Of a stretch of 64,000 nt of DNA, positions 1 to 64,000 are shown in pieces (position 1 is the first letter of the stretch; each line of letters starts with the position of its first letter). This stretch comes from Thermoplasmata archaeon. GTDB taxonomy: Archaea; Thermoplasmatota; Thermoplasmata; Lutacidiplasmatales; UBA184. Position numbers and translations under genes: made by a program. The notes beneath the pieces were generated by a model that did not search any database, was not told the origin of the DNA, and saw nothing but the letters and a program-made list of their open reading frames with translations. The stretch is taken from NCBI GenBank assembly GCA_022750115.1, contig JAKIWI010000002.1, forward strand, positions 173,221 to 237,220, in the 5' to 3' direction.

Positions 1-237
1 GCTCAGTCCCTCGACGGCGCCGCTCGCGAGGAAGAACGTGGCAAGCAGGATCAGCAGCGTGAGGAAGCGGGTCCGCTTCTCGGGGAGGAAGATGATCTGG
101 AAGAGGCCCTTCTGAAGCTGCCGGCGCGAGTGCAACCGGACGAGAAGGAACACCAGCATCCCGAGCATCGCTCCGGGCAGGGTGACGATCAAAGTCACGA
201 TCACGATGCTCAGCCAGAGGGGAAGCGCGGGCGTCAT
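1..237 (-). CDS. Membrane protein, C-terminus outside the window
   Basis: The first 79 codons of a minus-strand gene start at an ATG at 237 and run off the left edge. The start is hydrophobic (a membrane span at about residues 7-34), followed by a basic stretch (RLHSRRQLQKG) and a second span at about residues 57-73. This is an alternating span / positively charged loop / span layout typical of a polytopic membrane protein. No family is recognised from this fragment. It is divergent from the secreted-protein gene at 411. Its own upstream region overlaps the promoter region of that gene. Confidence 0.6.
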   Translation of the reverse strand, partial: MTPALPLWLSIVIVTLIVTLPGAMLGMLVFLLVRLHSRRQLQKGLFQIIFLPEKRTRFLTLLILLATFFLASGAVEGLS

Positions 238-382
238 CGACGAACAGAGGCGGTCGGCGGGGCATGAAACCCCCATGCGCAGTTGTCCCGCTCACCCCCC
301 GGGCGGGCGTGCCCCAGTCGTGTATTCCGGCCCGCCGCGGAGTCGCACCGCGTGCGAGGATCCCCGATTCGCGGGAGCTCAG

Positions 383-388
383 TTTATC
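383..388 (+). promoter_or_regulatory. TATA box for the secreted protein at 411
   Basis: TTTATC centred about 25 nt before the ATG at 411. This spacing predicts transcription starting at or next to the ATG, that is a leaderless mRNA. It argues for the 411 start over upstream in-frame starts. Confidence 0.6.
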
Positions 389-410
389 CCTCGAACCGGA
401 TGGGCGGGCC

Positions 411-1166
411 ATGCGACTCGATCCTCCCTGCGGCCCCCGGCGCAAGATCCTTGGCGGAACAATCGCGGCATCGGCCCTCGCTCTCTTGGTCCTGTTCTCC
501 CCCTTCTCGCAAGCGGCTCCCGTTCATGCGCCGGTCGTCTACACGGCGCCGTTCTCGGGAAAAGTTGGCGTGGCGACCTATCTCCAGACCGTCGACTGTA
601 AGGTGACAGGGGCGTTCACGAAGGCGCCCGGCTTCACGCGCGCCACCGGCCTCGAGCAGCTCTCTGAGAAGGCAACGGCGCGCGCCTGTCCCTCGGCGCT
701 CAGCTACGGGTACGAGACGGTGACCGGCGACGCCGCGCTCTGGACCAAGCCGTTCCACGTCGCGAGCGGGCTCTACCACGTGGTCGTGAAGTGGCGGGTC
801 ACGTGGAGCGCGAAGCTCGTGGCCAACCTCGGACCAACCTCCTCGGGCCTCGCGCACGCGTCGTCCTTCCTGGTGGGCGTCGTCTACCTCTACGATGCCT
901 CGAACCTGACGTATCTCCCGGGCTCGAACAGCTGGGGGGCGTTCAACATCACGTACAACGGGACCGTAACGCTGCACTCCTCGGCCCTGGTCACGCTCTA
1001 CCTGAACCAAACGGTCCGCGCGGGAGACACCTACAATATCGCGACGTGGATCGACGCGTCTGCCTCGGCCTGGGCCGCGTCGTTCGGCCACAGCTCCGCT
1101 TCGGCCAGCGTGAACCTGGGTACGGTGGGCAACGGAGCCAAGCTCCTCTCGATCACGCGGAGCTGA
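411..1166 (+). CDS. Secreted protein of unknown function, paralogue of the protein at 25078
   Basis: A 251-residue protein starts with a short basic stretch and a hydrophobic signal segment (about residues 12-35, ending near AAPVHA), so export is likely. The remainder is rich in Ser, Thr, Tyr and Asn with several N-glycosylation sequons (NLT, NIT, NGT, NQT), as in archaeal surface proteins. It shares a pattern with the protein encoded at 25078: an early AP-aromatic motif, a Cys, then ACP, then a W/K-rich strand leading to a (V/A)NLGP or ANVGP motif. No known family is recognised. The ATG at 411 is preferred over longer upstream starts because of the signal peptide and a TATA box 25 nt upstream. 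It converges on the propeller gene at 1302. Confidence 0.7.
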   Translation: MRLDPPCGPRRKILGGTIAASALALLVLFSPFSQAAPVHAPVVYTAPFSGKVGVATYLQTVDCKVTGAFTKAPGFTRATGLEQLSEKATARACPSALSYGYETVTGDAALWTKPFHVASGLYHVVVKWRVTWSAKLVANLGPTSSGLAHASSFLVGVVYLYDASNLTYLPGSNSWGAFNITYNGTVTLHSSALVTLYLNQTVRAGDTYNIATWIDASASAWAASFGHSSASASVNLGTVGNGAKLLSITRS

Positions 1167-1301
1167 GCCTCTCCGAGCGGGTGGCCGCCCGATCGGTCGC
1201 CATCGAGTCCGGCCGCGGACCGACGGGCCGGCGACCCGGGCCATCGGCGAGGAACGAGCCGCGTTGTTCTGCGGCCCGGCGGCCCGTCGGGATCCCCTGC
1301 C

Positions 1302-2879
1302 CTAGCGACCGCTCGCCCCGACCGAACTCCAACGGGATCGCACCGCCGCTCCCACCATCGGTGGGGCGAGGGACATCGAACCGTGGCTCGGGGCGACCAC
1401 TCCGGGCGACATCGCGGAGCTCAGAATTCCGTACGCCAGTACTTGGCCATTGTCCGCCGCGACATAGAGCATCCCGTGCGCGAAGCTGGCCGATCCCTCG
1501 AAGGTGGCGGTGTTGCGACGGTTCCAGACCATCGCCCCTGTGGAGGCGTTCAGAAGGGCGATCTCGCTCCCCCCGGTAACCGCGACGAGTCCGTTCGAGT
1601 AGGAGATCGAGCTGAACACCCCGCCGGGCATCGGGACGGCCCACAGGATGCGCCCGGTCGCGGGGGCGATCGCGCGGACCGACCCCTTCGTCATTGTCCC
1701 GTGGAGGGTCGATCTTGTGCTGCCGACGAAGATCTCCCCCTGCGCAAAGGCGGCGGAAGAGTAGGTCGCACCGCTCGCGATCCGCGTCGCCCACAGCGGC
1801 CCGCGCGAAAGATTGGTCCGATTGAGGGCATAGAGGACCCCGTTCTTGTTGGCGGCGACGTCGAGCAGCGTGCCGTTCGGCGTCGTCACCATCACCGGCG
1901 TCGTGCCGAAGTCGCCGTCCAGGACCTGTGACGTGGCGGGCACCGTCCAGTTCGACCGGATGGCGAGCGTCGTCGGGTCGAGCGCCAACTGCGCATCGTC
2001 GTACGGGTTCGTCGCGAGCGAATCGTTCCCCGTGGAGACGAAGATCGTGTTGGTGGCGGCGTCGTAGGCAGGGGTTCCCCAGACGTCCGCCCCGAGCGTG
2101 CCCGGCGGGGTCGTGTAGAGTCGCTGGACGATCGTGTGGGTCGAGAGCCGGATCTCGGCGACGCCCCCGACGACGTTGGGGAGCGAGCAGCCGCTCGCGA
2201 GGCCCGCGTACGCGGAGCCGTTGTGAACGAGGCCGCTCGACCATCCGTAGAATCCGACCGTCGGGGAGTTGTTCATGAGAAAGGTGCGCCAGAGCACCGA
2301 GCCGTTCGTCGCGTTGAGTGCGTAGTAGTCGCTGTCCCCCCCGGAGAAGTAGAGGCGGCCGTTCACGTACTGCGCGGTCGACGACGGGCCCCGGGGATGG
2401 GGCAGCGTGCAACCCGCCGTAGTTCCCACGAACGTCTTCCAGTCGACGGCGCCGGTGGTCGCGTTGAAGGCGTATTCGTTCCCGTCCCACGAACCGATGA
2501 AGACGGTGTCGCCGTGGACGATTGGCTGCTCGACGATTCGTCCGCCCGTCGTGTAGTTCCAGATCAGGGTGAGCTTGGGCGCTGAGGTCGGCGTGATGAT
2601 CCGGTTCTGCTGCTGGACGCCGGTTCGGCCGAGGAACGCCATGTACGTAGTCCAATTCGAGGTGTCCGTCAGCGGCGTTCGGGAGGTCGCGTTCGTCACC
2701 ATGCCGGCGTGCGCGCTCGGGGTCGTGGCGACCAGGGGTGGGAATGCGAACACCGCGGCCAGCAGGATGGCCGTGATCGCGAGCAACGGTCGAGCCGGGT
2801 TCGCGCGATGACCGAACCGAATCGAGCGGACCGCGGCCGTCGGCGATCGGTAGGGCGGGAAGTCGGCACCCGGAGACAT
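1302..2879 (-). CDS. Secreted PQQ-type beta-propeller protein
   Basis: A 525-residue protein has a signal peptide or anchor at about residues 28-58 (hydrophobic run ending in SAHA) followed by repeated propeller blades. The blades show the PQQ-repeat signature of a G-x-hydrophobic-Y-A-L/F-N-A-T-G pattern followed by W, for example NATTGAVDWKT, NATNGSVLWRT, APATGRILWAV and NASTGAMVWNR. Such proteins resemble the propeller of quinoprotein dehydrogenases and of BamB. No PQQ- or Ca-binding catalytic residues could be assigned, so enzyme activity is not claimed; a surface binding role is equally possible. Sequons (NAT, NWT, NGS) fit an extracellular site. The ATG at 2879 was chosen because a TATA box lies 27 nt upstream and the signal peptide follows directly. 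The longer frame upstream lacks protein-like composition. Confidence 0.8.
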   Translation of the reverse strand: MSPGADFPPYRSPTAAVRSIRFGHRANPARPLLAITAILLAAVFAFPPLVATTPSAHAGMVTNATSRTPLTDTSNWTTYMAFLGRTGVQQQNRIITPTSAPKLTLIWNYTTGGRIVEQPIVHGDTVFIGSWDGNEYAFNATTGAVDWKTFVGTTAGCTLPHPRGPSSTAQYVNGRLYFSGGDSDYYALNATNGSVLWRTFLMNNSPTVGFYGWSSGLVHNGSAYAGLASGCSLPNVVGGVAEIRLSTHTIVQRLYTTPPGTLGADVWGTPAYDAATNTIFVSTGNDSLATNPYDDAQLALDPTTLAIRSNWTVPATSQVLDGDFGTTPVMVTTPNGTLLDVAANKNGVLYALNRTNLSRGPLWATRIASGATYSSAAFAQGEIFVGSTRSTLHGTMTKGSVRAIAPATGRILWAVPMPGGVFSSISYSNGLVAVTGGSEIALLNASTGAMVWNRRNTATFEGSASFAHGMLYVAADNGQVLAYGILSSAMSPGVVAPSHGSMSLAPPMVGAAVRSRWSSVGASGR

Positions 2880-2902
2880 GGCGGCGGGACCCGGATCACG
2901 TG

Positions 2903-2909
2903 TATTAAT
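2903..2909 (-). promoter_or_regulatory. TATA box for the propeller protein at 2879
   Basis: ATTAATA (minus strand) is centred about 27 nt before the ATG at 2879, in an otherwise GC-rich context. It predicts a leaderless transcript. Confidence 0.6.
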
Positions 2910-3028
2910 GCGCAATGTCGCGCGTCTCATTCTGCCGTGGTCGGCCGTCGGAGGGTCGCTGTGCGACGGGTGCGGCCGGCATTCGGACGCGCGTCGAGGA
3001 GCCGCGGAAGAGGTCCGGACGGCTAACT

Positions 3029-3748
3029 CTAGGCCGGATCGAGCCCTCGTGCGACTCGGACGTGGGCATCCACGAACGCAAGGAAGAACGCGAGGTAGCT
3101 GAAGGCGAGGAGAGCGTCGAGGAGTGTGATGGGGTCCACGATGGGTCCGAGGGAGCCCGAGCGCGCGGAGATCGCATGGACGATCGGCTCGAGCTGGCCG
3201 GAGAGGGCGAGCCCGATACCCGCCGAGAGGATCACGGACCACCCGAGCCCCAGAACGATCGCGACCTCCCCGAGGCGTCCGACGAGATGAGCGGCCACGA
3301 GCGCGTAGGTCACGAACGTCGCCGCGAAGACGACGGCGACCGCGACACCAAACTCCCATCCCAACCAGCCCGGGCCAGCGTGGTCCCCGAACGCGCTGAG
3401 GAGCGCGATGGGAGCTGCTGCGAGGGCGATGGCGAGAAGGGTCACCCCGAACGCCAGGGTCGCGTATCGGACGCGCGAACGATGCAGCTCATTCCATTCG
3501 CGGCGTCCCAAGAAAAGGAAGAGGATGCCGAGCGCCGTGAAAGCGGGACCGACCAAGATCAGGAGCCCGTGGAATGGTAGCTGGCGGGAGGCGGACGCCA
3601 GCGCAACGAATCCGCCCGCGCTCTCGGCGGCGAATCCGAGCTTGAACACCGTGAGGCTCAGCCGCAGGTTGATGGCCAAGCGTCCCTTCCCCGAGTTACC
3701 GAACAGCCCGCGCGGACCTATAGGTGCCGGGTTCGGCCACGAGCCCAC
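3029..3748 (-). CDS. Polytopic membrane protein, paralogue of the one at 4756
   Basis: A 239-residue protein with about six hydrophobic segments. After the second it carries the motif FLGRREWNELH, which matches FLGLREWHAYH in the protein encoded at 4756-5466 on the other strand. The two also share an N-terminal GFAAESAGG / GFAVEGGTE pattern and overall length, so they are divergent paralogues. No named family is recognised. The N-terminal 20 residues are uncertain; the first available start (3748) is used, and a start a few codons later is possible. Function unknown. Confidence 0.7.
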   Translation of the reverse strand: MGSWPNPAPIGPRGLFGNSGKGRLAINLRLSLTVFKLGFAAESAGGFVALASASRQLPFHGLLILVGPAFTALGILFLFLGRREWNELHRSRVRYATLAFGVTLLAIALAAAPIALLSAFGDHAGPGWLGWEFGVAVAVVFAATFVTYALVAAHLVGRLGEVAIVLGLGWSVILSAGIGLALSGQLEPIVHAISARSGSLGPIVDPITLLDALLAFSYLAFFLAFVDAHVRVARGLDPA

Positions 3749-4013
3749 CAGGGACCGAGATTTCCCCCTCAGGTGAACTGTCGGGCATGGCGTGGCTCGT
3801 CCCGTCGCTTCTCGGCGCCGGGGTGGCCGTCCCGCGGGCCGCTCGGCTCCCGGCGGTCACTCCCGAAAGGCGAGGGAGTCCGACAGGTCGTTGAGGTCCG
3901 CCCTTCCGACCCGGCGCCACTGGCCCGGCACGCCGCAGGAGCGCGCCTGCGGGCGGGCCGACCGCGAATCTCGGCAACGCTCGAGGGAACAAACGGAGAG
4001 CGGGACCGCAGAC

Positions 4014-4540
4014 CTACAACCCGAACCGGGACCGCAGAAACGAGAACGCAGTCTTGCCCTTGAGCGGGAGGAGCTCGATCGATGGCGCGGACCCGCCCGA
4101 TGGAATCTTGTATGGGTCCCCGGTTCGCAGCGCCGCCATCAGCTGCTTGTGACGCCAACTGACGAGCACGTCATGCTCCCGCGCGATGCCGGGCGACACG
4201 CTGACGGCACCCTTGTCCGAGACTCGCAGCGAAGCGGACTCGAGTTCGGTGCAGAACGCCCAGACGTGAGGCAGGTAGTCACGAACGATCTTTCCGAGGA
4301 GCCCGTGGAGCCGGGGCCCGAGCGGAGATTCAATCTCGGGTCGGAGCGAGTCGAGGAGGGACTCGAACTCCGACGTTGGGAACCTCTCTCGTGACGAACC
4401 TGGCGCGGTACTTGAATGCCGAGTTCCGCTGGCGAGCTCCCGAGCCAGATCCGCAGGTGCGTGAACAAGATCGAGCGGCCAAGGGCCCGGCACAGCGACT
4501 CGAGGTTTCCGTACCGCAGAGCGCTCGGCGCCCATCCCAA
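4014..4540 (-). pseudogene. Frameshifted remnant of an unknown gene
   Basis: Protein-like sequence continues through three reading frames in order on the minus strand. The first is about 4540-4411 (ALRYGNLESLCRALG ... AELG). The second is about 4425-4371 (NSAFKYRARFVTREVPN). The third is about 4382-4014 (EFESLLDSLRPEIE ... FLRSRFGL). No single frame gives a sensible full protein, while the joined version is a plausible ~170-residue soluble protein. The last frame stays open for over 100 residues, so only the first half is broken. The family is not recognised. It lies between two divergent paralogous membrane genes. Two indels in the source assembly would look the same. Confidence 0.45.
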
Positions 4541-4755
4541 TGGAGAGAATTCGGCGGCCGCCGGCCGAACGACCAGCGCGGAGGCAACACCTCAACCGAT
4601 CCAAACGAGTGGTGCGAAGGGACGGTTCTCGTGGGACGAGGCCGTGGCGGCAGGATACAAACCGACGGACCGAAGGCGTCGGGCCCCGATGGTGATCGGC
4701 CGCCATGTCGGGGAAGCGGGTTGACGCCCGCGGGACGAGAGGAGTTCGAGCGCCG

Positions 4756-5466
4756 ATGAGTCCCTCAATCCTGCGTTCGATCCGACTCCACCTTCCGACA
4801 CCGATCTCGGCGCGCCACGGAGTGTCGGTCCTCCTGTTGGGTTTCGCCGTCGAAGGCGGGACGGAAGCGTACCAGTTCCTTCTGCGTGGCGACCTCGCCC
4901 AGGGACCCCTCGAGTACTACCCGAGCCTCGCGACGACCATCCTCGGGTTCTGCCTGATGTTCCTCGGGCTTCGAGAGTGGCACGCCTACCACCCGAATCC
5001 GAAGCGAAGCGAAGGGGTCACGTCGTTCCGAGAGCGGCGCGGGTTCGGGCTGGCACTCTGGGGCGGGGGGACGATCACGACGGTCGTTTGGGTCCTCGCG
5101 GTCGGGAGCCAAGGGAACCCGCCGACGCCGGTTTGGATCGCGGGGCCGGTGGGCGGTCTGATCGTCCTCGCGTTCGGAAACTTCTTCTTCGGCCTGCGGA
5201 AGGAAGCGCACCCCGTCGGTTCGAGCCTCGCACACCTCGCCGGGTGGATGGCATTCGTCTGGTCGCTCGGTGTCGCGGCGGTGGCCGGCTTCGTGGTGGG
5301 TGACCGCGCCCTCCTGCTCCTCACGGAGTTCGTGACGAACTGGGGGGCGTTGATCACCTCGGCCGCTCCCATCGTCGTGGCGATGTCCCCCTTGTTCGTC
5401 ACATATGGCCTCATCATCGGTGCCTTTTGGCCGGCCCTTCGGCGTCAGGATTCGGGCGCGGGGTGA
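4756..5466 (+). CDS. Polytopic membrane protein, paralogue of the one at 3029
   Basis: A 236-residue protein has six or seven hydrophobic segments and the motif FLGLREWHAYH after the second. That motif and the preceding GFAVEGGTEAY element match the protein encoded at 3029-3748. The loop after the motif is basic (KRSEGVTSFRERR). Function unknown. The ATG at 4756 places the start close to the first membrane element; an in-frame ATG at 4705 would add 17 residues of poor composition. It ends 117 nt before the convergent MFS gene. Confidence 0.7.
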   Translation: MSPSILRSIRLHLPTPISARHGVSVLLLGFAVEGGTEAYQFLLRGDLAQGPLEYYPSLATTILGFCLMFLGLREWHAYHPNPKRSEGVTSFRERRGFGLALWGGGTITTVVWVLAVGSQGNPPTPVWIAGPVGGLIVLAFGNFFFGLRKEAHPVGSSLAHLAGWMAFVWSLGVAAVAGFVVGDRALLLLTEFVTNWGALITSAAPIVVAMSPLFVTYGLIIGAFWPALRRQDSGAG

Positions 5467-5583
5467 CGGTCCGCTCGAGGCACCGCGGTCGCCAGCTCGC
5501 CAGACGGTTCGGCATGTCCGAACCACACGCCATGTCGCGCGCCAAGAATCCAGCGAAACAGCCGCCTCGATCACCGACTCGCC

Positions 5584-6843
5584 TCAGCTCCTCCGCATGC
5601 CCGGACGGCCTCCACCGCCCGCGGGCGTGGGCGTCCGGTACGTCTCGACGTAGAGGGCGGCGACGACGACCGCGAGGAGGGATCCGAAAACGGCGGCCGC
5701 GGTGCCGAGCCCGATCGATTCCGAAGCGGCTGCAATGGCGAGGGTCGGGATCGCGAGAGCGAGATAGCCCGCGGTGTAGAAGCCGGCGAACACGCCTCCC
5801 CGCTGCGCATCGAGCGCGATCCGATCGACAAGGGTTACGCTGCCCATGAACGTGAGCCCGACGGAGACACCGAGGGCCGCCACGACCAGGAGCAACGGCG
5901 CAATCGCCTCGGCCCGGAGCAGGAGCACCAGGGCCACTAGCGAGACGAGCAGCCCGGGGAATCCGAGCAACAACGCCCGGCGGTCCCGCGTCTGGGCCGT
6001 CAGCAATTGCGTCGCCGCAGCGCTTCCGAACATCAGTGCGACGATCGCCGCCGCGACGGCGGGACTCGGGATTCCGAGCCCGATCCGAACGTAGGACGGG
6101 ACGAGCGCCCCGAACAGACCGTAGATCGCGTAGCACGCAACGATCCCGCCGACCGCGACCCAGAACGTCCGCCGGATGCCGGGGGGAACGCGGACCGCGG
6201 GCGCGCGCCAGGGAGTCCCGGTCCCCAGGTCGGTCGCCGTCTCGGGGATCGTCCGAATCGCGACGGCTCCGATCACCGCCGCGACGACGGGAAGCAGGTA
6301 CACGAGCTGCAGGGGGGAGGGGGCCAACTGGGCGAGCAGACCGCTCCCGAGCACCCCCACCGCGACCCCTCCAAAGTTCGCCGCCACCGCGACGCGGGCG
6401 ACGTGATGCTGGTCCCCGTCGGGTTCGAGGTCGCTCATCGCCGCGGTCGCCACGCTCGTCGTGGTCCCGACAGCGAGGCCGGAGACGACGCGCGCGAGGG
6501 CGAGCGCGCCGACGTTGGAGGCGAGCGCGAAAACCACTGACGCCGCGACGACGAGTCCCATCCCAAGCGCCAGCAGTCGATTGCGGCCGAGATGTTCCGC
6601 TCGGGGGGCGAGGAAAATCAACGTCACGAGCACGCCGGGAGCGTAGGCCGCAAACACCAGCCCGAGTACGGCAGGCGAAAAGTGGAGCTGCGCCGCGTAC
6701 ACCGGATAGAGGGGCGTGGGAACCGCCGCCGCAAACGCGGTGACCGCGAGGACGTACGCCGTCCGGCGGAACGCTCGCCGGGGGTGGGACTCGGGCCCTG
6801 GCGCGGTCCGCGCGGGAGGTCGCACTCTACCCGCGGCGGTCAC
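5584..6843 (-). CDS. Major facilitator superfamily transporter
   Basis: A hydrophobic protein of about 419 residues has roughly 12 predicted membrane spans in two halves separated by a polar loop near residues 200-225. The loop after the second span (APRAEHLGRNRLLALG) has the position and charge of the MFS motif A. A single-domain drug or metabolite exporter of the 12-span type is the best fit; the substrate cannot be told. The frame opens with a GTG at 6843. A GTG at 6825 is an equally good start, because a GATATC box at 6845-6850 lies about 23 nt before it. Nearby genes give no functional hint. Confidence 0.8.
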   Translation of the reverse strand: MTAAGRVRPPARTAPGPESHPRRAFRRTAYVLAVTAFAAAVPTPLYPVYAAQLHFSPAVLGLVFAAYAPGVLVTLIFLAPRAEHLGRNRLLALGMGLVVAASVVFALASNVGALALARVVSGLAVGTTTSVATAAMSDLEPDGDQHHVARVAVAANFGGVAVGVLGSGLLAQLAPSPLQLVYLLPVVAAVIGAVAIRTIPETATDLGTGTPWRAPAVRVPPGIRRTFWVAVGGIVACYAIYGLFGALVPSYVRIGLGIPSPAVAAAIVALMFGSAAATQLLTAQTRDRRALLLGFPGLLVSLVALVLLLRAEAIAPLLLVVAALGVSVGLTFMGSVTLVDRIALDAQRGGVFAGFYTAGYLALAIPTLAIAAASESIGLGTAAAVFGSLLAVVVAALYVETYRTPTPAGGGGRPGMRRS

Positions 6844-6966
6844 CGATATCGTCCCATCGTGCTCCAGGGGTCGGCTCTACCTCCCGTGCCCTGGAGTCCT
6901 CCGGTTCGAGACGAGCAGACCGGTCGCCCAGATCCGGACCTCCCGCATCTCGCTCGACCGGGCGCC

Positions 6967-7785
6967 TTAGCGGACCTTCGCCGTCCGCAGGGCCGACGGC
7001 AGCGGGGGATAGTGCATCCGAAGGCGCGCGAGCGCGGCCACGATCCGACTTGCGACGAACAGATCTCGGAACCACTTCCGGTCCGACGGGACCACGTACC
7101 ACGGGGCCCAAGACGTGCTGGTCTGATCGAGCGCCTCCTCGTAGGCGGTCATGTACGCCGCCCAGCGGCGCCGTTCCTCGAGGTCCGCCTCCCGGAATTT
7201 CCAATGCTTCGTGGGATCGTCAAGTCGCGCCTGCAGGCGCCGCTTCTGTTCCCCGCGGCTGACATGGAGGAAGAACTTCAGGATCACCGTACCGTCTTCC
7301 GCGAGCGTCCGCTCAAACTCTCGGATGGCACGATACCGACGCTCCCAGACCGGGCGCTGGATCTGGTGGTGCACGCGGGGGACCAGGACGTCCTCGTAGT
7401 GACTGCGGTTGAACAGCACCATCTCGCCCCGCGCCGGAAGCTGCTGCGAGACGCGCCACAGAAAGTCGTGGTCGGACTCGTCGTCCGAGGGCCGCTTGAA
7501 GGTCGCGACCCGCACGCCCTGGGGGTTGACGCCGTCGAACACCCGGCGGATCGTCCCATCCTTCCCAGCCGAGTCCATGCCCTGGAGGACGACGAGGACC
7601 GCGTGGCGGTGTTCCGCATACAGAAGTTCCTGAAGTTCCTCGAGCTTCGTGGTGAGCCGCGCGAGCTCCTTGCGACCCTCGTCTTTCACGCCCGAGAAGC
7701 CCGGCGTGCCGCGCGGGTCCCGTCGCGGGAGGCGCGTTCGAGTGCCCGGTACTACGAGGCAGCCTTGCCCGTAGAAATTCGCCAC
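6967..7785 (-). CDS. Polyphosphate kinase 2 family protein (PPK2)
   Basis: PPK2 enzymes transfer phosphate between polyphosphate and nucleotides (ADP/GDP or AMP). This 272-residue protein has the single-domain PPK2 layout: Walker A GMDSAGKDG at residues 69-77, a Walker B-type region around FNRSHYEDVLVPRVH, and the lid segment HVSRGEQKRRLQARLDDP. Length is normal for the one-domain form. The subclass (ADP- versus AMP-phosphorylating) cannot be decided by eye. The GTG start at 7785 gives an N-terminal extension of about 30 residues; the conserved part starts near residue 36. A CTTAAG box lies about 70 nt upstream. Confidence 0.9.
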   Translation of the reverse strand: MANFYGQGCLVVPGTRTRLPRRDPRGTPGFSGVKDEGRKELARLTTKLEELQELLYAEHRHAVLVVLQGMDSAGKDGTIRRVFDGVNPQGVRVATFKRPSDDESDHDFLWRVSQQLPARGEMVLFNRSHYEDVLVPRVHHQIQRPVWERRYRAIREFERTLAEDGTVILKFFLHVSRGEQKRRLQARLDDPTKHWKFREADLEERRRWAAYMTAYEEALDQTSTSWAPWYVVPSDRKWFRDLFVASRIVAALARLRMHYPPLPSALRTAKVR

Positions 7786-7929
7786 AGTCGTCGGTTCGAC
7801 TCCGACCCTGCCCGGGCCGAGAATCGGTGATCCCGCTCCCCACCGCCGTCCGGACTTAAGAGGCCGAGGCCCGGGGGCTCTGGCGCCCGTCCGAGCCGCG
7901 GGCGCGCCTGGGTCGCCGTCGACACCGCG

Positions 7930-8106
7930 TCAGACCGCGTTCGAAATCGCGATCAAGACTACCCCGACCAGGAAGTCAACGACCGAGGGCACAGTGATGT
8001 CCTGCGCCTCGTACGCCAAGAACACGCCGAACAGCAGCACCAAGACACCAGCGATCAGCAGCAGGACGGACACACGCGAACGAACGGCGTTTTCTCCGCG
8101 CGACAT
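7930..8106 (-). CDS. Small two-span membrane protein (58 aa)
   Basis: An ATG at 8106 opens a 58-residue protein with a basic start (MSRGENAVRSR) and two hydrophobic segments (about residues 12-32 and 40-57) joined by a short polar turn AYEAQDITVP. This is a clean small membrane protein. The frame is open further upstream, but that part has no membrane character and the ATG sits right at the protein-like part. Function unknown. Confidence 0.5.
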   Translation of the reverse strand: MSRGENAVRSRVSVLLLIAGVLVLLFGVFLAYEAQDITVPSVVDFLVGVVLIAISNAV

Positions 8107-8332
8107 GAGCGATGGGTCGAACGCCCACGACATCGCAGTGGGCTCGAGTCCAACCAAGCAAATCCGCCGTCGAATCGCGACCCAGCCACCGGACTCGTCC
8201 GCAAGTGAGTCCGGCATCCGAGCCGATCGGCGAAATCGTCGGGGATCGCCTCGGCGACCGAAGGTTGTCTCGACCCGTCGAGGGATTGGCTCCCTCAGCG
8301 AGGTTCCCGGGCTCGGAATCCCGGGCAGCGCC

Positions 8333-8566
8333 TCATTTGTACCGCGACTGCTCGTTCGGTACGAACGAGGCCCCGAAGAGCACGAGGGCCGCGACCACGA
8401 GCAGGCCCCCACCGAACTCGAGCGAGTTCGCGCCGCTGCAGTTCGAGAATTGGGTTGTCCCCTCCGATGTGCTGACGGTACAGCCGATGTGAACGTACCC
8501 CGCGAAGAAGAGGGGCAGCCCCAGGAACAACGCGGTCAGCCCCATGGCGAGCAGGTACGCCCTCAT
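8333..8566 (-). CDS. Small two-span membrane protein (77 aa) with a two-Cys loop
   Basis: The 77-residue protein has two membrane segments (about residues 5-25 and 51-68) flanking a polar loop that holds two Cys (HIGCTV and SNCSG). The loop is probably outside the cell, and a disulfide is possible. The start codon overlaps the stop of an upstream 36-residue reading frame by 4 nt (ATGA), implying translational coupling. It resembles in layout, but not clearly in sequence, the two-span proteins encoded at 24031 and 24399. Function unknown. Confidence 0.6.
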   Translation of the reverse strand: MRAYLLAMGLTALFLGLPLFFAGYVHIGCTVSTSEGTTQFSNCSGANSLEFGGGLLVVAALVLFGASFVPNEQSRYK

Positions 8567-8673
8567 TGCGCCGCGGTCGCCCCCGGCGCCTGGGCAGGCG
8601 CGGGCTTCGATACGATGCCGGCGGAAGGCGGGAGGGTCGGAGGCGGTCGATGCTCAGCCAGTGGCGGTGCCAT
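8563..8673 (-). CDS. Pro/Ala-rich 36-residue leader-type small protein
   Basis: A 37-codon frame from an ATG at 8673 ends in TGA that overlaps the ATG of the 77-residue membrane protein by 4 nt. The product is Pro- and Ala-rich (PPPTLPPSAG, PAPAQAPGATAAQ) with no hydrophobic segment. A GTTTATG box is centred 28 nt before the ATG, the usual distance for a leaderless archaeal mRNA. The promoter therefore fires exactly at this small frame, which favours it being translated. It could be a real small protein or a leader peptide for the downstream gene. Confidence 0.5.
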   Translation of the reverse strand: MAPPLAEHRPPPTLPPSAGIVSKPAPAQAPGATAAQ

Positions 8674-8697
8674 GGCTCACCGTCCGGAGCCGAGCGG

Positions 8698-8704
8698 CAT
8701 AAAC
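8698..8704 (-). promoter_or_regulatory. TATA box for the 36-aa/77-aa gene pair
   Basis: GTTTATG (minus strand) is centred about 28 nt before the ATG at 8673. A second AT-rich patch (TTAACTAAAT) lies just upstream of it at about 8713-8722, where a BRE or activator could sit. Confidence 0.55.
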
Positions 8705-8770
8705 GGGACCTTGAATTTAGTTAAGTTGCGAGTCTCGGGCGTGGGCTGACCCATGTTCGATTCCCTCCAC

Positions 8771-8797
8771 GAGGTGACACCAGCTCGAGGTGCCACC
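8771..8797. promoter_or_regulatory. Tandem GGTGnCACC palindromes, candidate operator
   Basis: GAGGTGACACC at 8771-8781 is followed by GAGGTGCCACC at 8787-8797. The repeat offset is 16 bp and each unit has a GGTG/CACC palindromic core. The pair lies about 100 nt upstream of the start of the 36-residue frame. Two identical palindromes at this spacing look like a binding site for a dimeric regulator; no regulator is identified. Confidence 0.35.
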
Positions 8798-9106
8798 CCG
8801 CATCTTAGGGGTCCCACCGGGGAGGGACAGGCCGTTCCCCCGAGAGCCTTCCCGCCTACCGCGATGGGCGGGCAGGTCGATCGCCTGCTGGGAGCGGGTT
8901 GGGAATCTTCGGGGCAGAGCGGCGCTCCGAGCAACCCCGCGAGAGCCGCGCCGGCCGTCGATCCCAGCGATACTGCGCCGGAATAATATTGCGCGACGCC
9001 CGCCCCGCATCGGGCGGACCACGGCCGTTGCGATCCAGGGGCGTGCCCGCGAGACTCCGGGGCGACCAGTCGAATCGCCGGGAACGGCGAGCCCTCTCCG
9101 AGCCGG

Positions 9107-11149
9107 TCAGTCGGGCGTGGAGGCGGTGTCGTGGGACGGGGTAGCCGCGGACTGCGTCCCCTCCCGGATCCAGTCCTTGAACGCGTCGATGGTGCTCGGT
9201 CGCCCGAGGTACGCGGTCAGGAGCTCGGCCGCCGGCCGGGAGCTTCCCGGCTCCAAGATCTCCCGCGCGTAGGCGCGGGCGAGCTCCGGGTCGGTGAGCG
9301 TACCCCGCTCCAGGAACGGGCGCAGGATGTCCCGTGCGATGACGAGCGACCACACGTAGGTGTAGTAGAACGCCGAGTAGCCGGTCAGGTGCCCCCATCC
9401 CTCCTGGGGATGGTACTCGTCGCGGAACGGCAGCGGCCAGTATCGCCGGAACGTCGCGTGGTAGTCGACGGTCGTGTCCATTCCGGCCGGGTCGCGATCG
9501 TAGAATTCGAGCGACGTCGCCGACAGGGCCACCTGACGCAGCCACGCCGACGCCCGCGCGAGACCGTCGGCGGCGGCGACGCGCGCGAGCAACTCCGGCG
9601 GGATCGCCTCTCCCGTCTCGGGGTTTCGGGCGAAGCGGCCGAGCGTCGCGGGGTCCCGCGCCCACTCCTCGAACAGAAGCGAGGGGGCCTCGACGAAGTC
9701 CCACTCGATGAACGACATCGTGTTGTACAGCCAGCGGCCGCTCCCCGAGAGCAGCGCGTGCAGCAGGTGCCCGAACTCGTGGAAGAACACCACGACGTCG
9801 GCGTGGAGCATGCGCGAGGTCTCCATCGGCGAGCTCGCATCGAGGAAGTTGCAGACGAGCGCGTTCTGGGGGAGCTGCCGCCCGAGGGTGCCGAGCCGGA
9901 CCCCGAAGCACGCGGCGTGGCTGAACTTGCCCTCACGGGGGACGAGGTCGAGGAACATCCGACCGACCGGGGCGCCCTTGCGTCGCACGTCGAACGCTTC
10001 GACGCTCGGATGCCAGATCCCCTCCGGGGTGACGCGCTCGAACGTGAGGTCGAACAACTCGCCGCAGAGCGCGAACAGCCCATCGCGCACCCGGCCGTAG
10101 GGAAGGTACTCCCGCAACCGCTTCGAGTCGACCCCGAACTCCTCGCGCCGGATCTTCCCGTCGATGTATCCCTCCCCGAGCGCCCCGATGTCCCAGACGT
10201 CGATCTGAGTCGCCGTCGGGTCATCGCGCTGCTTGCGGGCGAGGAATCGCGCGAGCTCCCGGTCGGAGGGTTCCCGCAGGACCGCCGCCACCGCGTCGAG
10301 GAACGATCGGACATCCGCCGGGGTGGCGACCATCTTGTCCTCGAGAGCGTAGGCCGCGAAGGTCGGGTAGCCGAGCTCCCGGGCGAGCGCGTGGCGCGCC
10401 GCCAGCAGGTCGTCCAGGACGGGGAGGTTCGCCGGATGGGCCCGGTTCATGAACTCGCGGTAGAGGGACCTCCGCAGCTCACCTCGCTCCGCGTAGGCCA
10501 TGACGGGTCGGTAGTCGGGACCGCGTGTCGTGATGTGCACCAGTCCATCCGACGCGGCGGGGTGGGAAGCGACGAAGTCGGAGGGCAATCCGGCGAGCTC
10601 GGATGGGGGTACGGAGACCTCGCGTTCTCCCGTCGCGATGTTCTCGTTAAACTGGTTGCCGATGCGGTCGATCCGGTCCTGCTGCTGGCGCAGCTTCTCG
10701 CGCCCGTCGGCGTCGTGCTCGACGCCCGCGCGCCGCATCTCGCGCCGCATCTTCTCGACCGCGAATCGGGTCGGCGCGTCAGCCCGGCCGAGGTCGAGAC
10801 GCCGCAACCGCTCGTAGATCCGATCGTCCGTTCGGAACCGGTTGAAGAATTGGTCGGCCGATTCGGAGACCTCCCGGCCCGCCGTCCGAACGTCGGCCTC
10901 GGGGTGCACCTGGAAGACGAAGCTCCCGTGTGCGCCGACGTCGTAGACGTCCGAGAGCACGCGGTCGAGAAGCGTCAGGAACCCCTCCACGTCGGGAAGG
11001 CCCTCGCTCGTCGCGAGGAGCTCGAGGTCGCGATGGGCGGCCGCCAGAGCGCCCGCGGCGCGGTCGCGGAGGTCGCTCGCGGACAGGGTGAACGGGAAAT
11101 CTCCGAACGTCGCGAGCTCCGCGGGATTGAGGTCCGACACGAGGGGCAC
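9107..11149 (-). CDS. M3 family oligopeptidase (thimet oligopeptidase/oligoendopeptidase-like)
   Basis: A zinc metallopeptidase that degrades short peptides, expected in the cytoplasm. The 680-residue protein has the full M3 layout, with a long helical N-terminal part and the catalytic motif HEFGH at residues 457-461. The third zinc ligand is Glu487 in DFVEAPS, at the spacing seen in thimet oligopeptidase. Further family marks are the downstream GYSAFYYTYVWS segment and FRDEYHPQEGWGHL. Nothing essential appears to be missing. The GTG at 11149 is supported by a GATATC box 28 nt upstream. It is transcribed divergently from the Rossmann-fold gene at 11261. Confidence 0.92.
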   Translation of the reverse strand: MPLVSDLNPAELATFGDFPFTLSASDLRDRAAGALAAAHRDLELLATSEGLPDVEGFLTLLDRVLSDVYDVGAHGSFVFQVHPEADVRTAGREVSESADQFFNRFRTDDRIYERLRRLDLGRADAPTRFAVEKMRREMRRAGVEHDADGREKLRQQQDRIDRIGNQFNENIATGEREVSVPPSELAGLPSDFVASHPAASDGLVHITTRGPDYRPVMAYAERGELRRSLYREFMNRAHPANLPVLDDLLAARHALARELGYPTFAAYALEDKMVATPADVRSFLDAVAAVLREPSDRELARFLARKQRDDPTATQIDVWDIGALGEGYIDGKIRREEFGVDSKRLREYLPYGRVRDGLFALCGELFDLTFERVTPEGIWHPSVEAFDVRRKGAPVGRMFLDLVPREGKFSHAACFGVRLGTLGRQLPQNALVCNFLDASSPMETSRMLHADVVVFFHEFGHLLHALLSGSGRWLYNTMSFIEWDFVEAPSLLFEEWARDPATLGRFARNPETGEAIPPELLARVAAADGLARASAWLRQVALSATSLEFYDRDPAGMDTTVDYHATFRRYWPLPFRDEYHPQEGWGHLTGYSAFYYTYVWSLVIARDILRPFLERGTLTDPELARAYAREILEPGSSRPAAELLTAYLGRPSTIDAFKDWIREGTQSAATPSHDTASTPD

Positions 11150-11173
11150 CGGGGCGACGCGAACGCCCGGTGC

Positions 11174-11180
11174 GGATATC
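11174..11180 (-). promoter_or_regulatory. TATA-like box for the M3 peptidase
   Basis: GATATCC (minus strand) is centred about 28 nt before the start at 11149. Confidence 0.45.
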
Positions 11181-11260
11181 GTCGCGGGGGCCGGCGGGAC
11201 GGGCGAGAACGGGGTGGGTCCGTCCTCCGTCGTGCACCGTGAGGCTATTCTTCTCCGGGA

Positions 11261-11938
11261 TTGCCGCAGGTCGTGGACGTCCTCCTGTTCGGCGCCTCGG
11301 GCATGGTGGGGGGCGGTGTCCTGCGGGAGTGTCTCCTCTCGACCGACGTCCGACGGGCCGTCTCCGTCGGCCGGGCTCCGACCGGCAAGCGCTCGGAGAA
11401 GCTCGAGGAGATCGTGATCTCCGACCTGAAGGACCTCTCGGTCCTCACCGACCGCATCCCCGAGTTCGATGCCGCGTTCTTCTGCGTGGGCGTCTCGTCG
11501 CTCGGGAGGACCGAGTCGGAGTACTCCCGACTCACCTACGACCTCACCCTGGCGGTCGCGGAGCCGCTCGCGCGCCGCAATCCGAACATGACGTTCGTCT
11601 ACGTGTCCGGGGCGGGAACCGACTCGACGGAGCGGGGTCGGAGCATGTGGGCCCGCGTGAAAGGTCGGACCGAGAACGCGCTCCTCCGCCTACCGTTCCG
11701 CAACGCGTTCCTGTTCCGCCCGGGCGCGATCCAACCGCTCCACGGGATCCACTCGAAGACGCGCGCGTACCGGGTCATCTACGTGGTGCTGCGTCCGCTT
11801 CTCCCGTTGCTGCTTCGCGTGGCCCCCGGGGGGGTCACGACGACCGAGCGCGTGGGCCGGGCGATGATCCGCGTCGCCCGCGACGGGGCGCCGTCGGCCA
11901 TCATCGACAATCGGGAGATCAATATCCTCGGGCGGTGA
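11261..11938 (+). CDS. NAD(P)-binding Rossmann-fold protein (atypical SDR, TIP30/HTATIP2-like)
   Basis: The 225-residue protein opens with a dinucleotide-binding loop FGASGMVGGGVL directly after the first strand. It continues as an atypical short-chain dehydrogenase: FDAAFFCVGVSS, a YVSGAGTDS strand and loop, a K in WARVKGRTE, and FLFRPGAIQP. It is closest in layout to NAD(P)H-binding TIP30-like proteins; the usual YxxxK catalytic pair is not evident, so the reaction is unknown. The annotated start is TTG 11261. A GTG at 11273 is also plausible, since a CTATTC box lies about 27 nt before it. Confidence 0.8.
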   Translation: MPQVVDVLLFGASGMVGGGVLRECLLSTDVRRAVSVGRAPTGKRSEKLEEIVISDLKDLSVLTDRIPEFDAAFFCVGVSSLGRTESEYSRLTYDLTLAVAEPLARRNPNMTFVYVSGAGTDSTERGRSMWARVKGRTENALLRLPFRNAFLFRPGAIQPLHGIHSKTRAYRVIYVVLRPLLPLLLRVAPGGVTTTERVGRAMIRVARDGAPSAIIDNREINILGR

Positions 11939-11959
11939 CCGAGGGGCGCCCCCGGTCGC

Positions 11960-12409
11960 CTAGCTCGGAGGGTCGGGGCCCTTGACGATCAGGACCGGCG
12001 AGCGAACGTGGTGGACGACGGCGTCGGAGGTGCTCCCGAGGAACAGCCGGCCGCCCGTCGACAACCCCCGGGCCCCCATCACGACCAGGTCGCTCGCGTG
12101 CTGGTCGAGGAACGCGAGCAGCTCGGGGACGACGAGGCCGCGGAGCCGCACCGTCGTGACGTTCGCGACTCCCGCCCGAGTCGCTCGGTCCGCGCTGTCC
12201 GAGAGCAGCTTCTCGTAGGCCCTCTCCTCCTCCTCGTAGTAGGACGCGGGAGGCACGGCCGCCGGTGCGTAGTTCACGTAGAGGGGCACGACGGAGATGA
12301 GCGTCACCGTTGAGTGGAACGCCTTGGCGAGCTCCACCGCGGCCTCGAGGGCGCGATCGGAGTGGGGAGAGCCATCGACCGTCACCGTGATTCGTGCGAA
12401 CGCGGGCAT
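11960..12409 (-). CDS. Universal stress protein (UspA family)
   Basis: The 149-residue UspA-fold protein has the family start (ITVTVDGSPHSDRALE) and the ATP-binding signature G-2x-G-9x-G-S/T in MGARGLSTGGRLFLGST, then the last strand SPVLIVKG. The signature predicts nucleotide binding. The ATG at 12409 begins right at the first strand; an upstream in-frame ATG at 12481 would add a Pro-rich extension. It is divergent from a second UspA gene at 12652. This pairing suggests joint regulation from the 242-nt shared region. Confidence 0.88.
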   Translation of the reverse strand: MPAFARITVTVDGSPHSDRALEAAVELAKAFHSTVTLISVVPLYVNYAPAAVPPASYYEEEERAYEKLLSDSADRATRAGVANVTTVRLRGLVVPELLAFLDQHASDLVVMGARGLSTGGRLFLGSTSDAVVHHVRSPVLIVKGPDPPS

Positions 12410-12651
12410 CGTCGGCGTGGGGGGAACCGGGCTAATGGCGCTTTCGTCTTGGCCCGGCCCCCCGGGCGCAACCGGTTTCATAAGAGGCTCCTGCTTCCCG
12501 GATTCGTGGCTGGTCCGATCGACTCGGGCGACGGGCCGTCGAAATCCGCTCAGGGTCGAAGTTGTCGGCTCGTTGGGTCCCCGCCCGGCCAGGCGGCGAC
12601 GGGGGGCCGGACGTCCATCGGTCGGCTGGCGAACCCGCGACCGAGGCTCCC

Positions 12652-13155
12652 ATGACTCTCGGGAGAATCCTCGTCGCCTTCGACGGCACGCCCCATGCGC
12701 GGAGGGCGAGCGCCCTCGCGCTCGAGATCGCGGGGCGGTTCCGTTCCCATCTGACGCTCGTGGTCGTCCAGAAGCCACCGGAGAGCGGCACGGACTCGCG
12801 GCTCGCCAGCCTCGTACCCGTGGGGGAGGATGGTCGGGCGATGGCGTCGTTGGTCGACGAGCTCCGCGAGAAGGGCACGACGAAGGGAGTGTCGAAGTTC
12901 GAGGTCGTGTACCTGGAGGGCGATGTCGAGGACGTACTGTTGGCCTACCTCGAGCAGCATCCGCAGGACCTCGCCGTGGTGGGCTCCCGCGGCCTCAGCC
13001 GGGGGCGTCGGCTCCTTCTTGGGAGCGTCTCCGCGGGTCTTGTCAACGCGGCGCCGTGTCCGGTCCTCGTCGTTCGTGCGCCCCACCCACGTCGGCACGA
13101 CAAGCCGGCCGCCCCGACCACCGGTCCGCACCCGGTCCCACCCGCGACCCGGTGA
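12652..13155 (+). CDS. Universal stress protein (UspA family)
   Basis: The 167-residue UspA-fold protein begins RILVAFDGTPHARRAS and carries the ATP-binding motif GSRGLSRGRRLLLGSVS, followed by a Pro-, His- and Arg-rich tail of about 25 residues not typical of the family. It is divergent from the UspA gene at 11960; the two products are clearly different in the middle, so they are old paralogues. The start at ATG 12652 is chosen because the fold begins directly after it; the longer frame upstream is composition noise. Confidence 0.88.
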   Translation: MTLGRILVAFDGTPHARRASALALEIAGRFRSHLTLVVVQKPPESGTDSRLASLVPVGEDGRAMASLVDELREKGTTKGVSKFEVVYLEGDVEDVLLAYLEQHPQDLAVVGSRGLSRGRRLLLGSVSAGLVNAAPCPVLVVRAPHPRRHDKPAAPTTGPHPVPPATR

Positions 13156-13263
13156 GGAAGCTCTCCCCTCACACAGTCCGACTCTCGAGACGGGCAGTCG
13201 ATCGCCCTTCGCCTTCGTAGCGCGCATTTAGTCCGAGCCGAGTCCAGGGCGAGGGCGCAGGAG

Positions 13264-13779
13264 ATGACGACGCCCGCCGACCGTGAGATCATCGAGCTGG
13301 CCGGGACGGACCGCGAGCGGGCAGTTCCCGTCCTGCGGGACGGATTCACCGGGGTCTACCGGTGGCACGCCAAGAAGACCCTCGGCGAGGTCGACCGGGT
13401 CCGCGGGCTCGTCCTTGGCGACGTGGTCGTCGGCGTGACCCTGCTGGCCGGGCTGGTCCCGGAGGTCGGCTACGTCTACTACGTCGCCATCGCGACGGCC
13501 CACCGGGGGAAGGGCCTCGGCGGGAGACTCCTCGACGACGCGATCGGCCTCTTCGACCAGGAGGGCCGGTCCGTCGTCTACGTGGCCACCGAGCCGGAGA
13601 ATGCTCCGATGGTCGCAGCGTTGCGGCGACGGGGATTCCGCGAGGTCGAACGCAAGGAGCTGGGATTCGCGGAGGGGGGCCTCGGCGCGTGGGGGCTTCG
13701 CAGCCGCATGACACTCGTGTGGGGCGAGATCCTGATGGGGCGACGGCTTCGCCCGCAACCGGTGAAGGCGGACCGGTAG
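13264..13779 (+). CDS. GNAT family N-acetyltransferase
   Basis: The 171-residue protein has the GNAT core: strand VYYVAIATAHRGKGLGGRLLDDA gives the acetyl-CoA pyrophosphate loop (R-G-K-G-L-G), followed by VYVATEPENAPMVAALRRRGF, the usual strand, helix and GF-turn. The acyl acceptor cannot be predicted. A GCATTTAG box lies about 35 nt before the ATG, so a very short leader is expected. It converges on the large gene ending at 13850. Confidence 0.85.
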   Translation: MTTPADREIIELAGTDRERAVPVLRDGFTGVYRWHAKKTLGEVDRVRGLVLGDVVVGVTLLAGLVPEVGYVYYVAIATAHRGKGLGGRLLDDAIGLFDQEGRSVVYVATEPENAPMVAALRRRGFREVERKELGFAEGGLGAWGLRSRMTLVWGEILMGRRLRPQPVKADR

Positions 13780-13849
13780 CGGCGGTCTTCGCAAGCGACC
13801 GAGGGAGCCCGGTCGCCGGACCCGCTCGTCGGGCTCGCGCCCGTGGCGT

Positions 13850-16800
13850 TCACTCCGTGGCGATCGGCTCCGTCGGCACCGCGGCGGCCAGGGCCTCGAC
13901 GTCCCCGGCGGGCATCAGGGCGGGGTTGATCGGGAGCCACAACCGGGCGCCGCGTTCGACCGCGAGGTCGTTCAACTGGCGGAGGACCGCCGCGATCGCC
14001 GTCACCCCGTGAATTCGCACCAGGTACTCTCCCCCCTCGACGAACACGGCCGTCACGCCATTCTCGGTCAGGGCCTTCGATAGGACCGCCGTCAAGGCCG
14101 GAAGGTCGCCGGGTCGGATCGCGTTCCCCTTCCCGACGTTCGAGAGCCAGACGACCTCGACGTCCCTCGGGCCGAGAAGGGCACGCCGGCGTTCCGGAAA
14201 CTCGCGGCTGAGGCAGAGGCCCCGATGTCCGGCGCTCGTCGCATCGAGGAATCGCCGCCACGCCGGTTCCTCGCGGTCCCCGAGGGAGAGGCGCACGCCG
14301 GAGGGCGGCGCCGTCGGCGTAGGGGGGGCCTCCGAAAGCGCGACCAGCTCGATTGGCGGGGCCGGCGCCACGGGAGGCCGGGTCTCGCGCGCAACAATCA
14401 GCTGGGGCGGGGCGAGCGGGACCGGTGCCGGAGGCGGGGCGAGCGGGACGGAGGGAGCGGGAGGCGGAGTGGGATCTCGAACCGGGGCGGGCGGCGTTTC
14501 GGGAAGGGGTGCGGCCGGCGATGGTTCGATCGGAGGCGGTTCCGCGCGAGTCTCGGGCGGGAGCGGCGGGACCGGCGACACCGACTCTCCTTCGCGATGG
14601 ATCACGGGGCGATGGTGCGGTGGGACGGGAGGAACCTCTCCCCCGAACGCTCCGACGAGCTCGGCCGCCACGAACGGGCCGAACCCCGGGACCGCAGCGA
14701 GATCCGGGAACGGTGCGTGCGACAGCGCGTCGAACGTGGTGAAGCCGGCGTCGAACGCCAACCCGACCTTCGCCGGTCCGACGATTGGCCGGCCGATCGC
14801 GCGGTCGACCTGGTCGACGATCTCGCGCACGGTCGACTCCCGGTCGAGCACTGCCTGGTCGAGGTATTCGAGCGACTCGATCTCCGGTCGCGGCGGTAGC
14901 AATTGGGTCACCCGGCGCGTCGCCCGAGGGGCGCGCGGCGGCTTGGGGGCGGCCACGGGGACGGGGGTCCCGGGGATGTAGACTCTCCACCCCTCGCCCC
15001 GGCGAGTTCGTCCCGAGCTCGTCTCGGCCGCTGGCAGCTGGATCGTGCCGTCGTTCACCGCGATCTGCCCGACGCCCAAGTACTCGGTCACCGCAGGACC
15101 GTGGGTCGCCAACTCCGCGCCGAGCCCCTCGCTCGCGGAGACGACGACGAGCTCGGGCCGAATGCCGCCCGCGCGCTTCAGTCGGCGCTCGAGGTGCCGC
15201 ACGACGCGGTATCCGTCCAGGGAGAGCGCGGGAACGCGCCGCTGGTGGCGCGCGGCATCGGGGGGGAGCGTGAGGAGGATCTCGCCGTGCGCCCAGCCCA
15301 CCGGGACGACGTCATCCGGCAGCGACTCGGTGAACTCGACCATCCCCGGCATGATCGGCATCGTCCGGCCGTCGAAGGCGATCGAGAGGGTCCCGGACCG
15401 GATCCCCTCCTGGACGCGGCGAGAGGGGATCTGCTCGAGCAGCCGGACCACGCGCGCGGACTGCGCCCCGTAGGTGCGTTGGATCGCGGGCAAGACCGGA
15501 CGGACGTCGACGCGTCGCCCGTCCCACGGGTGCTCGGGGGACGCCACCACGACATGTTCGAGTCCGGCGAGCCGGCCGAGGACCTCGGCCGTTGCCCGCA
15601 GCCGTTCGGCCACCGCCTCGTCCTGCAGGAGCAGGATCGCCGTGGGGACCGTGGCGGAGGCCGCGAGCCCGAACAGTCGCCGACCATCGTCGACCGCCTC
15701 CCGGACCGAGCGCCACCGGTCGTAGTCGGCTTCGCCCTCGGCGTTGAGGGCCTGCTCGAGGCTCGGGGTGATCGTACCCTCGAACACGGAAGCGCGGTCC
15801 GAGCGGAACGCCCGATGGAGCGCCTCCATCGTGAACGGTGCGACGGGCGCGTACAGCTCGACCCATGAGGGAAGGATGTGGTGGAGGACCCGATACACCG
15901 CGACCTTGTCGGGCGGGAGACCCGGGACGGCGAGTCGGGGCTCGACCATCCGAAGGTAGCCTTCGCGGAGGTCCCGCTCGGCGAACCGAGCGAGGGCCGT
16001 CTGAGCGCCCCCGAGGTCGCCCGCGTCGTAGCGGGCGCGAACGGAGATCCGAAGGCGCTCGAACGTGGAGAGGAACGCCCGGTCCTCGACACCGATCTCG
16101 GACAGATGGGACGAGAGCGAGCCATCCGGAGCGAACCCGTCGGCGATCGACCGGTCGAGGACGCGGGCCGCGAGGGTCCAGAGCTTGCGGAGGCGTCGGG
16201 ACTCTTGCACCGCCCGGTCGGCGAGGGTCTGCAGGCTGCGGGGCGGTTCGTTCGTGCGAAGGAGCGCCGCGCGCAGGGCGTCCTCCCCCATCTCGGGGCC
16301 GGGCTCGCCCGCCGGGAGGGTCGGGAGCGTCGTGAGCCGGACGTCGGTCGGCGGGCCGTCGAGCGCCTCGCGGGCGGCGAGGTGGTGGAGGAGCGCCGGG
16401 CCGCGACGCCGACGTGCGAGGTAAATCCGGATCGTGTCCGACGGGTCGAGGGCTCGCGAGGCTGCCCAACTATCGATGGCCTCGGTGAAGGCGGGGAGCA
16501 GGCGACGCCGGACGCCCACGAAGCCCCCTCCGCAGGCGCATCGCTCCCCCGTCGGCGCGGTCGACACGCGCTCGCATTCGCTGCACTCGGAGAGGAGTGC
16601 GTCGTTCGGGTCGACGCTCGGGTCGACCTCGCTGATCGCCCACGGCACGACCTCGCTGGTCAAGGGGATCGATTCTTCGGGGAGCAATCGGGAGAACAGG
16701 GCGAGCGACTCTCCGCTCAATCGGCCCGGCTCAAGGCACCAGGCCCGGCCGGGGACCCAGCGGAGCGCGGTGCCGCAGATGCCACAGTGCGGGACCCCGC

Positions 16801-17866
16801 GGCGCACGGAGAGCTCGGCGAACATCGCGCCGCCCTCGGACAGGTCGCGGAGGATGAACGCCTCGGCGTGCTCGAGCTCGAGGCCGGCGTACTTGTGCGG
16901 CCGCTCGGATTCGACGACGCCGTTCGGCCCCGCCACCGCGGGACCCACGATCCGGTGCGCGCGCGCGACCGCCGCGTCCCCGGCGCCGTGCGCCGGAACG
17001 AGCGTGACGATCCCGGTACCGGTGTCGCTGACGTCGTTCGAGGCGACGATCGTCCCCGCGGGCGGGAGCAGGTCGGAAACGGGGGGGTACTCGAGCGCGA
17101 GCGGATGCGAGTAGACCGCTCCGGCGAGATCCGCCCCGAGCTTGTCCTCGAGGACCTCGACCGTACTGCCCGGTAACCACGCCGTCAGTCGGTCCAGGGC
17201 GCTCCGCGAGAGGACGATGCGCTCGGTCGAATCCCTCCGCGTCCAGCGGGCCACGACGTAGTGGACCTCGGGGTTGACGAGGAGCGCGACGGTCCCGAGG
17301 AGCTTCCAGACCTCGTCGGTCCAAACGAGCAGCGAAGTCGGCTCGCCTTCCTCCGGAAGTCGGAACCGGACGAGGTAGGTTCGGCCGGTTCCCGACTCGT
17401 AGACGATCGTCTGGGGAGTCCGCGGCACCTGGCAGCGGGGGCAGACTCGAAGCGGGAGCTCGCGGGCGACCAAGATCCGGGCGTCGGCGAGCCGGCCCAG
17501 CATCCAACGCCGCCGCTCGGCGGCACCTTCGGTGTCGGGACGCGGCGCGGCCACGGCCGCTTGCGCCAGCCGGGCGACGGTCGCCTCGCTCCCGTCGCCG
17601 GCCCACGGCACCCGCAGCCGCAGAGCGGTCTCGCTCCGCCGCGCGGTCAGCGTCAGGTAGCGGGCTTCGGCGTCGGCGGCCACGCTACGTTGGAGAGTCC
17701 CCGCGATCGGGTCGCTGGGGGAGATCGCACCCAGGAACTGGCGCAGCGGCCGCCCTGTGCGACGGCCCGCCGGCTCCGGCTCCCGACGTCGGGCGCGCTC
17801 CGCCCAGAAGGCCCGGGTCGCGGCTTCGACGTCGTGAAAATCGTACTGCGCCGCGAGCCGTTCCAT
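13850..17866 (-). CDS. Isoleucyl-tRNA-synthetase-like protein lacking HIGH/KMSKS, fused to HhH and DUF835
   Basis: The 1338-residue protein follows the class Ia synthetase order but without its catalytic motifs. Residues 1-90 align in pattern with the IleRS start (YDFHDVEAATRAFW), yet the HIGH position near 50-60 reads PSDPIAGTL. Residues 140-330 resemble the CP1 editing domain (VWTDEVWKLLG in place of WTTTPWT; TGTGIVTLVPAHG in place of GTGIVHIAPAFG). Cys pairs occur at 142/145, 361/364, 428/431 and 443/445. The KMSKS region near 505-525 has no such motif. Residues 600-760 look like the anticodon-binding helices. A helix-hairpin-helix (about 1030-1075), a Pro-rich linker (1078-1190) and a DUF835 domain (1190-1320, with VWLS...AIRPGDL and VEGGEYL) follow. 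I infer a non-aminoacylating paralogue. ATG 17866 is used because a TATA box lies downstream of the longer start at 17971. Confidence 0.75.
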   Translation of the reverse strand: MERLAAQYDFHDVEAATRAFWAERARRREPEPAGRRTGRPLRQFLGAISPSDPIAGTLQRSVAADAEARYLTLTARRSETALRLRVPWAGDGSEATVARLAQAAVAAPRPDTEGAAERRRWMLGRLADARILVARELPLRVCPRCQVPRTPQTIVYESGTGRTYLVRFRLPEEGEPTSLLVWTDEVWKLLGTVALLVNPEVHYVVARWTRRDSTERIVLSRSALDRLTAWLPGSTVEVLEDKLGADLAGAVYSHPLALEYPPVSDLLPPAGTIVASNDVSDTGTGIVTLVPAHGAGDAAVARAHRIVGPAVAGPNGVVESERPHKYAGLELEHAEAFILRDLSEGGAMFAELSVRRGVPHCGICGTALRWVPGRAWCLEPGRLSGESLALFSRLLPEESIPLTSEVVPWAISEVDPSVDPNDALLSECSECERVSTAPTGERCACGGGFVGVRRRLLPAFTEAIDSWAASRALDPSDTIRIYLARRRRGPALLHHLAAREALDGPPTDVRLTTLPTLPAGEPGPEMGEDALRAALLRTNEPPRSLQTLADRAVQESRRLRKLWTLAARVLDRSIADGFAPDGSLSSHLSEIGVEDRAFLSTFERLRISVRARYDAGDLGGAQTALARFAERDLREGYLRMVEPRLAVPGLPPDKVAVYRVLHHILPSWVELYAPVAPFTMEALHRAFRSDRASVFEGTITPSLEQALNAEGEADYDRWRSVREAVDDGRRLFGLAASATVPTAILLLQDEAVAERLRATAEVLGRLAGLEHVVVASPEHPWDGRRVDVRPVLPAIQRTYGAQSARVVRLLEQIPSRRVQEGIRSGTLSIAFDGRTMPIMPGMVEFTESLPDDVVPVGWAHGEILLTLPPDAARHQRRVPALSLDGYRVVRHLERRLKRAGGIRPELVVVSASEGLGAELATHGPAVTEYLGVGQIAVNDGTIQLPAAETSSGRTRRGEGWRVYIPGTPVPVAAPKPPRAPRATRRVTQLLPPRPEIESLEYLDQAVLDRESTVREIVDQVDRAIGRPIVGPAKVGLAFDAGFTTFDALSHAPFPDLAAVPGFGPFVAAELVGAFGGEVPPVPPHHRPVIHREGESVSPVPPLPPETRAEPPPIEPSPAAPLPETPPAPVRDPTPPPAPSVPLAPPPAPVPLAPPQLIVARETRPPVAPAPPIELVALSEAPPTPTAPPSGVRLSLGDREEPAWRRFLDATSAGHRGLCLSREFPERRRALLGPRDVEVVWLSNVGKGNAIRPGDLPALTAVLSKALTENGVTAVFVEGGEYLVRIHGVTAIAAVLRQLNDLAVERGARLWLPINPALMPAGDVEALAAAVPTEPIATE

Positions 17867-17920
17867 GACCGGCACGGGCCGCTTCGCGGCTCGCCCCGGT
17901 ATCGATGGGAGAACTCCGAC

Positions 17921-17927
17921 GATAAAC
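17921..17927 (-). promoter_or_regulatory. TATA box for the IleRS-like gene
   Basis: GTTTATC (minus strand) lies 57 nt before the ATG at 17866 and inside the longer open frame starting at 17971, so the shorter start is favoured. It shares the 152-nt divergent region with aIF5A. Confidence 0.45.
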
Positions 17928-18018
17928 CCTCGCTCGGCGCGCGATGGAAACCGTCGCCGGCGCCCCAGCAACGGTTATCCGCCCGACTCCCTCCGAGCCG
18001 ACCGGACGGAGCCGGGCG

Positions 18019-18405
18019 ATGGCGTGGACACAGCAGGAGGTCCGCGAGCTGAAGGAAGGCCGCTACATGCTCATCGAGGAGGAGCCGTGCCGGATCCTCT
18101 CCATCCAGATGTCCAAACCGGGAAAGCACGGCGAAGCAAAGGCCCGGATCGACGCGGTCGGCCTGTTCGACGGGTCGAAGCGCTCGGTCGTGTTCCCCGT
18201 GACGCACAAGGTCCGCGTCCCGATGATCGGGAAGCGGAACGCCCAGATCCTCTCCCTCACCGAAGCCGAGGTCCAGCTCATGGACCTCGAGAATTATGAG
18301 ACGTTCAGCCTCGCGATCGAGACCGAGCTGAAGGGCCAACTGACCCCCGGCTCCGAGGTCCAGTACCTCGACGCGATGGGCAAGCGTCGCATCACGAAGG
18401 CCTAG
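18019..18405 (+). CDS. Translation initiation factor 5A (aIF5A)
   Basis: aIF5A helps ribosomes through difficult peptide bonds and in termination, and it carries hypusine or deoxyhypusine. The 128-residue protein has the standard archaeal length, with the modification loop SKPGKHGEAKARI in which Lys36 is the predicted hypusine site. It is followed by the KRSVVFPVTHKVRVP strand region and the OB-fold C-terminal half. The ATG at 18019 fits the family's N-terminus; the frame continues upstream without homology. A GTTATC box is about 42 nt upstream. A T-tract at 18467 is a likely terminator. It is divergent from the IleRS-like gene. Confidence 0.95.
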   Translation: MAWTQQEVRELKEGRYMLIEEEPCRILSIQMSKPGKHGEAKARIDAVGLFDGSKRSVVFPVTHKVRVPMIGKRNAQILSLTEAEVQLMDLENYETFSLAIETELKGQLTPGSEVQYLDAMGKRRITKA

Positions 18406-18444
18406 GCCGGCGACGCCCGGGCCGTCGCCCTCGGCGCGCTACGC

Positions 18445-18452
18445 TTTATATC
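18445..18452 (+). promoter_or_regulatory. TATA box for the 1490-residue repeat protein
   Basis: TTTATATC, the strongest TATA match in this part of the window, lies about 83 nt before the ATG at 18532. It predicts a leader of roughly 55 nt, in contrast to the leaderless pattern of many neighbours. Confidence 0.55.
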
Positions 18453-18466
18453 GGGGCCCCCGCATC

Positions 18467-18472
18467 TTTTTT
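18467..18472 (+). terminator. T-tract, probable aIF5A terminator
   Basis: Six T residues stand 62 nt after the aIF5A stop in an otherwise GC-rich spacer, fitting archaeal oligo-T termination. It sits within about 20 nt of the next gene's TATA box. Confidence 0.4.
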
Positions 18473-18531
18473 AGGCGCCCCGTCGCCCCGGCCCCGGCGG
18501 CCTCGGCCGGGACGCGCCGTAGGCGCACGCC

Positions 18532-21500
18532 ATGTCCGGGACCGGTGGAGGGATGGGGAGTGTCCCCTCCTCACGCCTGACCCGGATCCTTCAGGAGAAG
18601 GCGGAGTCGCTAAAAAAGCGCCGCCAGCTCGCCGACCAGGCCTCGGCCGAGGTCGAGGACCGCCTCAAGCTTCTCGAGGAGATCGACGTCAACCTCTCGG
18701 AGACCGCCGAGCGGATCAGCAAGCTCCGCGAACTTACGCGCAAGTCCGACTGGGAAGCGGTCGAGGCCTCCGCGAAGGAGTTTGTCTCGTACATCTCCAG
18801 CTCGGTTGCGCCCCCGCTCGAGGAGCGCCGAACGCTCGTCGTGGGCCGCGCCGCCGCGCTCCTGAAGGCCGGCGCCCCCCTCCCGAGCGATGCCCGGAGC
18901 CTGATCGACCAGCTCGAGACGATGTCGATCGAGGCGGAGCTGTCCGTCTCCGTCGAACGGATCGCGAACCTCTACCGGATCGTCCGCCAGTCCCAATCGG
19001 AGTTCTCGCTCTCGCTCCGCGAGCGCGCGCGCGCCGTCGCGAAGTGGGCCGATGTGCCCGACGACCGGATGACGGAGCTCGACGGCCGTTTCCGCCACGC
19101 GCTCGCTCCGATCACCGACGGAAACGTCGAGCTCGCCCTCGAACAGCTCGCGGGCGAGATCCGCGGAAAGGTCACGGCCGCCGTGGAGCGGCGCGAGCTC
19201 GTCCGCGCCGCCGGACAATCGATCTTCGCCGCGGCCCGCGACCTGGGTTCGCCGCACGCGACACTCGACGCCGCGCTCGCCGTCGACCAGAACGCGTCGC
19301 CGCTCGACTGGGTCGAGACGGTCCCGGCGATCGAGCGATCCAGCGCCGACGTCGGCGAAGAGCTCCGCGGACGGGTCCTCACCGCGCTCGGCACGTTGAA
19401 AGGCACGCTCGAATCGCTGCGCGGCTCCGGCACGGAAGTCGCGAGTGGCATCGCCGAGCTCGACACCTTGATCGATGCGGTCCCGTCCGCGAGTCCCGCC
19501 GAGTTGCCGCAACTGCTCGCCAAGGGGCGGGCGATCACGGAGGAACCGGTCGTGACCATCGTCGCCGGACTCCTCGACGAGGTTCGACCGAAACTCGTGG
19601 AGGCGCGTTGGCTGGCCCGCGACGCTTCCGACGTGTTCGCGGCGATGAATCGTGCCCGCGAGGCACTCCGTTTGAAGATCTACAGCGAAGCGCTCGCCGC
19701 CAGCCAGGAGGCGATGGAACGGGCCTCGAAACTTACCGAAGACCTCGACGCCGCGCGCGAGGAGGTCGATTCCCTGCGCGAGCTCCTCGACCAGCTGGCG
19801 GCGCTCGACGTCCCGGTCCAACCGTTCTACGAACCGCTCCGACAGGCCGAGGCGCACCTGGAGAAGGCCGAGGTTCCCGCCGCACGGGACGCCATCCGGG
19901 ACGGGGTGCGCCGACTCGGCCGCGCGGCCACCGAACACTTCCAGGCCGTGGCCGACCGGCTCGCCAAGATCGTCGAGGTCGCGCGCGAGCGTGGCTTCCT
20001 TCCCGCGAACGCGGAATCCGCGCTCGCCCAGGCCCAGCAGACCCTCGCCGACGGCTCGCTCCCGGACGCGGGCGAGAGGTTCGCGGCGCTCGCGGTCGAG
20101 CTCCGTACGTCGGCCGGGCCGTACGTCGGCCGCGTGGTCGAGGAGCTCCAGAAGGGCCTCGAGGAGATCCACGACGATGCGCTCGTCGCTCCCGCCCGCC
20201 GCCTCCTCGCCGACACGGACGTCTCGCTCCGCGTGAAGGAAGACCTCCCGGCGTCCTTGGAGAGTCTGAAGCGCGCCGAACGGGAGTTCGCCGCCGTCTT
20301 CGCCGCGCACGCCTCCTCGCTCGTTGAGGCGCTCGAGGAGGAGGGGCGCGCCCTCGAAGCGATGGGCGGCGCCGGCGACGAGATCCAGCGCCAGATCGAC
20401 GAGGTCCAGCAGATCTTCAACATGGGCGACTTCGTGAAGGCGTCGCGCGCCTCCACGGACCTCCGCACCCGCGCCCAGCAGCAGCAGCTGATCCGCAGCG
20501 AGGAAGCGGTCTCCCACGCCAAGCTCTCGCTCGTCGAGCTGGCGAACATGGGGATCGACACCGCGACCCTCCGGGAGCGGTTCGACCGCGCCCAGGAGGC
20601 AGCGCGCGACCGCCGGTTCGCCGAGGCGTTCCAGCTCGCGAACGCCGTCGAGGAGGAGGCCCTCGGCACCCGGCAGACGGCCGAAGCGATCGTGCAGGGG
20701 ATCGAACGCGCCGGCGAACTCTGGCAATCGCTGAAGAACGACGGCGCGGCGGTCGATGCGTACCGAGAACGGATCCGCGAGACCCGGCTCGCCTACCAGG
20801 CCCTCGACTTCGCCGGGGCGAAGACCAAGTTGCGAAGCATCGAGGAAGCGCTCGTCAACGAGCGCGCCTCCACCGACGCCGGCCGGCGGTTCACGACGAT
20901 CGAGCTATTGCTGGAAGACGCGCAGCGCCTCGGCGTCGCGACCGACCCGTACCGACCCGGTCTCACCGCGGCCAAGGCCGCCCTGTCCGAAGGTCGCCCC
21001 CTGGACGCGCTCGAGGTCGCGAACACAACCCAGGGCGCCCTCCTGCAGTTGCTCCGCCCCGTCCTCGAGGAAAGCGTGCGAGCGCTCGAGCAAGAGCTCG
21101 AGATCGCCCGATCCGCCGGCGTCGAGACCTCGGCGGTCATCGACGAGCTCGCCGAGGCCCGTCGGGGCCTCGCCGCGCCCGTGCCCACGGGAGTGGCCGA
21201 GCGCGTCGAGACGGTCCGTTCCCGCTTGATCGAGACCCGTGGGTTCCTCGAGCAAGCGGAGCGCGCCGTCAAACGAGCCCGCGAGGCGTTCGCGGAGGCG
21301 GACCTCGTGCGGGCCGCCAGCGGGAACCTGAAGGACCGGCTGGCCGAACTCGAGACCTGTCTCTCCCAGAAGCAGTACGCGCGGGCGATCGAGCTCGGCG
21401 GACCGCTCGAGCGCGAGCTCATCCAGGCGACCCACACGCGCGTTTCCCGCTCGCTCGCGAATCTCCAGGGGACGCTGGTCCACGCCCGCCAGGGCGGCAC

Positions 21501-23004
21501 TCCCACGACCGTCGCGGAGAATCTGCTCTCCCGGGCCCGCCAGGCGCTCGAGGAGGGCCGCGCCATCGAATCGCTGACCCTGGCGGCCCAGAGCGAGAGC
21601 GAGATCGAGCGCGCCGACCTGCAGACGCAGCTCGCCCGCGGCGCTCTCCAGACGGTCGAAGCGAAGCTCACCGAGGCGGAGAAGGAGGGGATCCGCGCCC
21701 CCGCCGCCGCGGAGCAGGTCAAGAAGGCCCGCCAGGCGATCGAACATCAGCAGTTCCCCGCCGTCTTCGAGCTCGCTCTCGAGGCGGCGGACCAGCTCGC
21801 GGTGTCCCGCGACCAGCAGCGCCGCGCGCGCGACGCTCTCGACGGCGCCGACCGGCAGGTGAAGGAAGCGCTCGAGCTCGGGGCCGACGTCGACGAGGTC
21901 GTCCGGACGCTCGACCGCGCCCGCCATCTCGCCCATGCGGGCGAGTACCCGCCCGCGACCCAGACGGCGCGCGAAGCGGCCGACATGGCGCGCTGGTCCG
22001 TCGAGCGGCTCTACGCCGGCTCGTTCGCCTCCGTGCGGAGCCTCGTCGAGACCATGGCCACCGCGGGCATGGGGAAGGACGAGGGCGTCGAGTCGGCCCT
22101 CGCCGAAGCGGAGAATGCGATCCCCGGTCGGGACTGGAAGCGGGCTTCCGACGCCCTCGACCGCGCGCGCGTCGCCGCGTACGAATCGCTCGAGCGGCTG
22201 ATCGTCGCCCGCCTCCGCGACCTCGAGGCGCTCCACGGGGCCGGGCTCGAGCCGACCGGCCCGGAATCCGAGATCCGGTCCAAGGCGCTGCTCGGCATCC
22301 AGGAGGCGAGGGAGCGCCACGACTACCATCTCGCCGTTCAGAGGCTCTCCGAGGAGGAGACCCGCGCCCGGACCCTGCGAGCGTCGGGCCTCGACCGCGC
22401 GGTCCAGCAGCTGAAGGAGCGGGTGTGGGTCGGGGAGAAGCTCGGGCTCGACACGACTCCGGTCATGGAGCTGTTCAGCGAAGCGAAGAGCGCCCTCGAC
22501 GCCGGGAAGTACCAGACCGTCGAGACCCACGTTCGCGACGCCAATCAGCGGCTCGCCGCCCTCGTCGATGCGCGCCTCGGGGAACGGCGGCGCTCGGTCG
22601 AAAGCGAACTCGTCTTTGCGCGCGACGGCCTGAACGTCACGCTGGGGACGTTGCCGGAACGGCTCGCCTCGGTCGAGGGGCTTGTCGCCTCCGGGGAACT
22701 CGTCGAGGCGGCACGGACGCTGCTCGCGGCCGAGGAGGAGCTGAACCAGCGGAAGGCGCTTCACCGCGAGCTGCTCAACATCCACTACTTGATCGACTCC
22801 GCGCTCTCGAAGGCGAGCGAGCGCCGCGTGGACACCACCGACGCCCGCAAGCTCCTCGAGGAGTCGATCCGCGCGCGGGCCGAGGACTACCAGAAGGCGC
22901 TCGACAAGGCGCGCGAGGCGTTGAAGCTCCTCCAGGGCCAGACGAAGTCGGCCGAGGGGCCCGCCGCCACGACGTTCTGGCCGTTCCGACGGCCGCCCCA
23001 GTAG
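18532..23004 (+). CDS. Giant helical repeat protein (1490 aa, ~63-residue repeat)
   Basis: This is a very long, almost entirely helical, charged protein (rich in Ala, Glu, Arg, Leu) with no signal peptide or membrane span. It is built of a degenerate repeat of about 63 residues. Each unit has a Gly-containing turn, then a pattern like L-x2-A-x2-A-L-x2-G-x4-A-x3-A, then a long helix. Equivalent turn residues fall at about 426, 488, 674, 738, 801, 863, 989, 1053, 1117, 1179, 1238, 1305 and 1366, spaced by 59-67 or multiples. The first ~100 residues look like a coiled coil. The C-terminus ends FWPFRRPPQ. No enzyme motif is seen. A scaffold or structural rod in the cytoplasm is the best guess; SMC-like ATPase motifs are absent. 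Confidence 0.85.
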   Translation: MSGTGGGMGSVPSSRLTRILQEKAESLKKRRQLADQASAEVEDRLKLLEEIDVNLSETAERISKLRELTRKSDWEAVEASAKEFVSYISSSVAPPLEERRTLVVGRAAALLKAGAPLPSDARSLIDQLETMSIEAELSVSVERIANLYRIVRQSQSEFSLSLRERARAVAKWADVPDDRMTELDGRFRHALAPITDGNVELALEQLAGEIRGKVTAAVERRELVRAAGQSIFAAARDLGSPHATLDAALAVDQNASPLDWVETVPAIERSSADVGEELRGRVLTALGTLKGTLESLRGSGTEVASGIAELDTLIDAVPSASPAELPQLLAKGRAITEEPVVTIVAGLLDEVRPKLVEARWLARDASDVFAAMNRAREALRLKIYSEALAASQEAMERASKLTEDLDAAREEVDSLRELLDQLAALDVPVQPFYEPLRQAEAHLEKAEVPAARDAIRDGVRRLGRAATEHFQAVADRLAKIVEVARERGFLPANAESALAQAQQTLADGSLPDAGERFAALAVELRTSAGPYVGRVVEELQKGLEEIHDDALVAPARRLLADTDVSLRVKEDLPASLESLKRAEREFAAVFAAHASSLVEALEEEGRALEAMGGAGDEIQRQIDEVQQIFNMGDFVKASRASTDLRTRAQQQQLIRSEEAVSHAKLSLVELANMGIDTATLRERFDRAQEAARDRRFAEAFQLANAVEEEALGTRQTAEAIVQGIERAGELWQSLKNDGAAVDAYRERIRETRLAYQALDFAGAKTKLRSIEEALVNERASTDAGRRFTTIELLLEDAQRLGVATDPYRPGLTAAKAALSEGRPLDALEVANTTQGALLQLLRPVLEESVRALEQELEIARSAGVETSAVIDELAEARRGLAAPVPTGVAERVETVRSRLIETRGFLEQAERAVKRAREAFAEADLVRAASGNLKDRLAELETCLSQKQYARAIELGGPLERELIQATHTRVSRSLANLQGTLVHARQGGTPTTVAENLLSRARQALEEGRAIESLTLAAQSESEIERADLQTQLARGALQTVEAKLTEAEKEGIRAPAAAEQVKKARQAIEHQQFPAVFELALEAADQLAVSRDQQRRARDALDGADRQVKEALELGADVDEVVRTLDRARHLAHAGEYPPATQTAREAADMARWSVERLYAGSFASVRSLVETMATAGMGKDEGVESALAEAENAIPGRDWKRASDALDRARVAAYESLERLIVARLRDLEALHGAGLEPTGPESEIRSKALLGIQEARERHDYHLAVQRLSEEETRARTLRASGLDRAVQQLKERVWVGEKLGLDTTPVMELFSEAKSALDAGKYQTVETHVRDANQRLAALVDARLGERRRSVESELVFARDGLNVTLGTLPERLASVEGLVASGELVEAARTLLAAEEELNQRKALHRELLNIHYLIDSALSKASERRVDTTDARKLLEESIRARAEDYQKALDKAREALKLLQGQTKSAEGPAATTFWPFRRPPQ

Positions 23005-23057
23005 CGCTCGGCGCGCCCAGGTCCCCGCTCCGAGCCTCGGCGATCCGCCGAGCGAGA

Positions 23058-23516
23058 CTAGCTCGAGCGAACGACCCCGGTTCCGCTACCGACCGGAGGG
23101 GCCGGGGGGAGTCCCCGGGGCTGACCGAGGGGCAACCGGTCGTACTCGACGGAGTGTTTCAGGCTCCGGCGCTTGAGCAGCTGCGCGACCTGCTCGGTGA
23201 TCTGGACGACCTCCTGGCAGCGCGCCGGTTTCGAGAAGTAGAATTCCGGATGGCGCCGGTCGCAGATCGGGAAGATCAACCGGAGCGCGAACGGGTCCGA
23301 CCGGTTGTAGCCGGCCGGTTTCCGATCGGCGCGAAGGTCGCGCAGGTTCTCCTCGAGAAGGACCTCGGGCAGCAGCGGTTCGGACTCCTTCTGGAACGGT
23401 CGGTTCGCCTCGACGACCTTTCGGTGGATCTCCGGGTAGACCCGGGTGAGGTCGGAGTAGCTCAGGCGCCCTTCGAGGATGATGTGGCCGCTGCGGGCCT
23501 TGACGGGTGGAGTCAC
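23058..23516 (-). CDS. Unrecognised soluble protein (152 aa)
   Basis: GTG at 23516 opens a 152-residue frame with good coding character: alternating hydrophobic pattern, FALRLIFPICDRRHPEFYFSKP, then a helix EVVQITEQVAQLLKRRSL. The last ~25 residues are Pro/Gly-rich and disordered. There is no signal peptide or span. The family is not recognised. It lies tail to tail with the giant repeat protein and next to the tRNA gene. Confidence 0.6.
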   Translation of the reverse strand: MTPPVKARSGHIILEGRLSYSDLTRVYPEIHRKVVEANRPFQKESEPLLPEVLLEENLRDLRADRKPAGYNRSDPFALRLIFPICDRRHPEFYFSKPARCQEVVQITEQVAQLLKRRSLKHSVEYDRLPLGQPRGLPPAPPVGSGTGVVRSS

Positions 23517-23622
23517 GGTCCACCGAGCCCATCGAAGCTCATACCTGTTGTCCGCGGCCCCCGGAGTTCTCCAACAACGTGCGAAAGCCTCAAAGAGCGA
23601 TTCCGGTAGGGAGCCCGAGGCT

Positions 23623-23727
23623 GCTCCCGTAGTCTAGTGGTCAAGGATAGAGGCCTCTCGAGCCTCTGACGCGGGTTCAAATCGGCGCGGCGACCAACGC
23701 CGTCCGGCGAAACTCCCGCCGGGAGCA
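23623..23727 (+). tRNA. tRNA-Glu (CTC) with a 32-nt intron in the T loop
   Basis: All arms can be folded. The acceptor is 23623-23629 with 23720-23726 (seven pairs). The D stem is 23632-23635 with 23645-23648. The anticodon stem is 23650-23654 with 23662-23666, and the loop 23655-23661 holds anticodon CTC (23657-23659). The T stem is 23671-23675 with 23715-23719, and the discriminator is A23727. The T loop reads TTCAAA up to 23681 and then is interrupted; removing 32 nt (23682-23713) restores the normal loop TTCAAAT and a perfect 73-nt tRNA. CCA is not encoded (ACC then T). The D loop AGTGGTCAAGG is normal for Glu. No intron is present in the anticodon loop. Confidence 0.9.
23682..23713 (+). 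other. Non-canonical tRNA intron, position 59/60
   Basis: The 32-nt insert folds as an archaeal bulge-helix-bulge site. The exon T stem forms one helix. A central helix pairs TTC (23676-23678) with GAA (23709-23711), with an A-C mismatch as fourth pair. The 3-nt bulges are AAT (23680-23682) and ACT (23712-23714), and cleavage after the second nucleotide of each gives exact exons. The intron itself forms a hairpin: CGGCG (23688-23692) with CGCCG (23698-23702), loop ACCAA, extended by CGG (23683-23685) with CCG (23704-23706). A T at both borders makes the exact cut ambiguous by 1 nt. Confidence 0.8.
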
Positions 23728-24030
23728 CCTCACGACTTCCAGGCCTGGACGATCTGCAATCCGAAGGGCCGCCGGAAGGGGAACGGAATCAACCCGTTCT
23801 GCGACAGCCGATTCGCTCGCTCCGACGAGTTCGCCCGTAGACGTCGGAGATTCGACCGGGACCCCGGCCGCAGCCGACCGATTGGGTGACCCCGCATTCT
23901 TGGGTCGACCAAATCGCTTTGGTCGTCGACAGGTCTGCCGCACTCAGGCGGAATCCGGAGCGGGAAGCATCGCCGGCCCGTTCCTTGGGGGCCTCGGAGG
24001 GCTGATGCCTCACCAAGCATACTCCCACGA
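23728..24030. other. Spacer after tRNA-Glu without a firm gene
   Basis: About 300 nt start the AT-richer accessory stretch. A minus-strand frame ends near 23730 with a protein-like tail (RANRLSQNGLIPFPFRRPF) but has no convincing start or family; it may be a gene remnant. Nothing else is seen. Confidence 0.4.
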
Positions 24031-24402
24031 ATGGGCCGGCCGTTCGGTTTTCACGGTTGGGATCTGCCGATCGCCCTCGCGATGATCGCGGCGGGGGTCG
24101 CAGTCGTGGTCCTCTTCGCACTCGGCTTGAGCCTGATCGCAGAGGGAGAATCGAACATCGCTGCTGCGAACACATGGGTTGCTCAACAGAACGCGAACGG
24201 TTGCGGAGGTGGCTTCAATGGAACCGGGCCGTGGCCATCGTGCGCACTGTTGGCACCCGGGGTGGATCAGAAGCAGGGTGTGATCGGTCAACAGCAGATC
24301 GACCTCGGGACCATGTTGTCCCTCGAGTCACTCGTGCCTCTTGGGTTGATGGGGGGCCTTGGTCTGCTTCAGTTCGTTCGATGGGGAATCGTACCTCAAT
24401 GA
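24031..24402 (+). CDS. Two-span membrane protein with a two-Cys outer loop (tandem copy 1)
   Basis: The 123-residue protein has a membrane span at about residues 13-35, a polar loop of about 65 residues with two Cys (NGCGGG, PSCALL) and many Gln/Asn, and a second span at about 100-118. Its loop matches that of the next gene: ANTWVAQQN versus SNAWANQQN, and GVDQKQG versus GIDQPQG. The two genes overlap by 4 nt (ATGA), so they are probably translationally coupled and the products may form a complex. No family is recognised. Confidence 0.7.
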   Translation: MGRPFGFHGWDLPIALAMIAAGVAVVVLFALGLSLIAEGESNIAAANTWVAQQNANGCGGGFNGTGPWPSCALLAPGVDQKQGVIGQQQIDLGTMLSLESLVPLGLMGGLGLLQFVRWGIVPQ

Positions 24403-24797
24403 CCGAGCTCTCGCTCCTCCTCGCGCTCACGGTTCTCGGTGCGACGGCAGCGACGCTGGGAGTTGCCGGCGGTCAGCTCGTCGTGCAAGGCCAGCAGTCC
24501 ATCGCCCAGTCGAATGCATGGGCAAACCAACAGAACTCCCAGTGGGCACACTATTGCGAGGAGAACGGCTCGCAGACCGTCGGGTGTCCTGGCCCGAGGG
24601 TCTCCTCTGGGATCGATCAACCGCAAGGACAGGCCGGCGAGCGGGAGGCTCAGCTCGGCAATCAGATTCTCGAATATTCGTTGATCCTCCTCGGAGCGAC
24701 GGTCGCGGTCGCGATCGGGTATGGACTCATTCTTCGTCGAGCCCGCGTCGCGGGAGCGCGCAAATCACCGGAGCTCGGCGACTCCCCTCCACAGTAG
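24399..24797 (+). CDS. Two-span membrane protein with a two-Cys outer loop (tandem copy 2)
   Basis: The 132-residue paralogue of the preceding gene product has a span at about residues 5-30, a Gln-rich loop with two Cys (HYCEENG, VGCPGP), a second span at about 93-113 and a basic cytoplasmic tail (RRARVAGARK). The ATG lies inside the stop of the preceding gene. The pairing of two diverged copies with the same loop pattern suggests a heteromeric membrane assembly; the role is unknown. Confidence 0.7.
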   Translation: MTELSLLLALTVLGATAATLGVAGGQLVVQGQQSIAQSNAWANQQNSQWAHYCEENGSQTVGCPGPRVSSGIDQPQGQAGEREAQLGNQILEYSLILLGATVAVAIGYGLILRRARVAGARKSPELGDSPPQ

Positions 24798-25077
24798 ACC
24801 GCTCGAGCGTTGGGGGCGAGGCCGGGACCACTCCCGGCTCGATTCACCCCAATCCGGAGCCTCGCCGAATCTCGGTTCGGGTTCCGTTTCCTAGAGAACT
24901 CCCTCCAATCCCGGGGTGGCATTGACCAACTGCGAACGTTCCCGTCGTCGCCGCGGCGCCTGAGCGCCGCGTCCGGATCCGAGCTCGGCGCCACGACGTC
25001 GCGATCCGAACCCTTCCCCTGCGTCGTTCTTCAGCACCCTTAACCCATCGAGGAGCTCGCCTCCATGCAGGGCCCCT

Positions 25078-25875
25078 TTGCCGCTTGAAGTCCCGTCGCA
25101 TCGAACACCTCGGGCCGACGAGAGACACGGGAGGAGTTCAATCCGTCACGGCGTCGCTCTGTCCGTTGCCATCGCCATTCTCCTGCTCGTGCCCGGCACG
25201 GTGTCGGCGACGTCGCCCGGGGTCACGTTCGCGGCACCCTACACGGCCTTCACGACCACCGCGGGAAACTCGTCGTACGATTCGCCGTGCAATTCGGGTG
25301 TGAGTGTTCCTGCTCCAGCGGCGTTCAACGCAACTACCGGCAGGATTTCGCTGAAGCTTGTAGCGACCGCTGGCCACGGGCCAGCTTGCCCCACCGGCAT
25401 GCGAGGGCGAGCGACCAGTGCACTCGCGTCCGAGTTTCTCTATCTCGACAGCCCAACCTTTACTCCCCCGACAAGCGGAATCAAAGTCCTTCGTCCGTAC
25501 TTCCAGCTGGACTGGACACTTCGACTCTCTGCGAACGTCGGACCCCACAACCAGTCGACGTACGCCGCGGGAGAATTCGAAATCAACGTCTTCCTGGCCG
25601 ACACGAAGAGCAGTAGCTTCTGGCAGCTTTCCAGCCCGTACTACAACAACACGGTCTTGACCGGTATCAACTCCTCCCTTGTGCGGGTTCAGTCCGAGAC
25701 CCTCCAGCTGCCGTTGATGGTGGTCGCGACCCACGGCGACCCGTACTTCTTCGAGCTTCAGTTCAACTTCTGGGCATCCGCATCTCAAGGCGGAGCGGGC
25801 GCCTCGGCGCGAGCTGTTCTGTCGATGGGAATCATCGGGCCTGGGTTCGACCTGGCGAAGGTGACTTTCCACTAG
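25078..25875 (+). CDS. Secreted protein of unknown function, paralogue of the protein at 411
   Basis: The 265-residue protein has a hydrophobic export signal at about residues 26-44 (ending VSA), then a Ser/Thr/Asn-rich body with sequons (NSS, NAT, NQS, NNT, NSS). It shares with the protein encoded at 411 the order AAPY...C...AFNA...G...ACP...F...LSANVGP, so both belong to one unnamed family of exported proteins. The best start is TTG 25078; no ATG or GTG is in frame before the signal segment. A CCTTAACCC box is centred 36 nt upstream, predicting a leader of about 10 nt. Confidence 0.65.
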   Translation: MPLEVPSHRTPRADERHGRSSIRHGVALSVAIAILLLVPGTVSATSPGVTFAAPYTAFTTTAGNSSYDSPCNSGVSVPAPAAFNATTGRISLKLVATAGHGPACPTGMRGRATSALASEFLYLDSPTFTPPTSGIKVLRPYFQLDWTLRLSANVGPHNQSTYAAGEFEINVFLADTKSSSFWQLSSPYYNNTVLTGINSSLVRVQSETLQLPLMVVATHGDPYFFELQFNFWASASQGGAGASARAVLSMGIIGPGFDLAKVTFH

Positions 25876-26226
25876 GAACGGAGGCTGGGCGACCACGTCT
25901 CCCCTCCGGTGACTGGGCCACACCCGGTGCCGAGGCCAGCCCCCGAATGCGGTTGTGTTCGGAGGCCTGGCGAGGACCGCAGGAGCTCCTCCCTCGCGGT
26001 CGCAGTCCCGGCAACGGGATAGTGACCCACCCGCCCCATCGGCAAGAACCCGCGCCATCGAGAAGGATGCGCCCGAGCCACGCGCCCCCCAAGGTTGCGA
26101 AGGAGACTTCGTCAAACGGGGGCTGAAGGCGAGGCCTCCGAGCGTCGGCTATTCATCTACAAGGCCGTTACCGAGCCAGCGGAGAGGCCGGTGTCGATTA
26201 CTCCATCGAGTCACATTCGCGCATCC
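25876..26226. other. 350-nt spacer, no supported gene
   Basis: The region is crossed only by antisense and out-of-frame open frames with chance composition. No hairpin or repeat of note was seen. Confidence 0.4.
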
Positions 26227-26388
26227 ATGCACCCTGTCCCCAGGAAGTCGGTGGTGTTGGTCTTCGCAATCCTTCTGCTTCTTGCGTGGGGCGTGGCTGA
26301 TCCCGCCAACTGGTGGCTCGGCCTTGCCGGATCTGGTCTGGCGGCCGTCGGAACCGTCCAGATGCTCGGCTGGGTTCCCTCGATTTGA
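26227..26388 (+). CDS. Small two-span membrane protein (53 aa)
   Basis: ATG 26227 opens a 53-residue protein: a basic start (MHPVPRKS), a span at about residues 8-22, a short turn ADPANWW, and a second span at about 27-46. It is a clear two-helix hairpin. It lies in the accessory stretch of small membrane and secreted proteins. Function unknown. Confidence 0.45.
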   Translation: MHPVPRKSVVLVFAILLLLAWGVADPANWWLGLAGSGLAAVGTVQMLGWVPSI

Positions 26389-26475
26389 TTTGCTGGTGAA
26401 TTCTTCCGTCGGAAAAGGACACCTCGCCAATGTTGATGAACGGCAGCGACCTCCCCTCGTAGGTTGGTTCTTGCG

Positions 26476-26946
26476 GTGAGGCGCCTCGCCGTTGCGTGCG
26501 TGATTATCGCCATCGCAGCATTGGTGACGGTCTTGGCCATCAGCCAGATCGAAGTTGAAGCAACGGCTCCGATCCCGATCGTTCCCCACGGCTTTGGCAG
26601 CACCGGGGCGATTGGGGCCCGAAACTTTTCGGTGCAATTCTACACCGATCGTCCCGGCCACCTTGCCGGCAGCTGGGCGTCTGGAATCGAACCCACTCCC
26701 TTCACCTCTCTCCTGTTCTTGGCCTCGTCCTGCCACGATTCGAAGTCGGGGTCGCTGGGGGATGTTGAATGCAGGGGTGATCCGCTGTGGCAGGGGGCGC
26801 CGAATGTCACTCACGATTCCATCAACTACTCCGCGCGAAGTGCGACGTACACGCTCGTCTGGGAGTCCGAGAACGCGACCGACAGCCCGTACGTCTGGAT
26901 TTCGACTCCGCTCGTACTCACTCCGACTCCGTGGTGGTGGACATGA
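26476..26946 (+). CDS. Membrane-anchored extracellular protein, unknown
   Basis: The 156-residue protein has an N-terminal anchor or signal (about residues 5-24) and an outside domain with sequons (NFS, NVT, NYS, NAT) and two Cys (SSCHDS, VECRGD). The end is Trp-rich (PTPWWWT). The GTG at 26476 sits next to the signal segment; a TTG at 26464 is the alternative. It is not obviously related to the other exported proteins here. Function unknown. Confidence 0.55.
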   Translation: MRRLAVACVIIAIAALVTVLAISQIEVEATAPIPIVPHGFGSTGAIGARNFSVQFYTDRPGHLAGSWASGIEPTPFTSLLFLASSCHDSKSGSLGDVECRGDPLWQGAPNVTHDSINYSARSATYTLVWESENATDSPYVWISTPLVLTPTPWWWT

Positions 26947-26988
26947 GTTCGCGAGGGCGGTCTGATCTGGATCTGGCGAGCGAACCGA

Positions 26989-27537
26989 TTGGAAACCGGC
27001 TTCGGGCCAGGACTCCTGCGCCGAAGTCCTCGCGGGGGGTCTAGCAACATTCCGAATACCTCCCGTGTTTCCCGGTACAGCGTTCGCGTAACGTTTCACG
27101 CCCCCCTCCGTTTCGCCTATCGGTGGTGCACCGACTACTCGTCCAGCGACGGGCGGGACTCGGGCGAGGGGTACGAACGCCGCGTCCTTCATCGGTCGAT
27201 CGATCGAGTCGAGCTCGAGGACCTCTACGATACGAAGTCCGGCTGGATCTGGATCCACCGGACAGTTCGCCTCCTTCCTCCGGATCGATGGCACGCGAAC
27301 TCGATCGGCAGCGACCGCACTCTTTCCGTCGACTACCGATTGTCTCCCGGGGCGATGGGTTGCACGCATCTGTCCATTCGAGCCGTTCGGAAACCCTACG
27401 GTTGCGGACGAACGAACCCGCCGAAAATGGCCTGGGAGGCATCCATCGCGATGAGCTGGGCACGCTTTGCCCAGGTCCTTGAGAGGGACTACCAACGGTC
27501 CGAACCCGGTCGGATTCATCGGGAACGTCGGACCTGA
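26989..27537 (+). CDS. SRPBCC/START-like ligand-binding protein
   Basis: From about residue 30 the protein shows the SRPBCC pattern: first strand YSVRVTFHAPLRFAYRWCTDY, in which a pathogenesis-related/polyketide-cyclase-type fold usually starts, then WIWIHRTVRLLPPDRW and SVDYRLSP strands, and a long C-terminal helix (MAWEASIAMSWARFAQVLERDY). Such folds bind hydrophobic ligands in a cavity. The start is uncertain: TTG 26989 is the first available and leaves about 28 unstructured residues. Length about 182 residues. Confidence 0.6.
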   Translation: METGFGPGLLRRSPRGGSSNIPNTSRVSRYSVRVTFHAPLRFAYRWCTDYSSSDGRDSGEGYERRVLHRSIDRVELEDLYDTKSGWIWIHRTVRLLPPDRWHANSIGSDRTLSVDYRLSPGAMGCTHLSIRAVRKPYGCGRTNPPKMAWEASIAMSWARFAQVLERDYQRSEPGRIHRERRT

Positions 27538-27665
27538 GGTTGGAAAATGGAGAACGTTCCGGCGAACTCGCCGCCCGTCTGATCTGCGGCCGCCTCTGAG
27601 TTCGGCCCCGCGGGGCTACTTGGTGAGTCGTATAGGGCGACGTTGTCTCGCGACCATCGCCGTCC

Positions 27666-28277
27666 GTGCGGAAATTCGAGCAAGGCGCTGGCCCGCCCTG
27701 CGATTCGATCCTCTGGCCGCAGCCGGTCCGGGGAGAAGTGAGGTCGGCGTGGCGATTCGCTCGCCGGGGGCGGAGCCGCAGGATTCGCGACTCGCTCGAA
27801 CTCCTTCCGACCCACGCGCCAACTGAGGGGCTGTTGGTCGATGTGGGGGGCGGAGTCGGCATCGGAGCCGCCGAAGAAATGAGGATCGCGCCCCGCGGCG
27901 CCTACGCACGAGCGCTCGTGATTGACCCGCAAAAAGGAATGATCCAGCGCGCAGTCCCCAGGATCCCATACCGGCCTCGGCTCGAGCCGGTGGTCGCCGG
28001 CGGCAACCACCTGCCCCTCCCGGACAAGTCCGTCGATGTCCTCCTCTCGCTCGGGGTCCTGTGCTGCATGAAGCAGGAAGCTGTTCCGCGGGCCGTCGCC
28101 GAACTCTGGAGGGTGCTTCGGCCCGGAGGGTACTGTGTACTGCAAGTCCCCAACGCAATGCAAACCTCGGTGTTCGGTTTGTTTCGGAGCCGCGGGTTCC
28201 GCAAGATCGGGTCGCCCGTCCCGAACGAACTCGAGTCGGATTTCTCGCTTCATCGCCGGCCGGTTCTGACGCGCTAA
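27666..28277 (+). CDS. Class I SAM-dependent methyltransferase
   Basis: The 203-residue protein has motif I VDVGGGVGIGA at residues 58-68, an acidic turn VIDP after the second strand, PLPDKSVDVLLSLGVLCCM (motif IV region with a Cys pair), and LRPGGYCVLQVPN (post-IV). This is the Methyltransferase_11-type order. The substrate is unknown. The N-terminal 40 residues are basic. The GTG at 27666 is the start. It sits at the end of the accessory stretch. Confidence 0.8.
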   Translation: MRKFEQGAGPPCDSILWPQPVRGEVRSAWRFARRGRSRRIRDSLELLPTHAPTEGLLVDVGGGVGIGAAEEMRIAPRGAYARALVIDPQKGMIQRAVPRIPYRPRLEPVVAGGNHLPLPDKSVDVLLSLGVLCCMKQEAVPRAVAELWRVLRPGGYCVLQVPNAMQTSVFGLFRSRGFRKIGSPVPNELESDFSLHRRPVLTR

Positions 28278-28503
28278 CCTTCCGGTCCAGGAGGAGGGGG
28301 GCTTCCCCCGTCCTTGGGGAGCGCCGCCAATTCGACCCGCTCCGGTTCGATGGACCAGTTGAGTGGCCGGCCCTCGTCCGGGGTCACCAATGGAACAGGG
28401 GGGCCGAATGGGGGCGCGCGCAAACCCCTCGAATTGTCGTACGGTCCGGGGAGGGCAGCCGTACCGCGAACTCTGGAAAGATCGATCCAACCAGAGTGGC
28501 CAT
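28274..28503 (-). pseudogene. Possible frameshifted short gene
   Basis: A protein-like start (MATLVGSIFPEFAVRLPSP from 28503) continues in a different frame from about 28425 (PPFGPPVPLVTPDEGRPLNW ... LAALPKDGG). Joined they give about 75 residues. No family is recognised. This may be a broken gene, a sequencing indel, or chance. Confidence 0.25.
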
Positions 28504-28573
28504 CTCGCCCGCACACCTCCGCCCCGGTTCGTGACTGCTGGTTGCGAGCACGTGCGGCGACTCAGCCGCCTCG

Positions 28574-29092
28574 CTACTCCGGCCGCCTTCGGGCTGTAGT
28601 CGGAATGTCCGCACCTCCCGACCTCGGGTTAGTGGCCTTGGTGGTGTCCTGCCACGATCCGATTGAGCCCGCGCCCCGCGAACCGGGTCTCGAGCGCAAC
28701 CGCGGGGACACTCGATACAACTCGAGCGCCGGTTCGCAGGCTCTCGGCAGGCGGGACAGACGTCCAGCGCTCACGATCGCCACCAACTTGATCAGAGGGA
28801 CCACGACGAAAACCGTCTCTGGGCTGGAATCTCGACGGGGCGGCCACCACAAGATGCAGAGCGGTACCAGGAAGCCGGTCGGGCGGCTGAACGTCAGAAA
28901 CGTCCAGAGGGAATCACCGCCGAGCCGTCCCTCGAGGACGCTGGCGGGCAGGACCTCGAAAGACTCACCGGCTCGTCCCCAAGGGCAGGGAACCCGCAAG
29001 TTCCATGACTCGATCGGCGCAGGCGGACCGTGCAGTTGGTACTCCGCGAGGAGTAGGTCGGTCCGGACGATGATCGGCGGAAACCGGTCCAT
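28574..29092 (-). CDS. Hypothetical protein (172 aa)
   Basis: ATG 29092 opens a frame whose first 110 residues look coding (FPPIIVRTDLLLAEYQLHG; a hydrophobic stretch TGFLVPLCILWWP; TVFVVVPLIKLVAIVSAG, two possible spans). The last 60 residues are Arg/Ser-rich and less convincing. The longer frame upstream of 29092 lies antisense to the DTD2 gene and is rejected. Family unknown. Confidence 0.4.
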   Translation of the reverse strand: MDRFPPIIVRTDLLLAEYQLHGPPAPIESWNLRVPCPWGRAGESFEVLPASVLEGRLGGDSLWTFLTFSRPTGFLVPLCILWWPPRRDSSPETVFVVVPLIKLVAIVSAGRLSRLPRACEPALELYRVSPRLRSRPGSRGAGSIGSWQDTTKATNPRSGGADIPTTARRRPE

Positions 29093-29196
29093 GAGTTCGG
29101 CCCGGGTGGACTCCTGCGAGTCATCGGACCATCGCCGAGGTTCTGAAACGGGTCGTTGGGAGATCGGCTGCCGAAGGCGAGTTCGCGCCCGACCAG

Positions 29197-29204
29197 AGTT
29201 ATCC
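29197..29204 (+). promoter_or_regulatory. TATA box for DTD2
   Basis: AGTTATCC is centred about 25 nt before the ATG at 29226, predicting a leaderless mRNA and fixing the start. Confidence 0.55.
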
Positions 29205-29225
29205 CACGGGCCGAATCCCCCACAC

Positions 29226-30095
29226 ATGCCGGCTCCGCCTGTCCTCATCGTGCTCTCCGACCCCGACCCGGTCGCTCGCGCGGTCGGACTCGAGTTGGGA
29301 GTTGGCTCATCGACGGGCGACTTCGTGGAGGGTGCTCCGATTCGAGCGCTCGGCCCTGGAATCGCCTCCCTGCGACGCCCGGGACTGCACATCCACGACG
29401 AGACGCTCGACGCTCGATTGCCAGTGGCGTGGCGATCGTCGCGAACGACCCTTGTATTTCCCTCCATCCACCGAAGTGAGCGGGGGGATGCGGCCCTCAC
29501 CGTCCACCCCTTGGGCAACCCCGGCTCCGTGGTCGAGGTCGGTGGTCGACCTGAGACGCTCGTGCCCGCCGCTCCACGACTCATGACCGATGCGCTCCGA
29601 CGACTCTCGGAAGGCGCCGCCCGGGTCGGGGCGCCCGCCACGTTCGAGGCGACCCATCACGGCCCCTCGTTGAGCTTGCCGACGTTTTTCATCGAGATCG
29701 GGGGTGGAGAGGCCGACGACCCGCCCCCGGCCGCGACGCATCTGATCGCTTCGGTCGTCCGGGAGCTGTCGGAGGATCCCCGGGACCATGTGGTCGTCGG
29801 AGTCGGGGGCGGCCACTACGCCCCCCATTTTACCGACCTCGCGCTGCGCCGCTCTATCGCATTCGGGCACATCCTGCCGCGTCACGTTCTCGATACGCTC
29901 GCCCCGGCCGTGGCCCGACAAGCGCGAGAGCTGACCGAAGGTTCCGAAGGGGTCGTCTACGCGCGCGCGGCCGACATGGAACGGGCGGTGGCCCAGGAAT
30001 GGGGAGGTCGATTTCGGGAGGCAGCCGCCTCCCGTCGCGAGGGCCCCGCTACTCCAGGCTCGTCGAGCGACGGCGTTCCGGGCGCTGGTACATGA
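29226..30095 (+). CDS. dtd2: D-aminoacyl-tRNA deacylase, archaeal/plant type (DTD2)
   Basis: DTD2 hydrolyses D-amino acids wrongly attached to tRNA. The 289-residue protein shows both family signatures: THHGPSL with PTFFIEIGG at residues 143-160, and GVGGGHYAPHFT at 192-203, followed by the GHILPRHVL segment. Length is normal for the archaeal form. The ATG at 29226 is supported by a TATA box 25 nt upstream; the long open frame before it is not coding. Its 3' end overlaps the convergent ribbon-helix-helix gene by 47 nt. Confidence 0.93.
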   Translation: MPAPPVLIVLSDPDPVARAVGLELGVGSSTGDFVEGAPIRALGPGIASLRRPGLHIHDETLDARLPVAWRSSRTTLVFPSIHRSERGDAALTVHPLGNPGSVVEVGGRPETLVPAAPRLMTDALRRLSEGAARVGAPATFEATHHGPSLSLPTFFIEIGGGEADDPPPAATHLIASVVRELSEDPRDHVVVGVGGGHYAPHFTDLALRRSIAFGHILPRHVLDTLAPAVARQARELTEGSEGVVYARAADMERAVAQEWGGRFREAAASRREGPATPGSSSDGVPGAGT

Positions 30096-30279
30096 TCGCG
30101 CCCGAACGGTAAACGGCCTTTCCGAGCTTCACGTTCTGCACCGAGGCGACGTGCGGCGCGCGCTCGGCGAGCATCATGCTCTCGACCACCTGGCGGAACA
30201 GGGCGCTCTGGTTGATCTCGGGGTGGCGGTCCAGGAACGCGTTCTCCTCGGGAGTGATGGTGATGTTCTTCCGAAGCAT
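30049..30279 (-). CDS. Ribbon-helix-helix-type small DNA-binding protein
   Basis: The 76-residue protein begins LRKNITITPEENAFLDRHPEINQSALFRQVVE: a basic strand followed by two helices with the NQSALFRQVV turn typical of ribbon-helix-helix regulators. The C-terminal half (VKLGKAVYRSGAIMYQ) is not typical. It is probably a dimeric repressor. Starts at 30318 or 30330 are also in frame. A palindrome at 30342-30355 just upstream may be its own operator. The gene overlaps the end of DTD2 on the opposite strand. Confidence 0.7.
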   Translation of the reverse strand: MLRKNITITPEENAFLDRHPEINQSALFRQVVESMMLAERAPHVASVQNVKLGKAVYRSGAIMYQRPERRRSTSLE

Positions 30280-30341
30280 TCCCGTCGATTCGGTGGCGCC
30301 GCGTCGCGGACCCGGCATAGGGCGCACCATTCGCGTGTGGT

Positions 30342-30355
30342 AGATATACGTATCT
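30342..30355. promoter_or_regulatory. Palindrome AGATA-TACG-TATCT, candidate operator/promoter
   Basis: AGATATACGTATCT contains the perfect 8-bp palindrome ATACGTAT and inverted arms AGATA/TATCT. It stands out in GC-rich sequence, between the end of the M16 gene and the ribbon-helix-helix gene, and also offers the only TATA-like element (GTATATCT on the minus strand) for that gene. This suggests autorepression. Confidence 0.4.
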
Positions 30356-30403
30356 GTGCGGGCTCGTCCGAGGTTATACTGCGTCGACCGGAACCGCCGA
30401 GTC

Positions 30404-31675
30404 TCACCCGACCGTGCCGGCCACGACCGTGACCGCCCGGGCGGGATCGTAGACGTTCGCGGTGGCGTCTCGGATGGCGCGCGGCGTCAACGCGCGAAGG
30501 ATCGACGGCCACTCGAGCCAGTGTCGCTCCGCGAGTCCGTTGTAGGCCGCGTCCACCGCGAGCTCGTGGGCGTCGGCCGACGTTTCGAGGCCGAGGGGGA
30601 TCTCGCCGATCGCACTCTCCCGGATCCGGTTCAATTCGCCCGCGGGAATCGGAGTCTCTGCGATGGCGGCCAGCTCGTCTCGCATCAGGCGCACGACCTG
30701 CTCGGCCCGCTCGGGCGCGCTGCCCGCTTGGGCCGACCAGTAGCCGCCCCAGCGCATCGATTCGAGGTCGCTCGAGGCGTGGTAGGCGAGCCCGCGGTCT
30801 TCGCGGATGTGCTGGAACAGGCGGTTCAGAAGGCTCCGACCTCCGAGGACCTCGTTCGCCAAGACGAGCGCCGGGAACGAGGGATCGTCCCGGGAGGGCG
30901 CGTTCCCCCCGACTCGGATCTCCGTTTGGCTGCGCCCGGCCATCGCGATCGACCGCGCCACCGCTCGGCTTACGGGATTCCGAGCGGCGGGTGGGGCGCG
31001 AGCTGGACGATCCGTCGGGAACCGTGGGAACCGCGAGTGGACCAATCGCTGGACGTCCGACATCGACCGCGACGTGGTCACGACGACGAACCCCCCCGAT
31101 GCGGCTGTCTGCTCGCGATGGAACTTCACGAGGTCGGTGCGCCGGAGGCCGGCGATCGATCGGCGAGAGCCGAGCCCGGAGAGTCGGTACGGGTGACCGG
31201 TCGGGAAGACCGCGTACAGCATCTCACGGTCCGCCCTCGGTCCCGGCTGCGTTTGTTCCCGGAGTTGCCGCTCGACGATCTGACGGCGGACCCGCTCGAG
31301 GTCGTCCGTTGCCCAACGTGGTCGCAAGACGACGTCGGCGAGTAGTCCCAGGAGCGGCACGAGCTCCGACCCCGGTCCCGTGACGGAGACCTCGTTGGTC
31401 TCCGGAGCGCAGTGTCGATGGATCGACCCGCCGCGCTGGTCGAGCTCGCGAGCGAGGGCGACGCGGTCGCGTCGACCGGCGGCGCTGGCTCCCACCTGGC
31501 TCGTGACGACGGCGAGGCCTTCGCGGCCCTCGGGGTCGAACGCCCACCCGGCGGGTCCAACGTAGGTCGCCGCAAAGCTTGCCGAGCCCGACGGCGCCGG
31601 CTGGCGCACGACGGTGAGTCCGTCCGCCCTCACATCTCGCTCGAAGACGAGCGGGTCGCTACGCTCCGACGCCAT
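30404..31675 (-). CDS. M16 family peptidase-like subunit without the zinc motif
   Basis: The 423-residue protein has the two-domain M16 fold but not HxxEH. The equivalent N-terminal region reads FDPEGREGLAVVTSQVG with no His pair. The C-terminal R/Y region is present (NRLFQHIREDRGLAYHASSD, then WGGYWSAQAG). In bacterial-type M16B heterodimers one subunit carries zinc and the other supplies the substrate-binding R/Y pair. The upstream gene encodes the zinc subunit and overlaps this one by 17 nt, so the two very probably form such a heterodimer. Role: peptide degradation. Confidence 0.85.
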   Translation of the reverse strand: MASERSDPLVFERDVRADGLTVVRQPAPSGSASFAATYVGPAGWAFDPEGREGLAVVTSQVGASAAGRRDRVALARELDQRGGSIHRHCAPETNEVSVTGPGSELVPLLGLLADVVLRPRWATDDLERVRRQIVERQLREQTQPGPRADREMLYAVFPTGHPYRLSGLGSRRSIAGLRRTDLVKFHREQTAASGGFVVVTTSRSMSDVQRLVHSRFPRFPTDRPARAPPAARNPVSRAVARSIAMAGRSQTEIRVGGNAPSRDDPSFPALVLANEVLGGRSLLNRLFQHIREDRGLAYHASSDLESMRWGGYWSAQAGSAPERAEQVVRLMRDELAAIAETPIPAGELNRIRESAIGEIPLGLETSADAHELAVDAAYNGLAERHWLEWPSILRALTPRAIRDATANVYDPARAVTVVAGTVG

Positions 31676-32984
31676 CGTCCCCCCCCGTTGGCTCGTACCG
31701 GACGACGACTCGGCGCTCGGAGCGGAACAGGTCGGCGGCCTGCCGAAGAGCGTCCGACCGGGTCACCCCCAACAGCCGACGGAACAGACGGGATTCGAAG
31801 CCGGGCGGTCCGAGGGTGGCGAAGTATCCGAGCCGGAAACCGGCCCTCGACGCCCCCTCGTACGCCAGCTCCGCTCCTCGGCGGATCTTGGTACGGACCT
31901 CGGTCATCTCCACTGCGGTGGGACCCTGCGTACCGAGTCGACTCACCTCACGATCGACGGCTTCCTCGAGACGATCGAATGGTACCTTCGGAGCCGCCTG
32001 GGCCCCGATCGTGAAGAGCGCGGGATGGACGCGCGGCCGGAACTCGCTGCTGGCGCGCACGGCCAGCCCAGTGTCGACGAGTCCCCGGTAGAGGCGGGAG
32101 GACGGGTGTTCCCCCGAACGCCCCATCGACGCGCCGGCGGAGAACAGGCGGGTCTCGCCCCCCAGTAGCACATCGAGGCATACCAGGGCAGGAGTCGCCG
32201 GGTCGCTCAGGGCGGGGGCCCTCCAACCGATGGTCAGGAGCGGGGTCGTCCCCGGACCGTGGAGGGTGGCACGGCGTTCGCCGCGAGGCTCTGGCTCGAC
32301 GGCGCGGACATGAGGGTCGGCCCCCGAACGTGGCAGCGAACCGAAGGACTTCCGTATCCGGCGCTCCACCGCTCCGGGTTCGAATCCCCCGGAGACGACG
32401 AGGACGGCGTTCTTCGGGCCGTAGAACCGCTGGTAGTAGGAGCGCAACGCCGCCGGGGTGAGATCGCGGATGTCCTCTTTGCGGCCGAGCGGATCCCACC
32501 GGTAGGGATGCTCCCGGAACGCGAGCTGGTAGAGCTCCTCGTCGGCGCGGTATTCGGGCCAGTTCTCGTTCCCTTCGCGCTCGGAGTCGATGACCGTGCG
32601 CTCCCGGTTCACGTCGCGGTCGCGGAGCAGCGCCCGCGTCATCCGGTCGGCCTCGATGTCGAGGGGGATCCCGAGGCGCTCGCGCGGTACCGTCGAGAAA
32701 TACGCCGTGAAGTCCGTGTCGGTGAACGCGTTGAGGGTCCCACCTACCTCGACGACGGCGCGGTCGATCGCGCCCTTTGGGTAGTGCGGCGAACCCTGGA
32801 ACAGCATGTGCTCGACCCAGTGGGAGGCGCCGGTCACGCCCGGCCATTCGTTCTTCGAGCCAACGCGGTACCACACCCACACGCTCGCGGTCGCGCTCTC
32901 CCGATCCGGGGCTAAGATCGTCTCGAGCCCATTGGCGAGGCGGAAGCGCCGGGTCGCCGGGCGGCGCGGGGCAGGCCGTGACAT
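31659..32984 (-). CDS. M16 family zinc peptidase, catalytic subunit
   Basis: The 441-residue protein has the inverted zinc motif HWVEH at residues 55-59 and the downstream Glu-containing helix (NRERTVIDSEREGNENWPEY) that provides the third ligand, then LGRKEDIRDLT and the YYQRFYGPKNAVLVVSGGF segment of the family. It partners with the overlapping gene downstream (30404). The ATG at 32984 is preceded by CTTATAAG at 26 nt, so a leaderless transcript of both genes is expected. It is divergent from the lipid operon. Confidence 0.92.
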   Translation of the reverse strand: MSRPAPRRPATRRFRLANGLETILAPDRESATASVWVWYRVGSKNEWPGVTGASHWVEHMLFQGSPHYPKGAIDRAVVEVGGTLNAFTDTDFTAYFSTVPRERLGIPLDIEADRMTRALLRDRDVNRERTVIDSEREGNENWPEYRADEELYQLAFREHPYRWDPLGRKEDIRDLTPAALRSYYQRFYGPKNAVLVVSGGFEPGAVERRIRKSFGSLPRSGADPHVRAVEPEPRGERRATLHGPGTTPLLTIGWRAPALSDPATPALVCLDVLLGGETRLFSAGASMGRSGEHPSSRLYRGLVDTGLAVRASSEFRPRVHPALFTIGAQAAPKVPFDRLEEAVDREVSRLGTQGPTAVEMTEVRTKIRRGAELAYEGASRAGFRLGYFATLGPPGFESRLFRRLLGVTRSDALRQAADLFRSERRVVVRYEPTGGDDGVGA

Positions 32985-33006
32985 CGCGCTCCAACCGACG
33001 GGTCGG

Positions 33007-33014
33007 CTTATAAG
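33007..33014 (-). promoter_or_regulatory. TATA box for the M16 gene pair
   Basis: CTTATAAG is centred about 26 nt before the ATG at 32984. The box is self-complementary. The DGGGP synthase promoter lies about 40 nt away on the other strand. Confidence 0.65.
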
Positions 33015-33050
33015 AGGCCGCGAACCGCGGCCACCCCAACTTCGATATCG

Positions 33051-33056
33051 TTATCC
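33051..33056 (+). promoter_or_regulatory. TATA box for the lipid/pyrE/endA operon
   Basis: TTATCC (preceded by GATATCG) lies about 28 nt before the GTG at 33081, which predicts a leaderless start of the seven-gene operon. Confidence 0.55.
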
Positions 33057-33080
33057 ACGTCGGCCGACCATCGTCGGCGC

Positions 33081-33929
33081 GTGCATCCCTGGCTCCGCCT
33101 CGTGCGGGTCGGCAACGTGCTCACCGCGCTCGCCGGCACGGTCGTCGGGGGCCTCGCCGCCCGCGGAGCGGGGATCCCGTCCACCTCCGGATTCTGGCTG
33201 GTCGTCCTGCTGGCGGCGGCTTCGACCGCGTTCGTCACCGCCGGCGGCAACGTCGTCAACGACGTACTGGATCGCGAAACCGACCGGACCAACCACCCCG
33301 ACCGGCCGTTGGTCACCGGAGCGATCGGAGTCGGGACCGCGAAGCTCGGCGGGGGGGCATTGCTCGTCCTGGGGGTCGGCTCAATCGTGCCCGTCGCCCT
33401 CCGCGCCCCCCTGCTCCTCCCGATCCTTCTCGTGGCGATCGGGGCCTTGCTGGGCTACGAGTTCTTCCTCAAGTCCCACGGGTTCTCCGGAAACCTTCTG
33501 GTCGCGTTCCTGACGGCGGCTGTGTTCCTCTACGGGGGAGCGGCCGTCGGGAACGTCGTCGCGGTGATCCCGTTCTCCCTGATGGCGTTCGGAGCGACGC
33601 TCTCGCGGGAACTCATCAAGGACATGGAGGACGCGGGAGGGGACAAGGACCGGCAGACCCTCCCGCGGCTGCGCGGGTTCGGGGTGGCGACCGGGATCGC
33701 CCGGCTCTCCGCGGGCATCGCGATCGCCCTCAGCCCAGTGCCGCTCCTGACGCTCCTCACGCCGTGGTCCATCGCGGGGATTATGTACCTCGCTCTGGTG
33801 GTCGCCGCCGATGCGCTGTTCGTGGCGTCGGTCGCGGCGCTCCCCGAGCGCCTCCACCGCGGGCAGACGCTCAGCAAGGCCGGAATGACGGTGGCGCTCC
33901 TCGCGTTCCTCGCCGCGGCGTTCCGGTAG
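33081..33929 (+). CDS. Digeranylgeranylglyceryl phosphate synthase (UbiA family)
   Basis: This enzyme adds the second geranylgeranyl chain to GGGP, the second step of archaeal ether-lipid core synthesis, in the membrane. The 282-residue UbiA protein has the first Asp-rich motif N60-D61-x2-D64-x3-D68 (NDVLDRETD), followed by RTNHPDRPLVTG, and the second motif KDMEDAGGDK near residue 180. About eight or nine spans are visible. It is the first gene of an operon with GGGP synthase (8 nt downstream) and CarS, which supports the lipid assignment over a quinone role. The GTG start lies 28 nt after a TATA box. Confidence 0.9.
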   Translation: MHPWLRLVRVGNVLTALAGTVVGGLAARGAGIPSTSGFWLVVLLAAASTAFVTAGGNVVNDVLDRETDRTNHPDRPLVTGAIGVGTAKLGGGALLVLGVGSIVPVALRAPLLLPILLVAIGALLGYEFFLKSHGFSGNLLVAFLTAAVFLYGGAAVGNVVAVIPFSLMAFGATLSRELIKDMEDAGGDKDRQTLPRLRGFGVATGIARLSAGIAIALSPVPLLTLLTPWSIAGIMYLALVVAADALFVASVAALPERLHRGQTLSKAGMTVALLAFLAAAFR

Positions 33930-33937
33930 CACCAACG

Positions 33938-34687
33938 ATGGGACGGGTCGCCGACGTTCTCGCGGAACGGCTCCGGAGCGGGCCGCTCCACTTCACGCTG
34001 ATCGACCCGGACAAGTCCCCCGGCGAGAAGGCGGCGGCGATCGCCGCGGGCGCGGTCGCGCTTGGCTCGGACGCGATCCTACTCGGGGGCTCGACCGGTA
34101 TCTCGCGCGAGAAGATGGCGGCGGCCGCGCGGGCGGTCAAGTCCGCCGTCCCGGTGCCGACGATCATCTTCCCGGAGGGGCCCTCATCGATCACCGAGGT
34201 CGCGGACGCGGTCCTGTTCATGAGCCTCCTCAATTCGCGCCGCCTCGACCTCGTCATCCGAGTGCACGCGCGGACCGCTCCGCTCATCCGGAAGCTCGGA
34301 CTCGAGACGATCGCCCTCGGCTACCTCGTCATCGCGCCGGGGATGCGCGTCGGTGAGGTCGGGGAGGTCGACGTCGTCCCGCGCGACGCGCCCGAGGTAG
34401 CCGTCGGCTACGCGCTGGCGGCCGAGCTCCTCGGCATGCGAATGGTCTACCTGGAAGCCGGGTCGGGCGCTCCCTCCCCGGTCCCCGCGGAGATGGTCCA
34501 TCAAGTCCGGACGGCGCTTGGGATTCCGCTGATCGTCGGCGGCGGGATCCGAACGGGCGCCGACGCCCGGACGCTTCTGGACGCGGGAGCCCAGGTGCTC
34601 GTCACTGGCACGGTGACCGAGGAGGAAGGTCTCGGCGAGGGGTTCCGTGGGATCCTGAGTGAGGTGCGCCGTGCACGGGGCGGCTGA
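33938..34687 (+). CDS. Geranylgeranylglyceryl phosphate synthase (GGGPS)
   Basis: It joins sn-glycerol-1-phosphate with GGPP, the first committed step of archaeal lipid synthesis. The 249-residue TIM barrel shows the family marks LIDPDKSP near the start, SDAILLGGSTG, YLEAGSGAPSPVP (the G1P-binding YxEaGSGA element) and VGGGIRT. Length is normal for group II enzymes. It follows the UbiA gene by 8 nt and its 3' end overlaps the DUF2070 gene by 29 nt. Confidence 0.95.
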   Translation: MGRVADVLAERLRSGPLHFTLIDPDKSPGEKAAAIAAGAVALGSDAILLGGSTGISREKMAAAARAVKSAVPVPTIIFPEGPSSITEVADAVLFMSLLNSRRLDLVIRVHARTAPLIRKLGLETIALGYLVIAPGMRVGEVGEVDVVPRDAPEVAVGYALAAELLGMRMVYLEAGSGAPSPVPAEMVHQVRTALGIPLIVGGGIRTGADARTLLDAGAQVLVTGTVTEEEGLGEGFRGILSEVRRARGG

Positions 34688-36482
34688 GTCGAGCGCAGAG
34701 TTCGCGGAGCCCGCCTACACGCGCATCCTGTTCCGCGCTCCCTCGGTCCCGCTCTGCGTCGGCTACGCGGTCCTCGCGGCCGCTCTCGCGGCGCTCGTCG
34801 TCGCGTTCCCCTCGATCGGCTCGTTCCAATTCCTTCCGGTCCTCGTCTACGTCTTCCTCGGTCCGGCGCTGATCGCCGGACTTCTCACGACGCCGCTCGC
34901 GGTCGCGTTGGGCGGTCGACTGTCCTGGCGCCGCGCCCTGCTCCTCTCGGCGACGGCGGCCGTCGTGCCGATCCCGGTCGCCCTGGTCGCCCGCGTCGTC
35001 GTCCTCCTGGTTCCCGCGACGATGCTTCCGGTGGCGCCGTTCTTGCTCTCGCTGCTCGGGCCGGTCCTGTGGTTCCGGCACATGAGCCTGTTCGGACTTT
35101 CGCGGTCCAGCCACCCGCGCTCCCTCCCGGCCTCGCTGATCCAACCCGTTCTCTCCGCCGCCGGAATCCTGTTCCTCGCCGGGCCGTCGCTGTCGCTCGG
35201 GATCGAGGCGGGGCTGTTCCTCTTGTTCGGGTTCCTCGCATCGGCGCTCCTGCTCCGGGCGGCGGACCGGCCGATCCGCCGCGAGTTCGGACACTCCGGA
35301 GTCTCCATGATCCGGCCGGTTCTCGACCACATCAACACCCGCGACCCGGCCGCCACGGCCGAGCTCGAGCGGTTCTTCGCACGGTTCTCGATTCCGGCGG
35401 ACCTTCGGGTCACGGTCCTGTCCGTCCGGGTCGGGGGCCGCGCGAAGGCGACGGTGGCCCTCCCGACGGTCCACCCCGGTCCGTTCGCCGCCCTGGGCGC
35501 CTCCGACCTGCCCCGACGGCTCGCGGAGCGACTCGGACCGGAGGCGGGGACCGTGTTCGTGCCGCACACCCCGTGCAACCACGACCTCGACCTTCCGACG
35601 CAGGAGGAGTTCGGCAAGGTGGCGTCGGCCACCGTGACGCTGGCCCAGTCCCTGCCCGCCGTCGGAACCCCGACGGCGAGCCCCCTCGTCTCCCCGTACC
35701 CGAACTCGCTCGCGCGGGCGCAGCGGCTCGGCGATTCGGTCGTGGTGACCGTGACGCAAGCTCCGGAGCCGACGGACGACATCGACCACTCGGTCGTCGA
35801 CCCCCTCGTGCGGTCCTACGAGGATCGTGGCCTTCGGCTCGCCGTCATCGACGCCCACAACTCCTACGTCGAGGGCCAGGGCGACCTGACCTACGGAACT
35901 CCGAACGCCGCTCGGCTCGTGCGCGACATCGAAGCCGCCGTCGCGGCGGCGAACGCGGCGTCGACCGACCAAGGGTTCCGCTTCGGCGTGGCCGCGCGCA
36001 CCGATTACACCCTGCGCCGCCACGGGATCGGTCCCACGGGCATCCGGGCGTGGGTCGTCGAGGCGGGGGGACGAAAGAGCGCGCACCTCCTCATCGACGG
36101 CAACAACCTCCTGAAGGGGGCCCGCGCGCCGATCCTCGAGGCTCTGCGAGGAGCCGTCGACGATGCGGAGGTGATGACGACGGACAACCACATCGTCCAC
36201 GAGGTGGACGGCGGGATCAACCCCGTCGGCCAGCGATACCCCGCGGAGTCGATCGCCCGGGATGCCCGGCAACTGGTCGACCAGGCGATCGCCGACCTCA
36301 CCGAGGCGACGGCCGTCAGCGGGAGCGTCGCGGTGCCGGGCGTTCGCGTCCTCCAGCCCGCCTGGACCCAACGGCTTTTGACCTCGCTCGGGGACACCGT
36401 CTCGATGTTCGGCAACTCCTTCCTGACAACGTATCTCCTCCTCGTGACGAGCTCGCTCGTCGTCGTGCTCGCCGTCCGCTAG
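34659..36482 (+). CDS. DUF2070 family membrane protein
   Basis: The 607-residue protein has six or seven spans in the first ~200 residues, a soluble domain of about 350 residues, and a last span at the C-terminus. The soluble part carries the DUF2070 conserved elements TVHPGPFAALGAS, PHTPCNHD, DAHNSY and TTDNHIVHEVDGG. The His/Asp-rich set looks like a metal or hydrolase site, but no activity is established for the family. It is embedded between lipid genes, so a lipid- or membrane-related role is possible. The GTG at 34659 overlaps GGGPS; a GTG at 34671 is the alternative. Confidence 0.9.
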   Translation: MRCAVHGAAESSAEFAEPAYTRILFRAPSVPLCVGYAVLAAALAALVVAFPSIGSFQFLPVLVYVFLGPALIAGLLTTPLAVALGGRLSWRRALLLSATAAVVPIPVALVARVVVLLVPATMLPVAPFLLSLLGPVLWFRHMSLFGLSRSSHPRSLPASLIQPVLSAAGILFLAGPSLSLGIEAGLFLLFGFLASALLLRAADRPIRREFGHSGVSMIRPVLDHINTRDPAATAELERFFARFSIPADLRVTVLSVRVGGRAKATVALPTVHPGPFAALGASDLPRRLAERLGPEAGTVFVPHTPCNHDLDLPTQEEFGKVASATVTLAQSLPAVGTPTASPLVSPYPNSLARAQRLGDSVVVTVTQAPEPTDDIDHSVVDPLVRSYEDRGLRLAVIDAHNSYVEGQGDLTYGTPNAARLVRDIEAAVAAANAASTDQGFRFGVAARTDYTLRRHGIGPTGIRAWVVEAGGRKSAHLLIDGNNLLKGARAPILEALRGAVDDAEVMTTDNHIVHEVDGGINPVGQRYPAESIARDARQLVDQAIADLTEATAVSGSVAVPGVRVLQPAWTQRLLTSLGDTVSMFGNSFLTTYLLLVTSSLVVVLAVR

Positions 36483-36501
36483 GCCGCGGGAGACGGCGAA
36501 C

Positions 36502-38136
36502 TTGGTCGACGTCGCCGCGGGGGAGCCGCTCCCGAGGGCCGCGGCCGAGGCCCTCGGCGACGCCGAAAGCATCCGTCTGCTCGCGGAACTGGTCGCCATC
36601 GCGCCGACCAACCTCGAAGACCCGCTCCACGACCGGTACGAAAAGCCGAACTACCGTCGCGCTGCCGACCGTATCGTCCGCGCGGCCCGGGACGCGGGTC
36701 TCGCGACGCGACTGTTCGACCCCATCGTCGACGGCCCCCACGTTCCGGAGCTTCGGGGGATCCCGCGGCCGAGCGTCGTGGTCGACCTGGACGCCCACCA
36801 GGCTCGGACGGTATTGATCCTCGCCCACTACGACGTCGTGCCCGTCCCGGCGGAGCAGCTCGGCCGCTGGCGGTCCCCGCCGCATGTCCTGACCTATCGG
36901 TCGAACGGCCGCCTGTACGGACGGGGCGCGAACGACGACCTAGGGAGCGGGGTCGTTGCGAGCCTGCTCGCCATGCGCCGACTCGCAGACGGGCCGGCTC
37001 CCCGCGCGAACGTCCGCCTGGTGCTGTGCTGCGACGAGGAGACCGGGGGAGAGGGCGGGATCGAGCAGGTCAAGGCCCACGACGAGCGCCTCCCCGAAGA
37101 CGATCCGGGCCGATTCCTGGTCGGTGACGTTGCGCTGATCCCCGATGGCTCCCCGCACGCGACCGCGAGTTCCTCCGGGCTCGTCTTCCTCGATGGCAGT
37201 TTCGATGGGCCGTCCTCGCTGCGCGAGTGCCTCGACTACGCCGACCGCCTCATCGCCCTCCACGATCGCGCGAAGACCTGGCGCTCCGTCTACGCTTCGC
37301 CGGACTGGCCCCAACACGGGGCGCCGGAGCCGGTCATCACCGGCCGCGCGACGCTCACCAAGTTCGATGTGGGGCCGGTCGCGGTAACGCCCACCGGGAC
37401 CCAACTCCTTGCGGCGCACGCCGAGACCGACGCCGCCAACCAGATCGCCCAGTCGGTGACGCTCGTCGTTTCCGGTCCGGGGGAGAGCGTCGATGCGCTG
37501 TTCGCATGGCTCGGGAGCTCGGTCCGGCTGCCCTTCCACGTCGCGCCGCCGACCGGGACGGCGCTCACCGTCCCCCCGGCGGCCCGGGCGATCCAGGTCG
37601 TCGGGGAGAGCTCCCACGGAGGATACCCCCATCGGGGGGCGAATCCGGTGCCCGAGACGGTTCGCCTGCTCCGGGGCGCGATGGAGCGCGGGCTGCTGCC
37701 CGCAACGGCGCCCGCTCCGTCCACCTTCTCGGTCGACCTGCGACTCATCCCGGAGATGACTCTCGAGTCCGGCCGCGACACGATCCTCGCCGAACTCCGC
37801 GCGTCGCTCGCGGCCGGGCTACCGAACGCCCGGGCGGAGGCTCCGCTCGCCCGCGCCCGTCGTGGCTACTGTCTCTCCCCCGACCATCCGGACGCCCGAC
37901 GGCTCGAGCGACTCTGCCGCGAGCTGTTCGACGCTCCCGGAGTGTTCGGAGAGTACGGTGGGACCGACGCGAGCTCACTGATCGGCGTCCGAACGCCCGG
38001 AGGAGATCCGATGCCCGCGCTCGTGTTCGGGAGCATGGACCGCGACGCCCACATCCACGAGGCCGAGGAGAGCGCGGACCCCGGGATGATCGCACGCGTC
38101 GCCAAGTTGATCGAGCGGTTCGTCCGCGAACCGTAG
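36502..38136 (+). CDS. M20 family metallopeptidase/deacylase (ArgE/DapE-like)
   Basis: The 544-residue di-zinc hydrolase has LILAHYDVVP (first His), GRGANDDLGSG (bridging Asp), CDEETGGEGG (Glu pair), the dimerisation-domain stretch SSHGGYPHRGANPVPE, and the final His in DAHIHEAEES. It is longer than usual; extra sequence occurs between the metal ligands at about residues 190-310. The substrate cannot be predicted; amino-acid or dipeptide deacylation is typical. TTG start at 36502, 20 nt after DUF2070. Confidence 0.88.
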   Translation: MVDVAAGEPLPRAAAEALGDAESIRLLAELVAIAPTNLEDPLHDRYEKPNYRRAADRIVRAARDAGLATRLFDPIVDGPHVPELRGIPRPSVVVDLDAHQARTVLILAHYDVVPVPAEQLGRWRSPPHVLTYRSNGRLYGRGANDDLGSGVVASLLAMRRLADGPAPRANVRLVLCCDEETGGEGGIEQVKAHDERLPEDDPGRFLVGDVALIPDGSPHATASSSGLVFLDGSFDGPSSLRECLDYADRLIALHDRAKTWRSVYASPDWPQHGAPEPVITGRATLTKFDVGPVAVTPTGTQLLAAHAETDAANQIAQSVTLVVSGPGESVDALFAWLGSSVRLPFHVAPPTGTALTVPPAARAIQVVGESSHGGYPHRGANPVPETVRLLRGAMERGLLPATAPAPSTFSVDLRLIPEMTLESGRDTILAELRASLAAGLPNARAEAPLARARRGYCLSPDHPDARRLERLCRELFDAPGVFGEYGGTDASSLIGVRTPGGDPMPALVFGSMDRDAHIHEAEESADPGMIARVAKLIERFVREP

Positions 38137-38151
38137 GCGGAGCCCGACACC

Positions 38152-38730
38152 GTGGTCGATCCCCATCTGAGGGTCGCCGCCGACGTGTTGTGGGTCCTCC
38201 TCCCGGCGTTGATCGCGAACGCCACGGCGACGCTGCCGCGCGGCCGCGGACCGCCCATGGACTTCGGACGGCTCTGGCCGGGTGACGGGCGCCGCGTGCT
38301 CGGACCGTCGAAGACCTGGTCGGGGTTCTGGTTCGGCACGCTGTTCGCGATGCCGTTCGGCCTCCTCGAGGCGTACCTGATCTTGATCGCGCCGCCGGAC
38401 CTCGCGATCGTCCCCCAGTTCGGCGCGTCGGTCCTCGCGGCGGTCCCGGTCGTCTTCCTGCTGAGCGCGGGAGCGATGACCGGCGATGCGTTCGGCTCGT
38501 TCGTCAAGCGCCGCCTCGGCCGACCGAGCGGCGGTCGCGCGATCCTCCTCGACCAGCTCCCGTTCGTCCTTCTCCCGCTCGTCGTCGGGGCGGTCCTATT
38601 CCCCTCGGTGTTCGTGACGACGTTCGAATCCTTCGAGGCGATTGCGTGGCTGTTGATCTACACCCTCGGGCTCCACGCCCTTTTCAACTACGTCGGATAC
38701 TGGGCGGGTCTGAAGAAGGTCCCCTGGTGA
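38152..38730 (+). CDS. carS: CDP-archaeol synthase (CarS)
   Basis: It activates unsaturated archaetidic acid with CTP to give CDP-archaeol, the step after the two prenyl transfers. The 192-residue membrane protein has the CarS/DUF46 signature: GPPMDFGRLWPGDGRRVLGPSKTWSGFWFG, then TGDAFGSFVKRRLG. About five spans. Its place in one operon with GGGP and DGGGP synthases puts three consecutive lipid steps together. GTG start, 15 nt after the M20 gene. Confidence 0.93.
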   Translation: MVDPHLRVAADVLWVLLPALIANATATLPRGRGPPMDFGRLWPGDGRRVLGPSKTWSGFWFGTLFAMPFGLLEAYLILIAPPDLAIVPQFGASVLAAVPVVFLLSAGAMTGDAFGSFVKRRLGRPSGGRAILLDQLPFVLLPLVVGAVLFPSVFVTTFESFEAIAWLLIYTLGLHALFNYVGYWAGLKKVPW

Positions 38731-38752
38731 GGCGGCCGCGGAACGGGGCGCC

Positions 38753-39280
38753 ATGACGGACACCGAGCTCGCGAAGGACCTGTTCGACTCCGGGGCGGTC
38801 CAGTTCGGGACGTTCACGCTCACCAGCGGCCAGACCTCGGACGTGTACATCGACGTGAAGCGCGCCGCCACCGACCCGGCGCGACTGCGGAGGATCGCCG
38901 AACGCCTCGCCCGCCACATGGGCGATGCGGAACGGCTGGCGGGGATGGAATTGGGGGCGGTGCCGCTCGTCGTCGCCCTGGCGCTCGAGGTCGGCCGCCC
39001 GTACGCCATCGTCCGGAAATCGACCCGAACCCACGGGACCGGGCGACGCATCGAAGGCGACATCCCGGTGGGGTCGCGCGTGCTGATCGTCGAGGACGTG
39101 ACCACGACCGGCGGCTCCGTCGTCGAGACCGTCGGGCTCCTCCGCGACGCCGGCGCCCGCGTGGACCGCGTGGTCTGCGTCGTCGACCGTCAGCAGGGGG
39201 CGGCCGACAAGCTCACGGCGGTCGGCGTGCGACTCGAGCCGCTGACCACCCTCGCGGAGCTGCGAGGCGCTCACACGTGA
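38753..39280 (+). CDS. pyrE: Orotate phosphoribosyltransferase
   Basis: It makes OMP from orotate and PRPP in pyrimidine synthesis. The 175-residue protein has the PRPP-binding motif VLIVEDVTTTGGS near residues 103-115, the early TSGQTSDVYIDVK element typical of OPRT, and YAIVRKSTRTHGTGRRIEG. Normal length for the archaeal form. It ends in a GTGA overlap with endA. Confidence 0.93.
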   Translation: MTDTELAKDLFDSGAVQFGTFTLTSGQTSDVYIDVKRAATDPARLRRIAERLARHMGDAERLAGMELGAVPLVVALALEVGRPYAIVRKSTRTHGTGRRIEGDIPVGSRVLIVEDVTTTGGSVVETVGLLRDAGARVDRVVCVVDRQQGAADKLTAVGVRLEPLTTLAELRGAHT

Positions 39281-40338
39281 GCGCCCGGCTCGGCCGGGAC
39301 GCCACGGCCCGCATCGAGGAAGCGTCCTACGCCGGCACGATCTACGGCCGCGGCTACTTCGGAACTCCCGACGCGAGCGGACTCTCCCTCGACCGCTACG
39401 AAACGGTCTACCTCACCGAGATGGCCCGCCTCGAGCTCGTCGACGGGCGGGAGCGCGCGGTGCTCTGGCCCGCGCTGTTCCGCCGGGCGGTCCGCTCCGA
39501 GCGCGGTTTCGGTGTCCGCTACATCGTCTACCGCGACCTCCGACAGCGGGGCTACGTCGTCCGGCGCTCTCCGCCCCCGACGTCGTTCGCGGTGCTTCCG
39601 CGCGGCGGCGTCCTGAACAAGACTCCGGCGAAGTACTGGGTCACCGCGTACTCCGAGCGGCAGCCGTTCGACCTCGCCGAGCTGACCGGACTCGCGGAGC
39701 GCGCCCACGGCGCGAAGAAATCGCTCCTCGTCGCCGTCGTCGACGAGGAGTCGGACCTGACGTACTACCGCACGCGGCGCTCCGCCCCCGTCGGCTCCCA
39801 CCCCTCGCAACCCCTCGCGACGGCCGCGGTCGGCTGGCTCGCGGAGGACCGCGTCGTCGTGTTCGAGGCCACGGCGGTGGCCGCGCTCGGCCAGGGGCTC
39901 GCCCACGGCAGCCGGATCGGCGAGCGACTCGAGCTCTCCATCCTGGAGGCGATGCACCTCGTCGAAACCGGTCAGCTCACGATCCGCGACGCGCGCGGCG
40001 GCCGGGCCGTCGCGCCGGAGGCGTTCCGCCGCCGCGCGGAGCGGCTCGAAAGCGGGTTCGGAGAACGCCTCGCGGCCTACCGGGCCCTCCGCGGCCGAGC
40101 GCTCGTCGTGAAAACGGGGTTCAAGTACGGCGCGCACCTGCGCGCCTACCCGCGCAACCCCGAGACGGTGCACGCCCGCTACCTCGTGCGCGCTGTGCCG
40201 GAGACGTATCGTGCTCCCTGGCCCGAGGTCGCCGGCGCGGTCCGGGTCGCTCAGGGAGTTCGCAAGGACCTGCTGCTCGCTGGGGTGGCCGCCGATGCGT
40301 CGGTGCGTTTCCTCGGCCTCGAGCGGGTACGTCCGTAG
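39277..40338 (+). CDS. endA: tRNA-splicing endonuclease, fused two-repeat form
   Basis: It cuts bulge-helix-bulge introns. The 353-residue protein is a tandem fusion. The N-terminal half (about 1-170) resembles an endonuclease subunit without a catalytic triad. The C-terminal half has the catalytic domain with VVKTGFKYGAHLRAY (Tyr291), VHARYLVRAV (His299) and GVRKDLLLAG (Lys330); the His-Lys distance of 31 matches known enzymes. Two-repeat proteins act as homodimers (the alpha-2 type). Co-translated after pyrE by a GTGA overlap. The tRNA-Glu gene in this window has an intron outside the anticodon loop, an unusual target for this type. Confidence 0.92.
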   Translation: MSARLGRDATARIEEASYAGTIYGRGYFGTPDASGLSLDRYETVYLTEMARLELVDGRERAVLWPALFRRAVRSERGFGVRYIVYRDLRQRGYVVRRSPPPTSFAVLPRGGVLNKTPAKYWVTAYSERQPFDLAELTGLAERAHGAKKSLLVAVVDEESDLTYYRTRRSAPVGSHPSQPLATAAVGWLAEDRVVVFEATAVAALGQGLAHGSRIGERLELSILEAMHLVETGQLTIRDARGGRAVAPEAFRRRAERLESGFGERLAAYRALRGRALVVKTGFKYGAHLRAYPRNPETVHARYLVRAVPETYRAPWPEVAGAVRVAQGVRKDLLLAGVAADASVRFLGLERVRP

Positions 40339-40373
40339 CGGAGATCCGCGGCGTAGGCCGCCAGTCGCACGAA

Positions 40374-41021
40374 CTACGTCCCGCCGGATTCGTATCGTTC
40401 GACCGCCGCCACCAGTGCGGCGAGCTTCCCCGCGTCGACCTTTCCGGGTGCGCGCTCCACACCGAGGGTCACATCGAGGCCCCAGGGACGGACCGCCGCG
40501 AGCGCCTCCGCGACCGTGTCGGGTGTGATCCCCCCGGCGAGCGTCAGCTTGCGGCCCGGCTGGAGGTCGACGAGCCGCGCGCTGATCTCCCAGTCCGCGC
40601 GATGCTCGCTGCCGTCCACGGCGGGGTCCCCCGCCGCATCGAGGTGCAGACGGGAGTAATCCTCCGCGGGCGGGACCACCGGCTCGGGTCCAGTGGTCCC
40701 TCGCCGCGGAACCGCAAGTGAGGGCACGATGTGGTGGATCTCGAGGAACTCGAGGCCGGTCGGAAGCGTGCCGTACACTTGGACTCGGTCGACGCCGACC
40801 TCGTCGAACAGTTGGTGGATGAGCTCCGGAGTCGGCGAGCGCGTGACGGCCCAGACCTCGGCTCCCGACGGCGCCTCGGCGACCAGCGCAGCGGCCCGCT
40901 CGATGCTGAGGTTGCGCGGTGCCTCGGGAACTCCGACGAGGAAGCCCGCGGCCCCACCGTCGGGAACGAGTCGGACCGAGTCGAGGTCGACGAGGCCGGA
41001 GAGCTTGACGAACGTCTTCAC
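40374..41021 (-). CDS. trpF: Phosphoribosylanthranilate isomerase (TrpF) with Ser at the catalytic Cys position
   Basis: TrpF performs the Amadori rearrangement in tryptophan synthesis. The 215-residue barrel starts KTFVKLSGL, where the family has K-x-C-G; the catalytic Cys is Ser8 here. LHLDAAGD provides the general-acid Asp, and AGGITPDTVAEAL followed by LDVTLGVERAPGKVDAGKL matches the phosphate-binding C-terminal end. The GTG start at 41021 lies in a 4-nt overlap with the aspartokinase stop, making it the last gene of the aromatic operon. No other trp gene is in the window. Activity with Ser is uncertain; a related isomerisation is possible. Confidence 0.82.
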   Translation of the reverse strand: MKTFVKLSGLVDLDSVRLVPDGGAAGFLVGVPEAPRNLSIERAAALVAEAPSGAEVWAVTRSPTPELIHQLFDEVGVDRVQVYGTLPTGLEFLEIHHIVPSLAVPRRGTTGPEPVVPPAEDYSRLHLDAAGDPAVDGSEHRADWEISARLVDLQPGRKLTLAGGITPDTVAEALAAVRPWGLDVTLGVERAPGKVDAGKLAALVAAVERYESGGT

Positions 41022-42442
41022 GCGGTTCCCTGCGGGGTCGAACGAGGGCCGAAGCCGTCGCCCGGACGAACGGGGGGACTCGGGCCGGGGCCAAAAGCCC
41101 GTCGGCCGCGCGGTCGTCGGGAGTTCGCTCGGATGGGAGCAGCGATCAGAGCCCGATGCAGCGTGCGGGCGGCGCGAATGCCTTCGCCCAACGGGACGGC
41201 GAGAGTGACGCTGGACCGGGTCGCGCTGACGCCGAGCGCCCCGACCAGAAGCCGGGAGGGGAACTTCGGAAGGGCGGCGATGCCCCCCGACCCCACGACG
41301 GAGACGAGCGAGACCGACTCGGGGCCCTCGAGATGGGCATTCTGCCGCGAGACGAGCCGGGCCAGTACGGCCCGAGCTTCGGCGACCTGGGACGCCTCGA
41401 CCACGACCGAGACGAGCGCGGCGGAGGTGAACGCTTGGACCACCGAGATCCGAGCCTTCGCGAGGTCCCCGCAGATCCCGGCGAGCACTCCCGAGCGGCC
41501 TCGTCCTCCGGGAAAGCGAAGTCGCCAGAGGGCGACGCCGGGGGACACGGTAACGGCGCGCACGGCGGGTGGGCCGGAGGGAGGGCCGATGATCGTCTGC
41601 TCGTGGGGCCGGTCGAGGGACCGGATGCGGAGTTCCACCCCGGCGAGGCGGGCGGGTTCCACGGCGAGGGGATGCAATACCCGAGATCCGGACTCGGCGA
41701 GCTCCTCCGCCTCTTCGTAGGAGAGTCGGGGGATCGGCTCGGCTGCAGGGACGAGCGTCGGGTCCGCCGACCGAACCGAGGCGGTACGCTTGACGAGCTC
41801 GATGAACGAGGCACCGAGGAGGGCGCCGAGGGCGCTGGCCGAGTAGTCCGACCCGCCCCTCCCGAGGGTGACGGGTTCCCCCAGGGCATCGCGTCCGAAA
41901 TAGCCGGTCACGACCGGGAGCTCGCCGCGCGCGAACCATCGGCCGAGTCCCCGGCGGACCGGTGCGCGCGACCGGTCCAGATTGATTCGGCCCGCTCCGA
42001 AATGTCCGTCGGTCCAGAGTCCGAGCTGCGCCGCGTCCACGCCCACGGAAGGGATCCCGGCCGCTCGGGCCCTCGGGACGAACCAGTCCATCGCGAGCCG
42101 TTCCCCGAACGCCAGCAGGCGGTCCCGCCCGGCGGGGGATGACGGGTTTCCGACGCCGAGGTGATCGAGCTCCCGTTGGAGATCGGCGAGTCGTTCGCGA
42201 AGTCGCAGGTCCGCCCCCGGGTGGAGCCGGCGGAGATGCGCCATCGTCCGCGCCCGCGTGGGGACGTCCTGGCGGGACTCGGTGGCCGCAAGCAGAGCAT
42301 CGGTCACTCCGGCGCGGGCCGACACGACGGCGACGACTCGTCCCCCGTCCCGGCGCAACTCCCCGAGTCGCGCGAGGACCGCCTCGGGCCGCGCGAGCGC
42401 TGCCCCCCCGAACTTGACGACGACCGGAGCGCGCTCGCTCAG
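41018..42442 (-). CDS. Aspartate kinase
   Basis: It phosphorylates aspartate, the first step to aspartate semialdehyde, which ADH synthase of this operon needs. About 474 residues: VVVKFGGAALARPEAVL at the start, VVAVVSARAGVTDALL, GRGGSDYSASALGALLGA, and two C-terminal ACT-like regions (GVLAGICGDLAKARISVVQAF), so feedback control is likely. No ATG, GTG or TTG is in frame near the conserved start; the only fitting codon is CTG at 42442, which overlaps the preceding stop as CTGA. A longer frame to 42730 is antisense-like and out of character. Confidence 0.88.
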   Translation of the reverse strand: MSERAPVVVKFGGAALARPEAVLARLGELRRDGGRVVAVVSARAGVTDALLAATESRQDVPTRARTMAHLRRLHPGADLRLRERLADLQRELDHLGVGNPSSPAGRDRLLAFGERLAMDWFVPRARAAGIPSVGVDAAQLGLWTDGHFGAGRINLDRSRAPVRRGLGRWFARGELPVVTGYFGRDALGEPVTLGRGGSDYSASALGALLGASFIELVKRTASVRSADPTLVPAAEPIPRLSYEEAEELAESGSRVLHPLAVEPARLAGVELRIRSLDRPHEQTIIGPPSGPPAVRAVTVSPGVALWRLRFPGGRGRSGVLAGICGDLAKARISVVQAFTSAALVSVVVEASQVAEARAVLARLVSRQNAHLEGPESVSLVSVVGSGGIAALPKFPSRLLVGALGVSATRSSVTLAVPLGEGIRAARTLHRALIAAPIRANSRRPRGRRAFGPGPSPPVRPGDGFGPRSTPQGTA

Positions 42443-43515
42443 GATCTCACCCGGCGGGGAAGCAGCCCCCGAGCGATCGCGAGCTCGGCGTTCAGGATCG
42501 ACCCTCCCGCTCCGCCGCGCACGGCGTTGTGCGACAGCAGAAAGAAGCGGAGGTGGGGTGGGTCCCATCGGACTCGGCCGATGGAAGCGGCCATCCCGCG
42601 CGCCCGCGCCGGCGCCCCCGCCCACCGGTCGAGGGCTGGCTGCGGGCGGTCGAGTTCTTCCCGGAGCACGATCGGCGGATGCGGGGCGGTCGGCAGCGCG
42701 ACCGACGCGAGCGGGTCGAAGGAACGCCACGCCGACTCGATCTGCGCGCGCTCCGGACGCCTTCGGGCCGTGACCGTCACCGCCTCCAGGTGGCCGTCGG
42801 TGACCGACACCCGGGCGGCGTGGACCAGGATGTCCGCGCTCGCCGGTTCGACGCCGTCCGGTGTCAGCCGGCCGAGGATCCGCCGCGTCTCCGTTGAGAC
42901 CTTTTCCTCCTCTCCCTCGATGAACGGGAGCACGTTGTCGACGACCCCGAGCGCCGTCACGCCCGGGAACCCGGCGCCGGACAGCGCTTGGTAGGTCGCC
43001 ACGTGCACGGCCGTCGGCGCGAGCAGCTTCCAGACCGGCGCAAGGCCGAGCGCGAGACCGGTCGCGGAGCAGTTCGGGTTGGTGACGAGCAACGCGCGAC
43101 CGGGCGTCCGGCCGTCGAGGAGACCCAAATGCTCGGGGTTCACCTCAGGGACCAGGAGCGGGATCTCGCGGTCCCGACGGTGGTCCGAGGCGTTGCTGAA
43201 TACGCTCACGCCCCGACGGGTCAGCTCGGTCTCGAGCGGTCCCGCCGTCCCGGAGGGGAGGGCACCGAAGGCGACCTCGATCCGGTCCGCAGCGAGCGCC
43301 CGCGGCGTCGCGGTCCGGAGCCGGAGGCCGGCCATCTCCGGGGGGACCGGCGCCGGCAACCTCCAGATCTCCTCCAGGCTGTGGCCGGCGGTGCGGTCCG
43401 TGCCGACGAGAACGGGTTCCTCGAACCACGGGTGAGCCGCGAGCATGCGCGCGAAGTGTTGGCCAATGAGGCCGGCCGCCCCGACGACGGCGCACGGCAC
43501 CTTCGCGTCGCTCAT
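42439..43515 (-). CDS. asd: Aspartate-semialdehyde dehydrogenase
   Basis: It reduces aspartyl phosphate to aspartate semialdehyde. The 358-residue protein has the NADP loop GAAGLIGQ (12-19), the catalytic Cys149 in NPNCSATGL, and VATYQALSGAGFPG, all typical of the archaeal/fungal-type enzyme. Its product feeds both the threonine/methionine/lysine branch and ADH synthase in this operon. The start overlaps the AroC stop by 4 nt (ATGA). Confidence 0.93.
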   Translation of the reverse strand: MSDAKVPCAVVGAAGLIGQHFARMLAAHPWFEEPVLVGTDRTAGHSLEEIWRLPAPVPPEMAGLRLRTATPRALAADRIEVAFGALPSGTAGPLETELTRRGVSVFSNASDHRRDREIPLLVPEVNPEHLGLLDGRTPGRALLVTNPNCSATGLALGLAPVWKLLAPTAVHVATYQALSGAGFPGVTALGVVDNVLPFIEGEEEKVSTETRRILGRLTPDGVEPASADILVHAARVSVTDGHLEAVTVTARRRPERAQIESAWRSFDPLASVALPTAPHPPIVLREELDRPQPALDRWAGAPARARGMAASIGRVRWDPPHLRFFLLSHNAVRGGAGGSILNAELAIARGLLPRRVRS

Positions 43516-44597
43516 CCGAGATATCCCCCGACCATCGCCAGGTCGGCGAGAGCGATCGCTACGATGGCTTCGAGCACCGGCACCGCCCGCGGCACGATGC
43601 ACGGGTCGTGACGCCCGGGGACCACGATCCGCGCGGGTTTCATCCGGACGAGGTCGACCGTCGCCTGCTCCTTGGCGATCGACGAGGTCGGCTTGACCGC
43701 GAATCGCGCCACGAGGTCCGCTCCGTCCGCGAGCCCGCCGAGGACGCCTCCCGCGTGGTTCGATGCGAGCGCGACCCGGCCCTCGCGGATCTCGTACGGG
43801 TCGTTGTGCTCGCTCCCACTCATCCGGGACGCGGCGAATCCCGCGCCGAACTCGACACCCTTGACGGCCGGCACCGAGAACGCGAGGTGGGCCACGACGC
43901 TTTCGATCGAGTCGAAGAACGGCTCGCCCATCCCCACCGGGAGCCCTCGCGCGCGGACTTCCACGGTTCCGCCGACGCTGTCGCCCTGCCGGCGCACCTC
44001 GGCGATGAGCCGTTCCATCCGGTCCGCGACCGGCGGATCCGGGCATCCAACCTCGTTGCCGTCGCGCAGCTCCCGCAGCGCCGAGAACGCCATGTCGGGG
44101 GAGACCGTCGCCGTTTCGCCGCCGACGGACCGCGCGAACCCCACGACCTCGACGCCGATCGGGGCGAGGAGCCCGGACGCGATCGCTCCGGCCGCGACGA
44201 GGCCGACGGTCATCCGTCCCGAGAAGATCCCGCCGCCGGCGAGGTCGGCGTCCGCTCCGTATCGCACCCGCGCCGGGTAGTCCGCGTGGCCGGGCCGGGG
44301 AGTGTCCCGGATCCGCTGGTAGTCCCTCGAACGGGCGTCGGTGTTCGCTACGTGGAGTCGGATGGCGGCGCCGGTCGCTCGTCCGCCGTCGATGCCCGAG
44401 TCCACGACCAATCGGTCGGCTTCGTGGCGTTGTGTCCCCAGCCTCCGTCCGAGGGGGCGCCGCCGGTCGAGCGCCGCCTGAATCGCGGCGACGTCCACCG
44501 GAAACTGCGCCGGGACCCCTTCGACGACGGCGCCGACTTCGGGCGCGTGGCTCGCTCCGAAGACGGTCACTCGGAACCTACGGCCGAGGCTCATCAT
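43512..44597 (-). CDS. aroC: Chorismate synthase
   Basis: It converts EPSP to chorismate with reduced flavin. The 361-residue protein has the family signatures GASHAPEVGAVVEGVP, RPGHADYPARVRYG, SGRMTVGLVAAGAIA and RMSGSEHNDPY plus GRHDPCIVPRAVPV. Normal length. The start overlaps the AroA stop (ATGA). A second in-frame ATG follows immediately. Confidence 0.95.
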   Translation of the reverse strand: MMSLGRRFRVTVFGASHAPEVGAVVEGVPAQFPVDVAAIQAALDRRRPLGRRLGTQRHEADRLVVDSGIDGGRATGAAIRLHVANTDARSRDYQRIRDTPRPGHADYPARVRYGADADLAGGGIFSGRMTVGLVAAGAIASGLLAPIGVEVVGFARSVGGETATVSPDMAFSALRELRDGNEVGCPDPPVADRMERLIAEVRRQGDSVGGTVEVRARGLPVGMGEPFFDSIESVVAHLAFSVPAVKGVEFGAGFAASRMSGSEHNDPYEIREGRVALASNHAGGVLGGLADGADLVARFAVKPTSSIAKEQATVDLVRMKPARIVVPGRHDPCIVPRAVPVLEAIVAIALADLAMVGGYLG

Positions 44598-45871
44598 CGG
44601 GTCACCTCGGCCTGCGCCCCCAGGCTCGAGAGGACATCCCAGAATCTCGGGAAGGACTTCGTCACGGCCTCGGCCGAGCCCAGGGACGAGGGCCGATTCC
44701 CCGCGAGCGCGCCCACCGCGGCGGCCATCACCATCCGGTGATCGCCGGCCCCCTCGTAGCGGAACGCGCGGACGGGCGGGCGCCCGACGATCTCGATCCG
44801 CTCGGTCCCCAGTTGGACGCGGGCACCCATCGCTCGTGCAAGCGTCCCGGTCTCTTGGCGCCGGTCGGTCTCCTTCGCGGCCGCGTGCGCCGCTCCGCGG
44901 ATCACCGACCGACCCGGAACGACGGAAGCGAGGACCCCAACGAGGGGGAGTAGGTCGGGCGCGTCGGTGAGGTCGACACGGATGGGCCGTCGTACCAAGC
45001 CCGACACCGTCACCTCGTTTCCGCGCTCCGCGACCGAGGCCCCCATCCGACGGAGCACCTCGAGGATCTTCCAGTCGGCTTGGGGCCACCTTCGGTCGAT
45101 TCTTCCGATGGTGACCTGGCCCCCGCCCGCGGCAGCGGCCGACCACAGCACCGCAGCGGACGAGGCGTCGGGCGGAACCCGAAAGCTGGTGCCGACGAAC
45201 ACTTGCGGGGCCGGGACTCGAATCTGCCGGCCGACGATCCGTACGGAAACGCCATGCGCCGCGAGCACCGCGAGCGTAGCGGCCACGTACGGTCGCGAGA
45301 CGGAGGCGCCGACGAGTTGCAGATCGGACCGAGCTTCCAATGCCGGCAGCGTCAGCAACAGACCTGAAAGAAATTGCGAGCTCGCCGACGCGTCCAAGGG
45401 AGTCCGAACCGGCCGAAGCGGACCGCGGATGCGAGCGAGCTCCCCGCGCGAGGACCGTCGCTCGACCGCGACTCCGCCGGTGCGGAGCACCGCGAGCAGC
45501 GGCTCGATCGGTCGGCCCGCAAGGGCCCGTCGTCCTCGAAAGGTCGTCGAGGACGTGCGAAGCGCCGCGCGCGGGAGCAGGAATCGAAGCGTGGTGCCGG
45601 ACTCACGGCAATCGACCGTCGCCTTCGGTCGCGCCGACCCGGAAATCCCCTCTCGGATACGCCAGTTCCTCGCCGACCGGACGACGGGAACTCCGAGCGC
45701 TTCGAGCCCCTGGGCCGTGGCCACCGTGTCATCCGAGTCCAGTGGGGATTCGACCCGATACGACTCGCCGACGATCGCACCGACGAGAAGCGCCCGATGG
45801 GTGTAGCTCTTCGACGAAGGCGCCTCGACGCGACCCGCGACTGCCCCCGGATGGACGCGCCGGCGCGTCAT
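44594..45871 (-). CDS. aroA: 3-phosphoshikimate 1-carboxyvinyltransferase (EPSP synthase)
   Basis: It adds enolpyruvate to shikimate-3-phosphate. The 425-residue protein has PSSKSYTHRALLVGA at the start (phosphate-binding Lys/Ser), SGTTLRFLLP, SSQFLSGLLLTLPAL, and the C-terminal domain with DAPDLLPLVGVLAS and KETDRRQETGTLARAMGA. The first domain lacks the usual N-G-LR spacing but all core motifs are present. The start overlaps the AroK stop by 4 nt. Confidence 0.94.
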   Translation of the reverse strand: MTRRRVHPGAVAGRVEAPSSKSYTHRALLVGAIVGESYRVESPLDSDDTVATAQGLEALGVPVVRSARNWRIREGISGSARPKATVDCRESGTTLRFLLPRAALRTSSTTFRGRRALAGRPIEPLLAVLRTGGVAVERRSSRGELARIRGPLRPVRTPLDASASSQFLSGLLLTLPALEARSDLQLVGASVSRPYVAATLAVLAAHGVSVRIVGRQIRVPAPQVFVGTSFRVPPDASSAAVLWSAAAAGGGQVTIGRIDRRWPQADWKILEVLRRMGASVAERGNEVTVSGLVRRPIRVDLTDAPDLLPLVGVLASVVPGRSVIRGAAHAAAKETDRRQETGTLARAMGARVQLGTERIEIVGRPPVRAFRYEGAGDHRMVMAAAVGALAGNRPSSLGSAEAVTKSFPRFWDVLSSLGAQAEVTR

Positions 45872-46743
45872 CCCGCGTCCTTCGAGGAAGGTCCGCGCCG
45901 TACGAATTCGGCGACACGTAGGTCCGCGCCCGCTGCGGGGTGCGACCGAGTAAGTTCCGAGAGCCGATTGCGCGGGACGACCGACGCGAACGCCGGCCCG
46001 AGCCCGCTGGTGCCGCTGGCCAGGGCGCCGAGTTCAGAGAGTCGCCTTCGCACTGCGCTCCGGTCCACTCCGAGCAGATGCTCCACCAGGGTCGAATTCT
46101 GATCAAGAGCTGCGAGCCACTGCCGGTTTTCGGCCGCCTTCAAAGCCCCCGCCGCGCCATCGGAGGCCGCACGAAACCGCGCGTGCCACTCGGGGCTCGG
46201 GGCGTGAGTCCCGTGTGGAATCCACACGACCGCGACCCAATCCGGGGGGAACTCGTCCCGGGCGAGGACGGTGTTGTTCCGGTTGTCGGTGAGCGCGATG
46301 CCGCCGGCCGCCGCCGCGAAAGCGTCGTCGTAGGCGCCCGTCGCGCTCAGCCCGAGGGCTCGCGAAATCCGCGCGGACGCCGATGCCTCCCGCTCATCGC
46401 TCGTCGGAGCGCCCAAGGCAGAGGCAACGGCGCGCCCGATGGCCAGGCCGAGCGCGGAGGAGCTCTTCAGCCCCTTTGCGGGCGGGATCGAGGACTGCAC
46501 CACGAGGTGCGCGTCGAATTCGCGCCCGCCGCCCAACCGACGCAAGGCATCGAGGAGGCTCTCCCGGGCGAGCGGGGTGTCGCACTCGCGCGCGAGCCGG
46601 AGCGAGCCGGACCCGCCCGTGGCGGGCGTTCGGAGGTCGACCTCGGCGCGAATCGGGAGGTCGACGGCCGCCGCGCAGCCGATCCCGGTGAACAGAGCGT
46701 TCACGATCGTGATCGCGCCCGTCGAGGCGCCTACGCCGCGCAT
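45868..46743 (-). CDS. aroK: Shikimate kinase, archaeal GHMP type
   Basis: Archaea use a GHMP-family shikimate kinase unrelated to bacterial AroK. The 291-residue protein has the phosphate-binding loop PPAKGLKSSSALGLAI (about 87-102), an early ASTGAITIVNALFTGIGCA typical of the family, and SGLGPAFASVV near the C-terminus. ATG 46743 gives this start; it overlaps the end of AroDE by 13 nt. The context between AroDE and AroA confirms the substrate. Confidence 0.93.
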   Translation of the reverse strand: MRGVGASTGAITIVNALFTGIGCAAAVDLPIRAEVDLRTPATGGSGSLRLARECDTPLARESLLDALRRLGGGREFDAHLVVQSSIPPAKGLKSSSALGLAIGRAVASALGAPTSDEREASASARISRALGLSATGAYDDAFAAAAGGIALTDNRNNTVLARDEFPPDWVAVVWIPHGTHAPSPEWHARFRAASDGAAGALKAAENRQWLAALDQNSTLVEHLLGVDRSAVRRRLSELGALASGTSGLGPAFASVVPRNRLSELTRSHPAAGADLRVAEFVRRGPSSKDAG

Positions 46744-48218
46744 CCGACCCTCCGAAGCGCGGCGTCGATCGCCGAGGGCGACGGCGCCGTTCCCCACCAG
46801 ATCCGGTGGGCGCCCGCGGCCTGGTAAACCAGCAGGCGTCGGCCGTCCTCATACTCGGCTCCGGATCGGCGGCAGAGGTCGCGGACCTGGTGATCGTCCT
46901 GGGCGTACACGAAGTCCAGAACCGTGGTCCCGGGACCGATCCAGCCCGCCAAAGGAACGTCGAGATCGCGGCGTGGGCCGCGACCGATCGTCGTCGCGTG
47001 CACCACAAGCTCGGTCGGGTGGGCATCGCGCGCGGTCGCCACGACACCGCCGAGGGCCGCGACGAGTTCTCGGGCGGAGGTTGCTCGGCGACCGAGGACC
47101 CAGACCCGCCGACGCGAAGGCGCGAGCGCGAAGACCGCCGCTCGAGCGGCTCCGCCCGTTCCGACGACGACGACTTCTTCGCCGTCCCACCGCCGCTCGG
47201 CCTCGAGCTCCTTCGCCCGACGGGCGATCGCGCCGACGTCGGTCTCGTCGGCGCGGACTCGACCGTTGTGGAACATCAGCGTGTTCGCGACCCCGGTCGC
47301 CCGGGACGCTTCGGTGCGCTCGTCCGCGAGCTGAGCGGCCGCCTCCTTCCAGGGATGGGTGACGCTCCATCCGTCCCACCAGCCTCGCCGGCCCAGCGAG
47401 ACCATCGCGGCGAACGTCGATTTGTCCCGCAGTTCGACGGGGACGTAGGAGGCTGCGCGCCCCTCCGCGGCCAGCCAGACCGCGTGAACGGCGGGCGACA
47501 GCGAGTGGCCGACCGGAGCCCCCACGATGGCGAACCGCCGGCCCGGCGCCGCGGACCACGACCGTCGGAGCTGGTCGACCGGGACTTGGGAGGTCTCGAC
47601 CGGAGGGGCCGACTCATCTCCCAACGGCAAGCAGGAGAACACCCAGGGCTCGCCGAGCTCGCGGGCCCAGACCCGGGTGAGAGGACCGGAAGCCCCCGTC
47701 GTGAACACCGCCGTGTCGGGGCCGACCCAGCGCGGCAGGTTCGGGAGGAGGTCGGAGAGAAAGCGGTCGACCGTCGATGCCAGGACGAGCTTGAGCCTCC
47801 GACACCCCTCGGGTCGAGATTCGACGAGATGTCCAATCTCGCCGACGGATATCGAGTCGGGTAGGTGTCGGGAGCCGAGCGCCTCGGGTCCACCGGTACG
47901 GGCCACGGGGACCCGGTCCCTCGCCAACTCAACGTCCACGAGCTCGAAGGGGAGACCGAACAGCCGCTCGAGGGTCTCTCCGCGCTCGGTCGGATCGTCC
48001 GGCCCCTCCCCTCCCTCGGCGCGCGATCGAAACGTCGCGAGCAGCGGAAGTTGGGCTGGGAACAGCTCCCGAAGCCGCTCCCGCTCCATGGCCGGCCAAC
48101 GGTCGAGCCGGACCTCGGCGGCGTCGGCTCCGGCGGACGCCGCGAGCGCGATGTGCCTCCGCGTCTCGTCGAGGGTCCGGCCCGGCAGGCTGACCACGAG
48201 GCGGGGGAGTGCGCTCAC
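46731..48218 (-). CDS. aroDE: Fused 3-dehydroquinate dehydratase (type I) - shikimate dehydrogenase
   Basis: It carries out two consecutive steps, dehydroquinate to dehydroshikimate and then to shikimate. Residues 1-225 are a type I dehydroquinase: AEVRLDRW, TFRSRAEGG, candidate catalytic His118 (SRHLPD in place of SYHDF) and Schiff-base Lys143 in RLKLVLAS. Residues 228-495 are shikimate dehydrogenase: GAPVGHSLSPAVH, SVTHPWK with catalytic Lys291, Asp327 in ADETD, and nucleotide loop VVGTGGAARA. The AroD-AroE order is the same as in plant fusions. The start overlaps the DHQ synthase stop by 4 nt. Confidence 0.93.
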   Translation of the reverse strand: MSALPRLVVSLPGRTLDETRRHIALAASAGADAAEVRLDRWPAMERERLRELFPAQLPLLATFRSRAEGGEGPDDPTERGETLERLFGLPFELVDVELARDRVPVARTGGPEALGSRHLPDSISVGEIGHLVESRPEGCRRLKLVLASTVDRFLSDLLPNLPRWVGPDTAVFTTGASGPLTRVWARELGEPWVFSCLPLGDESAPPVETSQVPVDQLRRSWSAAPGRRFAIVGAPVGHSLSPAVHAVWLAAEGRAASYVPVELRDKSTFAAMVSLGRRGWWDGWSVTHPWKEAAAQLADERTEASRATGVANTLMFHNGRVRADETDVGAIARRAKELEAERRWDGEEVVVVGTGGAARAAVFALAPSRRRVWVLGRRATSARELVAALGGVVATARDAHPTELVVHATTIGRGPRRDLDVPLAGWIGPGTTVLDFVYAQDDHQVRDLCRRSGAEYEDGRRLLVYQAAGAHRIWWGTAPSPSAIDAALRRVGCAA

Positions 48219-49252
48219 CGCTCCTCGACCGTTTCCTCGACCACCCGTCCGAGATGCCGGGCGGGGGGGAGGGCGAGGACGCGGAGGAGGTCACCCTCGA
48301 CGAGGCCGGTGACGGGATGCGCCCCGGTGCTGGTCGAAAGTCGGACGGTCTCGGCCTCCTGGACGAAGACGGTGGAGGACCGACCGAAGGCGGTCACCTC
48401 GAGGCGCGTGAGCGGTCGCCGCTCGATCTTCAATCGGCCGATGCGGACGCCGCGCGACTCCCCCGACTCGTCGACCGCGAGGAGCTCCTCGCCCGACTCG
48501 AGCTCGCCCAAGTAGCGGGTCGAACCGTCGGCCCTGAGGACGTACGAGTGCGGAGCCCCCGCGTTGACCCGGAATGGTCGTGGTCGCGTGTAGCGAGATC
48601 CGACGGCCTCGCTCAACACCAAGAACAGGGTTGCGGCGGAGCTGCCCACCGCGAGACCCTCGGACGGCGCCAGCAGCGACGTGGTGTCCACGATGACGCG
48701 GTCGCCCAGCCCGGACGGCCGCACGGACGTGAGTCGCGCCTCGGCGAACGTCACGGCCGCCCGGGGCTCCGAATCGAGCGCCGACTCGAGGAGGTCCACC
48801 CCCTCGGGGGTGTCGATGTCGACGACGACCAGGTCTGCGCCGTACTCGAGCGCACCCAGGAGACCAGGCACCTCCGACGCGTGTGCGGCCTCGACCCAGA
48901 GCTCGAGCCCCTTCGGCCGACGGGAGAGGACCGTCTCGAGCGGGATCACCCTCTCGCCTTCCCACCGAATCGCGAGTCCCCCCGCGGTTCGGGGGGCATC
49001 GAGGAGAAGTTCCAGCTCGTCGGGCGACGCGATGGTCCGTCGTTCGATCGTGGACTGGTCGGACCGCACGAACTGGTCGTGGCGCTCGTCGATCCGGCTG
49101 GCGCCGGAGGGCAGCGCAACCTCCGGCGGGACCACGAACTGGCGAAACCCGCGCCGGAACGCGTGGTGGACCACGGCTCCGCGACGTTCCGAGTCACCGG
49201 CCACGGGTCGAATGGCGATCCGGGCCCGGCTCGAGCGCGCCACGGCGCTCAC
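48215..49252 (-). CDS. 3-dehydroquinate synthase II (archaeal type)
   Basis: It converts the ADH product to 3-dehydroquinate by NAD-dependent deamination, replacing bacterial AroB. The 345-residue protein matches the archaeal family in length and order: ELWVEAAHASEVPGLLGALEYGADLVVVD, GDRVIVDTTSLLAPSEGLAVGSSAATLFLVLSE, RPFRVNAGAPHSYV and TRYLGELESGEELLAVD. The GTG at 49252 overlaps the ADH synthase stop (GTGA); the longer frame upstream is antisense noise. Confidence 0.93.
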   Translation of the reverse strand: MSAVARSSRARIAIRPVAGDSERRGAVVHHAFRRGFRQFVVPPEVALPSGASRIDERHDQFVRSDQSTIERRTIASPDELELLLDAPRTAGGLAIRWEGERVIPLETVLSRRPKGLELWVEAAHASEVPGLLGALEYGADLVVVDIDTPEGVDLLESALDSEPRAAVTFAEARLTSVRPSGLGDRVIVDTTSLLAPSEGLAVGSSAATLFLVLSEAVGSRYTRPRPFRVNAGAPHSYVLRADGSTRYLGELESGEELLAVDESGESRGVRIGRLKIERRPLTRLEVTAFGRSSTVFVQEAETVRLSTSTGAHPVTGLVEGDLLRVLALPPARHLGRVVEETVEER

Positions 49253-50007
49253 CCAGCGGTGTGGAGGAGCCGGGCCACCTCGCGCGCGAGTGCCGGCAGG
49301 GGCTTTCGCTGGAACAGGTTGCGGCCGATGCAGATCCCGCCCGCCCTCGACTCCACGACTTCCGCCACTCGGCGGAGGAACGCCGCGTCGTCGTTCGCCT
49401 TCTCCCCGCCGCCGATCAGGACCGGCACCGGCGTCGTCTCCACCAGGCGGTGCAGCTCCGCGAGGCTTCCGGGATAGCTGGTCTTCACGATGTCCGCTCC
49501 CAGGTCCGCGGCCGCCCGGCACGCGTGCCGGATCTCCGCCGCCGAAGCGGGACCCGTCGGCCTCTTGACGTAGGCCATCGTCAGAAGGGGCATCCCGAGA
49601 GCTCGGCACTCGTCGGCGAGGCGACCGAGGTCCCGCAGCATGTTGCCCTCCCCGGCGGTTCCGAAATTGACCTGGGCGCTTACGACGTCCGCGCCGAGAG
49701 CGACCGCCTCGGCGACGGTCCCGGCGAGCACCTTGTCATCGGGCGATGGCGAGAGGGAGGTCGATGCCGAGAGGTGGACCCCGAGCAGCGTGCTGGGGCG
49801 AAGCACCGGGGCCAGGTCCCGGACGGCGCCCTTCGTGACGATGACGAGGTCGACACCGGACTCCTGAAGGGTCTCGACGAGCGGCGCGGCCGCCTCGAGA
49901 CCGTCGATCGGACCCATCGAGACCGAGTGGTCGAGCGGGACGGCAAACAGTCGTCGTCCCGACGGGGGAAACAGCCTTCGGAGACGAAGGGAACGCCCAC
50001 TGCTCAC
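49249..50007 (-). CDS. 2-amino-3,7-dideoxy-D-threo-hept-6-ulosonate (ADH) synthase
   Basis: It condenses aspartate semialdehyde with 6-deoxy-5-ketofructose 1-phosphate, opening the archaeal shikimate route. The 252-residue DeoC/FbaB-type barrel has FAVPLDHSVSMGPIDG (Asp26), MAYVKRP (Tyr146) and Schiff-base Lys175 in ADIVKTSYPG, then VLIGGGEK and GICIGRNLFQR at the phosphate site. A class I fructose-bisphosphate aldolase would look similar, but the position next to DHQ synthase II decides. GTG start at 50007, 31 nt after the CADD-like gene. Confidence 0.93.
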   Translation of the reverse strand: MSSGRSLRLRRLFPPSGRRLFAVPLDHSVSMGPIDGLEAAAPLVETLQESGVDLVIVTKGAVRDLAPVLRPSTLLGVHLSASTSLSPSPDDKVLAGTVAEAVALGADVVSAQVNFGTAGEGNMLRDLGRLADECRALGMPLLTMAYVKRPTGPASAAEIRHACRAAADLGADIVKTSYPGSLAELHRLVETTPVPVLIGGGEKANDDAAFLRRVAEVVESRAGGICIGRNLFQRKPLPALAREVARLLHTAG

Positions 50008-50038
50008 GTTCGTTCCAGATCCGAGGGCGCCGATGGGG

Positions 50039-50773
50039 CTACGCGGCCGCGATCGGTTGCGCCGCTTCCGCCTTCAGCACCCCGTCGACGAGGAGCCCAT
50101 GGAGCGCGAAGCCCCGCAGCATCGTGTCCCACATCTGCTTGCGGACCTCGGGGGAGTTGGCGAACGCGGCGACCATCTCGCCGACGAACCGGCTATGCTC
50201 TTCGTCGGCCGTTACGTGGAGGCGGTAGTACTCGAGAGACGCCTCGGGGACCCCGTAGTGGCGCGAGAACGCGGGGTAGAGGCGCTGGCACAGCTCGACG
50301 TTCGGCGGTTCGGAGGAACCGGCGGCACTGATGTAGAACGGCGACTCGCGGTTGATGTACAGGAAGTCGTCGATCGCCACGAGGGTGCTGGGAAGGAGCG
50401 GGGTCTCGAGGACCTTGGCGCGGGGGACGCCGATCCCCTCGCAGAACCGCAGCCACAGTTCGGGGTGGCCGGGCGCCTTCCCCTTCGGGTCGCCGGCCTC
50501 CTCGACGAGCTGGTCGAGGATCATCGTACGGAACCGGTCGAACCGGGCCTCGTAGGAGCAGCGCGCAAACCTCTCGGCCATGGCGAGGGGCACGCAGGCG
50601 AGCCACGGGTAGAATTGGCCGACCCACCGCTGGACGACGGGGCGTGGAGCCCGGCCCGACTCGACCTCCCGGAAGAACGGGTGGGTGCGGAACGGATGGT
50701 TCGCCATCTTGTAGGCGGTGAGTTCGCGCCGGAACTCCTCGCCCTCGAATCGGTCCCAAGGTGCCTCTGACAT
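50039..50773 (-). CDS. Heme-oxygenase-like di-metal protein (CADD/PqqC-like)
   Basis: The 244-residue all-helical protein of the TenA/PqqC/CADD superfamily shows the metal-ligand pattern of heme-oxygenase-like di-metal oxidases: VEEAG, then GHPELWLRF, and H-x3-D-x2-H in LHVTADEEHSRF, the spacing of the chlamydial CADD ligands. CADD proteins make p-aminobenzoate by oxidising their own Tyr; many other members oxidise small acids or amines. It stands at the head of the aromatic operon, 31 nt before ADH synthase, with the operon's best TATA box 26 nt before its ATG. I infer a link to aromatic or pABA metabolism; the exact reaction is not known. Confidence 0.8.
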   Translation of the reverse strand: MSEAPWDRFEGEEFRRELTAYKMANHPFRTHPFFREVESGRAPRPVVQRWVGQFYPWLACVPLAMAERFARCSYEARFDRFRTMILDQLVEEAGDPKGKAPGHPELWLRFCEGIGVPRAKVLETPLLPSTLVAIDDFLYINRESPFYISAAGSSEPPNVELCQRLYPAFSRHYGVPEASLEYYRLHVTADEEHSRFVGEMVAAFANSPEVRKQMWDTMLRGFALHGLLVDGVLKAEAAQPIAAA

Positions 50774-50795
50774 CGGCGTTTTCACCGGGGGGTCG

Positions 50796-50803
50796 CTATT
50801 TGG
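50796..50803 (-). promoter_or_regulatory. TATA box of the aromatic operon
   Basis: CCAAATAG (minus strand) is centred about 26 nt before the ATG at 50773. It covers the last bases of the upstream MFS gene on the same strand. No promoter-like element was seen within the operon from 50007 to 40374. Confidence 0.5.
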
Positions 50804-52295
50804 ACGACGAGGTTCCGTCGTGAACCCGCACTCCGTCGAGCACCGGCGGGCGCGTCGTGCGGCGGACTTGGTAGATCTCCGAGCCGCTCCGCCCCTCCCG
50901 GCCCCGCAGGGCATTGCCGACCGCGGCGGCGAGCATCAGCACGAGTCCGATCGCGAACAGGAGGTGGAGCCCGGCCATGAAGGCCGACGCATCGACGATG
51001 GCGCCGCCCGTGCCGGCGAAGATCGCTCCGAGGGTCGCCCGGGGTACATCGCTCGCGACAACCGTGAACGCGAGCGCCAGGGAGCCGAGCATCCCGGCGT
51101 TCAGTAAGGTCACGCCGATCCCGGCGGCGACACCGCGCTGGCTCGCCGGGACGCTCGACATCACTTCGGCCCGGTTGGGCGCGGCGAACATTCCCTGGCC
51201 GAGGCCGAGAAGCGCCATCGAGGTCCCGAGCACCAAGTACGGGCCGTTCGCGGGGAATCGCAGGAGGACGAGGAATCCGAGGGCGCCCAGGAGAAGACCG
51301 GCCGTACCGAGCCCGCGGGCCCCGCGTCGGTCGGAGATCGATCCGCTCAGCGGCCCAGAGATTACGAACGCGATCGAGAGCGGGAGCAACAATACGCCCG
51401 CGGTGAGGGCGCTGTCCCCGAGCACCCCCTGGAGGTAGAACACCATGACGAACGAGAACGCACCGCGCGCGAGTGCGGCCAAACCGGCGGCGACGTTTCC
51501 CGCGACGAACGTGCGGATCCGGAACAGGGTGAGGTCGAACATCGGGTGGGGAACGCGCCCCTCGGCGTACACGAACACCACGAGTAGGATCACCCCGGCG
51601 CCGACCGAACCGAGAACGAACGGATCCGACCACCCCGATAGGGACCCGACCGTGAGGCCGACGAGGGCGAGGGTGAGTCCGCCACCGAACGAGAGGTTCC
51701 CGACCCAGTCGACGGGGACGCCCCGTTCGGGAACGTGGGTCTCGTGCAGCTGGAGGTACGCCCAAGCGGTTCCGAAGACACCGATCGGAAGATTGACCCA
51801 GAAGATCGAGCGCCAGCCGAGCGTGGCGGTGAGAACGCCGCCGAGTACGAGCCCGATCGCGGAGCCGGACAGGACCGACACCTGGTTGATCCCGAGCGCT
51901 TTGCCGCGTTCGCCGACGGGGAAGGCGTCGGTGAGCAGCGCCGCCGAATTCGACCAAAGGAACGCGGCGCCCGCCCCCTGGACCACCCGCGCAGCGAGGA
52001 GTTCGACCCCGGTCTGCGAGAAGCTCGCGAACCCGGAGCCGATCGTGAAAACGGCGAACCCGAGGGTATACAGCCGGACCCGGCCGTGCATGTCGGAGAG
52101 TCGACCGAACGACAGCAGCAGGGTCGTGGTCACGACGCTGTAGGAGAGCATGACCCACAGCAGGATTCCCGGACTCGCGCCAGGGAGCTGGCGGCCGATC
52201 GTCGGGAGGCTGATCAGGACGATCGACCCGTCGATCGAGGCCATCAGGCTACCGATCGTCGTGTTGCTGAGGACGACCCACTTTCGATCGACCAT
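50796..52295 (-). CDS. MFS transporter, 14-span drug:H+ type (EmrB/QacA-like)
   Basis: The 499-residue protein has 14 predicted spans. Motif A appears as FGRLSDMHGRVRLYTLG; LAARVVQGAGAAFLWSNSAALL and the motif C-like GSAIGLVLGGVL follow span 5, typical of the DHA2 exporters. It opens MVDRKWVVLSNTTIGSLMASIDGSIVLISLPTI, where the Asp in the first span is the usual marker. The ATG at 52295 begins just before span 1; longer in-frame starts at 52337 and beyond add disordered sequence. The substrate is unknown. Confidence 0.88.
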   Translation of the reverse strand: MVDRKWVVLSNTTIGSLMASIDGSIVLISLPTIGRQLPGASPGILLWVMLSYSVVTTTLLLSFGRLSDMHGRVRLYTLGFAVFTIGSGFASFSQTGVELLAARVVQGAGAAFLWSNSAALLTDAFPVGERGKALGINQVSVLSGSAIGLVLGGVLTATLGWRSIFWVNLPIGVFGTAWAYLQLHETHVPERGVPVDWVGNLSFGGGLTLALVGLTVGSLSGWSDPFVLGSVGAGVILLVVFVYAEGRVPHPMFDLTLFRIRTFVAGNVAAGLAALARGAFSFVMVFYLQGVLGDSALTAGVLLLPLSIAFVISGPLSGSISDRRGARGLGTAGLLLGALGFLVLLRFPANGPYLVLGTSMALLGLGQGMFAAPNRAEVMSSVPASQRGVAAGIGVTLLNAGMLGSLALAFTVVASDVPRATLGAIFAGTGGAIVDASAFMAGLHLLFAIGLVLMLAAAVGNALRGREGRSGSEIYQVRRTTRPPVLDGVRVHDGTSSSK

Positions 52296-52515
52296 CGCAG
52301 AGGGGATTGATGCCCCGCGGGAGTCCGACCAGACCATAGGATTGACGGCGCCGGGATCGAGACGCCGGCGGGGCGGGCTCTCCCGCGACACGACGTCGTC
52401 CGCCCGTCCGCCACACGCGGGCCATCGACGGCGGGCGGGCGCGTCGTCCGTCCGGGTCGCCGCGCGAGACCGGCCGCCATCTTTTTGAACCGCCGAGTTC
52501 GAAGAGGGTGTCCAG

Positions 52516-53271
52516 ATGTCTCTCTCGAGCGCGAAGGCCCTTCGGATGTGGGTCGATTTTGACGGCACCCTCGTCGAGCCGAACGTGGCGATCATCCTCG
52601 TCGAGGAGTTCGCGCGCGACGGCAAGCGACTCGCCCACCAGGTCGACGAGGAATTGCACTCCGGCAAGATCACGCTCCGCGAGGCGTGGGAGCGTCAGGT
52701 CGCCCTCCTCCCCGCGGACCGGATGGCCGAGATGGCCAGTTGGGCCGTGGCGAACACGCCGTTCCGAAGCGGAGCGAAGGAGCTGCTGGCCCTGCTGAAG
52801 AAGCACGAGGTTCCGACCTCGATCGTATCGGGCGGCCTCGACTTCTACATCGGGCCGATCCTGCAGCGGGCGGGGATCGACCTTCCGGTCTATTCCGACG
52901 CGCTCACGTTCCGTCCTCCGAGCTCCCTCGTCCTCTCCCACCCGTTCGGTCACGCGACGTGCCGTCTCTGCGGCATCTGCAAGGCCCAGACCGTTCGCGA
53001 CGCCTACCCCGACGACCGACGCTCGATCTTCGCCGGCGACGGAAGCACGGACAAGTACGCCGCCGAGGTCGCCGACATCGTGTTCGCGCGCCGGCGACTC
53101 AAGACCTACTGCGAGGAGTCGGGGATCCCGCACTACCCGTTCGAGGATTTCGCTCCGGTCACCGAGCAGCTGCGCGCATGGTTCGAGGGGGACGAGCCCC
53201 TCCCCGCGCCGCGTCAGCTCGGGCTGGTGCGCTCCCCCTGCCCAATCTCGCGGGCGCTCGCGGAAGCGTAA
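52516..53271 (+). CDS. HAD-family phosphatase, MtnX-like
   Basis: The 251-residue HAD hydrolase has the nucleophile loop VDFDGTLV (Asp14, acid/base Asp16), IVSGGLDFYI (motif II Ser), and FAGDGSTDKYAA (motif IV). The cap region contains HATCRLCGICKAQTV, a Cys cluster seen in MtnX-type phosphatases of the methionine salvage pathway. A phosphoserine-phosphatase-like role cannot be excluded. ATG at 52516. It is divergent from the MFS gene, and ATP sulfurylase follows after 165 nt. Confidence 0.82.
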   Translation: MSLSSAKALRMWVDFDGTLVEPNVAIILVEEFARDGKRLAHQVDEELHSGKITLREAWERQVALLPADRMAEMASWAVANTPFRSGAKELLALLKKHEVPTSIVSGGLDFYIGPILQRAGIDLPVYSDALTFRPPSSLVLSHPFGHATCRLCGICKAQTVRDAYPDDRRSIFAGDGSTDKYAAEVADIVFARRRLKTYCEESGIPHYPFEDFAPVTEQLRAWFEGDEPLPAPRQLGLVRSPCPISRALAEA

Positions 53272-53436
53272 CGGCGAAGAGTTCTCGCCGGTCCGGCCGT
53301 CGGCGCGACGACCCCGGGCCGCTCCCCAAACCCTATCCGTAGTCATGGCAGCGGGCCGCCCGATGACCTCCCCGCCGTCCTTCCAAGTCCCACGCCGCTC
53401 TGAGGCTGCCCTTACGTCTCCGAAGGGAGCGCCGCT

Positions 53437-54600
53437 GTGACCGCTCCTCCGCACGGCGGACGGTTGGTCCAACGCGAGCTCTCCGAGAGCGACCGGGCCC
53501 GCCGGGATTCCGAACTCGCCCATCTGCCGAAAATTCGGCCGGCGATCGACGACCTCTACGACGCGGAGCAGATCGCGACGGGGGCGTACAGTCCTTTGGA
53601 GGGATTCATGGACCGCGCGACCTTCGAGCGGGTCCTCGCCACGAACCGCCTGCCGAACGACCTCCCCTGGTCGATGCCGATCTTGCTGACTCCGCCGGGA
53701 CCGGAGAATGCCGCGACGATCGCCGGCGTCAAGCCGGGCGACGATGTCGCGATCCTCGACGACATGGGCCGCTTCATCGCGGTCCTTCATCTCAGCGAGA
53801 AGTTCACGCCCGACCGCGCCGCCTGGGCAAAGGCGACGTACGGAACGAACGAGGTCCAGCATCCGAACGTCGCCGATATCCAGGCGACCGGAGACGTCGC
53901 GCTCGCCGGGAAGATCGACCTGGTCCGCCGCCTCGACCTACCGACCGGAACGGACGAGATGACCCCGGTCGACACCCGCGCCTTCTTCGAGAAGAAGGGG
54001 TGGAAGCGCGTCGCCGCCTACCAGTGCCGCAACCCACCGCACACCGCCCACGAGTACCTCCAACGTCTCACGCTCGAGCGCGACGACGTCGACGCCCTCC
54101 TCATCCACCCGGTCGTCGGGCGCCTCAAGAAGGGCGACTACCGGCCCGACGTCATCCTGGAATCCTACCGGGCGCTCGTCAAGAACTACCACTCCCCCGA
54201 CCGCGTCCACCTCGCCGCATTCTCCATCACGATGCGCTATGCGGGGCCGAAGGCCGCCTTGTTCCTCGCCATCGTGCGGCAGAACTTCGGCTGCACGTCC
54301 TACATCGTCGGCCGCGACCAGGCGGGCGTCGGGAAGTACTACGACCCGTACGCGTGCCACAAGATCTTCGACGAGTATCCGCTCGGGATCCAAGCGCTTC
54401 GCTACGACGAAGCGTGGCTCTGCAAGCGCTGTGGCTGGATGGCGACGATGAAGACCTGCCCGCATCCCGCCTCGGACCGAGTTGACACGAGTCAGACCCG
54501 GATCCGCAAGGCGCTCAGCGACGGTCAGCCGCTGCCGGCCGAGATCCTCCGGCCCGAGGTCGCCGAGATCCTCCGCCAGCCGAACGTCACGCAGGGCTAG
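53437..54600 (+). CDS. sat: Sulfate adenylyltransferase (ATP sulfurylase)
   Basis: It makes adenylylsulfate (APS) from ATP and sulfate. The 387-residue protein has QCRNPPHTAHEYL (residues 196-208; R-N-P-P-H-x2-H active site), MRYAGPKAALFLAIVRQNFG, GRDQAGVGKYY, and a C-terminal zinc-type motif CKRCGWMATMKTCPH. It is the stand-alone homo-oligomeric form without a kinase domain; the kinase is encoded separately at 54647 on the other strand, 46 nt away, tail to tail. GTG start at 53437. Confidence 0.95.
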   Translation: MTAPPHGGRLVQRELSESDRARRDSELAHLPKIRPAIDDLYDAEQIATGAYSPLEGFMDRATFERVLATNRLPNDLPWSMPILLTPPGPENAATIAGVKPGDDVAILDDMGRFIAVLHLSEKFTPDRAAWAKATYGTNEVQHPNVADIQATGDVALAGKIDLVRRLDLPTGTDEMTPVDTRAFFEKKGWKRVAAYQCRNPPHTAHEYLQRLTLERDDVDALLIHPVVGRLKKGDYRPDVILESYRALVKNYHSPDRVHLAAFSITMRYAGPKAALFLAIVRQNFGCTSYIVGRDQAGVGKYYDPYACHKIFDEYPLGIQALRYDEAWLCKRCGWMATMKTCPHPASDRVDTSQTRIRKALSDGQPLPAEILRPEVAEILRQPNVTQG

Positions 54601-54646
54601 CGCCCCCGAGATCGGCGGGGCCCGCGAGGACCCCGCCGCGGCGTCC

Positions 54647-55180
54647 CTACTTGGGCAGCCAGCCGAGGCGGTGGAGCTCGCCGAGGATCTTCTCGGCGGA
54701 CTGCGCCGGGGTCGAGCTCCCCGTGTCGACGATGATCTCCGGGTGCTCGGGGGCTTCGTAGGGGTCGTCGACCCCGGTCATCTCATGGATCTCGCCCGCG
54801 CGCGCCTTCTTGTAGAGTCCCTTCACGTCGCGCTGTTCGCACAGCTCGATCGGCGTGTTGACGTAGACTTCGACGAAGCTTTCGATGTCGGTGCGCGCCT
54901 TCGCGCGCGAGGTTCGGTAGGGGCTGATCAGCGCGACGATGGGGATGACCCCGTTGCGGGCGAGGACCTTCGCGACGTAGGTCACGCGGGACGCGTGCGC
55001 CTCGCGCGCCTTTCGGTCGAAGCCGAGGTCCGAGCTGATCCCCTTGCGGATCTCATCGCCGTCGAGCAGCTCCGTGTAGCGCCCCATCGCCTGCAAGCGC
55101 GGCGTCAGCTCCTTCGCGATCGTCGTCTTTCCGGCGCTCGGCAGGCCCGTCAGCCAGATGCAGAATCCTCGCTCCTTCAT
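54647..55180 (-). CDS. cysC: Adenylylsulfate kinase
   Basis: It phosphorylates APS to PAPS. The 177-residue P-loop kinase has Walker A GLPSAGKTT (12-20), LLDGDEIRKGISSDLGF, the APS-binding stretch ARNGVIPIVALISPYRTSRAKAR, and VYVNTPIELCEQRDVKGLYKKARAGEI. Complete and of normal length. A GTTCTTAAG box lies about 42 nt upstream. With sat it gives PAPS synthesis; no PAPS or APS reductase is visible here, so the PAPS may serve sulfation or a reductase elsewhere. Confidence 0.95.
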   Translation of the reverse strand: MKERGFCIWLTGLPSAGKTTIAKELTPRLQAMGRYTELLDGDEIRKGISSDLGFDRKAREAHASRVTYVAKVLARNGVIPIVALISPYRTSRAKARTDIESFVEVYVNTPIELCEQRDVKGLYKKARAGEIHEMTGVDDPYEAPEHPEIIVDTGSSTPAQSAEKILGELHRLGWLPK

Positions 55181-55269
55181 CGGTCCGCGTACGTCCGGCG
55201 GTCGCCGACCCGACCCCCCTTAAGAACGTTGCGACGGCGTCGTCCGGTCGCAGCGCGGCCCGATCGAGC

Positions 55270-56436
55270 CTACGCCGCCGGGGCACCGAGCTCGGCGAAC
55301 AGCGCCTCGTACTCGCGGGCCACGTCGTCCCAGCCCCGGAACGGGACCGGGGAGGCCGGCCGACCGCTCCCGAGCAGCCGCTGGATCGCCGCGGCCGTCG
55401 CCGCGGCGTCGCCTCGCGGGGTCAGGATGCCGCGAACTCCGTCGTTGGGGATCGACTCCGAAGCGCCCGGTAGGTCGCTTCCCACGACCGGGGTCCCGCA
55501 CATGGCGGCCTCCTCGAGCGCGGTCGCCGACGACTCGAGCGTCCCCACGGAGGGTCCGCAGACCACGTTGGCGAACCGGTACAGGTCACCGATCTCCGAG
55601 TCGGGGACGAACCCGAGGAAGCGGACGCTGTTGCCGAGCCCGCGCGCGCCCGCCTCGGCGCGCAACGAATCCGACAACGGACCGCGCCCGGCGATCAGGA
55701 CCGTCAGCGCGACGCCATCGCGCCGGAGCATCTCCGCCGCTTGGAGGAGCACGGAGACCCCTTTGTACGGGACGAGTCGACCGACGAACGCCACCGTCGG
55801 GCCCTGGACGTCGCTCGGCACCGATGCGGGCCGGTCCCGGCCCGTCGAACGGCCGAGCCCGAGCCGCTCGGGGTCGGCGCCCTTTCGGATCACCCGGACC
55901 TTCGAGAGGAATCGGGAGAGCACGGGGGACGCCTCGGCGTAGCCCCGACTGTTCGAGACGACGACGTCGCAGCGCTCGAGGGCTGGAACTGCCGACAGCC
56001 TCCGATAGGCCGGTGTCACCCATCGGGCGCCGGGCATCTTCGATGCCTCGGCGAGGTTCGCGTCCATATGGTAGGTCAGGACCGTCGGCGTGGCCGAACG
56101 GCGCGCCCAGCGCGTGACCGGGGACTCGACGAACGGGAACGGCATGTGCACCTGGACGACCCCGGCGCGCGCGACCGCCTCCCGCAATCGCCGGCGCGGG
56201 GAACGGCCGATCAGGAGTGGTCGCTCCATCACCTCGCGCGCGGGGAGGAGTTCGAGGCGGGCCGACCCGATGTCGATCGCACCGGTCGCGGGGGTATGCC
56301 GCATCGTCGTCGCGAGGACCTCGACGGGCCGGTGGGCGGCGAACCGTCGCACGAGCTGGTAGGCGTACTCTTCGGTACCGCCGCGGTAGGTGGGCGGCAG
56401 CGGGACGATCGACGCGACGGAGCCGGGGACCCTCAT
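55270..56436 (-). CDS. Glycosyltransferase family 4
   Basis: The 388-residue GT-B enzyme has LPPTYRGGTEEYAYQLVRRF at the start (the GG-x-E loop), VRVIRKGADPERLG, VAFVGRLVPYKGVSVLLQAAE, and the donor-site block SSATALEEAAMCGTPVVGSDLPG with the conserved Glu. It uses a nucleotide sugar; the acceptor is unknown. The ATG at 56436 overlaps the flippase stop by 4 nt, so it belongs to the glycan operon. Confidence 0.9.
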   Translation of the reverse strand: MRVPGSVASIVPLPPTYRGGTEEYAYQLVRRFAAHRPVEVLATTMRHTPATGAIDIGSARLELLPAREVMERPLLIGRSPRRRLREAVARAGVVQVHMPFPFVESPVTRWARRSATPTVLTYHMDANLAEASKMPGARWVTPAYRRLSAVPALERCDVVVSNSRGYAEASPVLSRFLSKVRVIRKGADPERLGLGRSTGRDRPASVPSDVQGPTVAFVGRLVPYKGVSVLLQAAEMLRRDGVALTVLIAGRGPLSDSLRAEAGARGLGNSVRFLGFVPDSEIGDLYRFANVVCGPSVGTLESSATALEEAAMCGTPVVGSDLPGASESIPNDGVRGILTPRGDAAATAAAIQRLLGSGRPASPVPFRGWDDVAREYEALFAELGAPAA

Positions 56437-57959
56437 CCGGCCCCGACGAGCGGCGTCGACACCGGGTCGGTTCGCGCCGAATAGCGAACGATGAGGCGTC
56501 GGAGTCCGGGCAGCGGCCGACGGACGATCCGCTCGAGGACGGTCGCCATCACGGCGTCTCCCGGGTCGAGGCTGTGCGAGAGCACCAGGACCGCGAGGAA
56601 CAGCCCGACCCCCGCGAAGTAGAGCGGGAAGACGATCCAGTGCGGGAACGGATACCTCCCGATCAGAAGGAACGCGGGCAGTCCGATGGCGACCGTCGCG
56701 ACGACCGGGACGACGAGGATGCGCCGATACGGCGTCACCCGGTCGGCGGTGTACAGGTAGGCGAGCCCGACGCCCGGGTAGAGGCACCGGGCGACCGTCC
56801 AGGCCAGCGAAGCGCCGATCAGTCCGTAGGTCGGGATGAGCCCGAAGCTGAGCACGATGTTCGCCGACGCGGCGATGCCCGTGACCACGAGGAGCGGACG
56901 CGCATAGCCCATTCCGGCCAGGCAGGCGTTCACCGGTCCGAGCGTGACCGAGAAGAACGAGCCGAGGACCAGGATCTGGAGCGCGAGCGCGCCGCCCGCA
57001 AAGCTCCCCTTGAACACTTCGGTGAGCGACCAGGTCGGGAGGCAGAAGAACAGCAGGAACATCGGCACGGTGATCACGAGGGTCCAGCGCGTTGCGGTGA
57101 CGAACGTGCGCCGGATCGTTTCGCGGTCGTTGAGGGCGACGAGGCGCGCCGCCGTGGGCATGTAGATGTACGTGAGCGCGCCGTTGCCGACCAGGAGCAA
57201 TCGGGCGAGCGTCATCGCGCCCGAGTAGAGTCCGACCGTCTCGGTCGACCGAAAGGCGCCGAGGATCAACGTGTCGACGTACGCGGTCACGAACTGGAGC
57301 GACGCGACGCCCCAGAGGGCGACCGAAAGCGTCCAGAGCTGCGAGCGGGGTCGCGCGGGAACGTGCTCGACGGCCGGGAGATACCGGGGCAGCCGGCGCA
57401 CCAGGTAGACCACCAGGAGGACGAGCGTCACCCCTTGGCTCGCCGTGTAGGCGATGAGGGCGCCGTAGAACCCCCAGTGGAAGTACAGGACTCCGAGCAG
57501 GAAGACGACGAACAGACCCGGCGCGGCGACGCTGTTGAACCAAGCGTTCGGGGCGCTGTCCTCGAACCCCTGGAAGACGGACGCGATCATCGCGGCCATC
57601 ATCTGGAATCCGATCGTCGTGCTGAACAATCGGAACACGATCGTCAGCTGCGAGTTGCCGAACAAGCTCGCGAGGTACGGCGCGAGGACGTAGACGAGCG
57701 TCGACACGACGACGGCGGCGACGGCCGTGATGAGCAGACCCCAGCGGATCAGCGCGCGCCGCTCGCCCGGATCACTCTCGTAGGAGATCGAGCGGGCGAT
57801 GGCCTGGTTCAGTCCGAGGAGCGCGACCAGAGAGAGAAGTCCCGTGAGGGCGAGACCGAGGGAGAACTGTCCCCACGCATCGAGGCCGTAGGCCCGCGCG
57901 ACCCCGACGCGACCGAACAGGCTGAAGACGAGGAGCAGGACGATGCTCGTCGCCATCAC
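56433..57959 (-). CDS. Polysaccharide/lipid-linked glycan flippase (MOP superfamily, Wzx-like)
   Basis: The 508-residue protein has 12-14 predicted spans. Family-like features include GVARAYGLDAWGQFSLGLALTG in the first spans, LNQAIARSISYE, and GLYSGAMTLARLLLVGNGALTYIYMP. It would move lipid-linked sugars across the membrane. The first GTG/ATG codons are at 57959; open sequence upstream (HHSLNIVGKGTI) is protein-like but has no ordinary start, so the true start may lie a little upstream. It follows the phosphohexomutase gene and overlaps the GT4 gene. Confidence 0.88.
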   Translation of the reverse strand: MMATSIVLLLVFSLFGRVGVARAYGLDAWGQFSLGLALTGLLSLVALLGLNQAIARSISYESDPGERRALIRWGLLITAVAAVVVSTLVYVLAPYLASLFGNSQLTIVFRLFSTTIGFQMMAAMIASVFQGFEDSAPNAWFNSVAAPGLFVVFLLGVLYFHWGFYGALIAYTASQGVTLVLLVVYLVRRLPRYLPAVEHVPARPRSQLWTLSVALWGVASLQFVTAYVDTLILGAFRSTETVGLYSGAMTLARLLLVGNGALTYIYMPTAARLVALNDRETIRRTFVTATRWTLVITVPMFLLFFCLPTWSLTEVFKGSFAGGALALQILVLGSFFSVTLGPVNACLAGMGYARPLLVVTGIAASANIVLSFGLIPTYGLIGASLAWTVARCLYPGVGLAYLYTADRVTPYRRILVVPVVATVAIGLPAFLLIGRYPFPHWIVFPLYFAGVGLFLAVLVLSHSLDPGDAVMATVLERIVRRPLPGLRRLIVRYSARTDPVSTPLVGAG

Positions 57960-58074
57960 GATGGTGCCCTTGCCGACGATGTTCAGCGAATGATGGTAGG
58001 ACGCGTCGGCGTGCTCGGCGGTGCGGGGCGGGGCCGGCCCGGGCAGCGGCAGGTCCTCGGAGGCGGTCAGACGG

Positions 58075-59475
58075 TTACCCCGACACGGTCGGCGCGATCT
58101 CGTGGACGAGGGAGGTGACGAGCGCGATGGCCCGCTCGCACATCGCCCGGGCGGCCGCCGCGTCCTGGCTCTCCGCGTAGACTCGGCAGATCGGCTCGGT
58201 CCCCGACGGTCGGACGAGGATCCAGCCGCTCGGGTAGAACGCCTTCACGCCGTCGAGCGTCAACAGTCGTTCGGCCTCCGCCCCGAGCGTGGTGCGGACG
58301 CGCTCCAGGACCGCCGCCTTCGCGGCGGCCGGAAGCGGCACGTTTCGTTTCACGACGTGGTAACGGGGGAGCGTCGCCAGCATCGCGCTCAACGACTGAC
58401 CGGACTCGGCGAGGAAATCCAGCATCATCGCGGAGCTGGCCGGGCCGTCGCGGGCGACCTGGTGCAGCGGCCAGTAGATCCCTCCGTTCTCCTCGCCCCC
58501 GAAGACGGCGTGGGAGTCCAGGATCTCGCGCGCGACGGGGAGCGATCCCGATCGCGTGATCTTCAGCGTCGCCCCGGCCGTCCGCGCGACCTCCTCGATG
58601 CAGCGGGTCGACGTCACGCTCGTGACGATCGTCCCGCCTCCGCTGCGACGGAGCATCTCGCGGGCGAACAACCCGAGGACCTCCTCGCCGGGGACGTAAC
58701 GGCCCGTCTCGTCGACGAACGCGATGCGGTCGGAGTCGCCGTCGTGGGCGATCCCCAGGTCGGCGCCGACCGCGACGACCGTCTTCCGGAGGTCGGCCAG
58801 GTTCGCCTCCGTCGGCTCGGACGGATGGCCGGGAAAGTGGCCGTCGGGGTTGGCGTTCAATGTCGTGAGCTTGCAGCCGAGAGAACGGAGCAGAAGCGGG
58901 CTCGTCGCGGCGCTGGTTCCGTTCCCACAATCGAGGACGACCCGGAGCGCGCGCTGGTCGATCCGCGGTCGGTCGACCAGGGTCAGGATCGAGCGGAGGT
59001 AGCGGGACACGCCCTCGGAGTCGGACCGGATCGCCGCCGCGCGGTCCCACTGGGGGACGGGGAACCGGCGGAAGTGGACGATCTGCTCGATCGCTCGCTC
59101 CTCCTCGGGAGAGATTTCGAGCCCCTCCGGGCCGCTGAACTTAATCCCGTTGAAGTCGGTCGGGTTGTGCGAGGCGGTCACCATCAGTCCGAGCCGCCCC
59201 CGCAGCGCCTTGACGTTGAACTGGAGGCACGGGGTCGGCATGGCGCCCATTTCGACGACCTCGACGCCGTCCATGGACAGGACGCCTGCGAGGATGTGCG
59301 CGATCCCCGGGCTGGTGGTCCGATAGTCCTGGGCGATCAGCACCGGGCCCTCGCCGCCGAGGTGCTCGGCGGTCGCGGCCGCCACGTCCGCAATGAAACC
59401 GGGAGAGAATTCGGGTCCGACGACCTTCCGAATGCCGTCGGTGCCGAACAGGCGGGGCGCCGGCTCCTCGGGCAT
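58075..59475 (-). CDS. Phosphohexomutase (phosphomannomutase/phosphoglucosamine mutase)
   Basis: It interconverts hexose 6- and 1-phosphates for nucleotide-sugar synthesis. The 466-residue protein has LFGTDGIRK, the phosphoserine loop TASHNPTDFNG, metal loop DGDSDR, sugar loop GGEENGG and phosphate loop RPSGTEP, so all four sites are intact. Man, Glc or GlcN specificity cannot be told. ATG 59475 is preferred over 59490 because a TATA box lies 27 nt upstream. It is the first gene of the glycan operon with flippase and GT4. Confidence 0.93.
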   Translation of the reverse strand: MPEEPAPRLFGTDGIRKVVGPEFSPGFIADVAAATAEHLGGEGPVLIAQDYRTTSPGIAHILAGVLSMDGVEVVEMGAMPTPCLQFNVKALRGRLGLMVTASHNPTDFNGIKFSGPEGLEISPEEERAIEQIVHFRRFPVPQWDRAAAIRSDSEGVSRYLRSILTLVDRPRIDQRALRVVLDCGNGTSAATSPLLLRSLGCKLTTLNANPDGHFPGHPSEPTEANLADLRKTVVAVGADLGIAHDGDSDRIAFVDETGRYVPGEEVLGLFAREMLRRSGGGTIVTSVTSTRCIEEVARTAGATLKITRSGSLPVAREILDSHAVFGGEENGGIYWPLHQVARDGPASSAMMLDFLAESGQSLSAMLATLPRYHVVKRNVPLPAAAKAAVLERVRTTLGAEAERLLTLDGVKAFYPSGWILVRPSGTEPICRVYAESQDAAAARAMCERAIALVTSLVHEIAPTVSG

Positions 59476-59497
59476 TGGGTCGACCGTCACCGGGCCG

Positions 59498-59505
59498 ACT
59501 AATAG
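59498..59505 (-). promoter_or_regulatory. TATA box of the glycan operon
   Basis: CTATTAGT (minus strand) is centred about 27 nt before the ATG at 59475, but only about 12 nt before the upstream ATG at 59490. This supports the shorter start. Confidence 0.55.
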
Positions 59506-59590
59506 CGTTGTCCCGGCAGACGCCGCATCTCACCGAGCCGATTCGGCCCCGATAGCCCACCGGGCTCGGAGCCGTGGGGGGAACGGAGAC

Positions 59591-60940
59591 CTAGGTGGAC
59601 GATTCCGCCGGGGCCAAGCTGAGCCCGCGCTGGCTCTCGTCGATACGACGGTAGACCCGCGACGCCCCGCCGTTCGCGGTCAGGAGCGCGAGTTCCTTCT
59701 GGTGGATCGACGGGTTGAACGACGATTGGAGGATTGCGAGCGACCGGAACCGGGCCCCCGAGCCGGGCTCGAGGCGATAGGCGCCCGAGCGGTCGAGACG
59801 CGCGGGGACCGTGAACGGGTCCGAGCCGACGGGGACGTAGACGATCCGCTTCGACTGCGGGAGACCGACGACGGCGACCGCCATGGAGTCGCCGCCCGGG
59901 CCGCTGGCCGGGAGGGAGACAACGATCGGGATGCGGCCGTCCTTGGTCACGGCCACGTCGAGGGGCAGGGGGTTCGGGTGGCCCGAGACCGACTGGCGGA
60001 CCGGGTCGTAGGGGATCACCGTGATCTTGGCGCCGATCTTGCCCGCGCGCAGTCGGTCCGCGAGGCCGTTCGCCTCGCCGACGCGGTTGAGAGGGCTGAA
60101 CACGACCAGGTCGTGGGCGTTCGTTGCGAGGCAGATCGCCTGCAGGTCGCGCAGTTGGGTGGACGAGGTGGAACCTCGCTGGTCGCGCAGCGGGTCGTGC
60201 CGGATCCGAGCGACGCCCGAGTGCCGAACGATGCCGAGCAGGATGCGGGCGCCGTCCCGGAATGCGTGGAGCTTCGCCTCGCCGATGCGGTTGCGGTAGG
60301 AGATCGGCACCTGGGAGACGCGGAGCCCGGTCCGGAACGCCTTCAGGAACACCTCGGCCTCGATCTCGAAGCCCGTCGACTCGAGCGACAAGTCGGCGAT
60401 CGCGTCCGTCCGCAGCCCCCAGAGGCCACTGCAGATGTCGAGGATCGGGGAATGGCTGAGCTGGGCGGCGACGTAGTTCAGCAGACCATCTCCCAGCCGG
60501 TGGATCGCGGCGCGCACGACCCCCATCGGGTTGAACTCCGGTCGGCGGACGCCGACGACGACGTCGGAACCGGCTTCGAGGAGCGAGAGGAGCGTCGCGA
60601 CCCCGGTACCGGGGTAGGTGTAGTCCGCGTCCATCACAATCGCGTACTTCATGCCGTGCGCGCGGGCCCATTCGAGCCCCTCGCGGGTGGCGCTCCCCTT
60701 TCCCTTCGTGGTCTGGGCGAGCACGGTCGCTCCGAACGAGTGCGCAACCTCGACGGTGCGGTCGGTGGAGTTGCCGTCGACGACGAGGCACGTCGGGTCG
60801 AAGCCGGATTCGCGCAGGTGCTCGATCGGAATGTCCTCGAGGGTGGCCTTAAGACCCGCCTCCTCGTTGAGGGCCGGCAGCACGATGGCGACGGGAATAG
60901 GCCCGTCGACCAGGGGGCGCGTCTCGCTCGCTTCCGTCAT
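59591..60940 (-). CDS. Glycosyltransferase family 2 with an unrecognised C-terminal domain
   Basis: The 449-residue protein has residues 15-240 forming a GT2 domain of the dolichyl-phosphate sugar synthase type: VAIVLPALNEEAGL, VVDGNSTDRT, the D-x-D in VMDADYTYPG (104-106), ICSGLWGLR and ISYRNRIGEAKL. Residues 245-449 (LRDLQAICLATNAHDLVVFSPLNRV onward) are a soluble, strand-rich domain I do not recognise; no membrane spans follow. ATG 60940 is the first codon before the GT2 fold. A CTTAAG box lies about 75 nt upstream. Confidence 0.87.
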   Translation of the reverse strand: MTEASETRPLVDGPIPVAIVLPALNEEAGLKATLEDIPIEHLRESGFDPTCLVVDGNSTDRTVEVAHSFGATVLAQTTKGKGSATREGLEWARAHGMKYAIVMDADYTYPGTGVATLLSLLEAGSDVVVGVRRPEFNPMGVVRAAIHRLGDGLLNYVAAQLSHSPILDICSGLWGLRTDAIADLSLESTGFEIEAEVFLKAFRTGLRVSQVPISYRNRIGEAKLHAFRDGARILLGIVRHSGVARIRHDPLRDQRGSTSSTQLRDLQAICLATNAHDLVVFSPLNRVGEANGLADRLRAGKIGAKITVIPYDPVRQSVSGHPNPLPLDVAVTKDGRIPIVVSLPASGPGGDSMAVAVVGLPQSKRIVYVPVGSDPFTVPARLDRSGAYRLEPGSGARFRSLAILQSSFNPSIHQKELALLTANGGASRVYRRIDESQRGLSLAPAESST

Positions 60941-61133
60941 CGTGATCTGCGTCCCGGTTCGACCGACTGGAGAGTCGGACGTCCTGACTAGGGTTGCCGA
61001 CTGAGGACCCCCTCTTAAGGCCTTTTTCTTGGTTCCGAATCGGCGTGTCTGTGTGAGACACACGCATACGCACTGACGAGAATTGCGCCCGACGGCGCAG
61101 TCGGCGTCTCACTCTCAGAACTCGGGCTTACCC

Positions 61134-61140
61134 TTTTATG
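61134..61140 (+). promoter_or_regulatory. TATA box for the phosphodiesterase at 61165
   Basis: TTTTATG is centred about 28 nt before the ATG at 61165. The box itself contains the first ATG of the longer frame (61138), so that upstream start is unlikely. Confidence 0.6.
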
Positions 61141-61164
61141 CCGGGTCCCTCCGCGTCGCCGCCC

Positions 61165-62562
61165 ATGGCGACCTCCAAAGAACGCGTGCTCGTGCTCGGT
61201 CTCGACTCCGTGCCACCGGAGCTCCTGTTCGAACGGTTCCGCCCGCTGATGCCGAACCTCCAGAAGCTCCTGGACCGTTCGAAGTGGGGGACCCTCAAGG
61301 CGTGCGACCCTCCGATCACGGTCCCTTCCTGGGCGGTCATGTTCACCGGCATGGACCCGGGCACGTTGGGGATCTACGGATTCCGTCACCGCCGACCGCG
61401 CACCTACTGGGACACGTACTCTCCGAGCCCGCAGATCCTCCCGCACCCGCCGGTTTGGGATGTCCTGACGCGACTCGGGAAGCGCTGCGCCGTGATCGGC
61501 ATGCCGCCCGGCTACCCTCCCCCGAAGATCAACGGCGTCTACATCGCCGACTTCCTCACGCCGGACAAGGCGAAGGATTGGGTCTACCCCGCGTCGCTCG
61601 CCCCCGAGGTGCTCGGGGTCGCGGGTGGCTACGAGTTCGACGTGACGTTCCGGGCCGAGGACCGCGATCGCATCGGCGTCGAGCTGTTCGAGATGACCAA
61701 GAAGCGCTGGGCCGTTGCCCGACACTTCTGGAAGAAGGAGGCGTGGGATTTCTTCGCGCTTCACGAGATCGGCCCCGACCGACTCCACCACACGTTCTGG
61801 AAGTTCTTCGACGAGAAGCACGCGCGGTTCGAGAAGCACCCGGTGTTCGCGAAGCTGGTCGACGATTACTACCGGCTGATGGACGAGGAGATCGGGAAGT
61901 TCATGGAGCTCGTCCCGGACGACGTGACGGTGATGATCCTCTCGGACCACGGGAGCCAGGGGATGGACGGCTGCTTCTGCATCAACGAGTGGCTGATGGC
62001 GAAGGGCTACCTCACGCTCAAGGAGCCGCCGACGAAGCGCGGCACCGCGATCGAGAAGTACCCGATCGACTGGTCGAAGACGACGGCGTGGGGCGCGGGC
62101 GGCTACTACGCCCGGATTTTCTTCAACGTCAAGGGCCGCGAGCCCGAGGGGATCCTGCCGGCGGCCGAGATCCCGGCCATGATCGAGAAGCTGTCCCGCG
62201 AGCTCGCCGAGGTGCAGCGGCCCGATGGCAAACCGCTCGCCCCCGACGTCAAGATCCCCGCAAAGATCTACAAACAGGTGCGCGGCGACGCGCCCGACCT
62301 CATGATCTACTTCGGCGAACTTCGGTGGCGATCGGCGGGCACCATCGGCTACGGCGGCCTGTTCCTCGAAGAAAACGACACCGGGCCCGACGACTCCGTC
62401 CACTCCTTCGACGGGGTCTTTGCCGTCCGGACGCCGGGAGCGGTCGGCTCGCACCACCTATCCCCCAAGGTCGGCATCGACATCGGTCCGACGATCCTGA
62501 AGCGGATGGGCATCGATCCGGGGAAGGACGTTCAGGGAAAGCCCATCTCCGAGCTGCTGTAG
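61165..62562 (+). CDS. Type I phosphodiesterase/nucleotide pyrophosphatase (alkaline phosphatase superfamily), copy 1
   Basis: The 465-residue protein has the superfamily metal and nucleophile elements: VLGLDSVPPELL (first Asp), PPITVPSWAVMFTGMDPG (nucleophile Ser/Thr region), LHEIGPDRLHHTFW, and SDHGSQGMDGCFCINEWL (Asp-His). There is no signal peptide, so a cytoplasmic phosphodiester or phosphonate substrate is likely. A second copy follows 40 nt downstream with the same order of motifs. Position next to surface-glycan genes suggests a role with phosphorylated glycolipids; this is inference. Confidence 0.88.
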   Translation: MATSKERVLVLGLDSVPPELLFERFRPLMPNLQKLLDRSKWGTLKACDPPITVPSWAVMFTGMDPGTLGIYGFRHRRPRTYWDTYSPSPQILPHPPVWDVLTRLGKRCAVIGMPPGYPPPKINGVYIADFLTPDKAKDWVYPASLAPEVLGVAGGYEFDVTFRAEDRDRIGVELFEMTKKRWAVARHFWKKEAWDFFALHEIGPDRLHHTFWKFFDEKHARFEKHPVFAKLVDDYYRLMDEEIGKFMELVPDDVTVMILSDHGSQGMDGCFCINEWLMAKGYLTLKEPPTKRGTAIEKYPIDWSKTTAWGAGGYYARIFFNVKGREPEGILPAAEIPAMIEKLSRELAEVQRPDGKPLAPDVKIPAKIYKQVRGDAPDLMIYFGELRWRSAGTIGYGGLFLEENDTGPDDSVHSFDGVFAVRTPGAVGSHHLSPKVGIDIGPTILKRMGIDPGKDVQGKPISELL

Positions 62563-62602
62563 GGGGGCGCACCGCGCAGCCTCGGCGGAGCGACACCGGT
62601 CG

Positions 62603-64000
62603 ATGACGGACGCCCCGGGCAAGCGAATGGGCGCTCGCCGCCCCCTGATCTTCATCGGCCTCGATTCGGCGACGCCCGAGCACCTGTTCGGGATCTGCCT
62701 CCCGAAGATGCCCAACGTCCAACGGCTCCTCGCGCGCGGGGTCCACTCGGTCCTACGGAGCACCGACCCGCCGATCTCCATTCCCTCGTGGCCGGTGATG
62801 CTGACGGGCGTCGACCCCGGCACCCTCGGGCTCTACGGATTCCGCCACCGGAAAGACCACTCCTACACGGAGACGTACGGTCCAACCTCGAAATTGCCCG
62901 TCCCGTCGGTCTGGGAGCTGTTCTCGTCGGCGGGAATGCGCGTGTGCTCCGTCGGCATGCCTCCCGGATACCCCCCACTGCACCTGAACGGACTCTCGAT
63001 CTCCGATTTCCTCACGCCGGCGGGCGCAACGGACTGGACCTATCCTCCCGAACTCGCGAAGGAACTCGAGGCACGGTTCGGGAAGTACCGCTTTGACGTC
63101 ACCTTCCGCGCCCTCGAGCGACCGCAACTCTACCGGGAAATCGTCCAGATGACCCAACAGCGGTGGGCGATTGCCGAGGAGCTCTACCAGCGCGAGCCGT
63201 GGGACGTCTTCGCCATCCACGAGATCGGCGTCGACCGGCTCCACCACGCTTTCACGAAGTACTTCGACCCGACGCATGCCGCCTTCGTCCCGGGCAACCC
63301 GTTCGAGCACGTCGTCGAGGAGTACTACGGGATCGTCGACGAGTGCATCGGGCGTCTCCTTGCCAGCGCTCCCGACGACGCGGTCGTCGTGATCGCCTCC
63401 GATCACGGCAGCATGCCGATGGCAGGGTGCTTTTGCATCAACGATTGGCTCGAGCGCCACGGCTACCTCACGTTCCGTACGCGCCCCACGGGTCCGACGC
63501 CCATCGAGAAGGCCGATGTCGATTGGTCGCGCACCACCGTCTGGGGGGCGGGAGGGTACTATGCTCGCCTCTGGTTCAACATTCGGGGACGGGACCCCCA
63601 GGGCGTCCTCGCCCCCGCCGAGGTTGCCGGAGTCCGAGGGAAGCTGCTCCGAGAGCTCGGGGCCCTCGTGGGACCGAACGGGGCGCCGATGCCTGTTGAG
63701 ATCCTGGACCCCCAGAGCCGATACGAGCACGTCGTCGGTGATCCACCCGACCTGATGGCCTACTTCGGGAATCTGAAGTGGCGCTCCGCCGGGTCGGTGG
63801 GACATCCGGAGCTCTTCCTCAAGGAGAACGACACCGGTCCGGACGATGCGGTCCACTCGTACGACGGAGTCCTGGCGATCCACGACCCGAAGGCGCCGGC
63901 CGGGACCGAACTCGAGCCCCAGGCGATCCGAGATGTGGCGCCGACCCTGCTCAGAATCGCGGGCCTGCCGATTCCCCCCCATGTCCAGGGTCGCTCGATA
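62603..64000 (+). CDS. Type I phosphodiesterase/nucleotide pyrophosphatase, copy 2, cut by the window end
   Basis: An open frame of 466 codons from ATG 62603 to the right edge without a stop. It repeats the motifs of the preceding protein: LIFIGLDSATPEHLF, PPISIPSWPVMLTGVDPGTLGLYGFRHR, IHEIGVDRLHHAFTKYFDP and SDHGSMPMAGCFCINDWL, and ends near VQGRSI, close to the expected C-terminus. A tandem duplicate, well diverged. An internal ATG nine codons in could be the start. Confidence 0.88.
   Translation, partial: MTDAPGKRMGARRPLIFIGLDSATPEHLFGICLPKMPNVQRLLARGVHSVLRSTDPPISIPSWPVMLTGVDPGTLGLYGFRHRKDHSYTETYGPTSKLPVPSVWELFSSAGMRVCSVGMPPGYPPLHLNGLSISDFLTPAGATDWTYPPELAKELEARFGKYRFDVTFRALERPQLYREIVQMTQQRWAIAEELYQREPWDVFAIHEIGVDRLHHAFTKYFDPTHAAFVPGNPFEHVVEEYYGIVDECIGRLLASAPDDAVVVIASDHGSMPMAGCFCINDWLERHGYLTFRTRPTGPTPIEKADVDWSRTTVWGAGGYYARLWFNIRGRDPQGVLAPAEVAGVRGKLLRELGALVGPNGAPMPVEILDPQSRYEHVVGDPPDLMAYFGNLKWRSAGSVGHPELFLKENDTGPDDAVHSYDGVLAIHDPKAPAGTELEPQAIRDVAPTLLRIAGLPIPPHVQGRSI

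Follow-up and report, generated by a model that had tools for sequence, protein, structure and literature searches.

T-loop introns at position 59/60 in tRNA genes of Thermoplasmatota and their probable processing by a loop-less alpha'2 endonuclease

We describe a tRNA-Glu(CTC) gene of a Thermoplasmata archaeon that is split in its T loop by an insert of 32 nt. The insert is very probably a bulge-helix-bulge (BHB) intron at position 59/60 of a working gene and would be spliced by way of an alpha'2 endonuclease; no other tRNA-Glu(CTC) gene was found in the genome. With somewhat less confidence, we consider it probable that introns at this position are long-standing in Thermoplasmatota, that in one genus they have expanded into roughly one in three tRNA genes, and that loop-less alpha'2 enzymes splice them. 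BHB introns are known, as is position 59/60; what is new is the pairing with an enzyme type that is said not to match.

Results

A tRNA-Glu(CTC) gene interrupted in the T loop

The window, that is, the whole stretch of 64,000 nucleotides that was analysed, contains the following features of the gene, all on the forward strand.

23582 to 23597, + strand: promoter-like stretch CGAAAGCCTCAAAGAG, at about -41 to -26 from tRNA-Glu(CTC); BRE/TATA-like, putative function
23623 to 23727, + strand: tRNA-Glu(CTC) gene, 105 nt, split by a 32-nt insert at 59/60
23623 to 23681, + strand: exon 1, tRNA positions 1-59 (59 nt), ending in TTCAAA
23657 to 23659, + strand: anticodon CTC, within exon 1
23623 to 23629 with 23720 to 23726, + strand: acceptor stem, GCTCCCG with CGGGAGC; A73 is 23727
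23671 to 23675 with 23715 to 23719, + strand: T stem, GCGGG with CCCGC, which is the outer helix (h) of the BHB; invariant, paired in 29 of 29 copies
23676 to 23681, 23682 to 23713 and 23714, + strand: T loop, made up of TTCAAA, then 32 nt, then T60
23676 to 23678, + strand: T54, T55 and C56, 5' strand of the central helix (H), pairing with GAA at 23709 to 23711
23679, + strand: A57, opposite C 23708, a mismatch in the window copy
23680 to 23682, + strand: bulge 1, A58, A59 and U (intron base 1), AAT; 5' cut predicted at 23681/23682 from the archaeal BHB rule
23682 to 23713, + strand: intron, 32 nt, with the inner hairpin (h') at about 23683 to 23707
23712 to 23714, + strand: bulge 2, A, C and U60, ACT; 3' cut predicted at 23713/23714
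23714 to 23727, + strand: exon 2, positions 60-73 (14 nt): T60, 3' strands of the T stem and acceptor stem, A73

The coordinates given in a preliminary description of this gene were exact on re-reading, and deletion of the 32 nt from a T loop broken after TTCAAA does yield, as it claimed, a 73-nt tRNA-Glu(CTC) with a normal cloverleaf. The BHB that it drew held in part: the two 3-nt bulges, AAT and ACT, and the inner hairpin, which shows covariation, were retained, but the central helix is weaker than drawn. In the window copy this helix has 3 bp (TTC/GAA) plus A57 opposite C, and the inner helix consists of one pair followed by a mismatch. Upstream, the motif CGAAAGCCTCAAAGAG was seen by eye at equal distance in 12 of the 17 same-genus upstream stretches printed.

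Gene finders mishandle this gene, as had been foreseen. ARAGORN in bacterial mode called a tRNA-Glu(ctc) at 23624-23695, with a wrong 3' end that lies inside the intron; Rfam at its gathering threshold reported no family in the whole 64-kb window; and the RF00005 score of the gene is 24.7 bits, against a cut-off of 29. A second, intact tRNA-Glu(CTC), the case named beforehand as evidence for a pseudogene, was absent from the 40 candidates returned by RF00005 in this genome, which is 90.39% complete. The one other tRNA-Glu among these candidates (L015) has the anticodon TTC.

In the precursor, the T stem would act as the outer helix, and U54-U55-C56 would pair with the GAA that lies shortly before the intron's 3' end. 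The remaining intron bases would form the inner hairpin, and the cut sites would lie in the two 3-nt bulges, AAU and ACU. The single alpha'2 endonuclease found in the genome would cut each bulge between nucleotides 2 and 3; ligation of the exons by RtcB would then restore a normal seven-base T loop, UUCAAAU. We infer transcription, cutting, joining, the exact cut sites and the responsible enzyme from the known archaeal pathway. According to PMC8707768, the alpha'2 enzyme from Ferroplasma, in the same phylum, excises a BHB intron embedded in a hairpin whose stem has six pairs and whose loop has seven bases; in our comparison the T arm resembles this substrate.

Introns in other tRNA genes of the genome

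We read the 40 candidates found with RF00005 at E <= 10 together with the matches of R1, a model for which 11 of the genome's own 14 T-loop-intron genes served as input. This gave 43 tRNA genes in the 90%-complete genome, 23 without and 20 with an intron. An intron at 59/60 is present in 14 of the 43: Glu-CTC, Asn-GTT, Gly-TCC, Arg-TCT, Ala-GGC, Gln-CTG, Asp-GTC, Arg-TCG, Ser-GCT, Ser-GGA, Ser-CGA, His-GTG, Lys-TTT and Leu-TAG. The genes for Asp, Asn and His, each found in a single copy, are thus all of the T-loop-intron kind. The helices are paired in 11 of the T-loop-intron genes. R1 scored 13 of these genes at 71.9 bits or more and the best intronless gene at 64.4; Leu-TAG, which has a second insertion, scored 51.1. 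The Rfam tRNA model left 8 of the 14 below its cut-off or missed them, besides others that it scored as truncated.

Introns also occur elsewhere in these tRNAs. D-arm insertions of about 25-35 nt were seen by eye in initiator Met (L085), Arg-GCG (L091), Leu-TAG (L237) and Lys-TTT (L238), the last two of which combine a D-arm insertion and a T-loop intron in one gene. Anticodon-loop introns, also identified by eye, are found in Met (L020), Tyr, Leu-TAA and Trp (L020, L021 and L026 are among these loci). The tRNA-Trp intron (L090) is long and contains a box-C-like GATGACGA; from what is known of other archaea, we presume a box C/D role as a candidate only. The total comes to 22 introns in 43 genes, or 0.51 per gene: 14 at 59/60, 4 in the D loop and 4 in the anticodon loop, the last two counts being by eye. 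PMC8450103 reports 0.21 introns per tRNA gene across the archaeal genomes that it covers; for Thermoproteales its figure is 0.84.

The interiors of the 14 T-loop introns were compared with one another. The best local score was 15, for Ser-GCT against Ser-GGA. Of 500 letter shuffles, 3 attained this score and 1 attained the mean local score; the maximum in a run of 200 shuffles was 16. We draw no conclusion about copying of introns between isotypes, for which this similarity is a weak hint, as letter shuffles do not keep hairpins.

Conservation of the tRNA-Glu intron across the genus

Using the 105-nt gene as a BLAST query, we searched 61 genomes: its own, 36 of the same genus, 3 of the same order and 21 of the same class. 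The exon-intron-exon arrangement is in place in 31 of the 36 same-genus genomes (full or nearly full length, two of them read individually). The five genomes lacking such a match, G014, G015, G016, G023 and G034, are 57-81% complete. We aligned 29 copies, the window's own and 28 others, leaving out the copy in G012 (L038), which is cut at its 5' end. Mean pairwise identity is 98.9% in the exons and 55.4% in the introns. Only three exon columns vary: two form a single anticodon-stem pair, A-T in 24 copies and G-C in 5, and the third results in a G-T pair in 3 copies.

The inner hairpin of the intron is maintained while its letters change. Compensatory changes occur at all 8 of 8 pairs of the inner helix h'. 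With h, H and h' placed on the T arm and intron, pairing is seen in 95.3% of cells; shuffled alignments give 84.1%, and structures slid along the alignment give 34.7-62.5%. RNAalifold predicted h and h' from the same 29 copies and left the 3-bp central helix unpaired; variation in that helix is limited to U-A to U-G, at 2 of its 3 pairs, and one Glu copy of 30 (L059) breaks a pair. Genus-wide conservation and covariation thus back the preliminary claim of a 59/60 intron in a tRNA-Glu(CTC) of Thermoplasmatota.

These data bear on the possibility that the gene is a pseudogene, a tRNA broken by a stray insertion while another tRNA reads GAG. A tRNA-Glu(TTC) can read GAG by wobble, so that L015 could cover this codon. 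We nevertheless regard a pseudogene as extremely unlikely, as 29 copies combine almost unchanged exons with an insert that diverges yet keeps a covarying hairpin, the arrangement is common to 31 of 36 genomes, and the design is shared with 13 other tRNA genes, including the sole Asp, Asn and His copies found.

T-loop introns in the genus and the phylum

At E <= 1e-11, R1 had 4-14 matches in each of the 36 same-genus genomes. One locus per genome was read in 29 of them, and all 29 have the intron. Outside the genus we fetched 30 loci in 24 genomes: 24 loci, from 18 of the 24 genomes, exceed 90 nt and every one has a T-loop intron, while the other six measure 73-75 nt. Over the phylum, 53 of 147 genomes have an R1 match, which is not a count of introns, since some matches are 74-75 nt long and intronless. 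A further 26 loci newly fetched from the phylum sample all have the intron, with TTC/GRR pairing in 25.

The matches are unevenly spread over families. Family f19 is absent from the 53 R1-positive genomes, and 14 f19 genomes are listed with 0 matches; family f8 has 1 match in 11 genomes and 0 in 5 listed; family f23, which lies outside the class, has 1-10 matches per genome. Several matches per genome, up to 10, were seen in the f23 genomes G062, G077, G082, G093, G096, G144, G153, G167, G170 and G191, and several in the f41 genomes G100, G103 and G124, which belong to another class than the source genome. T-loop-intron loci were read for ten f23 and two f41 cases. To judge from these sequences, f23 and f41 may be a second and a third lineage with expanded T-loop introns.

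A pattern scan of named genomes returned 103 stretches. Among the 80 listed, 70 have the TTC/GRR pairing and 10 do not; 3 of the 10 resemble normal tRNAs that the pattern happened to pick up. Thermoplasmatota are named in 60 of the 80 listed titles, the others including Woesearchaeota and Nitrosopumilales. In five stretches of Thaumarchaeota type (L094, L098, L113, L130 and L136), the T-loop insertions of tRNA-Glu are only 16-18 nt long and end in GATGAAAA or GATGAAAG.

The tRNA-Glu(CTC) genes of three genomes of the same order differ in layout. One (L074, in G038) is interrupted both in the anticodon loop and in the T loop, where the insertion has only 13 nt, GCTATGTTGAAAA, and is among the shortest seen. 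Two from another family (L075 in G037 and L076 in G039) have a very long anticodon-loop insertion, which in G037 is about 200 nt with several hairpins, the T arm being unbroken. A group I intron or other known RNA was considered for the G037 and G039 insertions and rejected, as no such Rfam family was found at E 0.01; two weak matches of L075 below their gathering scores (plastid ycf2 leader, tmRNA) were taken as chance or tRNA-like sequence.

A common splice-site rule

To describe the splice sites we assembled 101 distinct genes: the 14 of the source genome, 30 Glu and 4 Asp genes of the genus found with BLAST, and 29 genes of the genus and 24 others found with R1. The parser demanded TTC[AG]A in the T loop and left base 60 free. 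The loop reads TTCAAA in 71 genes and TTCGAA in 30, and base 60 is T in all 101, and in 127 of 127 when the second set of 26 is included. T54-C56 pair with intron positions -3 to -5 in 100 of 101 genes, compared with 5, 16, 61 and 24 when the register is slid by -2, -1, +1 and +2; the sets found with R1 are biased towards its own pairs, and in the BLAST-found Glu set by itself the figure is 29 of 30.

Base 57 divides the genes in two. G57 faces C at intron position -6 in 30 of 30 cases, a Watson-Crick fourth pair, so that in these genes the central helix is predicted to be regular, with the 4 bp usual for an archaeal BHB and a 3-nt bulge on either side. Opposite A57 (n = 71) lies G in 61 genes, T in 8, C in 1 and A in 1; in these genes, the window tRNA-Glu(CTC) included, the predicted helix is mostly closed by a mismatch. 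The second set gave G-C 22, G-T 2, A-G 1 and A-T 1. A57 thus lies opposite G far more often than opposite U (61 against 8 of 71), which puts a purine mismatch at the end of the central helix. Beside the bulge, the inner helix begins with 5.6 consecutive pairs on average, where shuffles give 0.8; the window copy has 1.

It has to be considered whether the intron is real but its junction lies at 60/61 or 61/62, because TC is repeated at both of its ends. By eye, all three junctions give an identical mature tRNA in the window copy. Across the 127 genes, however, the first intron base is G in 42, A in 36, T in only 34 and C in 15, whereas T60 is constant, which leaves 59/60 as the sole junction common to all and makes a shifted junction very unlikely. 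A register with the bulge AAA, in which the first intron base pairs with G(-6) (the minimum-energy fold of the window copy), was rejected as not general; of the 61 genes in which A57 faces G, 34 begin the intron with G and 12 with A.

The same comparison speaks against an insert that is retained in a tRNA working with an enlarged T loop. Over the 101 genes the insert varies from 15 to 46 nt and is free in sequence save at its splice ends; moreover, the design fits an endonuclease substrate, and genes for the endonuclease and RtcB are present. We hold retention to be highly improbable and splicing at 59/60 to be the better account of these sites.

The splicing endonuclease

The window also encodes a candidate enzyme:

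39277 to 40338, + strand: predicted tRNA-splicing endonuclease, 353 aa, alpha'2 type, two fused PF01974 domains in one frame

It is the only PF01974 gene found in its own genome, the one genome in which further PF01974 genes were sought. The protein matches the A. fulgidus alpha'2 enzyme 1r0v over most of its length (E 8.6e-23), its best match being 5x89 (E 2.7e-29), and the active-site Y, H and K columns are kept in the C-terminal unit. Judged by its sequence, it is of the alpha'2 type. For joining, one RtcB gene was found (E 1.0e-173, contig C14 of G000).

We looked for a specificity loop with PDB 3p1y as yardstick; from its KPR and from PMC6379350 and PMC12397907, we take this entry to be an A. 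fulgidus EndA into which a Crenarchaea-specific loop (CSL) has been built. Homologues were found in 29 of 29 genomes and in 27 of 30 further ones. None of the 55 that span the site (28 of 28 and 27 of 27) has a CSL/ASL-like insertion behind the YGS-like motif in its catalytic unit; the 29th homologue of the first set, from G051, does not span the loop site and was left out. With this query, G096, G191 and G103 gave no endonuclease match, yet a T-loop intron was read in each. In family f19, the enzymes match over only about 85 C-terminal residues, in open frames of 292-326 codons. This differing match coincides with the family's lack of T-loop-intron matches, a single contrast that proves nothing alone.

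A relaxed enzyme such as (alpha beta)2 or epsilon2 might have been missed in the unassembled tenth of the genome and cut the intron in place of alpha'2. The genome's completeness of 90.39% leaves room for such an enzyme, and 3 of the 30 further genomes with model matches had no endonuclease by this query. Set against this are the alpha'2 homologue in 29 of 29 genomes and the 55 site-spanning homologues without a CSL-like insertion, and we judge a missed enzyme unlikely. A loop-less alpha'2 enzyme could process these introns because, unusual as their position is, the substrate would be a near-strict BHB.

Discussion

The available portions of four reviews (PMC4033280, PMC4090602, PMC6379350 and PMC12397907) associate non-canonical introns with loop-bearing (alpha beta)2 or epsilon2 enzymes and restrict the alpha4 and alpha'2 enzymes of Euryarchaeota to canonical BHB motifs. 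In PMC4033280 (2014), the euryarchaeal alpha4 and alpha2 enzymes are described as cleaving canonical motifs only, and Korarchaeum, whose enzyme bears the loop, as the one archaeon to combine non-canonical introns with an alpha2 enzyme. The portions of PMC6379350 describe the alpha'2 enzymes of A. fulgidus and T. acidophilum as narrow and note that canonical BHB motifs occur in T loops too; those of PMC12397907 link enzyme loops to intron diversity.

Each known system shares part of the present one. The introns of Thermoproteota, as excerpted in PMC4090602, likewise have BHB motifs, include 59/60 on the published list, affect several isotypes per genome and may be double. The source genome differs in belonging to Thermoplasmatota, in having a loop-less alpha'2 enzyme rather than (alpha beta)2 with CSL, in the dominance of 59/60 (14 of 22 introns) and in the weak sharing of intron sequence between isotypes. 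Euryarchaeal 37/38 introns, which are canonical and go with alpha4 or alpha'2 enzymes, are alike in enzyme type and in a BHB, near-strict as drawn here, with two 3-nt bulges, and anticodon-loop introns occur in the source genome too; here, however, the outer helix is the T stem, not the anticodon stem, and the central helix is drawn from the B-box/T-loop TTCRAA. Korarchaeum cryptofilum, in the excerpted PMC4033280, likewise combines a single-gene homodimeric enzyme type with non-canonical introns, but the loop of its enzyme is absent in the source genome. The Asgard Atabeyarchaeia and Freyarchaeia are of another phylum and are also soil archaea with many non-canonical introns; the available part of PMC11291895 reports introns, often non-canonical, in 92-95% of their tRNA genes.

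Full-text searches of openly licensed papers turned up no description of such T-loop introns for Thermoplasmatota, and GtRNAdb may list some. The available text of PMC4153887 and PMC5011839, on Methanomassiliicoccales, mentions no tRNA intron, and the word intron is absent from the main text of PMC9287336, on Lutacidiplasmatales.

The annotated tRNA sets of these genomes may be incomplete, given the errors of Rfam and ARAGORN. We speculate that the intron would hold back T-loop modification and end processing up to the moment of cutting, since an unspliced precursor cannot form the T loop. The many genomes that combine 59/60 introns with a loop-less alpha'2 enzyme offer a natural test, in which the enzyme type is the same, the position is new and the motif is near-strict. 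If our reading is true, any tRNA arm usable as an outer helix can host a near-strict BHB, and the loop rule of endonuclease-intron co-evolution would concern relaxed BHB shapes, not position.
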